From: Gammaproteobacteria bacterium
Lineage (GTDB): Bacteria > Pseudomonadota > Gammaproteobacteria > Ga0077536
Assembly: GCA_030429865.1 (NCBI GenBank)
Contig: JAUIFX010000010.1
Location: 1 to 43,739, forward strand
Length of the DNA: 43,739 bases
Direction of reading: 5' to 3'
The notes below the pieces were generated by a model, which ran no database searches, was not told the origin of the DNA, and was given only the letters and a program-made list of their open reading frames with translations. The position numbers and the translations under genes were made by a program. Below, piece by piece: positions 1-43,739 of this stretch. Numbering within the stretch: the stretch's first letter is position 1; each line of letters begins with the position of its first letter.

Positions 1-1399
1 GGGGGAGCGTCTTCGTGGCGCCACCGGGGAGCGTGAGGTGAATGAGCGCGGCGCCGTCCTGGCGCATCAGCGCGGCGTGGGTCTCGCCGGCGGAGGCCTT
101 TGGCGGTGCGTTGGGCTGCGGGGCGATGTCGTCGCTGCGGCCGAACAGGATTTCGGCGCAGGAGCCGACATCGGTCGCGACCGAGGGAATGCCTGCCGCG
201 CCCGCTTCGAGCAGTACGAGCGGTTGCGCTTCGCTGATCGAAGTGAGCACGACGACATCGATGTCGCCGAGATACTCGTCGAGCTTGACGCGGCCGGTGA
301 AGGTGAACGTATCGCCGAGCCCGAGGTGCTCGACCATCGCCTTGCAGTCGCCGAAATACTCCTCGTCTTCCTCGGTCGGCCCCATCATCAACGCGCGCAG
401 CCCGGGCACGGTCTCGCGCAGGCGCGCCACGGCGCGGATATACGACTTGACGTCCTTGATCGGTACCACCCGGCCGATCAGTGCGATGGTCGGCGGCCGC
501 TCGCCGCGGCGGCGCTCGATAGCGGAGAAGCGCGGGAAGTCGATACCGTTGGGGACCACGGAGAGCTTGGCCGGGTCGGCGCCGTCGGCGATCTGGAACG
601 CCTGGTTGCCTTCGTAGAGCGTAATCACCTCGTCGCAGGCTTCGTAGCAGGCGCGCGAGTAGCCTTCGAACGCCGCGATCCAGAAATCCTTGAGATCGAG
701 CGCAGGGCGATCGATACCGAGGCCGACCAGCGGCAGTTCGAACAGCCAGTCGGCCATCGCGATCTCGATGCGGCGCTCGTTGGTGTAAATGCCGTGCTCG
801 GTGACGATGGCGGGACGGCCGGTCTCGAGCCGCGCACGTGCCGCGTACAGGCCGGCGTAACCGGTCGAGACGGTGTGATAGACCCGCGCGCGCGGCAACG
901 GCGCCACAGCCAGGCTGAACAGCCCGCCCATGAGCGCGCGCCAGGACCAGAAGTAATCCAGAAACGACGTCTCGGCATAACTCGCCTGGTACATCGACAC
1001 GAGCAGGTTCCAGGCTTCCCGCGAGTCGAGCAGAACCTCCTGCCCCAAGGCCTCGCGGCGCGGTGCGATGGCTTCGATGACCTGTCCGAGCGCCGCCATG
1101 CCGCCACCGGCGACGAGCGCCTCGATGGGTTCGCGCAGGCTCGCGATGAACTCGCGCTGGCGGCGCACGCGGCGATGGCCGCGCGCGAGCCGCTGCAGCG
1201 TGACCGGCGTCACCGCGCTGACGTTCGCCGGCAGTTCGTAGCGCATCGTGAGATCGGCGTCGGGTGGCATCAGCGTCACGATGTGGAAACTGAGCTCGGG
1301 CAGACCCCGGATCAGGTCGTGTGTCCAGGTCGAGACACCGCCGGCCACGTAGGGGTAGGTTCCCTCGAGTACCAGGGCGACGTCCGCCGTAGCACTCAT
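1..1399 (-). CDS. pelF: PelF, Pel polysaccharide glycosyltransferase (partial, C-terminus beyond left edge)
   Basis: The frame read from the ATG at 1399 is open to the window edge, giving about 466 residues; family members are near 500. The N-terminus reads LEGTYPYVAGGVSTW, the hallmark of the PelF/DUF3492 GT4 family, and the C-terminal half has the GT-B pattern (GRVVPIKD, then EAQPLVLLEAGAAGIPSVATD with the usual nucleotide-sugar-binding Glu). PelF is the cytosolic transferase that polymerises Pel from a UDP-amino sugar and works with PelG, PelD and PelE at the inner membrane. Its ATG overlaps the pelE stop in an ATGA junction, so it is the next gene of the operon. After about residue 420 the reading (Pro/Ala/Gly-rich) looks less like a usual GT4 tail than I expected. 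I cannot tell whether that is real divergence. Confidence 0.9.
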   Translation of the reverse strand, partial: MSATADVALVLEGTYPYVAGGVSTWTHDLIRGLPELSFHIVTLMPPDADLTMRYELPANVSAVTPVTLQRLARGHRRVRRQREFIASLREPIEALVAGGGMAALGQVIEAIAPRREALGQEVLLDSREAWNLLVSMYQASYAETSFLDYFWSWRALMGGLFSLAVAPLPRARVYHTVSTGYAGLYAARARLETGRPAIVTEHGIYTNERRIEIAMADWLFELPLVGLGIDRPALDLKDFWIAAFEGYSRACYEACDEVITLYEGNQAFQIADGADPAKLSVVPNGIDFPRFSAIERRRGERPPTIALIGRVVPIKDVKSYIRAVARLRETVPGLRALMMGPTEEDEEYFGDCKAMVEHLGLGDTFTFTGRVKLDEYLGDIDVVVLTSISEAQPLVLLEAGAAGIPSVATDVGSCAEILFGRSDDIAPQPNAPPKASAGETHAALMRQDGAALIHLTLPGGATKTLP

Positions 1400-2526
1400 G
1401 CGCGTTCCCCCACGGCCGGCAGGCCGGCCCACATACGTGCGCTCGCGCTCAACACGTCGAGGGCCGTGCCGGTCGAGCGCTGATCGACGATCTCGCGTGC
1501 CAGCGCCCGCACCGCCGCGTAGTCCCGCAGCGCGTAGTGCGCCTCGAGCAGCCAGTTGTCGAGGCTCGGCTGCGGGCCATGTCGTGCGCGCGCCGCGATG
1601 AGCCATGCCCGTGCGCCCTCCTCGTCGCCGGTGCGCAACAGCAGCCGCCCCACCGCGATGCGCGCGAACAGGTCGTCCGGTTCGTCCTCGAGATAGGCAC
1701 GGTAAAGATCGATCGCGCGGGCCCTCACGCGCGCCGTGCGATCGGCGTCGAGCAGGCCCGAGAATGCGTAGCGATCGAGGTGACGCGCGAGCTCGATGAC
1801 GTGACGCGGCGACGGGTCGCGCGCGATGCGGGCTTCGAGTTCCATGCTGCGATCGGAAAAACGCCCTTCGAGGTTGGTGATCGCGGTCGCCGCCTGGATA
1901 CGCACGGAGTTGTTCGGGTCTTCCAGCGCGCGCTTGAGGACCGGCGCGAACGGCGGTTCGAAGTGCCGGCTCATCATGCTGATCGCGAGTTGCTTCTGCT
2001 CGCGGCTGCCATAGTTGATGACGTCGGCAAAGGGCACGACCTGGCCGCGCGATTCGCGCTGCCGGCGGGTCAGCATGAGTTCGTCGTAGATGCGCTCGTA
2101 AATGCGCCGCCCGCGCTCCGGGAACAGCTCCCGGTACCATTCCTCGAACGTGCGCGAATGGCGCGCATGACGCCGGTAGAGAACGAAGCCGAGGCCGGTG
2201 GCCGCCGCGCCCACCGCGCCGAAGGCGGCCGTTGCGGCGAGCAGGTACCAGGCGAAGAACGCGCGCGCGGTGAGATGACGGCGTGCGTCGGTCTCACGCA
2301 GCTCGCCGTCCGCGAGCAGCCCGGGCAGGCGGCGGCGCAGGCGAGCCCGCGTATGCAGCGCCACGTACAGCGCAAGCAATGCCACGCTCAGACCATGCAG
2401 CCGCAGCGCCGCCGGCCACGCCGGCTGCGACGCGAGCAACTCGAGCAGCACCGGCACCCCGGCCGCGCTCGCCGCCGCCGCGACGGCGACGAAAGCCGCG
2501 TCGTAGACCAGCTCGCCGCGCGTCAC
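1396..2526 (-). CDS. pelE: PelE, inner-membrane TPR/HEAT-type scaffold of the Pel complex
   Basis: 376 residues from a GTG start at 2526, four bases after the pelD stop; an upstream GGTGTGA could be its ribosome site. Hydrophobic stretches lie near residues 8-30, 38-55 and 83-110. They are followed by a soluble part with HEAT-like (LKRALEDPNNSVRIQAATAI) and TPR-like helices. This matches PelE of other bacteria, which has membrane helices followed by TPRs and recruits PelF to PelD and PelG; P. aeruginosa PelE is about 330 residues. The stop overlaps the pelF start. The call rests mainly on position between pelD and pelF plus this architecture, since PelE diverges strongly in sequence. Confidence 0.85.
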   Translation of the reverse strand: MTRGELVYDAAFVAVAAAASAAGVPVLLELLASQPAWPAALRLHGLSVALLALYVALHTRARLRRRLPGLLADGELRETDARRHLTARAFFAWYLLAATAAFGAVGAAATGLGFVLYRRHARHSRTFEEWYRELFPERGRRIYERIYDELMLTRRQRESRGQVVPFADVINYGSREQKQLAISMMSRHFEPPFAPVLKRALEDPNNSVRIQAATAITNLEGRFSDRSMELEARIARDPSPRHVIELARHLDRYAFSGLLDADRTARVRARAIDLYRAYLEDEPDDLFARIAVGRLLLRTGDEEGARAWLIAARARHGPQPSLDNWLLEAHYALRDYAAVRALAREIVDQRSTGTALDVLSASARMWAGLPAVGERA

Positions 2527-2530
2527 GCGC

Positions 2531-3946
2531 TCACACCCGCGCGCCCTCGGCCACGTCGAGCGCATGGACCACGCGCGTCTCGACGTGCGCCGGCAGGTCA
2601 CCGAGCTCGCCCGGCAAGCGCGCGGTGAATTCGCCGAGCAGGCGGCCGGCGACCATCTCGGCCTGCTCGCGGCCCGCCAGCGGCAGCATGACGTCGAAAG
2701 CGCAGTCCGAGCCCGCGCGTTCGAACGCGAGGTCGGTGTCGCGCAGCGACGCTTCGACCGCGGCCCCGAGCGCGCCCGCGATCGCCGCGCGCTGCGTCGA
2801 CTGCAGGTTCTCGGGCGGCTCGACGACGATGGTCGCCGCCGACAGCGCGAAGCCGGCCCGGCGTGCGATGGCGCGCAGCAACTGCTCGATGCGCGGATAA
2901 AAGCCCTCCGCGTAGAGCTGTGTCTCAGAGTCCACGGCGCGCTCCAGCTGGCCGCGCCGGTAGCGCTGCGCATTGGCGTAGAAGGCGCCGACCCACTCGC
3001 ACAGCACGCGAAAAATCTCGACCGTGGACAAGTTGAGATCGAGAAATCCCATGTCCTCGATCTTGATCATGCCACGCACCTCGCCCGTATCCGGGTTGAG
3101 CAATGGCCCCGCGATCAGCCCCTGGCCCGACAGCACGGCCTCGTCGTCCGGATCGGCCACGCAGACCACGCGCGCACGGCCGATGACCTCCCTGTAGAGA
3201 GGATGATCGTCACGGAACAGGCGCTTGTAGCGATCGCGGCGGTGCCAGCCTGACTGGATCGCCGCCTCCAGCTCGCCCGACGACAGCAGGTAGATCGAGC
3301 ACTTCTGCGGGTTGATGACGACCTTGACGTTCTCGATCGCGCCGGTGAGCACGTGCGCCGGTTCCATCGTCTCGACCGCGCGCGCGGCCTTGTACATCGA
3401 TACCACGGTACGCAGCTGGCCGGCCACGCGCACTTCGAGCTGGCTCTTGGTCTCGTTGAGCGACTCGTAGGCAGCGGCGATGGTGCCGGCGCGTTCGCGT
3501 GCCTGGTCGACCTGGATTCGCAGCTGGTCGCGTTCGCGGATGTGGCGCATGCGCAGCTCGCCGAGCAGCACCGCGCTCACGGCCCACAACAGCGGCAGGC
3601 GTGCGAGCGTGAACAGGTAGGCGTAAAAGTCCTGGCTGAGCGCCTGGGCGGGGATGTAACCGGCAAACAGCGCAAGGCTGCTCACGGCGGCAGCGATCAG
3701 CCCCTCGCGCGAGCCGTACTGTGTCGCGACGAAGACGACGATGAGCCAGAACGGGTGCGGCGACCAGTCCCAGTAGCCGCTGCCGTCCAGCCACAGGAGG
3801 TCCGCGGCGACGAACAGCGCAACGAAAACCGTAATTTCGGCCAACGCATTACCGCGTACGCCGCGCCGCACCGGCGCTTCGGCCGCAGCCACCGCGGCAC
3901 CCGGCGCATCGGCGGCAGCGCTGGCGCTGGTGTCCGGCTCGCTCAT
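2531..3946 (-). CDS. pelD: PelD, c-di-GMP receptor of the Pel complex
   Basis: 471 residues from the ATG at 3946 (P. aeruginosa PelD is about 455). The reading frame stays open further upstream, but only through pelC in another frame. Four membrane helices lie around residues 36-52, 64-76, 84-102 and 110-129, followed by a charged coiled-coil-like segment (135-185), a GAF domain (about 195-320) and a degenerate GGDEF domain (about 335-470). The active-site loop reads RAGSDCAF (410-417) instead of GGDEF, so cyclase activity is not expected. An RxxD motif (R402-D405) stands where the c-di-GMP-binding inhibitory site sits in PelD. By family knowledge PelD switches on polymer synthesis post-translationally when c-di-GMP binds. 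Confidence 0.92.
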   Translation of the reverse strand: MSEPDTSASAAADAPGAAVAAAEAPVRRGVRGNALAEITVFVALFVAADLLWLDGSGYWDWSPHPFWLIVVFVATQYGSREGLIAAAVSSLALFAGYIPAQALSQDFYAYLFTLARLPLLWAVSAVLLGELRMRHIRERDQLRIQVDQARERAGTIAAAYESLNETKSQLEVRVAGQLRTVVSMYKAARAVETMEPAHVLTGAIENVKVVINPQKCSIYLLSSGELEAAIQSGWHRRDRYKRLFRDDHPLYREVIGRARVVCVADPDDEAVLSGQGLIAGPLLNPDTGEVRGMIKIEDMGFLDLNLSTVEIFRVLCEWVGAFYANAQRYRRGQLERAVDSETQLYAEGFYPRIEQLLRAIARRAGFALSAATIVVEPPENLQSTQRAAIAGALGAAVEASLRDTDLAFERAGSDCAFDVMLPLAGREQAEMVAGRLLGEFTARLPGELGDLPAHVETRVVHALDVAEGARV

Positions 3947-3963
3947 GCGCCGCGCCTGGGGTC

Positions 3964-4593
3964 TCAGGGGGTGTGCAGTTGCGAGCCGAGCGTGGCCACC
4001 ATCTCTTCGACGAGGCGCTGCGCGGCGGCGTTGACGCTGTCGCGCGCCAGGTAGCCGCGGCCCGTCGTCGAGTGGCTCGCGGCCCACAGGATGTCGCCGC
4101 TGGCGGCGGCAACGAGACGCAGGTTCAGGCCGACCACCGGCTCCTCGTGCAGGCCGTGCTGATAGCCGTACTCGGACACGCTGCCGACGAGCACGGCGTC
4201 GACTTCCAGGCGACGCCCCAGCTCGGCGGCGGCATAGGTCACGGCGAGGTCGGCGACGTCGGTCTCGAGAGCGTTCAGGGCCTGGCGCAGCGCCGTGCCC
4301 TCGGTGAGGCGGAACAGGCCGCGGCGATAGAGCTCGGTACTGACGAGTTCCGCCGCGATGAGGCCGGCCTTGGGATAATTGGTGAGGTTCTCCAGCGGCA
4401 CCACGGCGACCTCGAGCTTCGCATCGAGCGCCGCCGGTTCGCCGACATGGTGCGCCGCGTAGCGCGTATCGGCACAACTTGCGAGCAGCACGAGCAGGCC
4501 CGCGACGACAACCGCACGCCAGGCCGGCGTTGCATCGCCTGCCCCTCGACTGCCCGAGGTTTCTTCCCTGATCACGGCCCGACTCCTGCGCAT
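3964..4593 (-). CDS. pelC: PelC, outer-membrane lipoprotein of Pel export
   Basis: 209 residues from the ATG at 4593. This start is preferred over the in-frame GTG/ATG-type start near 4671 because it is preceded by GGGGGTGA and leaves no overlap with the upstream gene. A lipobox LASC ends at Cys40 after the hydrophobic run VVVAGLLVLL, although the n-region is unusually long (about 24 residues). The body (VAVVPLENLTNYPKAG; EVDAVLVGSVSEYGY; GDILWAASH) matches the PelC/CsgG-like fold. PelC forms a dodecameric ring under the outer membrane that funnels the cationic polymer into the PelB porin. It lies between the porin gene and pelD, as expected. Confidence 0.9.
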   Translation of the reverse strand: MRRSRAVIREETSGSRGAGDATPAWRAVVVAGLLVLLASCADTRYAAHHVGEPAALDAKLEVAVVPLENLTNYPKAGLIAAELVSTELYRRGLFRLTEGTALRQALNALETDVADLAVTYAAAELGRRLEVDAVLVGSVSEYGYQHGLHEEPVVGLNLRLVAAASGDILWAASHSTTGRGYLARDSVNAAAQRLVEEMVATLGSQLHTP

Positions 4594-4667
4594 TCTCACC
4601 CCCAAGCTCGGTTGACGCGCGCCCGCGCGCGCAGATTGTAACGTCAAAGCCACCGCGCGCACCCGTC

Positions 4668-6263
4668 TCACAGGCGCAGCAGCACGAAGCCGCCAAAGCT
4701 GTTCAGCGTGTTGGCGCCACCACGCGCCGCGGTAATGCTCTGGTAGAAGCGCAGCCCCACCTCGAGATCCGGCAACGGCGCGTAGACGAGCTCGGCGCCG
4801 AGATTGCGCCCCTCCCCGTTGAGACGGTCCCAGGTATAGCCGCCACGCGCGCCGAGGCGGATGTAGTCGGTCAGCTGCTCGTTCCAGACCAGGTGCAACT
4901 GATGAATCTCGCGATTGGTGAACGCAACGGGCTGGTAGCGCGTGCCGTCCGCGGTCCGTCCCTCGCGCACGTCACCGTAGTACTCGGTATCGAAGTAGTA
5001 CTCGAGATCGACGCTCGGCTCGTCACCGGCCAGCCGGTAGCTCGCGGCAAGCTGTGCACCGAGGGCGTCCGCCACGCGCGCCGTGCCGTCCAGACCGTAG
5101 CGGCTGGCATGCGCAGCGGCTTCGGCATTGAAACGTCCCTGCGTGCGCAGTCGATGCTGCACGCGCGCGCGGTGGCGATACCCTCCGTGGGCAATGCCCT
5201 CGACGAAGTCCCAGTAGGGACGCCACAGGTCGAGCTGCACGCGCGTCTCGCCGGGATTCCAGCCGAGACGGTAGCCGAACGTGACCCCGGGGCCGGCGTC
5301 GGCACCGTGCACTTCGACGTGCACGTCTCCCGGGCCGGGCCCGGCATGTTCGACGTAGACGCTGCCGAGCGCGCGGCGGCCATCGAAACGCTCGACCGCA
5401 CCGCGCGGATGCTGCACGGTAGGGTCGTCGACGTCGCGGTACTCGAGGCGCAGTCCGGCCACGGTACGCGTGTCGACGTGCACGCGGTTCTCCAGCACCC
5501 AGATGAGCTGGCGGTCCTCGTCTTCGACGTCGGACAGCTCGAAGCTCGCGCGCACGCGCGAACCGTGCTCGCTCAGCAGCGCCGCCTTGCCGCTGACCAG
5601 GTAAGCCGCGTCGTTGTCGAGCGCTAGCGCCCGATCGTAGAGCGCGAGGGCGTCGCGCCAGCGACCGAGTTCGCGTTCCTGCTCGATCAGCTCGACGAGC
5701 GTCGGCACGTCGTCCTCGCGCTGCTCCATCATCGCGCGCAGGGCGGCGCGTGCGCCGGTCTGGTCGCCGCCGCGGCCGCGCAAGGCCGCGCCCAGCCGAT
5801 CGAGCCGGCGAGCCGAGCCGTCGTCGTCTGCCGCCGCTTCACGGTCGGCATCTACCTGCGGGACCGGCGCGGGCACCAGGCGAATCTCGTGGACATCGTC
5901 ATGGTCGGCGAGTTCGACGACGATGTCCGCCGCAGGCTCGAGGTAGAAGCTGTCATAACCGTAGCGCAGATCGTGGATCCACGCGGCATGCTGGCGTGCC
6001 AGCGCGGCCATCGCCGCGGCGTCGAGGACGCTCTCGTAGTGCACCGCGACGCCGCGGCCGTCGCGCAAAAGCGTGGAGCCCGCGCGCGGCAGGCTCAGCA
6101 CGAGTACGCTGCCTTCGCGGTGTGCGCGCAGCGTGCCTGCGCCAACCGCCTCCCCCGGGCCCGGTGCCGCCGCAGGTTCGGCCGGCGCCGCGTTCGCGCC
6201 CGCGCCGAGCAGCAGCAGGACGGCCAGTGACAACGGTGCCGCGGCGCGCAACCGCAGCCTCAC
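4668..6263 (-). CDS. pelB: PelB porin: stand-alone outer-membrane beta-barrel with its own signal peptide
   Basis: 531 residues from a GTG at 6263 whose GTGA overlaps the stop of the TPR gene. The first 26 residues form a Sec signal (basic MRLRLR, then a Leu/Ala core, then ANA before APAEP). A short TPR-like segment around residues 170-240 (GDQTGARAALRAMMEQ, then a DALALYDRAL helix) is followed by alternating beta-strand sequence to the C-terminus, as in the PelB porin domain. In P. aeruginosa the TPR scaffold and the porin are one protein of about 1190 residues. Here the porin is encoded separately and in a different frame. The own signal peptide argues for a true gene split rather than a sequencing frameshift. 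Confidence 0.85.
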   Translation of the reverse strand: MRLRLRAAAPLSLAVLLLLGAGANAAPAEPAAAPGPGEAVGAGTLRAHREGSVLVLSLPRAGSTLLRDGRGVAVHYESVLDAAAMAALARQHAAWIHDLRYGYDSFYLEPAADIVVELADHDDVHEIRLVPAPVPQVDADREAAADDDGSARRLDRLGAALRGRGGDQTGARAALRAMMEQREDDVPTLVELIEQERELGRWRDALALYDRALALDNDAAYLVSGKAALLSEHGSRVRASFELSDVEDEDRQLIWVLENRVHVDTRTVAGLRLEYRDVDDPTVQHPRGAVERFDGRRALGSVYVEHAGPGPGDVHVEVHGADAGPGVTFGYRLGWNPGETRVQLDLWRPYWDFVEGIAHGGYRHRARVQHRLRTQGRFNAEAAAHASRYGLDGTARVADALGAQLAASYRLAGDEPSVDLEYYFDTEYYGDVREGRTADGTRYQPVAFTNREIHQLHLVWNEQLTDYIRLGARGGYTWDRLNGEGRNLGAELVYAPLPDLEVGLRFYQSITAARGGANTLNSFGGFVLLRL

Positions 6264-9200
6264 AAGGTCACCTCGCGGGTGCCGATGACCTCGCGCGCAC
6301 GTCCCAGGCGCCGGTTCTCGAGCAGCATCGTGACGTAATCCGCACGCAGGTGGCCGGCACCCGGGCGCTCGGCGAGCAGGGCCTCGAACTCGGCGCGCGC
6401 GGCGCTCTCGTGGCCGAGGCGGTAATGCGCCTGGGCACGCACGGCGCGCAGACGGAAAGCTGGCGCCGGCGTGGCTTCGACCAGTGCCAGCACGCGCTGG
6501 TAATGCGGTGCGGCGCGGTTGCCGAAGCCACGCTCGCTCAGGATCTCGGCGTAGAAGAAATGCGCTTCCACGTCGTCGTCGACCCGCGCCAGGTAGACTT
6601 TCAGATGGCGTTCGGCCTGGCCGCGATGACCGGCATCGAAGGCCGCGAGCCCGAGCGCTCGCCGTGCCGTGGCGTCGTGCGGCCGCAGCGTGACGAGCGC
6701 CTCCCAGGCACGGCGGGCGATCGCATCGAGGGCATGCTCCTCGGCCGTGCGTGCCGCCCAGCGCATCATCGCCGGCCCCGGGTCGCCGGCGATCAACGTC
6801 TCGAGCAGCGCACCCGCCGCGGCCTTGTCGCCGGCGGCAAGCAGCGCGTGCACGTGGCGCTCGACGACGACCGGGTCGGCAGCCCCCGGTTCGGGACCGG
6901 GCGCGAGCAGCGTCGCCGCGCGCGGCGCGCGCCCGCGCGCGGCCAGCAATTCGCTCCAGCCGGCGCGCAGGCGCCCGCTGGCCGCCCGAGCGCGCGCTTC
7001 CAGCCAGTCTAGCGCGCTATCGTCGGGACGCGGCCCCCACAACCACAGCAGCGTCGCGACCTCGTCGCTGCCGAGGGCGGCGTCCGCGGCAAGCTCGCGG
7101 TAGATGCCGCTCGCGGCCTGCTTGTCGCCGCCGGCGAGCAGTCGTTCGGCGAGCGCGCGCCGCAGCGCGGGCGGCAGGTCTTCGGCGCCGGCCATGCGCC
7201 GCGCCCAGGCGAGCGCCGCGGCCTGCTCGCCGCCCGCGACCAGCCAGTCCAGGTAAGCGCTGCCCCAGCGCGCCGGGTCGGCCGCCGCCAGCGTGGCCAG
7301 GGCCGCGCGTGCGGCGTCGCGCGCGGGACTCGCGAACAGCGTATCGACGTACAGCGTGTGCAGCGGATCGGCAGCACTGCCGGCGCTCAACGCGGTTGCA
7401 AGGAACGCGACGACGCGGTCGTGCTCGCCGGCAGCCGCGGCGGCCGACTGGTAGGCGTAGAACGCCTCGGTGCGCGCCGCGGTGTCGCCGCCGGCGCGGG
7501 CGGCGGCTTCGAGGAACGGCAGCGCGCGCCGTTGCTGGCCGAGCGCACCGAGTTCGTAGAGCCAGGTCGCGCCGAGAGTATCCTGCAGGCCGAACCGGTC
7601 GAGCCATTCGACCAGCCGGTCGGCCAGCCAGGCGCGCTGTCCCGTGCGCAAGGCCACGTCGCGCAGGGTGTAGAACGCGGTCTCGCGCACCGCCGCGGCA
7701 AGCTCGGCGCGCGCCACCGTCGCCTCCAGGTGCGGCAGCACCCGCGCGTCGCCAAACAGGGTGGCGAGATCGTAGAGGTAGTTTTCGTAGCGCGGATCGT
7801 CCGCGCCCAGCGTGGCCATGCGCTGCTCGAGATGCGCGCGCAGGGCCTCGCGCGCATCGCTCGCGAGCGCCGCTTCGCGGTACGGCGCGTACCAGGTCTC
7901 CGGCGCCCGCCGCACCAGTTCCTCGAGCAGCGCGTAGGCCGGCGTTATGGCCCCGACCGCGAGCAGGTCGTAGACCAGCGTGCGGGTCAGCGGCGCCTCG
8001 GCGCCGTCGTGCGCGAGAACGCTCGCGGCGAGCGCCGCGAAGCCGGGTTCCAGCACCTCGCGCGCGGCCGGCGCGTGCTCGCGCAGGTGGGCGAGACGCA
8101 CCAGCGCATGCAGGAAGGTACGCCGCGCTGCCTCGCTGGTGTCGAGTTCGCGCGCGGCGAGCGCCGCGGCCGCCTCGATTTGCCCACTGTCGGACAGCGC
8201 GCGCGCCGCCTCGTGCCGTGCCAACCCGGTGCCGGCATGGCGCGCGGCGAGGTCGGCGACCCGTTCGAGAACGCCCGGCAAGGTTTCACGCAGGGCGAGC
8301 AGGGCGAGATCGAGCAGGAAATCGGACGCCGGCGGCGGCGCCCCGGCGCGCATACCGGCATCGAGCCAGGCGGCGACCTCGGCGGCCGCTCCGGCGCCCG
8401 TCGCCAGCAGGCCCCAGGCCTGCATCGCCGCGAGCGAGCCGTCCTCGCGCAAGGCGCTGCCGAAGCGCTCGAGCCCGGCGCGGTGCCAGCCGAGTTCGTG
8501 GTAGATCCAGGCCAGGGATATACGATCGGCCGCGTCGTCGGCCGGCAGCGCGTGCAGGCTTTCGCGCACGCCCGCTTCCAGGCCGAGCGCGAGCGCGAGG
8601 CTGGCATGACGCAGACGCTCGCGCGGCGACGGCAGGCGTGCCGTATCGATGGCCGCCCAGCGCTCCCGCGCCACCTCGTGACTGCCGGCGAGCAGGGCGA
8701 GTTCGGCCATTGTCAGCGGTTCCGCGACGGCAAGCGCCGGCGGCAGGTGCGGCAGCAGCAACGTCGCCACGCGCGCCTGGCCGGCTGCCGCCACGGCGCG
8801 CGCGAGCGCCACCAGCGTCGCCTGCGGCAGCGCCGCCAGCGCGTCGCCGCCGAGCAGCGCTTCCAGCCGCGCCGCGGTGCGCGGTGACAGCGGTCGTCCG
8901 AGTACGCCACCGCGGCGCAGGCTGCGTAAGCCCACCTGGGCGTCGAGACGCGCAACGTAGCCGGTGAGCAGCGCCGGTTCGCGCGCAAGCGTGCTGAGTA
9001 CGAAGGCCGGCAGCACCAGCGTCACCTCGGCCGGGTGCGTAGCCAGCGCACCGGCGAGCATGGCGAACAGGTCAGCGTCTAGCCCGTGCGCGATGCCGAG
9101 TTCGACGGCGAGCAGCAGGCTCTCGGCATCGAAACGCTGCTCGACCCAGGCCGGCAGCAGGCTGGCGACGGCCTCGGTACGGCCAGCACCGAGGTAGATG

Positions 9201-9805
9201 TCGACCGCCAGCGCAACTTCTCCGTGGTCGGCATCGCGTAGTGCCAGCCCGCGCCACGCATCGAGCGTTTCCACCGCGTCTTCACGATCCCCGCTCGTGA
9301 CCTGCAGGCGGGCCAGGCGCAGCAGCTCCGCGGCGCTCGCCTGGCCGGTCGCGCGCAACAGCCCGAGCGCATTGCGTTCGCCGGCGACGTCGGCCGCGAA
9401 GGCGTGGCGGGAGGCGAGTTCGCGCACCCGCGCCACGCTCGCCGCGAGGTCCACGCGCCGCTCGAGAGTCGCGAGGTACCGCGCCGCGTGCATGGTGTCG
9501 CCGTAGACTTCGAGCGCGAGATCGAGCGCCTCGATGTCGTTCGGGCGAGCGGCCAGCGCACGTTCGATCGCGGTGACCGCGGCGTCGATTTCGCCGCGGC
9601 GCAGGTAGAGATCGCGCAGCGGCACGATCAGCGCGCTGCTACCGCCGGGCGCATAGAACGCCTTCTCGAAGCCGCTCAGCGCCTCGCCGTAGCTGCGCGC
9701 CTTGTAGTGCATCAACGCGAGCTCCTGGCCGCGTGGTATCAGCAGCCAGCTGAGCGCCAGCGCGCCGCCGACGAGCACTGCCAGGAACAGGACGTGGCGC
9801 CACAT
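6260..9805 (-). CDS. pelB: PelB scaffold: membrane-anchored TPR protein of the Pel export complex
   Basis: 1181 residues. One N-terminal membrane helix (about residues 5-23, FLAVLVGGALALSWLL) follows a short MWRH start, with no signal-peptidase site that I can see, so it probably anchors the protein in the inner membrane. The remainder is helical repeats of TPR/SEL type, clearest at the N-terminus (SYGEALSGFEKAFYAPGG; RRGEIDAAVTAIERAL) and at the C-terminus (GHRGQAERHLKVYLARVDDD; YRLGHESAARAEFEALL). In the Pel system this periplasmic solenoid binds PelA and guides polymer to the porin. The length equals a whole P. aeruginosa PelB, yet it lacks the barrel, which is the next gene. The start lies about 30 bases after pelA. 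Confidence 0.87.
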   Translation of the reverse strand: MWRHVLFLAVLVGGALALSWLLIPRGQELALMHYKARSYGEALSGFEKAFYAPGGSSALIVPLRDLYLRRGEIDAAVTAIERALAARPNDIEALDLALEVYGDTMHAARYLATLERRVDLAASVARVRELASRHAFAADVAGERNALGLLRATGQASAAELLRLARLQVTSGDREDAVETLDAWRGLALRDADHGEVALAVDIYLGAGRTEAVASLLPAWVEQRFDAESLLLAVELGIAHGLDADLFAMLAGALATHPAEVTLVLPAFVLSTLAREPALLTGYVARLDAQVGLRSLRRGGVLGRPLSPRTAARLEALLGGDALAALPQATLVALARAVAAAGQARVATLLLPHLPPALAVAEPLTMAELALLAGSHEVARERWAAIDTARLPSPRERLRHASLALALGLEAGVRESLHALPADDAADRISLAWIYHELGWHRAGLERFGSALREDGSLAAMQAWGLLATGAGAAAEVAAWLDAGMRAGAPPPASDFLLDLALLALRETLPGVLERVADLAARHAGTGLARHEAARALSDSGQIEAAAALAARELDTSEAARRTFLHALVRLAHLREHAPAAREVLEPGFAALAASVLAHDGAEAPLTRTLVYDLLAVGAITPAYALLEELVRRAPETWYAPYREAALASDAREALRAHLEQRMATLGADDPRYENYLYDLATLFGDARVLPHLEATVARAELAAAVRETAFYTLRDVALRTGQRAWLADRLVEWLDRFGLQDTLGATWLYELGALGQQRRALPFLEAAARAGGDTAARTEAFYAYQSAAAAAGEHDRVVAFLATALSAGSAADPLHTLYVDTLFASPARDAARAALATLAAADPARWGSAYLDWLVAGGEQAAALAWARRMAGAEDLPPALRRALAERLLAGGDKQAASGIYRELAADAALGSDEVATLLWLWGPRPDDSALDWLEARARAASGRLRAGWSELLAARGRAPRAATLLAPGPEPGAADPVVVERHVHALLAAGDKAAAGALLETLIAGDPGPAMMRWAARTAEEHALDAIARRAWEALVTLRPHDATARRALGLAAFDAGHRGQAERHLKVYLARVDDDVEAHFFYAEILSERGFGNRAAPHYQRVLALVEATPAPAFRLRAVRAQAHYRLGHESAARAEFEALLAERPGAGHLRADYVTMLLENRRLGRAREVIGTREVTL

Positions 9806-9835
9806 CAGCGCGGCACCCCGGCGCGCGGTCCCGGC

Positions 9836-12136
9836 TCAGATACCGGCATCGGTGGCAAGCTCCTCGATTTCGATCACGACCGGGGCCTGCGCGAGGCCGT
9901 CGAGGGCGAGGCTGAGCTCGAACCGGCCTGCGGCGTCGGCCAGCACGTCATGGCTCTCGCGCTGACCGGCCGCGCTCCTCGCGCGCACGCGGTAGGCGCG
10001 GCCCGGCCGCCCCTGCCAGCGCATTTCGCCGGGACCGTATCCGCGCGCGCGCACTGCCGCGCTGCGCGTGTCGGCACGGTAGCCGGACAGCAGCCAGCGC
10101 GAATCGACGAGATGCAGCGGCGCCGCCGCGCGAGCAGGCGCCCCGAGCGCGACCAGTGGTTCGGCGGCGTCGCCATCGAGGGCGACGTAGAGACTGCCCT
10201 GGTGATGGCGCGCGCCGAGCACGCCGACGCTGCGCGCCCAGTCGACGGTGACCTCCCCGGCGGCGTCGAAGCGCAGCGTGTTCAGCGCACCGCGGTTGGC
10301 GATGCGCCAGCGGCGATCCCCTGCCGGAACCAGTTCCGTCGTGTAGAAGCCCTCGGCGATCGCGGCATACAGGCTGGTCTCGATCGGCGCCAGTTCCTGC
10401 GCCCGCGCCCACTTGAGATTCATGACCAGCGCACGCAGCGCCGCCAGCCGCTCGCCCGAGTACATGTGGTAGTAGACGTTCGCCGCGCGCACGCGGCGCG
10501 GCGATTCGGTCCGTTCCAGCGTCTCGCGCAGAAAACGGAACGCGTAATAGCGACCGCGCCAGAGATCGGTGTAGGTGTTCTCGTTACTGTTGGTCGCGTA
10601 GACCTGGCGGTACTGCCCGACCTGCCGGCCGACCGGCGCGACGAAGGCATAGCTCGGGAAATCGCTGTCGAAACGCGAATCACCGCCGTTGATGTTCTGC
10701 ATGCCCGCGGCGACCGTCGCGCCGACGGCCGCCTCGAACGGCGTCGTGTCACCCGACCACTGCATGACGCGCACGCGCTTGCCCGGCGGCGCGAGGGCCT
10801 CGATGATGCGTTTCGAGCCACTCACTTCGAGCGCGAGATCGAACGGCTCGACGGCATAGGCGCGTGGCACGAAGTCGGCCGTGAACTCGACTTCGTTGTC
10901 GCCGCCTGCACTCTGCACGGTGGTATCGCCCAACGCCACCCAGTCGCGCGAAGGCTCGCCCTGCGCGTGGCCATGCATCTGGCGATAACGCGGCAGGAAG
11001 CGCTGCTCCTTAGCCGGCGAGTAGTCGCGAAAAAAGCTCCACGCGAACGGATGGGTGTGCGTGTGGCTGCCGAGTTCCACCTGCGGCAGCGCGAAGATCT
11101 CGCGCGCGAGCTGCCGCGTCTCCTCGTCGCCGTACCAGGCGTTGTCGAGTTCCGCCGAGATCGGCGCCACGGTCACCGGCAGGTCGGGAAACGGGCGCAG
11201 CGCTTCCTCCAGCACCACCCGCGCCGAGAGCACCCGCGAAGCCGCGTACTCGTCCACCAACGACACGTTGCGCCAGCCGTCGCCATCGATATGACTGTAA
11301 TAAATGCGCCGCCCGCTGACGGTGGTCACGTCGGGCTTGGGCAGTTCATCGGCCGCAAAGGCATGTCGAAAGAACGTGAACGGATCGATCAGCCATTGCC
11401 GCTGCTCCGGCAGCGTGCCGACGTACAGCGCGTAATCGTGCGCGACGTAACCGCCGCCGGGGCCGCTGATGACGACGTCGGCCCGCGTCTGCGCATCGGC
11501 GCCGGCCGCGACCGCCAGCCAGGAGGTCGCCGGGGCGTTCGCGCGCGTCCGCAGGTAGAACGGCAACGGCGCGCGCAGCGGACGTTCGAAGTCGATCATC
11601 CCGCCGCGCACCGCGTCCACGGCAAGATCGGCATCGATCACCTCGGTGCCGTCGAGAACGCTGAAACCGGCGCGCTCGAATACCGCGTTGAGTCGTTCCA
11701 GCGGCAGGTACTGGCCGGAAGCATCGCGCGTACCCAGGAGGTGCCCCAGGCTGACGAAGCGCTTGCCCGCGGCCAGCGCGGTGTCGAGCCAGGCGAGGTA
11801 GTCCTCGCTGTCGATCAGGCGGCGATAACGCATCCAGACGAGGATGCCGCGGACATCGGCGCGCGCCGCGATCGCCGGCAGGGGCGCGTTGAGATCATGG
11901 AACTCGACGACGAGGCCGAGGTGGTTGAGCACCATTTCCGCGTGCTCATGGATCTCGGTCTGCTCGGGCGGGCCGGCATCACCGTCGTACAGCGCGATGA
12001 CGGTACGCGCCAGCGGCGAATCGGCATTCACTGCGCCCGCCACGAGCAGCGTCATCAGCACGACCAGCAGCGGCTGCGACCGGCATCGTGCGAGACGCCA
12101 CGCGGATCGGGCAAAGGCGTCGAAGGCAAACGGCAT
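9836..12136 (-). CDS. pelA: PelA, periplasmic Pel deacetylase lacking the hydrolase domain
   Basis: 766 residues from the ATG at 12136; a GTG at 12139 directly before it is possible. A signal peptide ends near VNA-DSP (about residue 38). The mature protein opens with a Rossmann-like segment (VIALYDGDAG to LVVEFHDL). It then has the CE4-like deacetylase core with HIDGDG (282-287; likely metal Asp) and SHTHTHPF (H358 and H362; metal-binding HxxxH), the PelA-typical NINGGDSR motif, and a beta-rich C-terminus. PelA partly deacetylates Pel GalNAc/GlcNAc units during export. P. aeruginosa PelA is about 948 residues and begins with a GH166 hydrolase domain. That domain is absent here. It is the first gene of the operon, so the promoter should lie in 12137-12413. 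Confidence 0.9.
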   Translation of the reverse strand: MPFAFDAFARSAWRLARCRSQPLLVVLMTLLVAGAVNADSPLARTVIALYDGDAGPPEQTEIHEHAEMVLNHLGLVVEFHDLNAPLPAIAARADVRGILVWMRYRRLIDSEDYLAWLDTALAAGKRFVSLGHLLGTRDASGQYLPLERLNAVFERAGFSVLDGTEVIDADLAVDAVRGGMIDFERPLRAPLPFYLRTRANAPATSWLAVAAGADAQTRADVVISGPGGGYVAHDYALYVGTLPEQRQWLIDPFTFFRHAFAADELPKPDVTTVSGRRIYYSHIDGDGWRNVSLVDEYAASRVLSARVVLEEALRPFPDLPVTVAPISAELDNAWYGDEETRQLAREIFALPQVELGSHTHTHPFAWSFFRDYSPAKEQRFLPRYRQMHGHAQGEPSRDWVALGDTTVQSAGGDNEVEFTADFVPRAYAVEPFDLALEVSGSKRIIEALAPPGKRVRVMQWSGDTTPFEAAVGATVAAGMQNINGGDSRFDSDFPSYAFVAPVGRQVGQYRQVYATNSNENTYTDLWRGRYYAFRFLRETLERTESPRRVRAANVYYHMYSGERLAALRALVMNLKWARAQELAPIETSLYAAIAEGFYTTELVPAGDRRWRIANRGALNTLRFDAAGEVTVDWARSVGVLGARHHQGSLYVALDGDAAEPLVALGAPARAAAPLHLVDSRWLLSGYRADTRSAAVRARGYGPGEMRWQGRPGRAYRVRARSAAGQRESHDVLADAAGRFELSLALDGLAQAPVVIEIEELATDAGI

Positions 12137-12294
12137 CACGGTCGGCGCGCGGTTATTCGCTGGTGGTTCCCATCCTCAGGCCACGCGCCGCGGCCGCGGT
12201 CGCGACGGTGCCCAGCGCATTGTCCAGCACTTGGCGGTGCTTGCCCAGCCGCATGGCCCGCGTTGCCGCCGAGCCGATGAAAACGCTTGCGCCG

Positions 12295-12357
12295 GCGGGC
12301 ACCGGACATCCCTGCCGCCTGGGGCAGGCACCGTGGCGGCACCACGCCGGTGCCCGC
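12295..12357. repeat. 11-bp inverted repeat in the pelA-CoA-transferase intergenic region
   Basis: GCGGGCACCGG at 12295-12305 is repeated perfectly as its reverse complement at 12347-12357. The 41 bases between hold a second small pair, CCTGCC/GGCAGG (12311-12316 and 12323-12328). The element sits in the 277-bp divergent gap that must hold promoters for both the pel operon and the CoA-transferase gene. It could be an operator or an RNA leader structure. No function is shown. Confidence 0.4.
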
Positions 12358-12413
12358 AGCGGCGGTGTTAACATGCCCCGCCCCGTCATTCACCGCCCGT
12401 TCCGGAGACATCG

Positions 12414-13571
12414 ATGAAGCTCGAAGGCATCCGCGTGCTCGATCTCTCGCTCTTCCTGCCCGGCCCCGTGCTGACCCAGATGATGGCCGACCACGGCGCC
12501 GAAGTGATCAAGCTCGAACCACTGGCCGGCGAGCCGAACCGCGAGATCGGCCCGAAACGCGATGGCACCACGGTCTATTTCGCCAATACCCATCGCAACA
12601 AGAAGAGCATCCGCCTCAACCTCAAGAGCGCGGCCGGGCTGGAGGCGGCGCTCAGGCTCGCCGACACCTGCGACGTCATGATCGAAGCCTTCCGCCCCGG
12701 CGTCGCGGCGCGGCTCGGTGTCGGTTACGAAGCCGTCAGCGCGCGTAACCCGGGCATCGTCTACTGCTCGATGTCGGCCTGGGGCCAGGACGGACCCTAC
12801 GCGCAGAAACCGGCGCACGATCTCGCCACCGAAGCCGTCGCCGGGGTGCTCAGCATCAACCTCGGTCCGGACGGGCGCCCCGCCATTCCTGGCATCGCCG
12901 GCGCCGACATGCTGTCGTCGATGATGACGCTGTCAGCGTTGTTGATGGCCCTGCTGCGGCGCAAGGAAACCGGCCGCGGTGATTACATCGACATCGCCAT
13001 GGCCGATTCCCTGATGGCCGCGCTGGCCAACAACATGGGCACGACGTTCGCCGAGAAGCGTCCACCCGACATCGCGCACGAGCGCGCCCTCGGCGGTTAC
13101 GCGATGTACGGCATCTATCCGACCCGCGACGACCGCCACGTCGTCATCGGTGGTTCGGAGATCCATTTCGCCGAGGCCATTCTCGACAAGCTCGGCCGTC
13201 CCGACCTGCTCGAGCTCTGCAAGCCGCCGCCCGGGCCGCATCAGAACCCGGTCAAGGACTTCCTGCGCGAGACCTTCCTCACCCGCACGCGCGACGAGTG
13301 GGTGGCCTTCTTCGAGGGCGTCAATGCCTCCTTCGCGCCGGTCAACACGCTGCGCGAGGCCGCCGACGATCCGCAGTTGCGACATCGCGAGATGATCGTC
13401 GAGGACGCGCGCGGCTGGGAACACATCGGCACGCCGCTCAAGTTCCGCGAGGAGCCGGGCCAACTGCGCTTCGAGTTCGCAACACTCGGCGAACACACCG
13501 AAGCAGTGCTCGAGAGCGTCGGCTACGACGCCGCGGCACGCGCGGCGATGAAGGCCGACGGCGTCTTCTGA
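12414..13571 (+). CDS. CaiB/BaiF family (class III) CoA-transferase
   Basis: 385 residues with the full family length. The N-terminus MKLEGIRVLDLSLFLPGP, the AEVIKLEPLAGEPNR block, NKKSIRLNLKS and the GQDGPYAQKPAHDLATEAVAG segment carry the family signature; the Asp of AHDL is the likely catalytic residue that forms the acyl anhydride. Members move CoA between carboxylic acids (formyl-, carnitine-, bile-acid- or aromatic-acyl-CoA); the substrate cannot be read here. The start is preceded by CGGAGAC. It is transcribed divergently from pelA and is probably unrelated to Pel. The nearby acyl-CoA synthetase, SDR and monooxygenase genes suggest catabolism of a lipid-like or xenobiotic acid. Confidence 0.92.
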   Translation: MKLEGIRVLDLSLFLPGPVLTQMMADHGAEVIKLEPLAGEPNREIGPKRDGTTVYFANTHRNKKSIRLNLKSAAGLEAALRLADTCDVMIEAFRPGVAARLGVGYEAVSARNPGIVYCSMSAWGQDGPYAQKPAHDLATEAVAGVLSINLGPDGRPAIPGIAGADMLSSMMTLSALLMALLRRKETGRGDYIDIAMADSLMAALANNMGTTFAEKRPPDIAHERALGGYAMYGIYPTRDDRHVVIGGSEIHFAEAILDKLGRPDLLELCKPPPGPHQNPVKDFLRETFLTRTRDEWVAFFEGVNASFAPVNTLREAADDPQLRHREMIVEDARGWEHIGTPLKFREEPGQLRFEFATLGEHTEAVLESVGYDAAARAAMKADGVF

Positions 13572-13579
13572 CGGCGCGG

Positions 13580-13605
13580 AGAGCGCGCCCGCAGCCGCGC
13601 GCTCT
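13580..13605 (+). terminator. hairpin after the CoA-transferase gene
   Basis: Perfect 9-bp arms AGAGCGCGC (13580-13588) and GCGCGCTCT (13597-13605) with an 8-base loop start nine bases past the stop codon. There is no T-run, so this is a candidate terminator or 3'-end stabiliser only. Confidence 0.45.
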
Positions 13606-13613
13606 GGCCTGAC

Positions 13614-13689
13614 GCGGGATCAGCGGCGCCGCGGCGGCGTCCGGCCGGATGCCGTAGCCGGTCGAGTAACTGGCGAGGCCGAACTTCAT
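13614..13689 (-). pseudogene. possible remnant of a luciferase-like oxidoreductase gene (N-terminus only)
   Basis: On the minus strand an ATG at 13689 begins MKFGLASYSTGYGIRPD, which looks like the first beta-strand and helix start of LLM-class F420/FMN oxidoreductases. After about 25 residues the resemblance ends and the frame continues only as arginine-rich shadow sequence into the 3' end of the CoA-transferase gene. Two intact LLM genes lie in the window (13871 and 41072). The match is short and could be chance. The rest of the 299-bp gap 13572-13870 holds the hairpin and the operator-like element listed separately. Confidence 0.3.
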
Positions 13690-13800
13690 CGCTGCCCGCT
13701 GGAACGGACCCGTCACCGGTGACGTGCCGGCCGCCGGATCCCGCGCGTCCAGCCGCCGCGGTGCGAGAGCCGTGTCCCGACACGGCTTGCCGCTCCTTCG

Positions 13801-13830
13801 GGGGCATAGTACGCTATCAAATAGTACGCA
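13801..13830 (+). promoter_or_regulatory. operator-like element upstream of the monooxygenase gene (copy 1)
   Basis: GGGGCATAGTACGCTATC (13801-13818) matches 16 of 18 bases of an element at 16737-16754 read in the orientation of its own gene. A second GTACGC follows 15 bases after the first (13809 and 13824). It lies 53-70 bases before the ATG at 13871, nearly the same distance as copy 2 has to the kinase gene. The encoded MarR repressor at 14990-15493 is the obvious candidate ligand (inference). Confidence 0.55.
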
Positions 13831-13870
13831 TTATCACTAGTTTCGCGCAGCGCGCGGGAGGTCAGAACGG

Positions 13871-14974
13871 ATGGAAATCGGCATCGCCCAACTCCTGCCG
13901 AGCTTCGGCTGCGACAGCTCGGTCACCGACAACCAGGTCTACCACGAGGAAGTCGAGCTCGCCGCCCTCGCCGACACCATGGACTACGACCACATCTGGG
14001 CGGTCGAACATCATTTCGAGGACTACTCGTTCTGCCCGGACAACTTCGTCTACCTCTCGCACCTCGCCGCGCGCACGAAGCGCATCAAGCTCGCCACCGG
14101 GGCGGTCATCGTGCCCTGGCACCTGCAGCCGATGCGCATCGCCGAGCGCGCCGCGATGCTCGATCAACTCACCAACGGCCGCTTCATGCTGGGCTTGGGC
14201 CGTGGCCTCGCGCGCCGCGAGTTCGAGCAGTTCGGCATCCCCATGGACGAATCGCGCGAACGCTACGACGAGGCCGCGCCGCTCATCATCGAAGCGCTCG
14301 AGACCGGCTTCTGGCCCGAGCACGAGGGCAAGTACTTCAAGACGCCGCGCGTGCCGCTGCGTCCCGCGCCCTACTCCAGCGCGTGGCGCGAAAACCGCTT
14401 CACCCAGGTCGCCATGAGCCCCGATTCTGCCGAACAGGCGGCCCGTCTCGGCGCGCAGGTGATGGCGTTCAATTACAAGCCGATCGAGCAGATGAGCCAG
14501 GAGTACGAGGACTACAAGGCACATTTCCGCCGCTACCAGGGCCGCGAGCCGCGTCCGATGCTGATGACCGAGATGATGGTGTGCGACACGGATGCGGCCC
14601 GCGCGCGCGAACATGCCGAGCGCTACGTCGCCAACTACGGCATTTCGGTACTCGACCACTACGAGATGCTGGGCGAACAGTTCTCCGCCGCGAAGTGCTA
14701 CCCGACCTACGCCGAAGCGGCCGCGGCGATGCGCGAGGTCGGCAAGGAGAACGTGATCAAGGGTTATGTCGAGCAGCAGATCTGGGGCACGCCGGAGCAG
14801 ATCCTGCGCCGCTTCGAGGAGCGCTTCGCGCAGATGGGCGATTACGGCATCCTGTGCGTGTTCCGCTTCGGTGGCACGCCGTTCGAAGTCGCCGAGCGTT
14901 CGATGCGCCTGTTCAACGACGAATGCATTCCGGTGCTGCGCGGCTGGGCGAAGGAGCGCGCGGCAGCAGCCTGA
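13871..14974 (+). CDS. luciferase-like (LLM class) flavin monooxygenase
   Basis: 367 residues with the bacterial-luciferase alpha-subunit pattern. The N-terminal strand is MEIGIAQLLPSFG, followed by HIWAVEHHFEDYSFCPDNFVY (the LuxA-like EHHF), the KLATGAVIVPWHLQPMRIAERAAMLD core and GRFMLGLGRGLARREFEQFG. Such enzymes use reduced FMN and oxygen to oxidise an aldehyde, ketone or other small organic molecule; the substrate is unknown. The start has a good ribosome site (GGGAGGTCAG). The gene faces the MarR regulator gene convergently, only 15 bases apart. It shares an operator-like element with the kinase-marR unit, which suggests one regulon. The C-terminus (RLFNDECIPVLRGW) is typical, so the gene is intact. 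Confidence 0.9.
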   Translation: MEIGIAQLLPSFGCDSSVTDNQVYHEEVELAALADTMDYDHIWAVEHHFEDYSFCPDNFVYLSHLAARTKRIKLATGAVIVPWHLQPMRIAERAAMLDQLTNGRFMLGLGRGLARREFEQFGIPMDESRERYDEAAPLIIEALETGFWPEHEGKYFKTPRVPLRPAPYSSAWRENRFTQVAMSPDSAEQAARLGAQVMAFNYKPIEQMSQEYEDYKAHFRRYQGREPRPMLMTEMMVCDTDAARAREHAERYVANYGISVLDHYEMLGEQFSAAKCYPTYAEAAAAMREVGKENVIKGYVEQQIWGTPEQILRRFEERFAQMGDYGILCVFRFGGTPFEVAERSMRLFNDECIPVLRGWAKERAAAA

Positions 14975-14989
14975 GCAGAGCGCGAGCGC

Positions 14990-15493
14990 TCAGTCGCCCT
15001 CGCCGCGCGTACGGTCGACGCCGTCCAGCGCCGCGATGAGATTGGCTTTCATGCGCTTCAATGTGCGCGCCGTGATCGCGATATCACGTGCGCTGATGCC
15101 GGCAAGCACGTCCTCGTTGGCCGCGGCACCGAGTTCGCGCAGTCGCACCAGCGTCTCGCGGCCGCGCGCGGTCAAGGCGATGCGCTTGGCGCGCCGGTCC
15201 TCCGGGTCGGCGCGGCGCTCGACCATGCCGGCGGCCTCGAGCTTGTCGACCAGCGAGCCCAGCGCGACCTTGCCGAGATCGAGGCGCTGCGCGAGTTCCG
15301 ACTGGGTCAGCTCGTCCTGGGTCCAGAGGTAGGACAATACCCAGGCCTGCGCGCGCGTCACCCCGGTGGGGCGAAACGCCGCATCGTAGACGAGCTTGCG
15401 CAGCCGCGAGGCGTCATGGATGTAGAAGCCGAGCCGGAACGCGGCGTCCTGCGCCGCATCCGTCGTATCCGCGCCCTTACGCGAGCGTGCCAT
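14990..15493 (-). CDS. MarR-family transcriptional regulator
   Basis: 167 residues from the ATG at 15493 (upstream GGAGAG). The winged-helix core is clear: GVTRAQAWVLSYL, LTQSELAQRLDLGKVALGSLVDKLEAAGMVERR, then the wing DPEDRRAKRIALTARG. MarR proteins are dimers that usually repress nearby genes and release DNA on binding aromatic or lipid-like ligands. It is the second gene of a minus-strand pair with the APH-like kinase (25-bp gap), so it probably controls its own transcription through the palindromic site at 16729-16754. The matching copy before the monooxygenase gene suggests that gene is a second target. Confidence 0.93.
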   Translation of the reverse strand: MARSRKGADTTDAAQDAAFRLGFYIHDASRLRKLVYDAAFRPTGVTRAQAWVLSYLWTQDELTQSELAQRLDLGKVALGSLVDKLEAAGMVERRADPEDRRAKRIALTARGRETLVRLRELGAAANEDVLAGISARDIAITARTLKRMKANLIAALDGVDRTRGEGD

Positions 15494-15518
15494 GCGTCTC
15501 TCCGGCTGCCTTCCGTGC

Positions 15519-16673
15519 TCAGTCGAAACTGTCGAGCGCGTCGAGATCGTCGATCGCCACGCACGTGCGGCGAATGAACTCGAGCGAGGTTTCCGGCGGC
15601 TGCATCTTGGGCGCGTCCGGCGGCTGGCCGAGGGTTCCGGACCACCAGGCGAGTGCGGCGAACAGCTGCTGGCGATACCAGGTGAAGGTCTGCTCGAAAT
15701 CGAGGCGCGGACCGCCGCGCGCGGCGAGCTCCTCGATGTAGTAGGCGAGCAGGTCACGTTCCCATTCGCGGCGCTTCTCCGGCACCACGGCGGTGGCGAT
15801 GCAGTAGGCGAGATCGCGGCTGCCGTTGCCCTGCGCCGAGTTCTGCCAGTCGTTGATGCCCATCTCGCCGTCGGGCCGGATGAACCAGTTCTTCAGGTGC
15901 ACGTCGTTGTGCGTCATGTGCCGCGGCATGACCTCGTGCATGTCGGCGGCCTTGAGCGTAGCCGGCCACACCTCCGGCTCACGCGCGAACAGGCGCGGCG
16001 GCACCACGGCCTCGGCTTCGGTGAAGCCGCGGATACAGGAATCCTCGAAACCGGCATCGAAGGCGGTGACGCGGAAGAATGTCTCCCATTTCGAGAAACA
16101 GGCGAGCTTGCCGGTGAGTTCGGGACTCTCATAGTACCTGCCGTGCAGCTGCGCGAGCAGGCGCATCTGGCTCTGGCAGTGCGCGTAATCGAGATCGGTC
16201 TGCATGGTGCAGAAATCGACCTTCTCGCTGAGGTCCTCGAGCACGACGATCGAGTTCAGGGTCGCGGGATCGTAGCGCGCAAACAACGGCGGCGGCGCGA
16301 TGACACCGACCTCGGGATACATGACGTTGTAGAAGTTCACCTCCGCCTGCACACCTTCGTTCATGCCCAGCATGTAGCGGCTCTCGAGACTCTGCGTGCC
16401 CTTGCAGAATACGCTCGCCGGCAAGCCGGCCTGCTGCCCGGCTTCGTTCCAGGTGATGTAGATGAAGCGCCGGTTCGAGGTACCGTCGTCACGCGGCCCG
16501 AGTTCATGGCTCACGACCTCGGCGCCCGGTACGCCACGGCCGAGCACGTCACCGAGCCAGGCCGGGGTGATCGATTCGTAGGTCGGCGGCATGTCGGCCG
16601 CGGTCATCGGCGTGATCGGGTTGCGCTGCTCTCGTTCGAAGCGCCGCTTGATTTCATCGAAAGTGATCGGCAT
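15519..16673 (-). CDS. APH/EcKinase-like phosphotransferase family protein
   Basis: 384 residues. It has a kinase-like fold with the catalytic loop HNDVHLKNWF (Asp as base) and the metal-binding INDWQN, plus an N-lobe stretch VVSHELGPRDDGTSNRRFIY. Spacing and the SIVVLEDLSE and AQLHGRYY segments resemble the ecdysteroid-kinase/DUF1679 and fatty-acid-degradation-associated APH groups rather than true aminoglycoside resistance enzymes. Substrate unknown; probably a small hydroxylated molecule (inference). It is the first gene of a pair with marR. The start at 16673 lies 64 bases from a perfect 12-bp palindrome that is the likely operator. Confidence 0.82.
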   Translation of the reverse strand: MPITFDEIKRRFEREQRNPITPMTAADMPPTYESITPAWLGDVLGRGVPGAEVVSHELGPRDDGTSNRRFIYITWNEAGQQAGLPASVFCKGTQSLESRYMLGMNEGVQAEVNFYNVMYPEVGVIAPPPLFARYDPATLNSIVVLEDLSEKVDFCTMQTDLDYAHCQSQMRLLAQLHGRYYESPELTGKLACFSKWETFFRVTAFDAGFEDSCIRGFTEAEAVVPPRLFAREPEVWPATLKAADMHEVMPRHMTHNDVHLKNWFIRPDGEMGINDWQNSAQGNGSRDLAYCIATAVVPEKRREWERDLLAYYIEELAARGGPRLDFEQTFTWYRQQLFAALAWWSGTLGQPPDAPKMQPPETSLEFIRRTCVAIDDLDALDSFD

Positions 16674-16728
16674 GAAGGATCTCCGGGCCGCGGCCTGCGC
16701 CGGCGGCGGACGAATTGGTATGAATGCT

Positions 16729-16754
16729 TATCGTACGATAGCGTACCATGTCCC
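16729..16754 (-). promoter_or_regulatory. palindromic operator upstream of the kinase-marR pair (copy 2)
   Basis: TATCGTACGATA (16729-16740) is a perfect palindrome. Read toward the kinase gene, GGGACATGGTACGCTATC (16754 to 16737) is almost identical to the element at 13801-13818. The two GTACG units are 10 bases apart here, against 15 in copy 1. Likely binding site of the MarR protein encoded downstream (inference); it may also hold promoter elements. Confidence 0.6.
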
Positions 16755-16769
16755 GGCCAGGCCGCGGCC

Positions 16770-17531
16770 TCAGCGTGCGACGTAACCACCGTCGACGGTC
16801 AGGGCGTGGCCGGTCGTGAACGAGGCGTCCTCCGAACACAGCCACAACACGGCCCGGGCGACCTCGTCGGGTTCGCCGAAACGTCCCTGCGGATGCTTGG
16901 CGAGCATCATGTCATGGACCTTGCCGACGCTCTGCGTGGCCGACGCCCCCATCGGCGTGTCGATGACGCCCGGGCATACCGCGTTGACGCGTACGCCGTT
17001 GCGCGCGTACTCGAGCGCGGCCGACTTGGTCAGCCCGATGACACCGTGCTTGGTCGCCGAATACGCCGCCGCGCCGCGCCAGCCGACCAGGCCCGCCACC
17101 GAGGCCGTGTTGACGATACTGCCTCCCCCCGAGCGCACCATCTCTTTCAGTTCACGGCGCATGCACAACCACACGCCTTTCAGGTTGACGGCGCTGACGC
17201 GGTCGAAGTTCTCCTCGCTAGCGTCGATGGTGAACAAGGGCTCGTCGGAAACGCCGGCGTTGTTGAACGCACAATCGATGCGGCCCCAGCGTGCCAGCAC
17301 CGCATCGAACAGCGCGTCGACGGCGCTGGCCCGGGTGACATCCGTATCGACGTACATCGCCTCGCCGCCCCCTGCCGTGATCTGATCGACCAGTTGCGCG
17401 CCGGCGCCCGGCGTCACGTCGGCGATGGCAACGCGTGCGCCCGCCCCGCTCATCGCGAGGGCCGTCGCCCGGCCGATGCCACTCGCGCCGCCGGTGACCA
17501 CGGCGACCTTCTCGTGTAACGAAACTCCCAT
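16770..17531 (-). CDS. classical short-chain dehydrogenase/reductase
   Basis: 253 residues from the ATG at 17531, preceded by GGGGGAG. It has all classical SDR motifs: cofactor loop TGGASGIGRA, NNAG, catalytic Ser in VNTASVAG, YSATK (Tyr and Lys), then PGVIDTPM and a C-terminal LTVDGGYVAR. Asp in VAIADVT after the second strand points to NAD(H) preference (family rule). Substrate unknown, an alcohol or ketone, or a 3-hydroxyacyl-CoA. It is on the same strand as the kinase-marR pair but upstream of it with its 3' end 97 bases from the kinase start, so it may or may not share regulation. Confidence 0.93.
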   Translation of the reverse strand: MGVSLHEKVAVVTGGASGIGRATALAMSGAGARVAIADVTPGAGAQLVDQITAGGGEAMYVDTDVTRASAVDALFDAVLARWGRIDCAFNNAGVSDEPLFTIDASEENFDRVSAVNLKGVWLCMRRELKEMVRSGGGSIVNTASVAGLVGWRGAAAYSATKHGVIGLTKSAALEYARNGVRVNAVCPGVIDTPMGASATQSVGKVHDMMLAKHPQGRFGEPDEVARAVLWLCSEDASFTTGHALTVDGGYVAR

Positions 17532-17710
17532 GTCTTGACTCCCCCTCGTGAGTGCATGCCCGCGTCGGTCTGCCTGCCAGGTGCCAGCCCTGCCGCCGCG
17601 GCATGGTAGCCGGACTCGCATGGCGGCGCATGGCATACCCTTCTGTCCACGAGCCGGCGCGTGTAGAGTCGGGACTTCAGCCGCGACGGCGGCCAGCAAG
17701 GAGATCCCTG

Positions 17711-18877
17711 ATGACGACCATTCTCTACGACGATCGCGTGAGCGCGGTCGACGCGCGCGCGGACGGCGCGCACCTGTGGCTCGAGCCCGACGCGCTCGAG
17801 CGCGCAACCGGCTGGAAACTCGAACCCGAGGGGCTGTGCCGCGGAGATGCCTGCGTGCAGGCACGGACGGCATGGCGCGACGATGCGGGTCGCGTCGACC
17901 TCGCCGCCTTCGCCGCCCACCTCGGACAGCCGATGATCGCCGACGACGATGCCGTGGCCTTCGGTGCGAGCGTCAACGCGCTGCGCGAAGACCTGCTGTC
18001 GACGATGGCACCGGACTTCACGCTGCCCGATCTCGACGGCAACCTGCACAGCCTGTCGGACTATCGCGGCAAGAAGGTCTTTCTCTACTCCTGGGGCTCT
18101 TACTGAGGCTGCAGCTTCGACTTGCCCGTGTGGCAGGTTATCTACGAAGAGCTGCGCGACCAGGGTCTCGAAATCATCGCCGTCGCGTTCGACACCGCCG
18201 GCCGTGCCGCGGTCGAACCCAAGATCCGGGCCGCCGACATTGCCGAGCGCCCGGCCATGCTCGCCGGCCTCATGGGCTGGGATGACGCGCTATGGGCGCG
18301 CCAGACGCCACCGACCTATCCCTGCCTGATCGACGAAACCCACCTCGTCGCCGAGCTGTACGGTATGACCAACGTACCGCAGGCGGTGTGGATCGACGAG
18401 CAGGGCCGCATCGTGCGGCCGGCCGAATCGGCCGGTACCATCGACATGGTTCGCCACCTCAACCGCGAGACGCTGGAGTTGCCGGACGCCGCGGTGGCCG
18501 AAGGCGCCGAGGCGCGCAACGCTTATATCGCGGCGCTGCGCGACTGGGTGCGCCGCGGCGCCGACAGCCCCTACGCGCTGCCGGCGGCGGAAGTGAAGCG
18601 GCGCCTGCGCGGTCCCGGCGAGGCCGAAGTGCGCGCCGCGACGCACGTCAAGCTGGGCCGGCACTTCTACGCCAGCGGCGCCCTGGCGCAGGCCAAGCGG
18701 CATTTCGACGAGGCGGTGGCGCTGTGCCCGGATTCGTGGAACTACCGGCGGCAGTCGATGATGCTCGACCCGGAGAACGTCGGCCAGCTGAACGCCGGAC
18801 CGGACTTCTGGGCCGCGGTCGACGCCCTCGGCGACGAGCCGTACTACCCGCCGGCCGACCTCGCCCCGGTGCGCTGA
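17711..18877 (+). CDS. ResA/redoxin-like selenoprotein candidate (in-frame TGA = Sec132)
   Basis: One frame runs from the ATG at 17711 (AAGGAG eight bases upstream) to 18877, interrupted only by TGA at 18104-18106. Read through, it gives 388 residues. Residues about 96-240 form a thioredoxin-like redoxin domain (APDFTLPDLDG, then KVFLYSWGSY-U-GCSFDLPVWQ, later NVPQAVWID with the cis-Pro). The TGA falls at the peroxidatic or first redox Cys, giving a WxxxUGC motif. A two-part hairpin directly after the TGA fits a bacterial SECIS. The C-terminal 100 residues are TPR-like and the first 95 hold an LCRGDACV pair of Cys. Homologues with Cys at this site would confirm it. Likely a thiol oxidoreductase or peroxidase; no signal peptide is seen. 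The genome must carry selA, selB, selC and selD, none in this window. Confidence 0.85.
18104..18154 (+). promoter_or_regulatory. bacterial SECIS-like element after the selenocysteine TGA
   Basis: Lower stem: CAGCTTCG (18112-18119) pairs with CGAAG (18145-18149) and CTG (18152-18154), with a 2-base bulge. Upper stem: CTTGCC (18121-18126) pairs with GGCAGG (18132-18137) with one G-T wobble. The apical loop is CGTGT; its G at 18128 is 22 bases after the TGA. Bacterial SECIS hairpins have a G near the start of a small apical loop about 16-37 bases past the UGA, so position and loop both fit. Confidence 0.75.
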
Positions 18878-18890
18878 ACCGCGCGTCAGG

Positions 18891-18924
18891 ACCGGGCGTA
18901 CTCGCCGCCGCGGGTACGCCCGGT
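18891..18924. terminator. strong hairpin between convergent genes
   Basis: Perfect 11-bp arms ACCGGGCGTAC (18891-18901) and GTACGCCCGGT (18914-18924) around a 12-base loop. It starts 14 bases after the selenoprotein stop and faces the convergent acyl-CoA synthetase gene, so it may serve both strands. No T-run. Nothing else is visible in the 198-bp gap. Confidence 0.6.
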
Positions 18925-19075
18925 TGGCAGCAGGCCGCGGGCGCGTCGCGTTCCGTGCGTTCTCAGCGGCGTCGTGCACGCCAGGTGGACCCGGCACGCT
19001 TGCCTAGCCCGGACGCGTCCACGAACGGGAACGACACGGTCGGCGCTGCATCGCCGGGACCCCGGCGGGCGAGGA

Positions 19076-20752
19076 TCAGATGCGGTGCGCCTCGAGCTCG
19101 CCCGCCCGGGCCATATCGACGAGGCGGAATTTCTGCAACTTGCCCGAAGCCGTCGCCGGGATGGCGTCGACGGCGAACCAGTGCTGCGGCACCTTGTGTC
19201 GCGCAAGCGCGGCGGCGACCCAGGCGCGCAGCGCGTCGCCGCAGGGTTGCGCGCCCGGCGCCGGTGTCACCACTGCAGCGACAGTCTCGCCCCAGTAGTC
19301 GTCGGGAATGCCGATCACGGCGACCTCGGCAACCTCGGGGTGCGCATAAAGCACCTCTTCGATCTCGCGCGGATAGATGTTCTCGCCGCCACGGATGATC
19401 AGGTCCTTGAGCCGTCCGGTGATGCGGCAATACCCGCGCGTATCCATCGCGCAGAGATCGCCGGTGTGCAGCCAGCCGTCGGCGTCGATGGTCGCGGCCG
19501 TCGCCTCGGGCATGTCGTAATAGCCCATCATGACGAGGAAGCCGCGCGTCAGCAGTTCACCCGGCGTATCGACCGGTAGCGTCGCGCCGCTCGCCGGGTC
19601 GACGATCTTGATTTCGACCTGCGGAATTGCACGGCCGATGGTCTCGCTCTTGTCGACGGCGTCATCGTCGAGCCGCGTGTGCGTGATCGCCGGCGAAGTC
19701 TCGGTCTGTCCGTAGCCGATGATGAGGCGCGCTCCGAACTCGGCCTCGACACGACGTACCACCTCGACCGGTACCGTCGCCGCACCCGAGAACACGGTCT
19801 CCAGGCTCGACAGGTCGCGCGGGCGCGCGGCCTGAGCGTCGAGCATCGCGATCAGCATCGTGGGCACGGCAAAGGTATAGGTCACCCGCTCCTGCTCGAC
19901 GAGATCGAGCATCGATTCCGCGTCGAACGAAGACGGCAACAACAACGTCATGCCGGTCTGCAAGGCACCGAGGATGTTGGCGACGCAGCCCGCGGTATGG
20001 AACAGCGGTGCGACGGCGAGGTTCACCGTGCGTGCATCGAGTTCCTTGATCAGCGCCATCATGCGGGCGTTGTTGGTGATGCTGTAGTGATTGAGCAGCG
20101 CGCCCTTGGGCTGCCCGGTGGTCCCGGACGTGTATTGGATCATGGCGGGATCCCTCGGCGCCACGGCGGGCAGAGCGACTTCTCCCGGCGCACTCGCGAG
20201 GAAGACCGCGAGATCCTCGAGGCTTGCGACGAAAGCCGGCGAAAGCCCGGCCGCGGCCAGGGCCTGTTCGGCGACCCGCGCCATGTCGACGCCGCGATAC
20301 GTGCCGCCGTGGAACAGTGCACGGGCACGCGACTGGCCGAGCACGTAAGCGAGCTCGCGCGCGCCGAGCGCCGGGTTCACCGTGACCAGCACCATGCCGG
20401 CAAGCGCGAGACCGAGCTGCACGATCACCCACTCGGGCCTGTTGCCTGCCCACAGGGCGACGTGGCTGCCGGGCGCGAGGCGCGCCCGCACGGCCTGCGC
20501 AAGACGCTCCGCGGCCCGCTCGAGTTCGGCGTAGGTCCAACGTCGGCGCTGTCCCGGAGCGCCGTCCGCATCGATCAGCGCGCAATGTCTCGGCCAGCGT
20601 GCGGCCGCATCGCGCAGCACGCCGCCACAGGTGGTCTCGTCGAGCGCGACCTCGGTCGTCGCCGGCCAGTGCGACCGGGTAAGGCGCAAAGCACCGGCCG
20701 GACGCGAGGTCCCGGCGCGCGCCGCGTGCTCAGCTCGCGGCGCGTCGGGCAT
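19076..20752 (-). CDS. AMP-forming acyl-CoA synthetase
   Basis: 558 residues of the ANL superfamily: P-loop YTSGTTGQPKG (207-217), GYGQTETSP, TGDL, the hinge region ITGRLKDLIIRGGENIYPREIE, and the C-terminal catalytic Lys in ASGKLQKFRL. It activates a carboxylic acid to acyl-CoA through an acyl-adenylate, with ATP. The GGENIYPxEIE form and overall length fit medium- or long-chain fatty-acyl-CoA or related synthetases (FadD3/FadD35-like); the substrate is not readable. The first 30 residues are low-complexity and the true start could be the inner region. It is convergent with the selenoprotein gene and divergent from the cyclase gene. Confidence 0.93.
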   Translation of the reverse strand: MPDAPRAEHAARAGTSRPAGALRLTRSHWPATTEVALDETTCGGVLRDAAARWPRHCALIDADGAPGQRRRWTYAELERAAERLAQAVRARLAPGSHVALWAGNRPEWVIVQLGLALAGMVLVTVNPALGARELAYVLGQSRARALFHGGTYRGVDMARVAEQALAAAGLSPAFVASLEDLAVFLASAPGEVALPAVAPRDPAMIQYTSGTTGQPKGALLNHYSITNNARMMALIKELDARTVNLAVAPLFHTAGCVANILGALQTGMTLLLPSSFDAESMLDLVEQERVTYTFAVPTMLIAMLDAQAARPRDLSSLETVFSGAATVPVEVVRRVEAEFGARLIIGYGQTETSPAITHTRLDDDAVDKSETIGRAIPQVEIKIVDPASGATLPVDTPGELLTRGFLVMMGYYDMPEATAATIDADGWLHTGDLCAMDTRGYCRITGRLKDLIIRGGENIYPREIEEVLYAHPEVAEVAVIGIPDDYWGETVAAVVTPAPGAQPCGDALRAWVAAALARHKVPQHWFAVDAIPATASGKLQKFRLVDMARAGELEAHRI

Positions 20753-21002
20753 CGGCGAACCGGGGTATCGCGAGCACGACGAAGCTCCGCGCCACGCTCA
20801 GTGCTGCAACAGGGTCCGCCGCGAGCCACACGCCCGGCCTATCAAACTGCGTAGCGTCGCGCATCCTCCCCCCGGCATTCTCGAGCGAGCGCCATGGCCC
20901 GGCCCAATCTAGCAGCCCGTCCGACACGGACACAACCGCGTCGCCCGCGGTGCTGACAGTGGTTGCGCGCTCCGCTGAAACACCACGAGGTGCCCGGGTG
21001 AC

Positions 21003-21008
21003 TATAAT
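21003..21008 (+). promoter_or_regulatory. candidate -10 box of the cyclase-terpenoid operon
   Basis: TATAAT at 21003-21008, 39 bases before the ATG at 21047, is a perfect sigma-70 -10 box in very GC-rich DNA. I see no good -35 hexamer at 16-18 bases, so it may depend on an activator. The remainder of the 294-bp gap 20753-21046 shows nothing else convincing. Confidence 0.45.
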
Positions 21009-21046
21009 CAGGCGTACGCGATGCATGCCGCGGTGCAGAACGTCCC

Positions 21047-24000
21047 ATGAGCAATATTCCTGACGAGCACGAATCGGGGCTGCTCGATCCTGGCCGGACA
21101 TCCGTGCCGCCCGATGATCGTGAGGACGGCCCGGGCCTGCGCTTCTTGCGTCCGTTCGTCACGCCTTTGCTGTTCCGGGGAGGCGACGCGCCGGCAACGA
21201 CGTTCGGCGCGGTCGCCCAGATCGATATCGGGGGATTCACGCGCGCGGTCGAAGAGTATTCGCAACAGGGCTCGCGTGCGCTCGAGGCACTCGCCACCCT
21301 CATTGGCGGATGTTTCGATGTCCTCGTCGGCACCGTGAACCGGTACGGTGGCGCGGTGCATACGTTCCCGGGCGATGGGGTGGTGGCCGTTTGGGAAGCT
21401 CCCGAGGACGGCTTGTACGACGTCGTCCGGAGCGCGCGGGAGTGTGCGCGGGAACTCGCCGGAAGTTTCCCGACCGCGCGGCGCTTTTCCCTCAAGGCCG
21501 GCGTGGGCGCGGGACCGCTCACGATTCTCACACTCGGCGAACCCGGGAGTCGCCGAGAGGTCCTCGTGACGGGATCGGCAATGTCCGATGCTGCCGCTGC
21601 GCTGCGCCGGGCAGGTGGTGGACAAACGGTGCTCGCCCCATCCGCAGAGCGCTTCGCCCCGCATGGCAGGAAAGATCGCGACGCCCTGTCGCTCACCGGC
21701 TACGCGACCCGAGCCCCCATTTCGGTCATCACGGCCACGCCCGGCATCGGCACATTCGAGGCCGCGAGCCTGCTCGATTTCATGCCGCGGCTCGTTCGCG
21801 AGCGTCTCCAGTCGGGGATCGATGCGTGGATGGGAGAGTTTCGTAACGTATCGACCATTTTCGCCGAGATCGGTGCCGGAGAACCTGCGACACCGGATTC
21901 GACGCGCACGGCCTACGCGCTCATGCAGGAATGCATGCAGCAGTACGCTGGCACGATCGTGCAGTTTTGCCACGACGACAAGGGCCTCGTTTCGGTCATG
22001 GCGTTCGGCGCGGAAACCAGTCACGAGGACGACGCCAACCGGGCGCTGCTCGCGAGTTTCTCGCTACGCGAGGGCCTTGCCGGCGCCGGTCTGGATAGCG
22101 CGATCGGCGTATCCACGGGGCGGGTCTTCAGTGGCCTGCTCGGGGGCCAGGCACGCATGGAATTCCGCCTGATCGGCCGCGCTGTCAATCACGCTGCGCG
22201 ACTGATGAATGCGCGCCAGGCGATACTCTGTGACGGCGCCACGAAGAACCTCGCGACGGATTTCCATTTTGCCACCCCGGTCACGTTCAGCGATCGCAAA
22301 GGACGATTGTCGGCGCACAAACCGCTCGCCCGGTCGACCAGGACCTGGATGCTCCCCGCCTGTTTCCGGCGCAGTGAAAGCGAAACCCCGGTATGCGGCA
22401 GAACCAGCGAGATCGCGCGCGCTGAAGCCTGGCTGGCACAGCTGCAAAGCCCGCCGCACGACAGCCCCCGGGTCCTGGCACTCGTCGGCGAGGCAGGGAT
22501 CGGCAAGACCCGGCTCGCCACGCATCTCGCGCACAAGGCCGAAACGTCGGGGCTGCGCGTGGTTGCCAGCCAGAACCAGGAGGCGGGGCCCAAGGTGGGT
22601 CTTTACGCCTTTCGCCCGATCCTCGAACAACTGTTCGATCTCGGCGAACGGACACCCGAAGATGGCAGGCGCCTGCTCCGGGAAGCCGTGGTCAACGCTA
22701 CCGGCTCATCCGACCTGGCGCCGCTGCTCAACGACCTTTATCCGCTGGCCCTGCCCGACAACCCGGTGACCTCGGATCTCTCGGGAGCCGACCGCGCCGC
22801 CAATCGCCTCGCACTGCTTGCACGCCTCTTGCAAGCGGGCACCAGTCCCACGTCCTCGCGGGACGCGGCAACCCTGGTGTTTCTCGAAGATGCACACTGG
22901 ATGGATCCGGCTTCGTGGACCCTGCTCGACGTGCTCTGCTCCGCTTCGGAAGCCCGCATCTACTTCGTCTTGACGCTGCGCCCTCTGCCGGATGCCTCGC
23001 AACGCGTCGCGGCGCTGCTCGGGAGCGGCTGCGCGCAGACCTTGGAACTGGGCCCGCTGGGGCGTTCCGACACCTCCAAGCTCGTCGCCACCTATCTCGG
23101 CGTGAGCCAGGCAACGCCGCAGCTCGTCGCGATGGTCGAGCGTCGTGCAGAAGGCAACCCCCTGTTCTCGCGCGAAATCGTGCGGTCGCTGGTCGACCGC
23201 TCGCTGATCGTCATCACGGGCCGGACCGCGCGCCTCGCCGGCTCCGTCAGCCCCGCCGCGAGCGTCGTTCCCGATTCCATCGAAAAGCTCGTGCGGGCCC
23301 GGCTCGATCGGCTGAGCGTCAAAAGGCAATGGCTTCTGAAGTGCGCCAGCGTGATTGGCCTGCGTTTCGAGCAGTCCCTCCTGGAATCGTTTCCCGACGC
23401 GGCGCCCCTGGGTCGCCTGGAGGACGATCTTGCGGCCTTGGTCGATGAAGAGTTGATCGAGAGATGCGCCGAACAGAGGAGCCCGATGTTCGCGTTCCGA
23501 CACACCACCATCCGCGATGTCGTGTACGCGACGCTGTTGTTCGAGCAGCGCCGGAACCTGCACATCGCTGTCGCCATGGCGCTCGAGAACGGCCCCGAAG
23601 CGGACGGGCAGGCACTCGCCATTTTCGATCATTGGCGTTCAGCCGGCGAGGGGTGGCGTGCCCTGCGCTACGTCGCCCGCGATGGCGAGAAGGCGCTACA
23701 CGGGGGCGATTACTATGCTGCTCGCGAGTACTTCGCCTACGGCGTGTCCGCGCTCGCCGGGATCGATGACGAGAACGAGCAGCGGCGGCGTGCACACTGG
23801 AACCAGAAGCTGGGCGAAGCCCTGGTGGCACTCGGCCGGCACGAGCAGGCACGCGTACACCTCGAAGCGGCCTTGCGGAATCTCGGCGAGGCGGTGCCTC
23901 GAAGCCGCATCGCCGTATCGCTACGGACTGTTATCGAGTTCGCCTGGCAGTGGGGGCGGCGCCGATTCAGCGTCCCGCGGAAAACGCATGAAGCCGATGA

Positions 24001-25129
24001 CTCGATGAGCGAGCGCGCCGAGATCTACGAACAGCTCGGCTATGTGTTCTACGCTTCGGGCGACACGCTGCGTGGCATTCATGCCGCGTTCGGCATGCTC
24101 AATCGCGCCGAGCAGGGGACTGCCGACGCGGTTCGCGCGCGCGCCTACGCGGCCATGGGCCTGACGGCGAGCGTCACGCCCCTCAGGCGCCTGGCCGAAC
24201 ACTACGAAACCGCCGCGTATCGCACCGCCACGTCCATCGACGATCGCGCCGTATCCGGTTGGGTGGAGTGGATAGCATCGCTGCGCGCCGCTGGAGAGGG
24301 CCGTTGGACCGATGTGCTCGAGAAGACCGACCGCGCCATCGATACGGGGCGCGTCGGCACGGCGTCCCGACTGGTGGTCATGGCGAGCTTGACCCGCGCA
24401 TGGGCGTTGCGTGTGCAAGGCGAACTCGGGGAAGCCATGGAACTGGCGGCCCTGGCCCTGCAACTGGGACGCGGCCACGGCAATCATCTGTGGGAAGCGT
24501 GGGCCTACCTGATCGAGGCGGAATGCCACCTTGCCCGTCGCGCCTACGAGGCGACGATTCGTTGCAGCCAGCGCGCTCTCGCCATCCTCATCGAAGAATC
24601 GGACCGTACGGAAGAAGCGCGAGCCCGCGGCCTGATGGCCGCTGCGTTATTCGCCCAGGGGCAAGAGCGTAAAGCCTTGCTCGCGGCCGAGGAGTGCGAG
24701 CGGGTGCTGCGCAAACTCGACCTGACCAGCTTTGTCATGCTGGAGGGGTTTGCCGGGGTTGCGGAGGTTCACGTGGCGCGTTGCGAGTTGGCTGTCGAGC
24801 AAGAGAGGGTTCGCGCTCCTCGCCGCCTGATGCGCAAGGCACAGGCGGCATGCCAGGGCCTGAACCGGTTTGCCCGCGTGTTTCCGGTCGCGAAACCCCG
24901 AGCGCTGCAAATGCAGGGACGGTTGGAGATCGCGGCCGGACGGCAGCGCGCCGCGATGAAGCGCTTCGCGCAAGCGCTCGAGGTCGCGGAGCAGCTGGAC
25001 ATGCCGCGCGAGAGTTCGCTCGTTTCGCAGGTGCTCGAGCGCAACTACCTGGTGATCCCGCAGGAAATGCGGCGCGGAACGGACAGGGCCCGCAGGACGC
25101 GTGGGTCGAAGCAGACCGGGAGCACGTGA
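21047..25129 (+). CDS. soluble-adenylyl-cyclase-like protein: two cyclase domains, AAA ATPase, TPR tail
   Basis: 1360 residues arranged like mammalian soluble adenylyl cyclase. Cyclase domain 1 (about 52-230) keeps both metal Asp (D60 in AQIDIGGF, D110 in FPGDGVVAVW). Cyclase domain 2 (about 265-440) has Glu in place of the first Asp but keeps the transition-state pair N381 and R385 in VNHAARL and the sAC-like DDKG segment. A STAND/AAA module follows (Walker A GEAGIGKT 481-488; Walker B VFLEDAHW 611-618). The last 450 residues are helical repeats. The base-reading Lys and Thr of sAC appear as T106 and R374 by eye alignment, so the nucleotide product is uncertain. Its TGA overlaps the GTG of the next gene, which indicates coupled translation. 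It probably acts as a cytosolic signalling or regulatory ATPase for the adjoining isoprenoid enzyme (inference). Confidence 0.9.
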   Translation: MSNIPDEHESGLLDPGRTSVPPDDREDGPGLRFLRPFVTPLLFRGGDAPATTFGAVAQIDIGGFTRAVEEYSQQGSRALEALATLIGGCFDVLVGTVNRYGGAVHTFPGDGVVAVWEAPEDGLYDVVRSARECARELAGSFPTARRFSLKAGVGAGPLTILTLGEPGSRREVLVTGSAMSDAAAALRRAGGGQTVLAPSAERFAPHGRKDRDALSLTGYATRAPISVITATPGIGTFEAASLLDFMPRLVRERLQSGIDAWMGEFRNVSTIFAEIGAGEPATPDSTRTAYALMQECMQQYAGTIVQFCHDDKGLVSVMAFGAETSHEDDANRALLASFSLREGLAGAGLDSAIGVSTGRVFSGLLGGQARMEFRLIGRAVNHAARLMNARQAILCDGATKNLATDFHFATPVTFSDRKGRLSAHKPLARSTRTWMLPACFRRSESETPVCGRTSEIARAEAWLAQLQSPPHDSPRVLALVGEAGIGKTRLATHLAHKAETSGLRVVASQNQEAGPKVGLYAFRPILEQLFDLGERTPEDGRRLLREAVVNATGSSDLAPLLNDLYPLALPDNPVTSDLSGADRAANRLALLARLLQAGTSPTSSRDAATLVFLEDAHWMDPASWTLLDVLCSASEARIYFVLTLRPLPDASQRVAALLGSGCAQTLELGPLGRSDTSKLVATYLGVSQATPQLVAMVERRAEGNPLFSREIVRSLVDRSLIVITGRTARLAGSVSPAASVVPDSIEKLVRARLDRLSVKRQWLLKCASVIGLRFEQSLLESFPDAAPLGRLEDDLAALVDEELIERCAEQRSPMFAFRHTTIRDVVYATLLFEQRRNLHIAVAMALENGPEADGQALAIFDHWRSAGEGWRALRYVARDGEKALHGGDYYAAREYFAYGVSALAGIDDENEQRRRAHWNQKLGEALVALGRHEQARVHLEAALRNLGEAVPRSRIAVSLRTVIEFAWQWGRRRFSVPRKTHEADDSMSERAEIYEQLGYVFYASGDTLRGIHAAFGMLNRAEQGTADAVRARAYAAMGLTASVTPLRRLAEHYETAAYRTATSIDDRAVSGWVEWIASLRAAGEGRWTDVLEKTDRAIDTGRVGTASRLVVMASLTRAWALRVQGELGEAMELAALALQLGRGHGNHLWEAWAYLIEAECHLARRAYEATIRCSQRALAILIEESDRTEEARARGLMAAALFAQGQERKALLAAEECERVLRKLDLTSFVMLEGFAGVAEVHVARCELAVEQERVRAPRRLMRKAQAACQGLNRFARVFPVAKPRALQMQGRLEIAAGRQRAAMKRFAQALEVAEQLDMPRESSLVSQVLERNYLVIPQEMRRGTDRARRTRGSKQTGST

Positions 25130-27012
25130 GCGTGTTGTGCGATGACCGCAGGGATGCGCTCTTCTCGACCGTGCGCGACATGCTCTCCGCGTGCGGCATC
25201 CCGCGGCGGCAGGCTGACGTCTTCGAACGGGTCATTGCGCGCAGCGAACGCACCGCGACGCGCTGCGAGGTGTTTCTTCCCGCGGATCTTCCGTTCGCCG
25301 TCGCGGCAGCAGCCGGTATCGGCGAAGACGTTGCCACGCGGGCGGCGGCCGTGGCGACAGTGATATGGTCGGGTGCCGACCTGATGGACGACGCAGCGGA
25401 TGGCGACCTGCGCCTCGACGATTGGGGTGCGAGTTCTCACCAACTCGCTCTCGTCTATACGAACCTGCTGGCGACGCTACCCCACCTCATGGTGGAGGAC
25501 GCGCCGTCGCAAGGATTCAGCCGGTGCCTGGCGGAGTCGTTATGGCTGATGAGCCACGGGCAGTTCAGCGACCTGGAAAGCGCGACTGCCGTACAACGCG
25601 GCGAGGACTATCTCGATGTCATCGCACTCAAGACCGGCGCCGAGGCTGCGTTCTTTGCCCAGCTCCCCCTGCTCATGGCAGCAGCCCCGGAGCCGACTCG
25701 CAGGCCATGGGAGACGTTCGGACTCCATATCGGGTGCATGCTGCAGTTGTTCTCGGACATCTATGGCACGCTCATCGATGAGCCGGGCAATGATCTCTTG
25801 CGAGGTAAGCGCACGTTGCCGGTCACGCACGCCCTGACGATGCTCGACGGCCCGGATCGCGACGCCTTCGTCGCCGCGCTGGTTCGGGTTGGCAGCGGTG
25901 ATCGCGAACCCTTGCCGTGGCTAATCGAGCGAATGCAGGAATGCGGCTCCGCGCAAGCTGCACTCGTGCAACTGGAGCGCTTTCGCTTCCGCGCGGCCGC
26001 GACGTTGCCGGTTGCGCTGGACGAGTTCCCGCGCAGCCACCCGTTGTGGCGTTTGTTGAAGAGTTGCTGGCTTCTCGGAGCGCTCGAGTCCGAGGCGTCA
26101 TGGCCCGCAGCGCGCACCGAGGAAGCCCCGGCAAGCGGGACGCCGCCGGCTGCGCCCCGCCCACCCCCGCGCGCCGGCGGGGCGAACCATGCGCAACTGG
26201 TCGCCAGCTATTACGACGCGCATACCGAGCCGTTCTACCTGCGCTTGTGGGACGAGGAAGACATCCATTTCGGCCGGTTCGATGACCACGCGAGTACGCT
26301 CGGACCGGCCCTGAAATCGATGACGGAAGCCATCGTCGCGCCGGCAGGCATCCGTTCCGGTGAAATGGTGGTGGACGCGGGCTGTGGCGTGGGGGGGGCC
26401 GCGTTGGACGTTGCGCGCGCGTACGGGGCCCGCGTGCTCGGCATGACCATCAGTCCTCGACAAGTCGCGCTCGCGCGCGAGCGCGCCGCGCGGGCCGGCC
26501 TGGCGGATCAAGCGCGGTTCGTCGTTGCCGACTGCTCCCGGGAGCTGCCCTTGGACGATGGCTCGGTCGACGTGCTCATCAGCATCGAGGCGGCTTGCCA
26601 CCTGCCTGACAAGGAACGGTTCGTCCGCGAGTGCTGGCGCGTCCTGCGCCCGGGTGGCCGTCTCGTCGGCAGCGACTGGATGCGCACGGCACGGGCGACT
26701 ACTTCGACTGCGCAACGCGCGCTGACGGCGGTGGAACAGGCCTGGCACCTCGGCGGCCTGCTCAGCGGCAGCCGATGGTTCGACTTGCTGAGTGGCGCCG
26801 GTTTCGCGCGTGTCGAGTTCGAGGATTTCGGGGACAGCGTGTTACCGAACGCGCGCCTGCTCGCGCAGGCGCGCCTGGACCTGATGCTCGAGCGCGCCGC
26901 GGGAAAGGACGGTGGCCCGGACGGGGAACTGTGGGTGATGCAGTGCACGACGTTGGCGAATGCCTGGCTCGCGGGCTGGTTCACGGTTGGCCGCTTTCGC
27001 GCCCTCAAGTAG
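25126..27012 (+). CDS. isoprenyl-diphosphate-synthase-like domain fused to C-methyltransferase
   Basis: 628 residues from a GTG at 25126 (GTGA overlap with the cyclase stop; GTG at 25132 is an alternative). Residues about 15-320 show the trans-prenyltransferase order: DDAAD (88-92) as first Asp-rich motif, GQFSDL, KTGAEAAFF (169 on) and SDIYG (210-214) where the second DDxxD belongs, then GNDLLRGKRTLPVTHAL. The RRG of ordinary synthases is missing and the second motif keeps one Asp. A Pro/Ala linker (about 327-352) leads to a SAM methyltransferase (355-628) with VVDAGCGVGGAALDVA, MTISPRQVALARERA, IEAACHLPDKERF and RVLRPGGRLVGSDW, closest in pattern to gamma-tocopherol/sterol C-methyltransferases. 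It may make or bind a prenyl diphosphate and methylate it or a product (inference). A terpene-cyclase-like role of the first domain is possible. Confidence 0.85.
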   Translation: MSVLCDDRRDALFSTVRDMLSACGIPRRQADVFERVIARSERTATRCEVFLPADLPFAVAAAAGIGEDVATRAAAVATVIWSGADLMDDAADGDLRLDDWGASSHQLALVYTNLLATLPHLMVEDAPSQGFSRCLAESLWLMSHGQFSDLESATAVQRGEDYLDVIALKTGAEAAFFAQLPLLMAAAPEPTRRPWETFGLHIGCMLQLFSDIYGTLIDEPGNDLLRGKRTLPVTHALTMLDGPDRDAFVAALVRVGSGDREPLPWLIERMQECGSAQAALVQLERFRFRAAATLPVALDEFPRSHPLWRLLKSCWLLGALESEASWPAARTEEAPASGTPPAAPRPPPRAGGANHAQLVASYYDAHTEPFYLRLWDEEDIHFGRFDDHASTLGPALKSMTEAIVAPAGIRSGEMVVDAGCGVGGAALDVARAYGARVLGMTISPRQVALARERAARAGLADQARFVVADCSRELPLDDGSVDVLISIEAACHLPDKERFVRECWRVLRPGGRLVGSDWMRTARATTSTAQRALTAVEQAWHLGGLLSGSRWFDLLSGAGFARVEFEDFGDSVLPNARLLAQARLDLMLERAAGKDGGPDGELWVMQCTTLANAWLAGWFTVGRFRALK

Positions 27013-27161
27013 CCAGGGCCGCTCCGCGCGCACCACGCCGAACCACCCCGCGCAAGAGAAGGAATCAACCAGGATGCTCGCGCGCCGTGCCGGCCGCGGT
27101 GCGGTTCTGGCCGCCATCCGCCCGCGCCGGCCCACCGGGTTTAAGGAGTTCCCTGCCTCTC

Positions 27162-27536
27162 CTAGCCGCCGATCGGTTCGATATCGCCGGTGGGAAAGCG
27201 TTTACGTGTCGTCAGGTAATGGACTATCAGCTTGTCTGCTAATTTCCCATTGCCCGGCACATGCTTGAGGTCTTTCGCGCACTCGATACCCCACAACGCG
27301 CAATACGTAGCCTCTTGAGGATAGAGCCCGTGGCCGCAAATTTCCTTCAAATACGCTTCGAGGGCTTGGTCACCAGCTAAATCCTCTTCAATGAGTTTTT
27401 GCTGCCTACCGCGGGCGAGGCCATAAAGGTGACCGCGAAAAGGCCCTTCCTCCGAGGACGCCATGTAATCGGCGACCGCGTAGACCTTCTCTTCGCTGAC
27501 GTCTGTTGGCGGAGTCCCGCCCTCCCCGTTGCTCAT
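27162..27536 (-). CDS. small protein of unknown function
   Basis: 124 residues from the ATG at 27536, chosen because a strong GGGAGGGAGA lies just upstream. Not recognised. It is mostly helical and soluble, acidic at the N-terminus (MSNGEGGTPPTDVSEEKVY), with GPFRGHLYGLARGRQQKLIEE in the middle and three Cys (GHGLYPQEATYCALWGIEC). Base composition is visibly less GC-rich than in the flanking operons, which hints at transfer. It is convergent with the methyltransferase fusion, about 150 bases away, and follows the subtilase gene on the same strand, separated by 417 bases. Confidence 0.7.
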   Translation of the reverse strand: MSNGEGGTPPTDVSEEKVYAVADYMASSEEGPFRGHLYGLARGRQQKLIEEDLAGDQALEAYLKEICGHGLYPQEATYCALWGIECAKDLKHVPGNGKLADKLIVHYLTTRKRFPTGDIEPIGG

Positions 27537-27953
27537 CGGTCTCCCTCCCTGTGATTCCCCATGTTGCCCAGTCCCGACACCACGAAGGGAAGTCGGCGCA
27601 CGGCAATCCAGACCGTTCGGCATCGCGATACCGTTTTGAAAAGGCTAGCTTACCTTTCGCTTCTTGTCACGAGCGCAGCATGGCGACGAAGGGAGCGGCG
27701 CCCTGCAGGTACCCGAGCACGAATATCGAATCGGAGCGATCGCGTTTCTGTTTAACTCGGCGGGCGCATGCCGCGTACCCTACCCGGACGGTCATCGCGC
27801 CGGGCGATTGTCGAGAGCCCGCTAAACAGCTGGCTGCGCCGGCGGCGCCGCTTGACCGCCGTGCCGCGAGGCTTACGATTCGATAGCAACCGGGCTCCTC
27901 GACCGGTAGGCACCTGCTCCGGAAGCATGCTCGCTCCTCGACTAGGCGCCACC
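27537..27953. other. intergenic stretch, no gene recognised
   Basis: 417 bases between the small protein and the subtilase gene. Long open frames here are shadows without recognisable protein sequence. The part next to 27536 should hold the small gene's promoter, but I cannot identify convincing boxes. Confidence 0.5.
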
Positions 27954-29846
27954 TCAGTTCTGCGCACTACTCGACGTAGACCTCCTCGTACGAACACTCG
28001 ACCCGCCGAGTTCAGGCGGCGCCGGGCAAATCGGGCATTGCTCCCGCGGCAGCGCTACAGGGCACTCGCACAATGCGCGAAAGACGTTCAGGCGGCCACC
28101 GGATTGGACTTTGCGCCGAAGCGCGTCGATCTTGTCGGCTGTACGCATGAGGTGAGACCGAACCTGCTCCGGCCGAAGCGGACCGAAACGCGCGAGTATC
28201 GCCAACGCCGCGCCGCTCACCACAGCCGCCGCGAACGAGGTTCCGGTCGGCGCGAAATGAGAACACGGCTTATCGTACGAGTCATAGGTCGAATAGATAT
28301 CGATTCCGGGTGCAGCAAGGTGCACATGGTCGCGGCCATAACCCGAATGGACCCACAACGCATCATCACAGCCGCTCGCCGCGACGGCGATGATGTTGGT
28401 CGCATCGAAGCTAGCCGGATAGAACGGATGCTTATCGATATCCTGGCGCTCATTCCCGGCGCCCGCGACGATCAGGACGCCGCGTTGGCCAGCTTCTTCA
28501 ATCGCATCCTCAAGCTGCGACAAGTCTGCCGAAGGGCACGCGCTGTCATCCGAGCACGTTCCTCCCAACGACAGGTTGATGACCCTGACACCATTGTCGA
28601 CGGCATAACGGATGGCCGCGATCACGTTCGGAAGAATGCTGACGTCTCTTTGCCCCCATGACACCGCGGCACGAATCGTCATGATCTTCGCGTCTGGGCA
28701 GACACCCCGTGCGCTCCGGGCGTCGCGTGGCGTCGCGGCAATGATTCCCGCAACCGCCGTGCCGTGACCTCTCCCATTCGTTGCAATCGTCGCGTCCTCG
28801 ACATCGCAGTCCCCGTCCACGAAATCCCAGCCGGTGACATCATCCTCATAACCATTCTCATCATCGTCCCAATCGCTGATCGCACCGTCACCGCTTTCCA
28901 CGGGATTCTGCCAAATGCTATCGACGAGATCTGGATGAGACCACCGGATCCGGGTGTCGATGACGGCGGCAAGCGGGCCCGCCGCACACGTCGCGAGCGC
29001 CTGGGCCTCCAGAGCATTGATCTTCTCCAGGTGCCATTGGCGCTGACATGAAGACGTTTCGTAGTCTTGCGTTGCCATGCGAGTTGGCGGTGCCGCGGAC
29101 TGAAAAACCAGAGCCGGCGCGAGCACGACCACCTCGGGGCGTCGTCGAATTACGTCGACCACCGAAGACCGTCTCGCACGGTTCAAATCGTCCGCAATCC
29201 CGATCTCGTAAACCGCTGGCCGCGCGATCTGCCTCACGACCCGAGCGCCAACGGAATGCAACAGCGCTTCGACATCGGAGATAGTGAGTTGGGGCTGAAC
29301 GGTCATGACGTAACGTCCGGCCAAGGAAAGCTGACCGGCGAAGGTCCGCTCGGCCGCACACTCCTCGTGCGATGCGAGCCGTTCCTCCTGGCGGATCAGC
29401 ATACCGTCACGCGCTCCGCTTGTTGACGCGTCGACGGGCAGCCGCAAGAGGCGCAGACAGGTACGAACATCCTCGCCACCAAGTTCGCCACTCACGGCCG
29501 CAACATCCATTGTCTCCAGATCACTTGGACCGTTCCACGAGATCACCGACGGTGCCAGCGCTTCGGGCGACACGGTTACGCGTCCCCCCGCATGCTCAAT
29601 GGCGGCTGAGCAATGGGTGCTGACAACCTCGCAGGTCGTGATGGCGGCTGACACGCGATCGGTGTCCGGTGCCGCAGGCATGGCAGTCCTGGCGCCACCA
29701 GCAGCAATCGTCGTCGGGGGTTGCACGAGCAAGGCCAGGACTGCACCTGCCCCACCCAAAGACCTTCCGCGACGCGGGATCGTTATCAATCGCCGCCACC
29801 CAGCCGGGGACGGCCAAGCGCCTGTTCTGGATACGTAGTCCATCAT
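27954..29846 (-). CDS. secreted subtilisin-family (S8) serine protease
   Basis: 630 residues from the ATG at 29846 (AGGTGAT upstream; a second ATG follows directly). Residues about 33-50 are a hydrophobic export segment ending in IAAGG. Residues about 175-250 resemble an I9 propeptide (ISDVEALLHSVGARVV). The catalytic domain has Asp297 (VIDTRIRWSHPDL), His361 (GRGHGTAVAGIIAA), the oxyanion Asn465 (AGAGN) and Ser537 (APTGTSFAAAVVSG). An acidic DWDDDENGYEDDVTGWDF segment typical of bacterial subtilases suggests calcium binding. About ten Cys suggest disulphides in the periplasm or outside the cell. Residues 65-170 form an extra N-terminal region with paired Cys that I do not recognise. The C-terminus is Pro/Cys-rich then Ser/Arg-rich, with no anchor or sorting signal visible. 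Confidence 0.92.
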   Translation of the reverse strand: MMDYVSRTGAWPSPAGWRRLITIPRRGRSLGGAGAVLALLVQPPTTIAAGGARTAMPAAPDTDRVSAAITTCEVVSTHCSAAIEHAGGRVTVSPEALAPSVISWNGPSDLETMDVAAVSGELGGEDVRTCLRLLRLPVDASTSGARDGMLIRQEERLASHEECAAERTFAGQLSLAGRYVMTVQPQLTISDVEALLHSVGARVVRQIARPAVYEIGIADDLNRARRSSVVDVIRRRPEVVVLAPALVFQSAAPPTRMATQDYETSSCQRQWHLEKINALEAQALATCAAGPLAAVIDTRIRWSHPDLVDSIWQNPVESGDGAISDWDDDENGYEDDVTGWDFVDGDCDVEDATIATNGRGHGTAVAGIIAATPRDARSARGVCPDAKIMTIRAAVSWGQRDVSILPNVIAAIRYAVDNGVRVINLSLGGTCSDDSACPSADLSQLEDAIEEAGQRGVLIVAGAGNERQDIDKHPFYPASFDATNIIAVAASGCDDALWVHSGYGRDHVHLAAPGIDIYSTYDSYDKPCSHFAPTGTSFAAAVVSGAALAILARFGPLRPEQVRSHLMRTADKIDALRRKVQSGGRLNVFRALCECPVALPREQCPICPAPPELGGSSVRTRRSTSSSAQN

Positions 29847-30399
29847 CCGAATCACCTGGCCCGGTTGCTGGCGCAGACGACAGGCCCGCCGCGGCGTCCC
29901 TCGCTGGTCGTATGGTACATCGTTGAGCAGCGTGCGTGCGCGTGGCAGGAGCACCTCGTCCCGCGCCAAACACCGCGTCTGTAGGGAACTACTCATTGAC
30001 CCTCGGTGAGGCCTTTTGCAGGATGTCATTACTCCGGCAGTTGTGTCGTCGAGAGCGAGCCGATCGCGCAACACCCAGACTTCACCGAGGAAACTGACGA
30101 CGGAACGGCTGAGTAACCGCACGGCGATTGCGCGCCAGGTCGGCGCTCCCTGAGTCAGGCGTTCGACGACTTCGTTAGGCTGTCTTAAGACCTGAGATCA
30201 GTGATTCGGCCCCTGCGCTGCCTTGACCCCGGACGTGGACGGCCGCTGCCTGCGCGGCCGGCACGTCGAATGGGCGAAGACACGGCTGGACGCGAGCGGC
30301 CCCGAGCGCCGACAATCCCGACCCACCGACGAACCTCGCGCGCGTGTTGCCAACCCGGTGGCAGCGCCCCAACCGACCACGAGACCCTGATCCAAGACC
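29847..30399. other. intergenic stretch upstream of subtilase and DUF3127 genes
   Basis: 553 bases between divergent genes. An open minus-strand frame continues upstream from the protease to 30122, but its Arg/Leu-rich sequence has no export signal and looks non-coding. The part nearest the protease is less GC-rich than that nearest 30400. No promoter boxes, RNA gene or repeat could be identified with confidence. Confidence 0.45.
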
Positions 30400-30759
30400 A
30401 TGAGCATGCAAGCCAGCGGCCGCCTCCACGCGGTCTTCGACACCAAGCAGATCACCGAGCGATTCCAGAAGCGCGAGTTCGTGCTCGAGATCGCCGAGAA
30501 CCCGCAGTACCCGCAGTACGTCGCTTTCGAGCTGACCGGTGACCGCGTCGGCGAGATCGAGCAGTTCCGCGTCGGCGACACGCTCGAGGTCGAGTTCAGC
30601 CTGCGCGGCCGCGAATGGACCAGCCGCCAGGGCGAGGTGCGTTACTTCAACAGTCTCGACGTGCGCGCCATCCGTGGCCAGGGCAGTGGCGGCAGTCAGG
30701 CCGCGCCGCCGCCCGACGACGAGCCGCCGCCGTTCACCGACGACGACGTACCGTTCTGA
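30400..30759 (+). CDS. DUF3127 family protein with SSB-like acidic tip
   Basis: 119 residues (start at M1 or M3). The core, with VFDTKQITERFQKREFVLEI, PQYPQYVAFELTGDR and VEVEFSLRGREWTSRQGEVRYFNSLDVRAI-type strands, is the DUF3127 pattern, a small OB-like fold. The tail is a flexible Gly/Pro-rich linker ending DDEPPPFTDDDVPF, very like the conserved C-terminal tip of single-stranded-DNA-binding protein (DDDIPF) that docks repair and replication enzymes. A role in nucleic-acid metabolism is therefore plausible but unproven. Single gene, no operon partner. Confidence 0.85.
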   Translation: MSMQASGRLHAVFDTKQITERFQKREFVLEIAENPQYPQYVAFELTGDRVGEIEQFRVGDTLEVEFSLRGREWTSRQGEVRYFNSLDVRAIRGQGSGGSQAAPPPDDEPPPFTDDDVPF

Positions 30760-30834
30760 GCCACGCCGGCCGGGGCGCGATGGCCGCGGCATCAACCCGG
30801 TTCGTCACGCCTGCCGATGCACGGACCGCGCCGT

Positions 30835-31020
30835 TCAGCAACAGCGCCTGATCCCGCTCCAGCGCCGTTCGACCTCGGCACGGTAGAACGCCGCGCGGCT
30901 CGGCACCGGCGCCTCGGGATGGGCGGCCCGCAGGTGGGCCACCCAGCGCTCGTAGGCGCTGTCGCCGTTCAGCCAGCGCAGGTACGCGCGCGCCGCCGCG
31001 CAGAACTCGCCGACGCGCAT
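30835..31020 (-). CDS. YbdD/YjiX family small protein
   Basis: 61 residues, starting one base after the cstA stop. The sequence (YLRWLNGDSAYERWVAHLRAAHP, then AFYRAEVERRW) is the DUF466/YbdD pattern, including the C-terminal Cys pair. YbdD/YjiX proteins accompany CstA/BtsT-type transporters and are needed for pyruvate uptake in enterobacteria. The tight spacing here fits one transcript with cstA. Confidence 0.9.
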   Translation of the reverse strand: MRVGEFCAAARAYLRWLNGDSAYERWVAHLRAAHPEAPVPSRAAFYRAEVERRWSGIRRCC

Positions 31021-31021
31021 C

Positions 31022-33109
31022 TCAGCGCGCCCCCAGCGCCGAGGCCACGTAGGGCTCTTCGGTAAACGGCGGCGTCGGCTGCCCGCGCAGGTGGCGCACG
31101 CAGACCCGCGCCGTGTCGAGCACGAGGACCCAGGTGAGTACGAGGAAGAGCACCGTCAGCGCCGTGTTCAGGTGATCGTTGAACACCAGCCGCGGCACCT
31201 GCGCGGCGACCTCGGCGCCGAGCGTGCCGGCGTCGAGACGCTGCTTCAGATCGGCCGCGTGGGCGAGGAAACCGATGCGCGGCACGTCGCTGAAGATCTT
31301 CGCCAGCGCCGCGCTCGAAGTCACCAGCACGAGCCAGCCGAGCGGTGCAACGGTGACCCAGGCATGGCGCGCCCGGCCGGACTTGACGATGACGCTCGTC
31401 GCGACGCACAGCGCGATCGCCGCGAGCATCTGGTTGGAGATGCCGAACAGCGGCCACAGGCTGTTGATGCCACCGAGCGGATCGACCACCCCTTGGTAGA
31501 GGAACCAGCCCCAGGCGATGACGACCAGCGCGCTGGCGACGATCACCCCCGGGTACCAGCTCACGCGACCCAGCGGCGCGTGCAGCCGCCCCAGCAGCTC
31601 CTGCAACATGAAGCGCGCCACGCGCGTACCGGCATCGAGCGTGGTGAGGATGAACAAGGCTTCGAACATGATCGCGAAGTGGTACCACAGCGCGAGCAGG
31701 CCGCCGCCCGAGAGACTCGCGAAGATGTTCGCCATACCGACCGCGAGCGACGGCGCGCCGCCGGTGCGGGCGAACAGGGTCGCCTCGCCCATCTCCGTGG
31801 CGAGGACTTCCATCTGCGCGACCGTGACGGGGAAACCCCAGCTCGAAATGGTCGAAACCGCCGCGGCGGCTTCGTGGCCGACGACCCCGGCCGGGCTGTT
31901 GATGGCAAAGAACACGCCGGGTTCCAGCACGCAGGCGGCGATCATCGCCATCACGGCCGTGAACGATTCCATCATCATGCCGCCGTAGCCGATCATGCGC
32001 GCATCGGCCTCGTTGGCGAGCAGCTTGGGCGTGGTGCCCGACGAGATGAGCGCGTGGAAACCCGAGATGGCGCCGCAGGCGATGGTAATGAAGACGAACG
32101 GGAACAGGGGACCGGCGAAGATCGGACCGGTGCCGTCGATGAACTGCGTCACCGCCGGCATGCGGATCTCGGGACGCAGGATGACGATGGCAACGGCGAG
32201 CGCGAGTATCGTGCCGACCTTCATGAACGTCGAGAGGTAGTCGCGCGGTGCGAGCAACAGCCAAACCGGCAGCACCGCCGCGGTGAAGCCGTAGGCGATC
32301 ACGGCAAGTGCGAGCACGCGGCCGTCGTGGTCGAACCAGCCGCGCACCGCGGGCAGCTGGTCGACCACCCCGCCACCGGCAACCGCGGCGAGCAGCAGCA
32401 CGATGCCGATGGCCGTCGCCTCGAGCACCCGCCCGGGGCGGATGGCACGCAGGTAGACGCCCATGAACAAGGCGATCGGAATCGTCATCGTCACGGTGAA
32501 CGTGCCCCACGGGCTGTGCTTCATGGCATTGACGACGACCAGACCCAGCACGGCAATGAGGATGATCATGATGGTCATCACGCCGAGCAGCGCGGCCACC
32601 CCGCCCACCGGTCCGAGTTCGTCGCGTGCCATCTGGCCGAGCGAGCGCCCGTTGCGGCGGACCGAGCAGAAGAGGATGACGAAATCCTGCACGCAGCCGC
32701 CGAGCACGCCGCCGACGAGAATCCACAGGGTGCCGGGCAGGTAGCCGAACTGTGCGGCGAGCGTGGGTCCGATCAGCGGCCCCGGCCCGGCGATCGCGGC
32801 GAAATGGTGGCCGAACACGATCCAGCGGTTGGTCGGCACGAAGTCGCGACCGTCCTCGAGGCGCTCGGCCGGCGTCGCCCGCGTGGCGTCGAGCATGAGA
32901 ACCTTGAGCGCGATGAAGTGGCTGTAGAAGCGATAGGCGATGGCGTACACGCAGACCGCCGCGACGATGAACCACAGGCTGTTGATACTCTCGCCACGCC
33001 GTATCGCGATGCCGCCGACCGCCGCCGCGCCGAGCACGGCAACCGCGATCCAGGCCAGCATGGCGCCGCGGCGCCGCCGATCCCCCGTGGCCGTTTCCTT
33101 CTTCTGCAT
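31022..33109 (-). CDS. cstA: CstA carbon-starvation protein, pyruvate/peptide transporter
   Basis: 695 residues from the ATG at 33109 (GGGGAGGAG upstream). At least 16 hydrophobic helices. Family signatures include the N-terminal INSLWFIVAAVCVYAIAYRFYSHFI, RWIVFGHHFAAIAGPGPLIGPTLAAQFGYLPG, and ACGAISGFHALISSGTTPKL, the CstA core. In E. coli CstA and BtsT import pyruvate or peptides, and cstA is induced through cAMP-CRP on carbon starvation. Here I see no convincing CRP box before the gene. Followed by the ybdD homologue. Full family length, no defects. Confidence 0.95.
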   Translation of the reverse strand: MQKKETATGDRRRRGAMLAWIAVAVLGAAAVGGIAIRRGESINSLWFIVAAVCVYAIAYRFYSHFIALKVLMLDATRATPAERLEDGRDFVPTNRWIVFGHHFAAIAGPGPLIGPTLAAQFGYLPGTLWILVGGVLGGCVQDFVILFCSVRRNGRSLGQMARDELGPVGGVAALLGVMTIMIILIAVLGLVVVNAMKHSPWGTFTVTMTIPIALFMGVYLRAIRPGRVLEATAIGIVLLLAAVAGGGVVDQLPAVRGWFDHDGRVLALAVIAYGFTAAVLPVWLLLAPRDYLSTFMKVGTILALAVAIVILRPEIRMPAVTQFIDGTGPIFAGPLFPFVFITIACGAISGFHALISSGTTPKLLANEADARMIGYGGMMMESFTAVMAMIAACVLEPGVFFAINSPAGVVGHEAAAAVSTISSWGFPVTVAQMEVLATEMGEATLFARTGGAPSLAVGMANIFASLSGGGLLALWYHFAIMFEALFILTTLDAGTRVARFMLQELLGRLHAPLGRVSWYPGVIVASALVVIAWGWFLYQGVVDPLGGINSLWPLFGISNQMLAAIALCVATSVIVKSGRARHAWVTVAPLGWLVLVTSSAALAKIFSDVPRIGFLAHAADLKQRLDAGTLGAEVAAQVPRLVFNDHLNTALTVLFLVLTWVLVLDTARVCVRHLRGQPTPPFTEEPYVASALGAR

Positions 33110-33215
33110 GACTCCTCCCCGCGAGTGACGCCGTCGCACGCGGCGCGGCGCATTCATGGTTATGACGATCAATCCATCGACCGCGGCCTCGCTTCCGCGC
33201 GTGGCCCGCGGCAGG

Positions 33216-33956
33216 CTACCGCGTCTCGACGCGGCCCCCGACACCGCTGCGGGCCATCGCGACCAGTGTCGCGCGCACGGCCCGCATGTCCGTCACCGGC
33301 TCCGGAAAGCCGATGCGCACGATGCGTGCCCCGAGCCGGATGTTGATGCCCTCACCGTCACAGCCGACGAGACGGGGCGTCACGCCATCGGCAACGGCGA
33401 ATCCGGCCTGCGCGCAATAATGGCGTACGGCGTCGGCATGATCGGCGTTCATGTGGTCGACGATGCCGCGTTCGGCCGCGCCGTCGAAAAGATTCTCGCG
33501 CAGCACCCGGTCGGGCTCGAACCAGTGAATCTCGCCGAAGCCCCCGATGTAACGCAGGCGCCGCGGCCGAATCACGTGAAAGGCGAAGTCGTGCATGCGA
33601 TCGTAGGTTTCGGCCTCGGGAAAGAATCTCAGGTAGCGCGCCGCGGCGGCGTCATGCGCTGCGCCCGGCGCCAGCCGCTCGACGTCTCCGAGGTAGGTCA
33701 GCCGCGCCGAAGCCTGCAGATCGGGCTGGTCGCGGTCGAACAGTGTCAGCGAAGCGCGCGTATCGGCACGCGCGTTGCGCGTGTGCTGGGCAATCGCGGC
33801 GATCAGAATGACCGGACGACCCGCACTATCGAGGCAATACGGCACGACCGAGCCGAAGGGATAACCGGGGACATCGACCGACAGCGTGGCGAGGACCCCG
33901 TCATAACAGCGGGTGAGCAGGTGGCGGGCGGCGGCGTTGGCTGGCGTCGGGGGCAT
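33216..33956 (-). CDS. HugZ/HutZ-like heme-utilisation protein
   Basis: 246 residues from the ATG at 33956 (a GTG at 33959 lies directly before it). The N-terminal two thirds are a split-barrel of the pyridoxamine-phosphate-oxidase superfamily (VLATLSVDVPGYPFGSVVPYCLD; ASLTLFD; ARLTYLGD). The C-terminal part is a DUF2470 domain (IVDHMNADHADAVRHYC, then VTPRLVGCDGEGINIR). This combination is the HugZ family; characterised members bind or break down heme to release iron. It is an isolated gene, divergent from the LolA-like/MMPL unit across a 290-bp gap in which no Fur-type box stands out. Confidence 0.87.
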   Translation of the reverse strand: MPPTPANAAARHLLTRCYDGVLATLSVDVPGYPFGSVVPYCLDSAGRPVILIAAIAQHTRNARADTRASLTLFDRDQPDLQASARLTYLGDVERLAPGAAHDAAAARYLRFFPEAETYDRMHDFAFHVIRPRRLRYIGGFGEIHWFEPDRVLRENLFDGAAERGIVDHMNADHADAVRHYCAQAGFAVADGVTPRLVGCDGEGINIRLGARIVRIGFPEPVTDMRAVRATLVAMARSGVGGRVETR

Positions 33957-34246
33957 CACGAGGCGCTCGATGTGGGACAGGAGGTCGCGGGCGCGCCGGT
34001 GGCCGCCGCCGGCGGGACGTGCACAAGCGCGCGCCTCGGCTATGATAACGGGAGTGGGTGTCCTGCGCGTCCCGCCCGGCGCGCGTCGCGCTCACCAGCA
34101 CCGGATGCGGGCACCCGCGCGCGGGCCAGGCATCCCGGCGAGGCCTGGTGATCGGCGCTCACCCGGCGCGATGCGGGCGGGCCGGTCGCTCGTTGAAAGC
34201 GGGCGCGGCGGGTACCGGGGAAAACTCTCCACGCAGGAGTCGTCGC

Positions 34247-35131
34247 ATGACACGGAACGGTTCGTCGAACGTCACTTCCCGACACGCCGATGCACGCCGG
34301 CCGGCGTCTCGTACGCTCGCAGTCGCCGTCGCCGGCGTCCTGTGCCACGCTGCGGACGTCGCGGCGCTCGACTGCGCAGCCATCCCTGACGACGAAGCCC
34401 GGCGCTGCTGCGCACTGAGCCTGCCTGCGCAGAGCATGACGCAAACACTGCGCATCACCCTGGCCGACGCCCAGGGAACGTTGCGCGAGATCGCCGGCGA
34501 CCTTGCCTGGAAGCGCCTCGAGGACGGCCGCGCGGGCGTGCGCATCGAGGTCACCGAACCGGCGTCCGATGCCGGCAAGACCGCGTTGCTGGTCCAGCGC
34601 ATCGACGAAGACGACCTGCGCGCCGGTGCGCGTGCCTACGTCTACGATCCTGGACAACGGCGCGACCGCCTGATCAGCGTCGACGTGCTGTCCGGAGAGC
34701 TACTGGGCCTGGGAATCAGTTACGAGGATTTCGCGGTCATTTTCGGCGCACGCAACGATCTCGAATTCAAGCGTCTTCCCGACGAGGAATTGGACGGCCG
34801 CCAGGCCATCGTCATCGAGGCGACACCTCGGGATGCCGATGCGGCCTTCGATGCCGGCATGGTGTATTCGCGCATCGTCGCGCGTTTCGACAACGAGCGC
34901 TGTGTTCCGCTCGATACCCGCTTCTACGAGCAGGGTAGCGAACCGCGCAAGCTGCTGCGCGCCGATCCGGCCGAGATCCGCGAGCACGCTGGGCGCTGGG
35001 TTCCCCACCGTCTCACCCTCGAGGAGACGGGCGCAGACACGCGGACGACCATCGGCGTCGAAGCGGTGGCTTTCGACCCGGAGCTGCACGACGTGCTGTT
35101 CAACCGTTCGTCACTGAAACGCGGACGTTGA
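34247..35131 (+). CDS. LolA-like outer-membrane lipoprotein-sorting family protein
   Basis: 294 residues from the ATG at 34247 (CAGGAG ten bases upstream). An N-terminal export signal ends near VAALD (about residue 41). The mature part is the incomplete beta-barrel of the LolA/DUF4292-like group (TLRITLADAQG; AYVYDPGQRRDRLISVDVLSG; GRQAIVIEATPRD; VPLDTRFYEQGSEPRKLLRAD). Proteins of this type are usually encoded next to MMPL/RND exporters and are thought to carry a lipid across the periplasm. The MMPL gene follows after 16 bases, so the two form one transport unit. Cargo unknown. Confidence 0.85.
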   Translation: MTRNGSSNVTSRHADARRPASRTLAVAVAGVLCHAADVAALDCAAIPDDEARRCCALSLPAQSMTQTLRITLADAQGTLREIAGDLAWKRLEDGRAGVRIEVTEPASDAGKTALLVQRIDEDDLRAGARAYVYDPGQRRDRLISVDVLSGELLGLGISYEDFAVIFGARNDLEFKRLPDEELDGRQAIVIEATPRDADAAFDAGMVYSRIVARFDNERCVPLDTRFYEQGSEPRKLLRADPAEIREHAGRWVPHRLTLEETGADTRTTIGVEAVAFDPELHDVLFNRSSLKRGR

Positions 35132-35147
35132 CGAGCGCGCGCCGGTC

Positions 35148-37868
35148 GTGCGTGCCCGCGCCATCACGCTCGCGCTGCGCTACCCGGCGCTGCTCGTCGC
35201 CGCGGCGGCACTGCTCACGACGCTCAGCCTGACCCGGCTGGTCGATCCCGCGACCGGGCAGCTCCGGCTCGGCATCGACAGCACGCTCTCCGGCCTGCTA
35301 CCGCGGACGGGCGCGGCGCTCGACACCTACGCCCGCACTGCGCAGCGCTTCGGCAGCGACGACGTCGTGTATGTCGCATGGCTGTCCGACGAACTGTTCA
35401 GCCGCGACGTGCTGCAACGTTTGAAGCGGCTCGCGCGCGACCTGTCACGCATCGAGGGCGTGCGCGCAGTCGACAGCCTCGCCGGTGCGACACGGGTGCA
35501 AGTCGACGACGATCTCGTCGAGGTCACCCGACTGCTCGCAGGCCTGCCGCGGACGGAGAAAGGACTTGCGAAGCTGGCCGCGGACGCGCGCGCCGATCCG
35601 CTGCACGGTCCGCAGCTGCTGACGACAGACGGCAACGGCACGCTGCTGGTCGTGCACCTGGCAGACGCACTGGACGCCGCCGCCCTCGCGCGCACGCTCG
35701 ATGCCATCGGCACCGCGTCCGAAACGCGCGCCAGCGGCGCGCCCGTGCGGGCGCTCGTTACCGGCCCGGTCGTCGCCCGCCTCGCCCTCGGCGGCGCGCT
35801 GTTCGACGACGTACGCCGCGCCCTGCCACTGGCGGTGCTGGTCACGGCGCTCATCGCCGCGCTGACCCTGCGCAGCGTGCGCGGTGTCGTTCTGCCCCTC
35901 GCCGCCACCGGCAGCGCACTCGCGGTAACGCTCGCGGTGTTCGCAGCGCGCGGCCATGCGTTCAATTTCGTGACCGTCATCGTCCCGCCGGTCATTTTCG
36001 TGGTCGGCTTCGCCCTGGCCGTGCATGTCATCAACGCGTTCGACACCGCTTTTCGAGCTGCCGGCGAGAAGCGCGACGCACTCGTCGAGACCATGCGCGA
36101 GCTGTGGCAACCCCTGTCCCTGACCGCCTTCACGACCGCGATCGGCTTTGCCTCCCTGGCGACCAGCAATATCGAGTCCATCCGCCTCTTCGGAATCTAT
36201 ACCGCGCTCGGAACCGTGACGGCGTGGATGGCGGCCTTTTTCCTGATCCCGGCCGCTCTTGCGCTGTGGCCGGCACGTGTCCTCGTGCGAGCCGGCACCG
36301 GCCCACTCGCGGCACTTGGCCCCGCGCTCGCGCGCTTCGACATGCGCCACCGCCGCTTCATCCTGGCCGGTGCCGCGGTGCTCGCCCTGGCCTCTGCCGT
36401 GCTCGCGACGCGCATCGAGGTGAGCACCGACTACCTGGCGAACTTCAGCGCCTCCAGCGCGGTACGACAGGATTACGAGACCGTACGCGATGCCTTCGGC
36501 GGCGCCAACCCGTTGCAGGTCATCGTGACGAGCGAGTTGCCGCAAGCGTTCGCCGACCCTGTTCATCTTGGTGCCATCGAGACCCTGGAGCAGACGCTCG
36601 AGCGCCGACCCGACATCAACAACGTGACCAGTGTCGTCGATTTCATCGAGACCGTGCGCCGCGCTCTCGCGCCGGAAGCCGCCACCACGCGCCGCGTGCC
36701 CGATTCACGCGAAGCCATCGAGGACGTCATGGAACTGGGCGCGGGCGAAGCGCGTGACCGCTTCGTCGATCGGCGCTTCTCGGCCACCGTGCTGCACGTC
36801 ACCACCCCTGCGGTCGCGACGCGTGAGCTGGCGCAGGTCATCGCGGGCATCGAGACGGCCCTGGAAGCCCTGCCGCCGCACCTGCACGGCGAGGTCACGG
36901 GCGGCACGGCGCTCATCGCACGCACGCTCGACGAGATCGTGCGCGGCCAGCTCGTCAGCCTCGGCGGCGCGCTGCTGGTCATCTACGGCATTCTCTACCT
37001 CCTGTTCGGCTCCGCACGCGTGGCAGCCGTCGCCCTGCTGCCCAATGCCCTGCCCATCGTCGCGTTCTTCGGCGTGCTCGGCGCAAGCGGGATCACGCTC
37101 AACCTCGCGACCAGCCTGGTCGCCTCGGTCGTCCTCGGCATCGCGGTCGACGACAGCATCCATTTTCTCTCTCGATTCAACGCCGAGGCGAGACGCAGCG
37201 GGCGCGAGGATGTCGGCATCGAGCGCGCGCTCGCGGCCGTCATTAGACCGGTCACGTTCACCACCATCGCGCTCTGCGCCGGCTTCGCCACGCTCACCAC
37301 CGGCGAGTTGACGAGTCAGATCGAGTTCGGCGCACTCGCCGCCGCCGTCCTGTTCCTCGCCTGGGTGTTCGATCTCACCTTCACGCCGGCGATCGCGACC
37401 CGCTTGCGCTTCGTCACGCTGTGGGAAACGCTCACTGCCGACCTCGGCGCGGCGCCCCACGAGACGATCCCGCTGTTTCGCGGGCTCACCCACCGCCAGG
37501 CCCGCATCGCGGCGATCCTGGGCCAGAGCGTGGAACATCCTGCCGGCACGCGCGTCATCACGCTCGGCGATCCCGGGCACGACGTGCATATCGTCATCGA
37601 CGGCGAACTCGCCGCCAGCGTGCCACGGGACGATCGCGACGTGCTGCTACGTCACATGAGCCGCGGCGACCTCATCGGCGAGGTCGCGCTGTTCGCCGGC
37701 AAGCGCACGGCCAACGTCGACGCGGTCAGCGACGTACGCCTGATTCGCTTCGACCAGGCCGCCCTCGACCGCATCGCAACCCGCTACCCGCGCATTGCGA
37801 GCGTACTCTACCGCAATCTCGGCGCGGTGCTGGCAGAGCGGCTGGCGGATGTGACTGCGCAGTTGTGA
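35148..37868 (+). CDS. MMPL/RND exporter fused to a cyclic-nucleotide-binding domain
   Basis: 906 residues from a GTG at 35148. The first 760 are an MMPL/RND transporter: TM1 at 13-30, periplasmic loop, TM2-6 at about 225-385, a second copy with TM7 near 408 and TM8-12 at about 600-760. SVVLGIAVDDSIHFLSRFN carries the Asp pair used for proton relay in this family. The extra C-terminus (about 770-895) is a cNMP-binding/Crp-N domain with the phosphate-binding cassette GEVALF...RTANV (G844, E845, R853, T854). It lies in the cytoplasm after the last helix and could gate or tether the pump. Coupled to the LolA-like gene, and a Crp regulator gene follows at 38143. Substrate probably a lipid (inference). 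Confidence 0.9.
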   Translation: MRARAITLALRYPALLVAAAALLTTLSLTRLVDPATGQLRLGIDSTLSGLLPRTGAALDTYARTAQRFGSDDVVYVAWLSDELFSRDVLQRLKRLARDLSRIEGVRAVDSLAGATRVQVDDDLVEVTRLLAGLPRTEKGLAKLAADARADPLHGPQLLTTDGNGTLLVVHLADALDAAALARTLDAIGTASETRASGAPVRALVTGPVVARLALGGALFDDVRRALPLAVLVTALIAALTLRSVRGVVLPLAATGSALAVTLAVFAARGHAFNFVTVIVPPVIFVVGFALAVHVINAFDTAFRAAGEKRDALVETMRELWQPLSLTAFTTAIGFASLATSNIESIRLFGIYTALGTVTAWMAAFFLIPAALALWPARVLVRAGTGPLAALGPALARFDMRHRRFILAGAAVLALASAVLATRIEVSTDYLANFSASSAVRQDYETVRDAFGGANPLQVIVTSELPQAFADPVHLGAIETLEQTLERRPDINNVTSVVDFIETVRRALAPEAATTRRVPDSREAIEDVMELGAGEARDRFVDRRFSATVLHVTTPAVATRELAQVIAGIETALEALPPHLHGEVTGGTALIARTLDEIVRGQLVSLGGALLVIYGILYLLFGSARVAAVALLPNALPIVAFFGVLGASGITLNLATSLVASVVLGIAVDDSIHFLSRFNAEARRSGREDVGIERALAAVIRPVTFTTIALCAGFATLTTGELTSQIEFGALAAAVLFLAWVFDLTFTPAIATRLRFVTLWETLTADLGAAPHETIPLFRGLTHRQARIAAILGQSVEHPAGTRVITLGDPGHDVHIVIDGELAASVPRDDRDVLLRHMSRGDLIGEVALFAGKRTANVDAVSDVRLIRFDQAALDRIATRYPRIASVLYRNLGAVLAERLADVTAQL

Positions 37869-38142
37869 TCAACGAGGGACGCAGCGACGGAGAACGCGCC
37901 GCAATCACCCTGCCAGCCGCTGCGCCGCCCCGCGGTTCGTCACGGCCGTAGGCCGCCCCTTTAACATTGGGAGCCGTCTGTCGTATGGTCGTGCTTCGAC
38001 AAGCTGCCGACGGATGACAGGACGCACGCCAGGTAAGGCTTGAGATGCCACAGATGCTCTACCGACAGGGCACCGCACGTCGCGGTGCGGGCATGACGAG
38101 GCGCGTTCTCGAAGACCGGCGCGCGCCCATTGGTGTGAGCCG

Positions 38143-38868
38143 ATGAACGCGCCACGGCCAGTTGCTCTCAGCGCGCATACCCTCGCAGCCCTCGAACTGT
38201 TCGCGAACCTGCCGCCAGCCGAGCGCGATGCCATCGCGCAGACGATGCGGGCGCGGCGCTACGCGCCGGGTGAGCTGGTTTTCTCCCAGAACGACGGTTC
38301 CAGCGACGTGCATTTCATCGTCAGCGGTCGCGCACGCGTCACCTACTACTCCGGTCACGGCAAGGAAATCGCGTTTCGCGAGCTCCTTGCGGGAAAGACT
38401 TTCGGCGAACTCGCCGCCCTTGACGCGGGCCCCCGCTCGGCACGCGTCGAAGTGATCGAAGAATCGATCATCGCACGCCTCGAACGTGGCGACTTCCTCG
38501 CCCTGCTGTCACGTCAGCCACAAATCGCGTTCGACGTCATGCGCGAGCTTGCCTGCACGGTACGCCGCCTGTCCGATCGCGTCATCGAATTCAGCACCAT
38601 CGGCGTACGTGAGCGCCTGCATGCGGAACTGTTGAGGCTCGCCGAGCGCGGCGAAACCGTCGATAACGAAGCGCGCATTCGAAACTGTCCGACGCACAGC
38701 GCTCTCGCCACTCACATCAGCACGCACCGCGAGGCGGTATCGCGAGAGCTGAGTGCGCTCAAGCGAGCCGGCTTGCTGCGCAAGGAGAAGGGCGTGCTGA
38801 TCATTACCGATCTCGCGCGCTTGACGGACATGGTCGTGGCCGCGCGGCGGGAAAGCGCGGCCGGCTGA
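38143..38868 (+). CDS. Crp/Fnr-family transcriptional regulator, cAMP-type
   Basis: 241 residues. The N-terminal cNMP domain has the cassette GELA...GPRSARV (G88, E89, R98, S99), which matches cAMP-binding Crp rather than Fnr; there is no N-terminal Cys cluster. A long dimer helix is followed by the winged helix THSALATHISTHREAVSRELSALKRAGLL. It likely controls genes in response to cAMP or a related nucleotide. The gene follows the MMPL-cNMP gene by 274 bases; that gap holds a CCGCAC/GTGCGG hairpin (38073-38090) of unknown role. The palindrome at 38987-39002 is a plausible binding site. Confidence 0.93.
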   Translation: MNAPRPVALSAHTLAALELFANLPPAERDAIAQTMRARRYAPGELVFSQNDGSSDVHFIVSGRARVTYYSGHGKEIAFRELLAGKTFGELAALDAGPRSARVEVIEESIIARLERGDFLALLSRQPQIAFDVMRELACTVRRLSDRVIEFSTIGVRERLHAELLRLAERGETVDNEARIRNCPTHSALATHISTHREAVSRELSALKRAGLLRKEKGVLIITDLARLTDMVVAARRESAAG

Positions 38869-38878
38869 GCCGATCGCG

Positions 38879-38902
38879 GCCCGGCGGGAAACCCCGCCGG
38901 GC
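38879..38902 (+). terminator. hairpin terminator after the crp-type gene
   Basis: Perfect 10-bp GC-rich arms GCCCGGCGGG (38879-38888) and CCCGCCGGGC (38893-38902) with an AAAC loop start 11 bases after the stop codon. No T-run follows. Confidence 0.65.
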
Positions 38903-38986
38903 ACCGGCACGCCCGCATCCGGCAGGCCACCGCTGCTCTGACCATGTTGGGCGCAGCCCCAGCCGTGCCGTTCGATGACACCGACC

Positions 38987-39002
38987 TGTGGCGATTGCCA
39001 CA
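38987..39002. promoter_or_regulatory. CRP-like palindromic site
   Basis: TGTGGCGATTGCCACA is a perfect inverted repeat that fits the CRP layout TGTGA-N6-TCACA with one change per half-site. It lies 65-80 bases before the ATG at 39067 and just downstream of the Crp-family gene, a suitable position for activating the small membrane protein gene. Confidence 0.5.
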
Positions 39003-39066
39003 GTCACCAGGCCCGCTACCGGGAGACGCTGTCAGTCACAGCAACGAGGCCCCCGGGAGGTGCCAC

Positions 39067-39222
39067 ATGGACAAACTGACCGACTACCTTTCACACGCCG
39101 TGCTGCTTGCACTCGTACTCGGCGTCGTCGTGAGCTTCATCGATGTCAGCCACCGTCTCGGCGCGTGGCAAGGCGGCGGCAAGCTGGCGCCGGCGGCGTT
39201 GGCCAGCGCACCGCGAGCCTGA
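39067..39222 (+). CDS. small single-span membrane protein
   Basis: 51 residues. The ATG at 39067 has GGGAGGT six bases upstream. One membrane helix (about residues 9-26, SHAVLLALVLGVVVSFIDV) is followed by a short Gly/Ala-rich tail. Not recognised. The strong ribosome site and the CRP-like palindrome upstream support it as a real gene. It could be a regulatory or accessory subunit of a membrane complex; the partner is unknown. Confidence 0.6.
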   Translation: MDKLTDYLSHAVLLALVLGVVVSFIDVSHRLGAWQGGGKLAPAALASAPRA

Positions 39223-39264
39223 GCCCGGCCGGCGCCGCTCGTCGCCGCCCCGGCACCCACGGCG

Positions 39265-40176
39265 TCAGCCAGCATGCGTGCGCACGTAGTCACCAATGCG
39301 TGCAATCGCCTGTTGGCCGGCATCCAGGATTGGCGCGAACAGGTGCCAGACGTGGATCATGTCTTCCCATACTTCCAGCGTCACGTCGACCCCCGCGGCT
39401 TCGAGCCGTGCCGCCAGGCGGGTACTGTCGTCGAGCAGCGTCTCGGCGTCGCCGACCTGGATCAGCAGCGGCGGCAGCCCGCCGAGTTCGGCATTGAGTG
39501 GCGACGCCAGCGGCGTTTCCGGCGCGGCGCCGTCGAGGTAGGCCGCGGCGATCGCGAGCAGCGCCGCGCGTTGGACCATGGGGTCGCGCGCCGCACGCGT
39601 GTGCATCGACTCACCGCTCGCCGTCATGTCCGTCCAGGGCGAGATCGGCACGGCACAGGCAGGCAACGCGACCCGCGCATCGCGCAGGGCGACGAGCAGG
39701 GCAACGGTGAGACCGCCACCCGCCGAATCGCCCGCGACGGCCATGCGCTCGGGCGCCGCACCGCTGGCGAGCAGCCAGTGCCAGGCGGCGCACGCATCCT
39801 CGACCGCGGCCGGGAACGGTGCTTCGGGCGCGAGACGGTAATCCAGTGCCAGCACGCGCCCCTCGACAGCCGCCGCGAGGCGCTCGAGCAGCGGCCGGTG
39901 CGAGCGCGCCGAGCCCATCACGTAACCGCCGCCGTGCAGGTAGAGCACGATGCGTCCGCTGTCGCCGCCGGCGGCCGTGAACCAGGTGGCGGGCACCCCG
40001 CCCGCGTCGACCGGGGTCGCCGTGATGCCCGGCAACGGCGGACTGAGGTCGCCCAGCGCGTCGAGGCCGCGGCGCATCTCGGCGAACGAAGCGCCGGGCT
40101 GCGCGATCGGCCGATCGCGCAGCAGCGTGCGGATCGCGGCCAGTTGGGCGTTGCGGATGGCGTCGCTCATCGGCAT
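39265..40176 (-). CDS. alpha/beta hydrolase, hormone-sensitive-lipase-type esterase
   Basis: 303 residues (the in-frame ATG at 40170 is an alternative start). The oxyanion motif HGGG lies at 81-84, nucleophile Ser151 in GDSAGG, the acid in the GDAETLLDD segment and the base His near HVWHLF. This is family IV (HSL) and acts on short or medium acyl esters or lactones. It is the last gene of the minus-strand acyl-CoA cluster, 47 bases after the luciferase-like gene, and may open an ester or lactone in the same pathway (inference). Confidence 0.93.
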   Translation of the reverse strand: MPMSDAIRNAQLAAIRTLLRDRPIAQPGASFAEMRRGLDALGDLSPPLPGITATPVDAGGVPATWFTAAGGDSGRIVLYLHGGGYVMGSARSHRPLLERLAAAVEGRVLALDYRLAPEAPFPAAVEDACAAWHWLLASGAAPERMAVAGDSAGGGLTVALLVALRDARVALPACAVPISPWTDMTASGESMHTRAARDPMVQRAALLAIAAAYLDGAAPETPLASPLNAELGGLPPLLIQVGDAETLLDDSTRLAARLEAAGVDVTLEVWEDMIHVWHLFAPILDAGQQAIARIGDYVRTHAG

Positions 40177-40223
40177 TGCCGCGCGTGGCGACCGCGATGG
40201 CGGTCGCCGCGCGCCGGCAGGCT

Positions 40224-41072
40224 TCAGATGAACTTGGCGTAGGCGTCGAGCACCGGCAGGACCTTGTCCGCCGGTGCCGGCGGCAGGGGCAGGATGGCGC
40301 GCTTGATACCACCGCGATCGCGCAGTCCCTTCACCGCATCGGCTTCCGGCGGCGCGGCGAAGAACATGCCGATGTCGAGACTGGCAGGGTCACGGCCGAT
40401 TTTCTCGCACGCGGCGTTGATCTGCTTGAGGCCGCCGTCGAAGTCGTAGAGACCGCCGAGCGGCATCCAGCCGTCGCAGAATTCGGCCACGTGGGCGGCC
40501 GTCTTGGGGCCGGCCGCACCGCCCATGACGATCGGCGGATAGGGCCGCTGCAGCGGCTTGGGCCAGGCCCAGCTCTGTTCGAGCTTGACGTACTCGCCGT
40601 CGAAACTCGCCTCGTCCTTGGTCCACAGCTCCTTCATGACCAGGATGTGTTCGCGCAGGATCGCACGGCGCTGCTTGAAATCGAGCCCATGGTTGCGCAT
40701 CTCCTCCACGCACCAGCCGTAGCCGATGCCGAGCTCGAAGCGCCCGCCCGAGATGACGTCGAGGCTCGCCACCTCCTTGGCCAGCCACAGCGGGTCACGC
40801 TGCGCGACGAGAGTGATGCCGGTACCGAGACGCAGCTTGCTGGTAACCGCCGCCGCCGCGGTCAGGGCGACGAACTGGTCGTGGGTACGCCAGTACTCCT
40901 CCGGCAGCGGACCGAGCTCGGGACGGCCGCCCCAGGGCGTTTCGCGGCTGGTCGGGATGTGGCTGTGCTCGGGAAACCACAGCGACTCGAACCCGCGCTC
41001 CTCGCACGCGCGCGCCAGCTCCATCGGCTGGATGGCCTTGTCCGTCGGAAAAATGATGACGCCGATATCCAT
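40224..41072 (-). CDS. LLM class F420-type oxidoreductase
   Basis: 282 residues: MDIGVIIFPTDKAIQPMELARACEERG start, LWFPEHSHIP, KLRLGTGITLVAQRDPLWLAKEVASLD and GRFELGIGYGW are typical of the group close to the TIGR03619 F420-dependent oxidoreductases. The cofactor could be F420 or FMN; proteobacteria often use FMN, so this is open. It precedes the esterase gene and follows the SDR gene after 63 bases on the same strand, which suggests a joint catabolic role on a terpenoid-, steroid- or fatty-acid-like substrate (inference). Confidence 0.9.
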   Translation of the reverse strand: MDIGVIIFPTDKAIQPMELARACEERGFESLWFPEHSHIPTSRETPWGGRPELGPLPEEYWRTHDQFVALTAAAAVTSKLRLGTGITLVAQRDPLWLAKEVASLDVISGGRFELGIGYGWCVEEMRNHGLDFKQRRAILREHILVMKELWTKDEASFDGEYVKLEQSWAWPKPLQRPYPPIVMGGAAGPKTAAHVAEFCDGWMPLGGLYDFDGGLKQINAACEKIGRDPASLDIGMFFAAPPEADAVKGLRDRGGIKRAILPLPPAPADKVLPVLDAYAKFI

Positions 41073-41135
41073 TGCGAACCTCCCTCGTGGTTGAGGGCGG
41101 CATCATGGCACAGATACGGCGCCCCGCGCTTGCCG

Positions 41136-41816
41136 CTACTGCGCCCAGCCGCCGGCGAAGGGAAACCCCTGGCCGCAGAAGAACCCGGACTCGTCGCTGG
41201 CGAGGAACAGCGCGAACGCCGCGTCCTCGCGCGGTGTGCCGAGACGTCCGGCCGGAACCTGGCGGCGCAGTGACTTGACGAACGACTCCTTGGCCATCAA
41301 CTCGGCCGGGTAGTAGTCCTCGCTGGCGACGTAATTCTGCGCGATCAGGTTGACCTGCACGTTGTGCGGTGCGACTTCGACGCCGACCGATTGCACGTAA
41401 CCGAGCTGCGCCGCGCGCGCCGCGCTGTAGGTGGCGAGCGTCTTCATGCCGCGCAGCGCCGAAGCGCTGCCGTAGACGACGATCTTGCCGCGTTGACGCG
41501 CGATCATCTGCGGCAACACCGCGCGCGTCAGACGGTGCAGCGGGTGCACCATGACCTCGAACGGCGTCAGCCAGTCGTCGTCGCAGAGTTCGGTGGTGGC
41601 GATACCGGTGAAGGTCGGAGAGGCCAGGTTCGCGACGAGCACGTCGATCTCGCCGGCCTCGGCCACGGCCGCCTCGCAGGCGCCGGGACGGGTCAGGTCC
41701 CGCGTGTCGGCGATGACCGTTGCGCCCTCCTCGGTGAACACGTCGACGGTGACCGGCCCCATGAAATCGCCGGCCTGGGTCAGCAGCACGCGCTTGCCGG
41801 TGAGACGCCCGCTCAT
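41136..41816 (-). CDS. SDR-family protein with degenerate motifs
   Basis: 226 residues from the ATG at 41816, whose ATGA overlaps the maoC stop. The SDR fold is recognisable (GKRVLLTQAGDFMGPVTVDVF; IDVLVANLASP; KIVVYGSASALRG; YSAARAAQLGYVQSVGVEVAPHNVQVNLIAQNYV). The cofactor loop lacks the usual TGxxxGIG, NNAG reads NLAS and the catalytic YxxxK reads YSAAR. It may be a catalytically altered or non-catalytic SDR, although a Lys-to-Arg change need not abolish activity. Genes of this kind occur in acyl-CoA side-chain degradation clusters, which fits the neighbours. Confidence 0.82.
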   Translation of the reverse strand: MSGRLTGKRVLLTQAGDFMGPVTVDVFTEEGATVIADTRDLTRPGACEAAVAEAGEIDVLVANLASPTFTGIATTELCDDDWLTPFEVMVHPLHRLTRAVLPQMIARQRGKIVVYGSASALRGMKTLATYSAARAAQLGYVQSVGVEVAPHNVQVNLIAQNYVASEDYYPAELMAKESFVKSLRRQVPAGRLGTPREDAAFALFLASDESGFFCGQGFPFAGGWAQ

Positions 41817-42298
41817 GCGCCGCCCTCGCCTTCCCGGGCCTGCTGTGCCAGCCACCACTCGCGGTAGTTCTCGTCGGGTGCGAAGACGCGCGCCTTGGCC
41901 CCGCTGATGGGTTCGCCGGTACCGCTGGTCACGCCCACGTCGAATTCGATGATGCCCGCGCGAATCCGCGTGATCTCGAGCCGGATGACGACATCCTCGT
42001 TCGGGCACACCGGCTTGCGCATGCGCTCGGGTTCGAACGTCAGGCCCAGGCTGCCATCGCCGGGCAGCACCGTGCCGAACAGGCCGGTGATGGCGATCTG
42101 CAGCAGCCCCCCGGGCACGATGATGTCGGCCACGCCGGGGAAGCGCACGCGCGCGGCGGCAACGTCATGGTGAATGGCGTTGCGGTCGTTGGCGAGTTCG
42201 CAGTAGCGCGCGACTTCTTCGCGGCTGAAGCTGACGCGCTCTTCGTGCGTCATGCCGACGCTGAGCATGGCCGCGGTCTGACAGTTGGTCTGGGGCAT
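41813..42298 (-). CDS. MaoC-like acyl-CoA hydratase
   Basis: 161 residues from the ATG at 42298 (a TTG at 42319 is in frame but less likely). The hot-dog fold hydratase motif is present: NDRNAIHHDVAAARVRFPGVADIIVPGG with the Asp/His pair of R-specific enoyl-CoA hydratases. It would hydrate the enoyl-CoA made by the adjoining acyl-CoA dehydrogenase. The stop overlaps the SDR start; the dehydrogenase ends 17 bases upstream. Many catabolic MaoC enzymes work as pairs; no second copy is present here. Confidence 0.88.
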   Translation of the reverse strand: MPQTNCQTAAMLSVGMTHEERVSFSREEVARYCELANDRNAIHHDVAAARVRFPGVADIIVPGGLLQIAITGLFGTVLPGDGSLGLTFEPERMRKPVCPNEDVVIRLEITRIRAGIIEFDVGVTSGTGEPISGAKARVFAPDENYREWWLAQQAREGEGGA

Positions 42299-42315
42299 GG
42301 CTGGTCTCGTTGCTG

Positions 42316-43419
42316 TCAAGGAGAAAGGGGAGAGATGCCGCGCGCGCCCGCGGCCCGTTCCAGGTGCGTCTCGGCATGACCGCCGATGATCGCGTTGCTG
42401 ATGATCCGCTTGAGATAATGGCCGACGACGAGTTCATCGGTCATGCCTATGGCGCCGTGCAGTTGCACCGCTTCCTCGGCGACGCGCCGGCCGGACCGTG
42501 CCGCCTGGTACAGGGCGGCGGAGATCATCGCCGCACCCGCACCCAGGCCACCATCATCACAGTGGTGACGCGCAATCTCCAGCATCGATTCCGCGCGCAC
42601 GGTCTCGAGCTGCATGTCTACGACCCGGTGCTGCAGTTCCTGGAAGTCGATGAGTTTGCGCCCGAACTGCTCGCGCTGCGCAAGGTGCTCGGCCGTCAGC
42701 CGCACGAGCGCGTGCATGATGCCGAGCGATTCGGACGCAAGCAACAGGGCGAGGTAGCCCGACGCGTCGTCACGTGCGGCTGCCGCCAGCTCGAGACGTG
42801 CGCTCGCAGCGACGCGCACACCGCGCAGCTCGACGTCGGCGAAATCGCGCCCGTCCGCGCCCCGCCGCGCCTGCCGTGCGAGGCCCGCGGTATCCGCATC
42901 GACGAGGAAATAAGCCGGTGCGCCGTCTTCCTGCCGCACGCCGACGATGAAGACCTCGGCACGGCCGGCATCGAGCACCGCGCCGGCGTGCCCGTCGAGC
43001 ACCGCGTCGCCGTGCGGCGCCGTGGCCACCACGCCCGCCGCGGGCTCGACCAGCGCCAGCAGGCTTTCCCCGGCCAGCCAGCGCGCGAGCACGGCCTCGC
43101 GGCGCGGCGTCGGCCGCGCCCGCCCCAGCAGGTAGCCGCCCAGCGCGAGCTGGCTGGGCAGAGGCTCGCTCATCGCCGCCGGGCCGAGCGCCGCCATGAG
43201 CGCGCTCGCGACCGATGGTGCGAGCCCGAGGCCGCCGTCGGCTTCGGCCAGCGGCACGGCCAGCCAGCCGAGTTCGGCGAATTCGTGCCAGCGCGCCCGG
43301 CTGTAACCTTCCGCGCTCGCCAGCACCGCACGCAGCGAGGCGTAGTCATAGCGTTCGCGCACCATGCGCTCAGCGCTGTCGACGAGCGCCACGCATTCCG
43401 GGGACGGCGTCAGGCTCAT
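42316..43419 (-). CDS. acyl-CoA dehydrogenase (shorter subunit type)
   Basis: 367 residues of the ACAD family: N-terminal helical part (ELGWLAVPLAEADGGLGLAP), middle beta domain, and C-terminal helices with REQFGRKLIDFQELQHRVVDM and QLHGAIGMTDELVVGHYLKR. No Glu is obvious at the usual catalytic position of the C-terminal part, as in the partner subunit of heteromeric FadE/ChsE-type dehydrogenases. Together with the ACAD gene just upstream it may form an alpha2beta2 enzyme acting on bulky (steroid- or terpenoid-type) acyl-CoAs (inference). Confidence 0.92.
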   Translation of the reverse strand: MSLTPSPECVALVDSAERMVRERYDYASLRAVLASAEGYSRARWHEFAELGWLAVPLAEADGGLGLAPSVASALMAALGPAAMSEPLPSQLALGGYLLGRARPTPRREAVLARWLAGESLLALVEPAAGVVATAPHGDAVLDGHAGAVLDAGRAEVFIVGVRQEDGAPAYFLVDADTAGLARQARRGADGRDFADVELRGVRVAASARLELAAAARDDASGYLALLLASESLGIMHALVRLTAEHLAQREQFGRKLIDFQELQHRVVDMQLETVRAESMLEIARHHCDDGGLGAGAAMISAALYQAARSGRRVAEEAVQLHGAIGMTDELVVGHYLKRIISNAIIGGHAETHLERAAGARGISPLSP

Positions 43420-43447
43420 GCGCGTTCCACCTCGGGCGTTGCCGGGT

Positions 43448-43739
43448 TCATGTCAGCTCGCGGCGCAGGCTACGGAAGATCAGTTCGCGCTGGATCTCGT
43501 TGCTGCCGCCGTAGATGGTCGCCGCGCGGTTGTTGAAATAGCCGGCCAGCCAGCTCGACATCGGCAGGCCATCCTTTGCCGGCCCGAGGGTGGATTCGGG
43601 CGCGTAGAGCCAGTCCTTGCGCGCCAGCATGAGCGCCAATTCGTCGATACGCTGCATGGTTTCGGTCCAACCGATCTTGATCACGTTGGGCTCGGCGGCG
43701 GTCTGTGCCTCGCGCGCGCGCAGGTGTCCGAGCCGGAAC
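43448..43739 (-). CDS. acyl-CoA dehydrogenase, C-terminal end (partial, continues past right edge)
   Basis: About 97 C-terminal residues are in the window. The frame is open to the edge and reads FRLGHLRAREAQ, then KIGWTETMQRIDELALML, and the family's FNNRAATIYGGSNEIQRELIFR end, where the YGGSNEIQR FAD-contact motif is complete. It ends 28 bases before the second ACAD gene, so it is the upstream member of the pair. Confidence 0.92.
   Translation of the reverse strand, partial: FRLGHLRAREAQTAAEPNVIKIGWTETMQRIDELALMLARKDWLYAPESTLGPAKDGLPMSSWLAGYFNNRAATIYGGSNEIQRELIFRSLRRELT

Follow-up and report, generated by a model that had tools for sequence, protein, structure and literature searches.

An orphan fusion of an IDS-family domain and a methyltransferase, coupled to a soluble-adenylyl-cyclase-like gene in a gammaproteobacterium

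The locus described here raises the question of what kind of reaction is carried out by a protein in which an isoprenoid-type domain and a SAM methyltransferase are joined in one chain, and of why its gene is coupled to that of a protein resembling soluble adenylyl cyclase (sAC). The best reading, held at a probability of roughly 45%, is a two-gene operon encoding an sAC-like signalling ATPase and a two-domain, non-elongating terpenoid enzyme. The window, that is, the whole stretch of DNA analysed, has 43,739 nucleotides. Both open reading frames proposed in the preliminary description are confirmed on the plus strand, and the genes meet as follows.

21047 to 25129, plus strand: sAC-like protein, 1360 amino acids, with C1, C2, AAA_16 and a TPR-like C-terminal half
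25126 to 27012, plus strand: fusion protein, 628 amino acids, a trans-isoprenyl diphosphate synthase (IDS) family domain followed by a class I SAM methyltransferase
25119 to 25134, plus strand: junction by direct reading, with GGAG (25119 to 25122), GTG, TGA and an alternative GTG (25132)

The TGA of the cyclase gene lies at 25127 to 25129 and the first GTG of the fusion at 25126 to 25128, so the four-base GTGA overlap (25126 to 25129) from which a tie between the genes had been deduced is present; the in-frame GTG at 25132, however, is better spaced from GGAG, and the true start of the fusion may be 2 bases past the cyclase stop. The two genes are translationally coupled whichever GTG is used. 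A search for terminator-like and sigma-70 promoter-like sites gave none above chance. The fusion is considered to be more than a chance product because the Polyprenyl_synt and Methyltransf_11 matches lie within a single stop-free frame with a Pro/Ala-rich linker between them, because codon-position GC is similar across the cyclase, IDS and methyltransferase parts, and because the N-terminus of the cyclase is conserved.

The first protein has the following features.

Residues ~20-205 (C1) and ~255-420 (C2): class III cyclase-type domains
Residues 449-640: AAA_16 ATPase domain
21224 to 21376, plus strand: C1 site region, with D60 in QIDIGGFT, D110 in PGDGVVAVW, and T106
21980 to 22201, plus strand: C2 site region, with K312, N381 and R385 kept, and R374
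22487 to 22510, plus strand: Walker A motif GEAGIGKT of AAA_16

The name sAC-like, given on first inspection, is appropriate, since human ADCY10 is the best PDB match over both cyclase domains (E 8.5e-19); the TOMM_kin_cyc profile scores 152 bits, which is under its cut-off. The C1-C2-AAA-TPR layout is common to ADCY10, the bacterial sAC-like cyclase-AAA-TPR proteins and this protein, and so are the metal-binding aspartates (Asp47/Asp99 of sAC, present as D60/D110 in an alignment to ADCY10) and K312, N381 and R385 of the C2 catalytic set. Unlike ADCY10, this protein has R374 at the adenine-contacting Thr405, and T106 and A183 at the bicarbonate-site residues Lys95 and Arg176 (human sAC site residues from PMC12250328). 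ATP cyclisation is uncertain because of the arginine at the Thr405 position, but in the best reading the protein probably makes a cyclic nucleotide in response to a signal. The gene is syntenic in the sister species, where its N-terminus is 93% identical (dN/dS 0.116), and purifying selection acts on this part.

The second protein is composed as follows.

25126 to 26100, plus strand: IDS-family domain, residues 1-325
25252 to 25368, plus strand: lost IPP-site region, without GGKR and with W81 at the conserved His
25387 to 25401, plus strand: first Asp-rich motif (FARM) DDAAD, residues 88-92, kept
25630 to 25635, plus strand: KT motif, K169-T170, kept
25753 to 25779, plus strand: altered second metal motif SDIYGTLID, residues 210-218, in place of DDxxD
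25804 to 25821, plus strand: GKRTLP, residues 227-232, with the conserved lysine K228
26101 to 26187, plus strand: Pro/Ala-rich interdomain linker, by direct reading
26188 to 26895, plus strand: class I SAM methyltransferase domain, with VDAGCGVGG at 26371 and IEAACH at 26584

The first domain belongs to the trans-IDS family by its Polyprenyl_synt match (PF00348, 42.5 bits, cut-off 27), and trans-IDSs are the best matches in sequence as well as in predicted fold. Confidence in the AF2 model is low (pLDDT 57 with an alignment made of IDSs, 39 without an alignment), and stand-alone class I terpene synthases are not among the Foldseek and VIA matches listed, which is no proof of difference. The family profile, the predicted fold, FARM, KT and GKxTLP are common to this domain and the long-chain trans-IDSs (octa-/decaprenyl, IspB type); in contrast to the latter it has no GGKR and no IPP His, SDIYG as its second Asp-rich motif, a deletion after FARM and a fused methyltransferase. 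Residues 1-330 hold no GGK and just three lysines, the first of which is K169 and two of which (K169 and K228) are of the catalytic type, and the IPP His position aligns to W81 in a region where the alignment is uncertain. In place of DDxxD/N there is SDIYG at residues 210-214, and the longer SDIYGTLID (SDxxGxxxD) resembles the NSD-type N/DDxxS/TxxxD/E without matching it.

IDS descent combined with loss of the basic IPP-binding motif, as found here, is a mark of the IDS-like terpene synthases (PMC7484799). In MhFDPS, the change of KKxR to SDAW abolished IDS activity; the NSD triad is not strictly needed in IDS-like terpene synthases, and the fungal candidates were picked out by an NDxxS-type second motif (PMC7484799). 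Judged by its motifs, the domain resembles the IDS-like terpene synthases in type and seems not to elongate chains, the IPP-binding GGKR and His and the second DDxxD being lost. IDS ancestry, a lost basic IPP motif and an altered second metal motif are shared with insect MhTPS and the fungal ILTPSs (PMC7484799). These are eukaryotic, however, and the SDxxGxxxD of the present domain differs from NDxxS. To our knowledge, none of the IDS-like terpene synthases of insects and fungi is fused to a methyltransferase. The GGKR region aligns poorly, and R42/R46 might stand in for the missing lysine; another IDS of the same genome (L003, with GGAR) is likewise without that lysine.

The attached domain matches Methyltransf_11 (87.5 bits, cut-off 21.2), and its closest solved relatives are the small-molecule methyltransferases RebM and MitM (113 and 109 bits), which are stand-alone proteins, whereas here the domain is joined to an IDS-like one. 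No known prenyl-diphosphate C-methyltransferase is as near to it, and its assignment as a GPPMT is rejected on its score against profile NF041943 (52.9 bits, cut-off 400). Prenyl-diphosphate C-methyltransferases are highly diverse, GPPMT and FPPMT having 16.9% identity (PMC7862628), and for this reason similarity cannot decide whether the domain C-methylates a prenyl diphosphate. Of the "prenyl-synthase/C-methyltransferase" of the preliminary description, an IDS-family domain and a SAM methyltransferase in one chain are supported, and a strict synthase and C-methylation are not.

No homologue of the fusion was found among 58 relatives, 398 phylum genomes, 36 family genomes and 369 class genomes (overlapping sets), in plasmids or in viral contigs, phyla other than that of the host being covered at low sensitivity. 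Exact peptide patterns run against all GTDB species in the collection also gave no fusion, in a search that needs near-exact 8-residue matches and that distant relatives could escape; the lone match fell on a short part of a different methyltransferase-like gene that lacks the fusion. In all the genome sets searched the fusion thus stands as an orphan, and conservation of its motif losses cannot be checked because no homologue was found. In the sole sister genome (G001), contig C274 ends within the cyclase gene and C419 resumes in a subtilase gene, so that an assembly gap lies at the fusion position. No IDS-methyltransferase fusion was found in the open-access literature, in agreement with the earlier statement that no system with this layout had been described.

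Core isoprenoids do not require the fusion, since the genome already encodes three other IDSs whose Asp-rich motifs are ordinary. In the best reading, the IDS-derived domain would most likely bind one allylic prenyl diphosphate via DDAAD/Mg and K169/K228, and the bound substrate would be ionised and then cyclised, eliminated or transferred, with no elongation; the methyltransferase would methylate either the prenyl diphosphate, before this step, or the product, after it, and the coupling may serve co-regulation. Should the domain prove to be a terpene synthase, the change from IDS to terpene synthase that is known in insects and fungi would have a bacterial counterpart, one in which the converted domain is already joined to a methyltransferase; this would give a compact enzyme making noncanonical (methylated) terpenoids, and the locus would offer a test of how such a change occurs. 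Coupling to the sAC-like protein would tie terpenoid output to cyclic-nucleotide signalling, and the system, consisting of two single genes, is open to expression and assay. Two candidate cyclic-nucleotide effectors are encoded downstream.

35148 to 37868: MMPL transporter with a cNMP domain
38143 to 38868: CRP-type regulator

A more specific version, in which the methyltransferase adds a carbon and the IDS-derived terpene synthase ionises and cyclises the product as a one-chain homoterpene synthase, tied to the sAC-like protein and read out by the MMPL and CRP proteins 8 to 11 kb downstream, would be a long shot. The 2-methylisoborneol (2-MIB) operon, consisting of GPPMT, methylisoborneol synthase and a family 2B encapsulin, shares with this locus an isoprenoid enzyme with a SAM methyltransferase and a cyclic-nucleotide theme, but here a cyclase replaces the cNMP-binding shell and the methyltransferase is not a GPPMT by profile. 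The parallel drawn earlier with the cNMP-binding proteins of 2-MIB operons does not hold, because these are family 2B encapsulin shells (PMC8346489), and those operons consequently give no direct precedent. No terpene gene cluster was seen around the operon, and neither the terpene cyclase profile PF19086 nor that of the encapsulin shell (SrpI-like, PF19307) has a match in this genome, control genomes being equally silent for both.

Other roles for the fusion have to be weighed against this reading. It is unlikely that the IDS domain is a pseudoenzyme serving in binding or as a scaffold with the methyltransferase alone catalytic: two usual motifs are lost and there is no homologue to show conservation, but DDxxD, KT and GKxTLP have been retained exactly while the rest of the domain has drifted and is poor in lysine, which argues that catalysis is kept. 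Rather unlikely, too, is prenylation, by ComQ-like or meroterpenoid chemistry, of an acceptor other than IPP that the methyltransferase would methylate as well; the allylic-diphosphate ligands are kept and the IPP site is not, and the methyltransferase is nearest to small-molecule enzymes (MitM, RebM type, a glucose O-methyltransferase), yet no acceptor-making genes were recognised nearby. The original proposal, in which an active chain-elongating prenyl synthase passes GPP or FPP on to a prenyl-diphosphate C-methyltransferase fused to it, has become improbable. The Polyprenyl_synt match, FARM and both lysines fit it, and such a chain would be sensible, as an engineered Erg20p-GPPMT fusion raises the yield of 2-methyl-GPP (PMC10881772); GGKR, the IPP His and the second DDxxD are nevertheless lost, and the methyltransferase fails the GPPMT profile and is nearest to RebM/MitM.

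Whichever of these holds for the fusion, the coupling to the cyclase gene could be incidental, with no shared pathway, and this is a serious possibility, at clearly less than even odds. sAC-like genes are numerous and their neighbours are of many kinds: about 25 loci in the family of the host lie beside diverse genes, among which inspection by eye recognised no isoprenoid enzyme, neighbours of full-length cyclase relatives in other families vary too, several cyclase relatives adjoin genes for cNMP-binding proteins, and no cyclase relative found has the fusion next to it. Against this stand the overlap or 2-base gap and the synteny and purifying selection of the cyclase in the sister species. 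Moreover, in another family a different cyclase/AAA gene and a gene for a UbiA prenyltransferase are coupled through ATGA, a methyltransferase gene lying close by, and one full-length cyclase relative adjoins a gene resembling carotenoid oxygenases of the RPE65 family.

The window contains an orphan pair of genes, which is real and unusual:

21047-25129, + strand, soluble adenylyl cyclase (sAC)-like protein, 1360 aa
25126-27012, + strand, fusion of a trans-isoprenyl diphosphate synthase (IDS)-like domain and a SAM methyltransferase, 628 aa

The stop codon of the cyclase (TGA, 25127-25129) is overlapped by a GTG at 25126, and an alternative in-frame GTG at 25132 is better spaced from GGAG at 25119-25122; the fusion may start at either. 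The two genes are coupled whichever GTG is used, as the preliminary description had proposed from the overlap. No promoter-like or terminator-like sites above chance were found within 20700-27300. The layout is new to us and, as that description had also supposed, absent from the literature searched; each half comes from a known family. No relatives of the fusion were found in any genome set searched, and none lies beside the full-length cyclase relatives of other families (27-29% identity). In the sister-species genome (G001) an assembly gap falls at the fusion position, one contig ending in the cyclase and another resuming in a subtilase gene. The cyclase there occupies the same position with 93% identity, and dN/dS is 0.116 without stops (349 codons compared). 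The sAC-like class is common, with about 25 loci in the family, varied neighbours and mostly single genes.

The most interesting point, unreported in the preliminary description, is the altered active site of the IDS-like domain. Polyprenyl_synt (Pfam) matches fusion residues 108-245 above cut-off, and a Pro/Ala-rich linker connects this domain to the methyltransferase. A stitching artefact is unlikely because codon-position GC is similar in all parts and the frame is open throughout. Aligned to canonical IspB-type IDSs, the domain keeps DDAAD as the first Asp-rich motif, the KT pair and GKRTLP, but it lacks GGKR, has W81 at the position of the IPP histidine and carries SDIYG where canonical enzymes show the second DDxxD; the earlier assignment as an isoprenyl synthase is partly supported. 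Residues 1-330 include only three lysines, two of which are K169 and K228. Trans-IDSs, with one fungal chimeric synthase containing an IDS, lead the Foldseek and VIA rows for a weak AF2 model (pLDDT 57), whose input alignment was the query and three IDS rows, so these matches are not independent of the alignment. The pattern of lost motifs is like that of IDS-like terpene synthases, in which KKxR loss abolishes IDS activity and the second motif is able to change (PMC7484799). On these grounds we favour the reading that the domain would not elongate chains but would use a single allylic diphosphate as its substrate.

About residues 355-590 of the fusion match a class I SAM methyltransferase (METHYLTRANSFERASE) above the Pfam cut-off. 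The nearest solved relatives of this domain are MitM (113 bits), 3bus (RebM, 109 bits) and a glucose O-methyltransferase (92 bits); BezA scores 46 bits, GPPMT 36 bits and a C6-FPP methyltransferase 28 bits. The GPPMT equivalog was tried and rejected on its profile. The closest stand-alone methyltransferase found (40% identity) is in a genome of another family, and no isoprenoid genes were recognised by eye around it. The nearness to MitM and RebM and the low GPPMT score leave C-methylation neither demonstrated nor ruled out, because prenyl-diphosphate methyltransferases are so diverse in sequence (PMC7862628).

In the cyclase, AAA_16 scores 62 bits (Pfam), TPR and Guanylate_cyc matches are weak, and the top NCBIfam model, TOMM kinase/cyclase fusion, is under cut-off. 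The top solved structures are human ADCY10 (E 8.5e-19), both cyclase domains being matched, in agreement with the sAC-like character first proposed. Read from the ADCY10 alignment and two-domain relatives, D60 and D110 (metals), K312, N381 and R385 are kept; such Lys, Asn and Arg residues belong to the catalytic set of class III cyclases. In human sAC, Asp47 and Asp99 are metal residues, Thr405 contacts adenine, and Lys95 and Arg176 are bicarbonate residues (PMC12250328), but the window protein has R374 for Thr405, T106 for Lys95 and A183 for Arg176. With the metal, Lys, Asn and Arg residues kept and these three replaced, a cyclase output is plausible, though of uncertain nucleotide, and the protein is unlikely to be controlled by bicarbonate.

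The parallel with 2-MIB operons, previously offered, is not supported. In 2-MIB-type operons the proteins that bind cNMP are encapsulin shells of family 2B, accompanied by C-methyltransferases and by terpene cyclases as cargo (PMC8346489); we infer that these encapsulin genes are the cNMP-binding genes of the cyanobacterial operons. Being shells, they are no evidence for a cyclase as partner of such enzymes. In this genome no match was obtained for an SrpI-like shell or for the terpene cyclase profile PF19086, the control genomes being equally silent.

Proteins that bind cNMP do recur as neighbours of sAC-like cyclases. Small ones adjoin two-domain sAC-like genes at L135 and L136 (genomes G472 and G604), and at L066 (G016) a homologue of the window's MMPL transporter gene, likewise encoding a cNMP domain, immediately precedes three sAC-like cyclases. 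In the window, the MMPL-cNMP and CRP-type genes lie 8-11 kb downstream of the pair:

34058-35131, LolA-like gene, just upstream of the MMPL-cNMP gene
35148-37868, + strand, MMPL/HAE3-type transporter with C-terminal cyclic-nucleotide-binding domain
38143-38868, + strand, CRP-type regulator, after the MMPL-cNMP gene

A transporter of the Na/sulfate-symporter type that has a cyclic-nucleotide-binding domain at its N-terminus (L107 736-3129, G032:C173) also adjoins an sAC-like gene. A second, separate cyclase-isoprenoid pairing is L099 (G587:C35, 10531-16171), in which FAD oxidase, zinc-ribbon/cyclase/AAA and UbiA prenyltransferase genes are linked by 4-base ATGA overlaps, with a methyltransferase nearby, and in G610 a cyclase is convergent with an RPE65-family oxygenase gene; both are single cases picked after looking and no statistical association.

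Two further genes of the window were noted:

15519-16673, - strand, ecdysteroid-kinase-like (EcKL/APH) protein
17711-18877, + strand, ResA/AhpC-type redoxin, selenoprotein, in-frame TGA at 18104-18106 (SWGSY-U-GCSFDLPVWQ)

Genes for an SDR, a CoA-transferase, a luciferase-like monooxygenase and an acyl-CoA ligase near the bacterial EcKL/APH gene suggest a catabolic cluster. The redoxin is a member of a known family because it matches NCBIfam NF041054 (WAxxUGC_long), barely over cut-off. Its TGA and frame are conserved in the sister species (94.6% identity), and contig C237 carries tRNA-Sec and SelB together.
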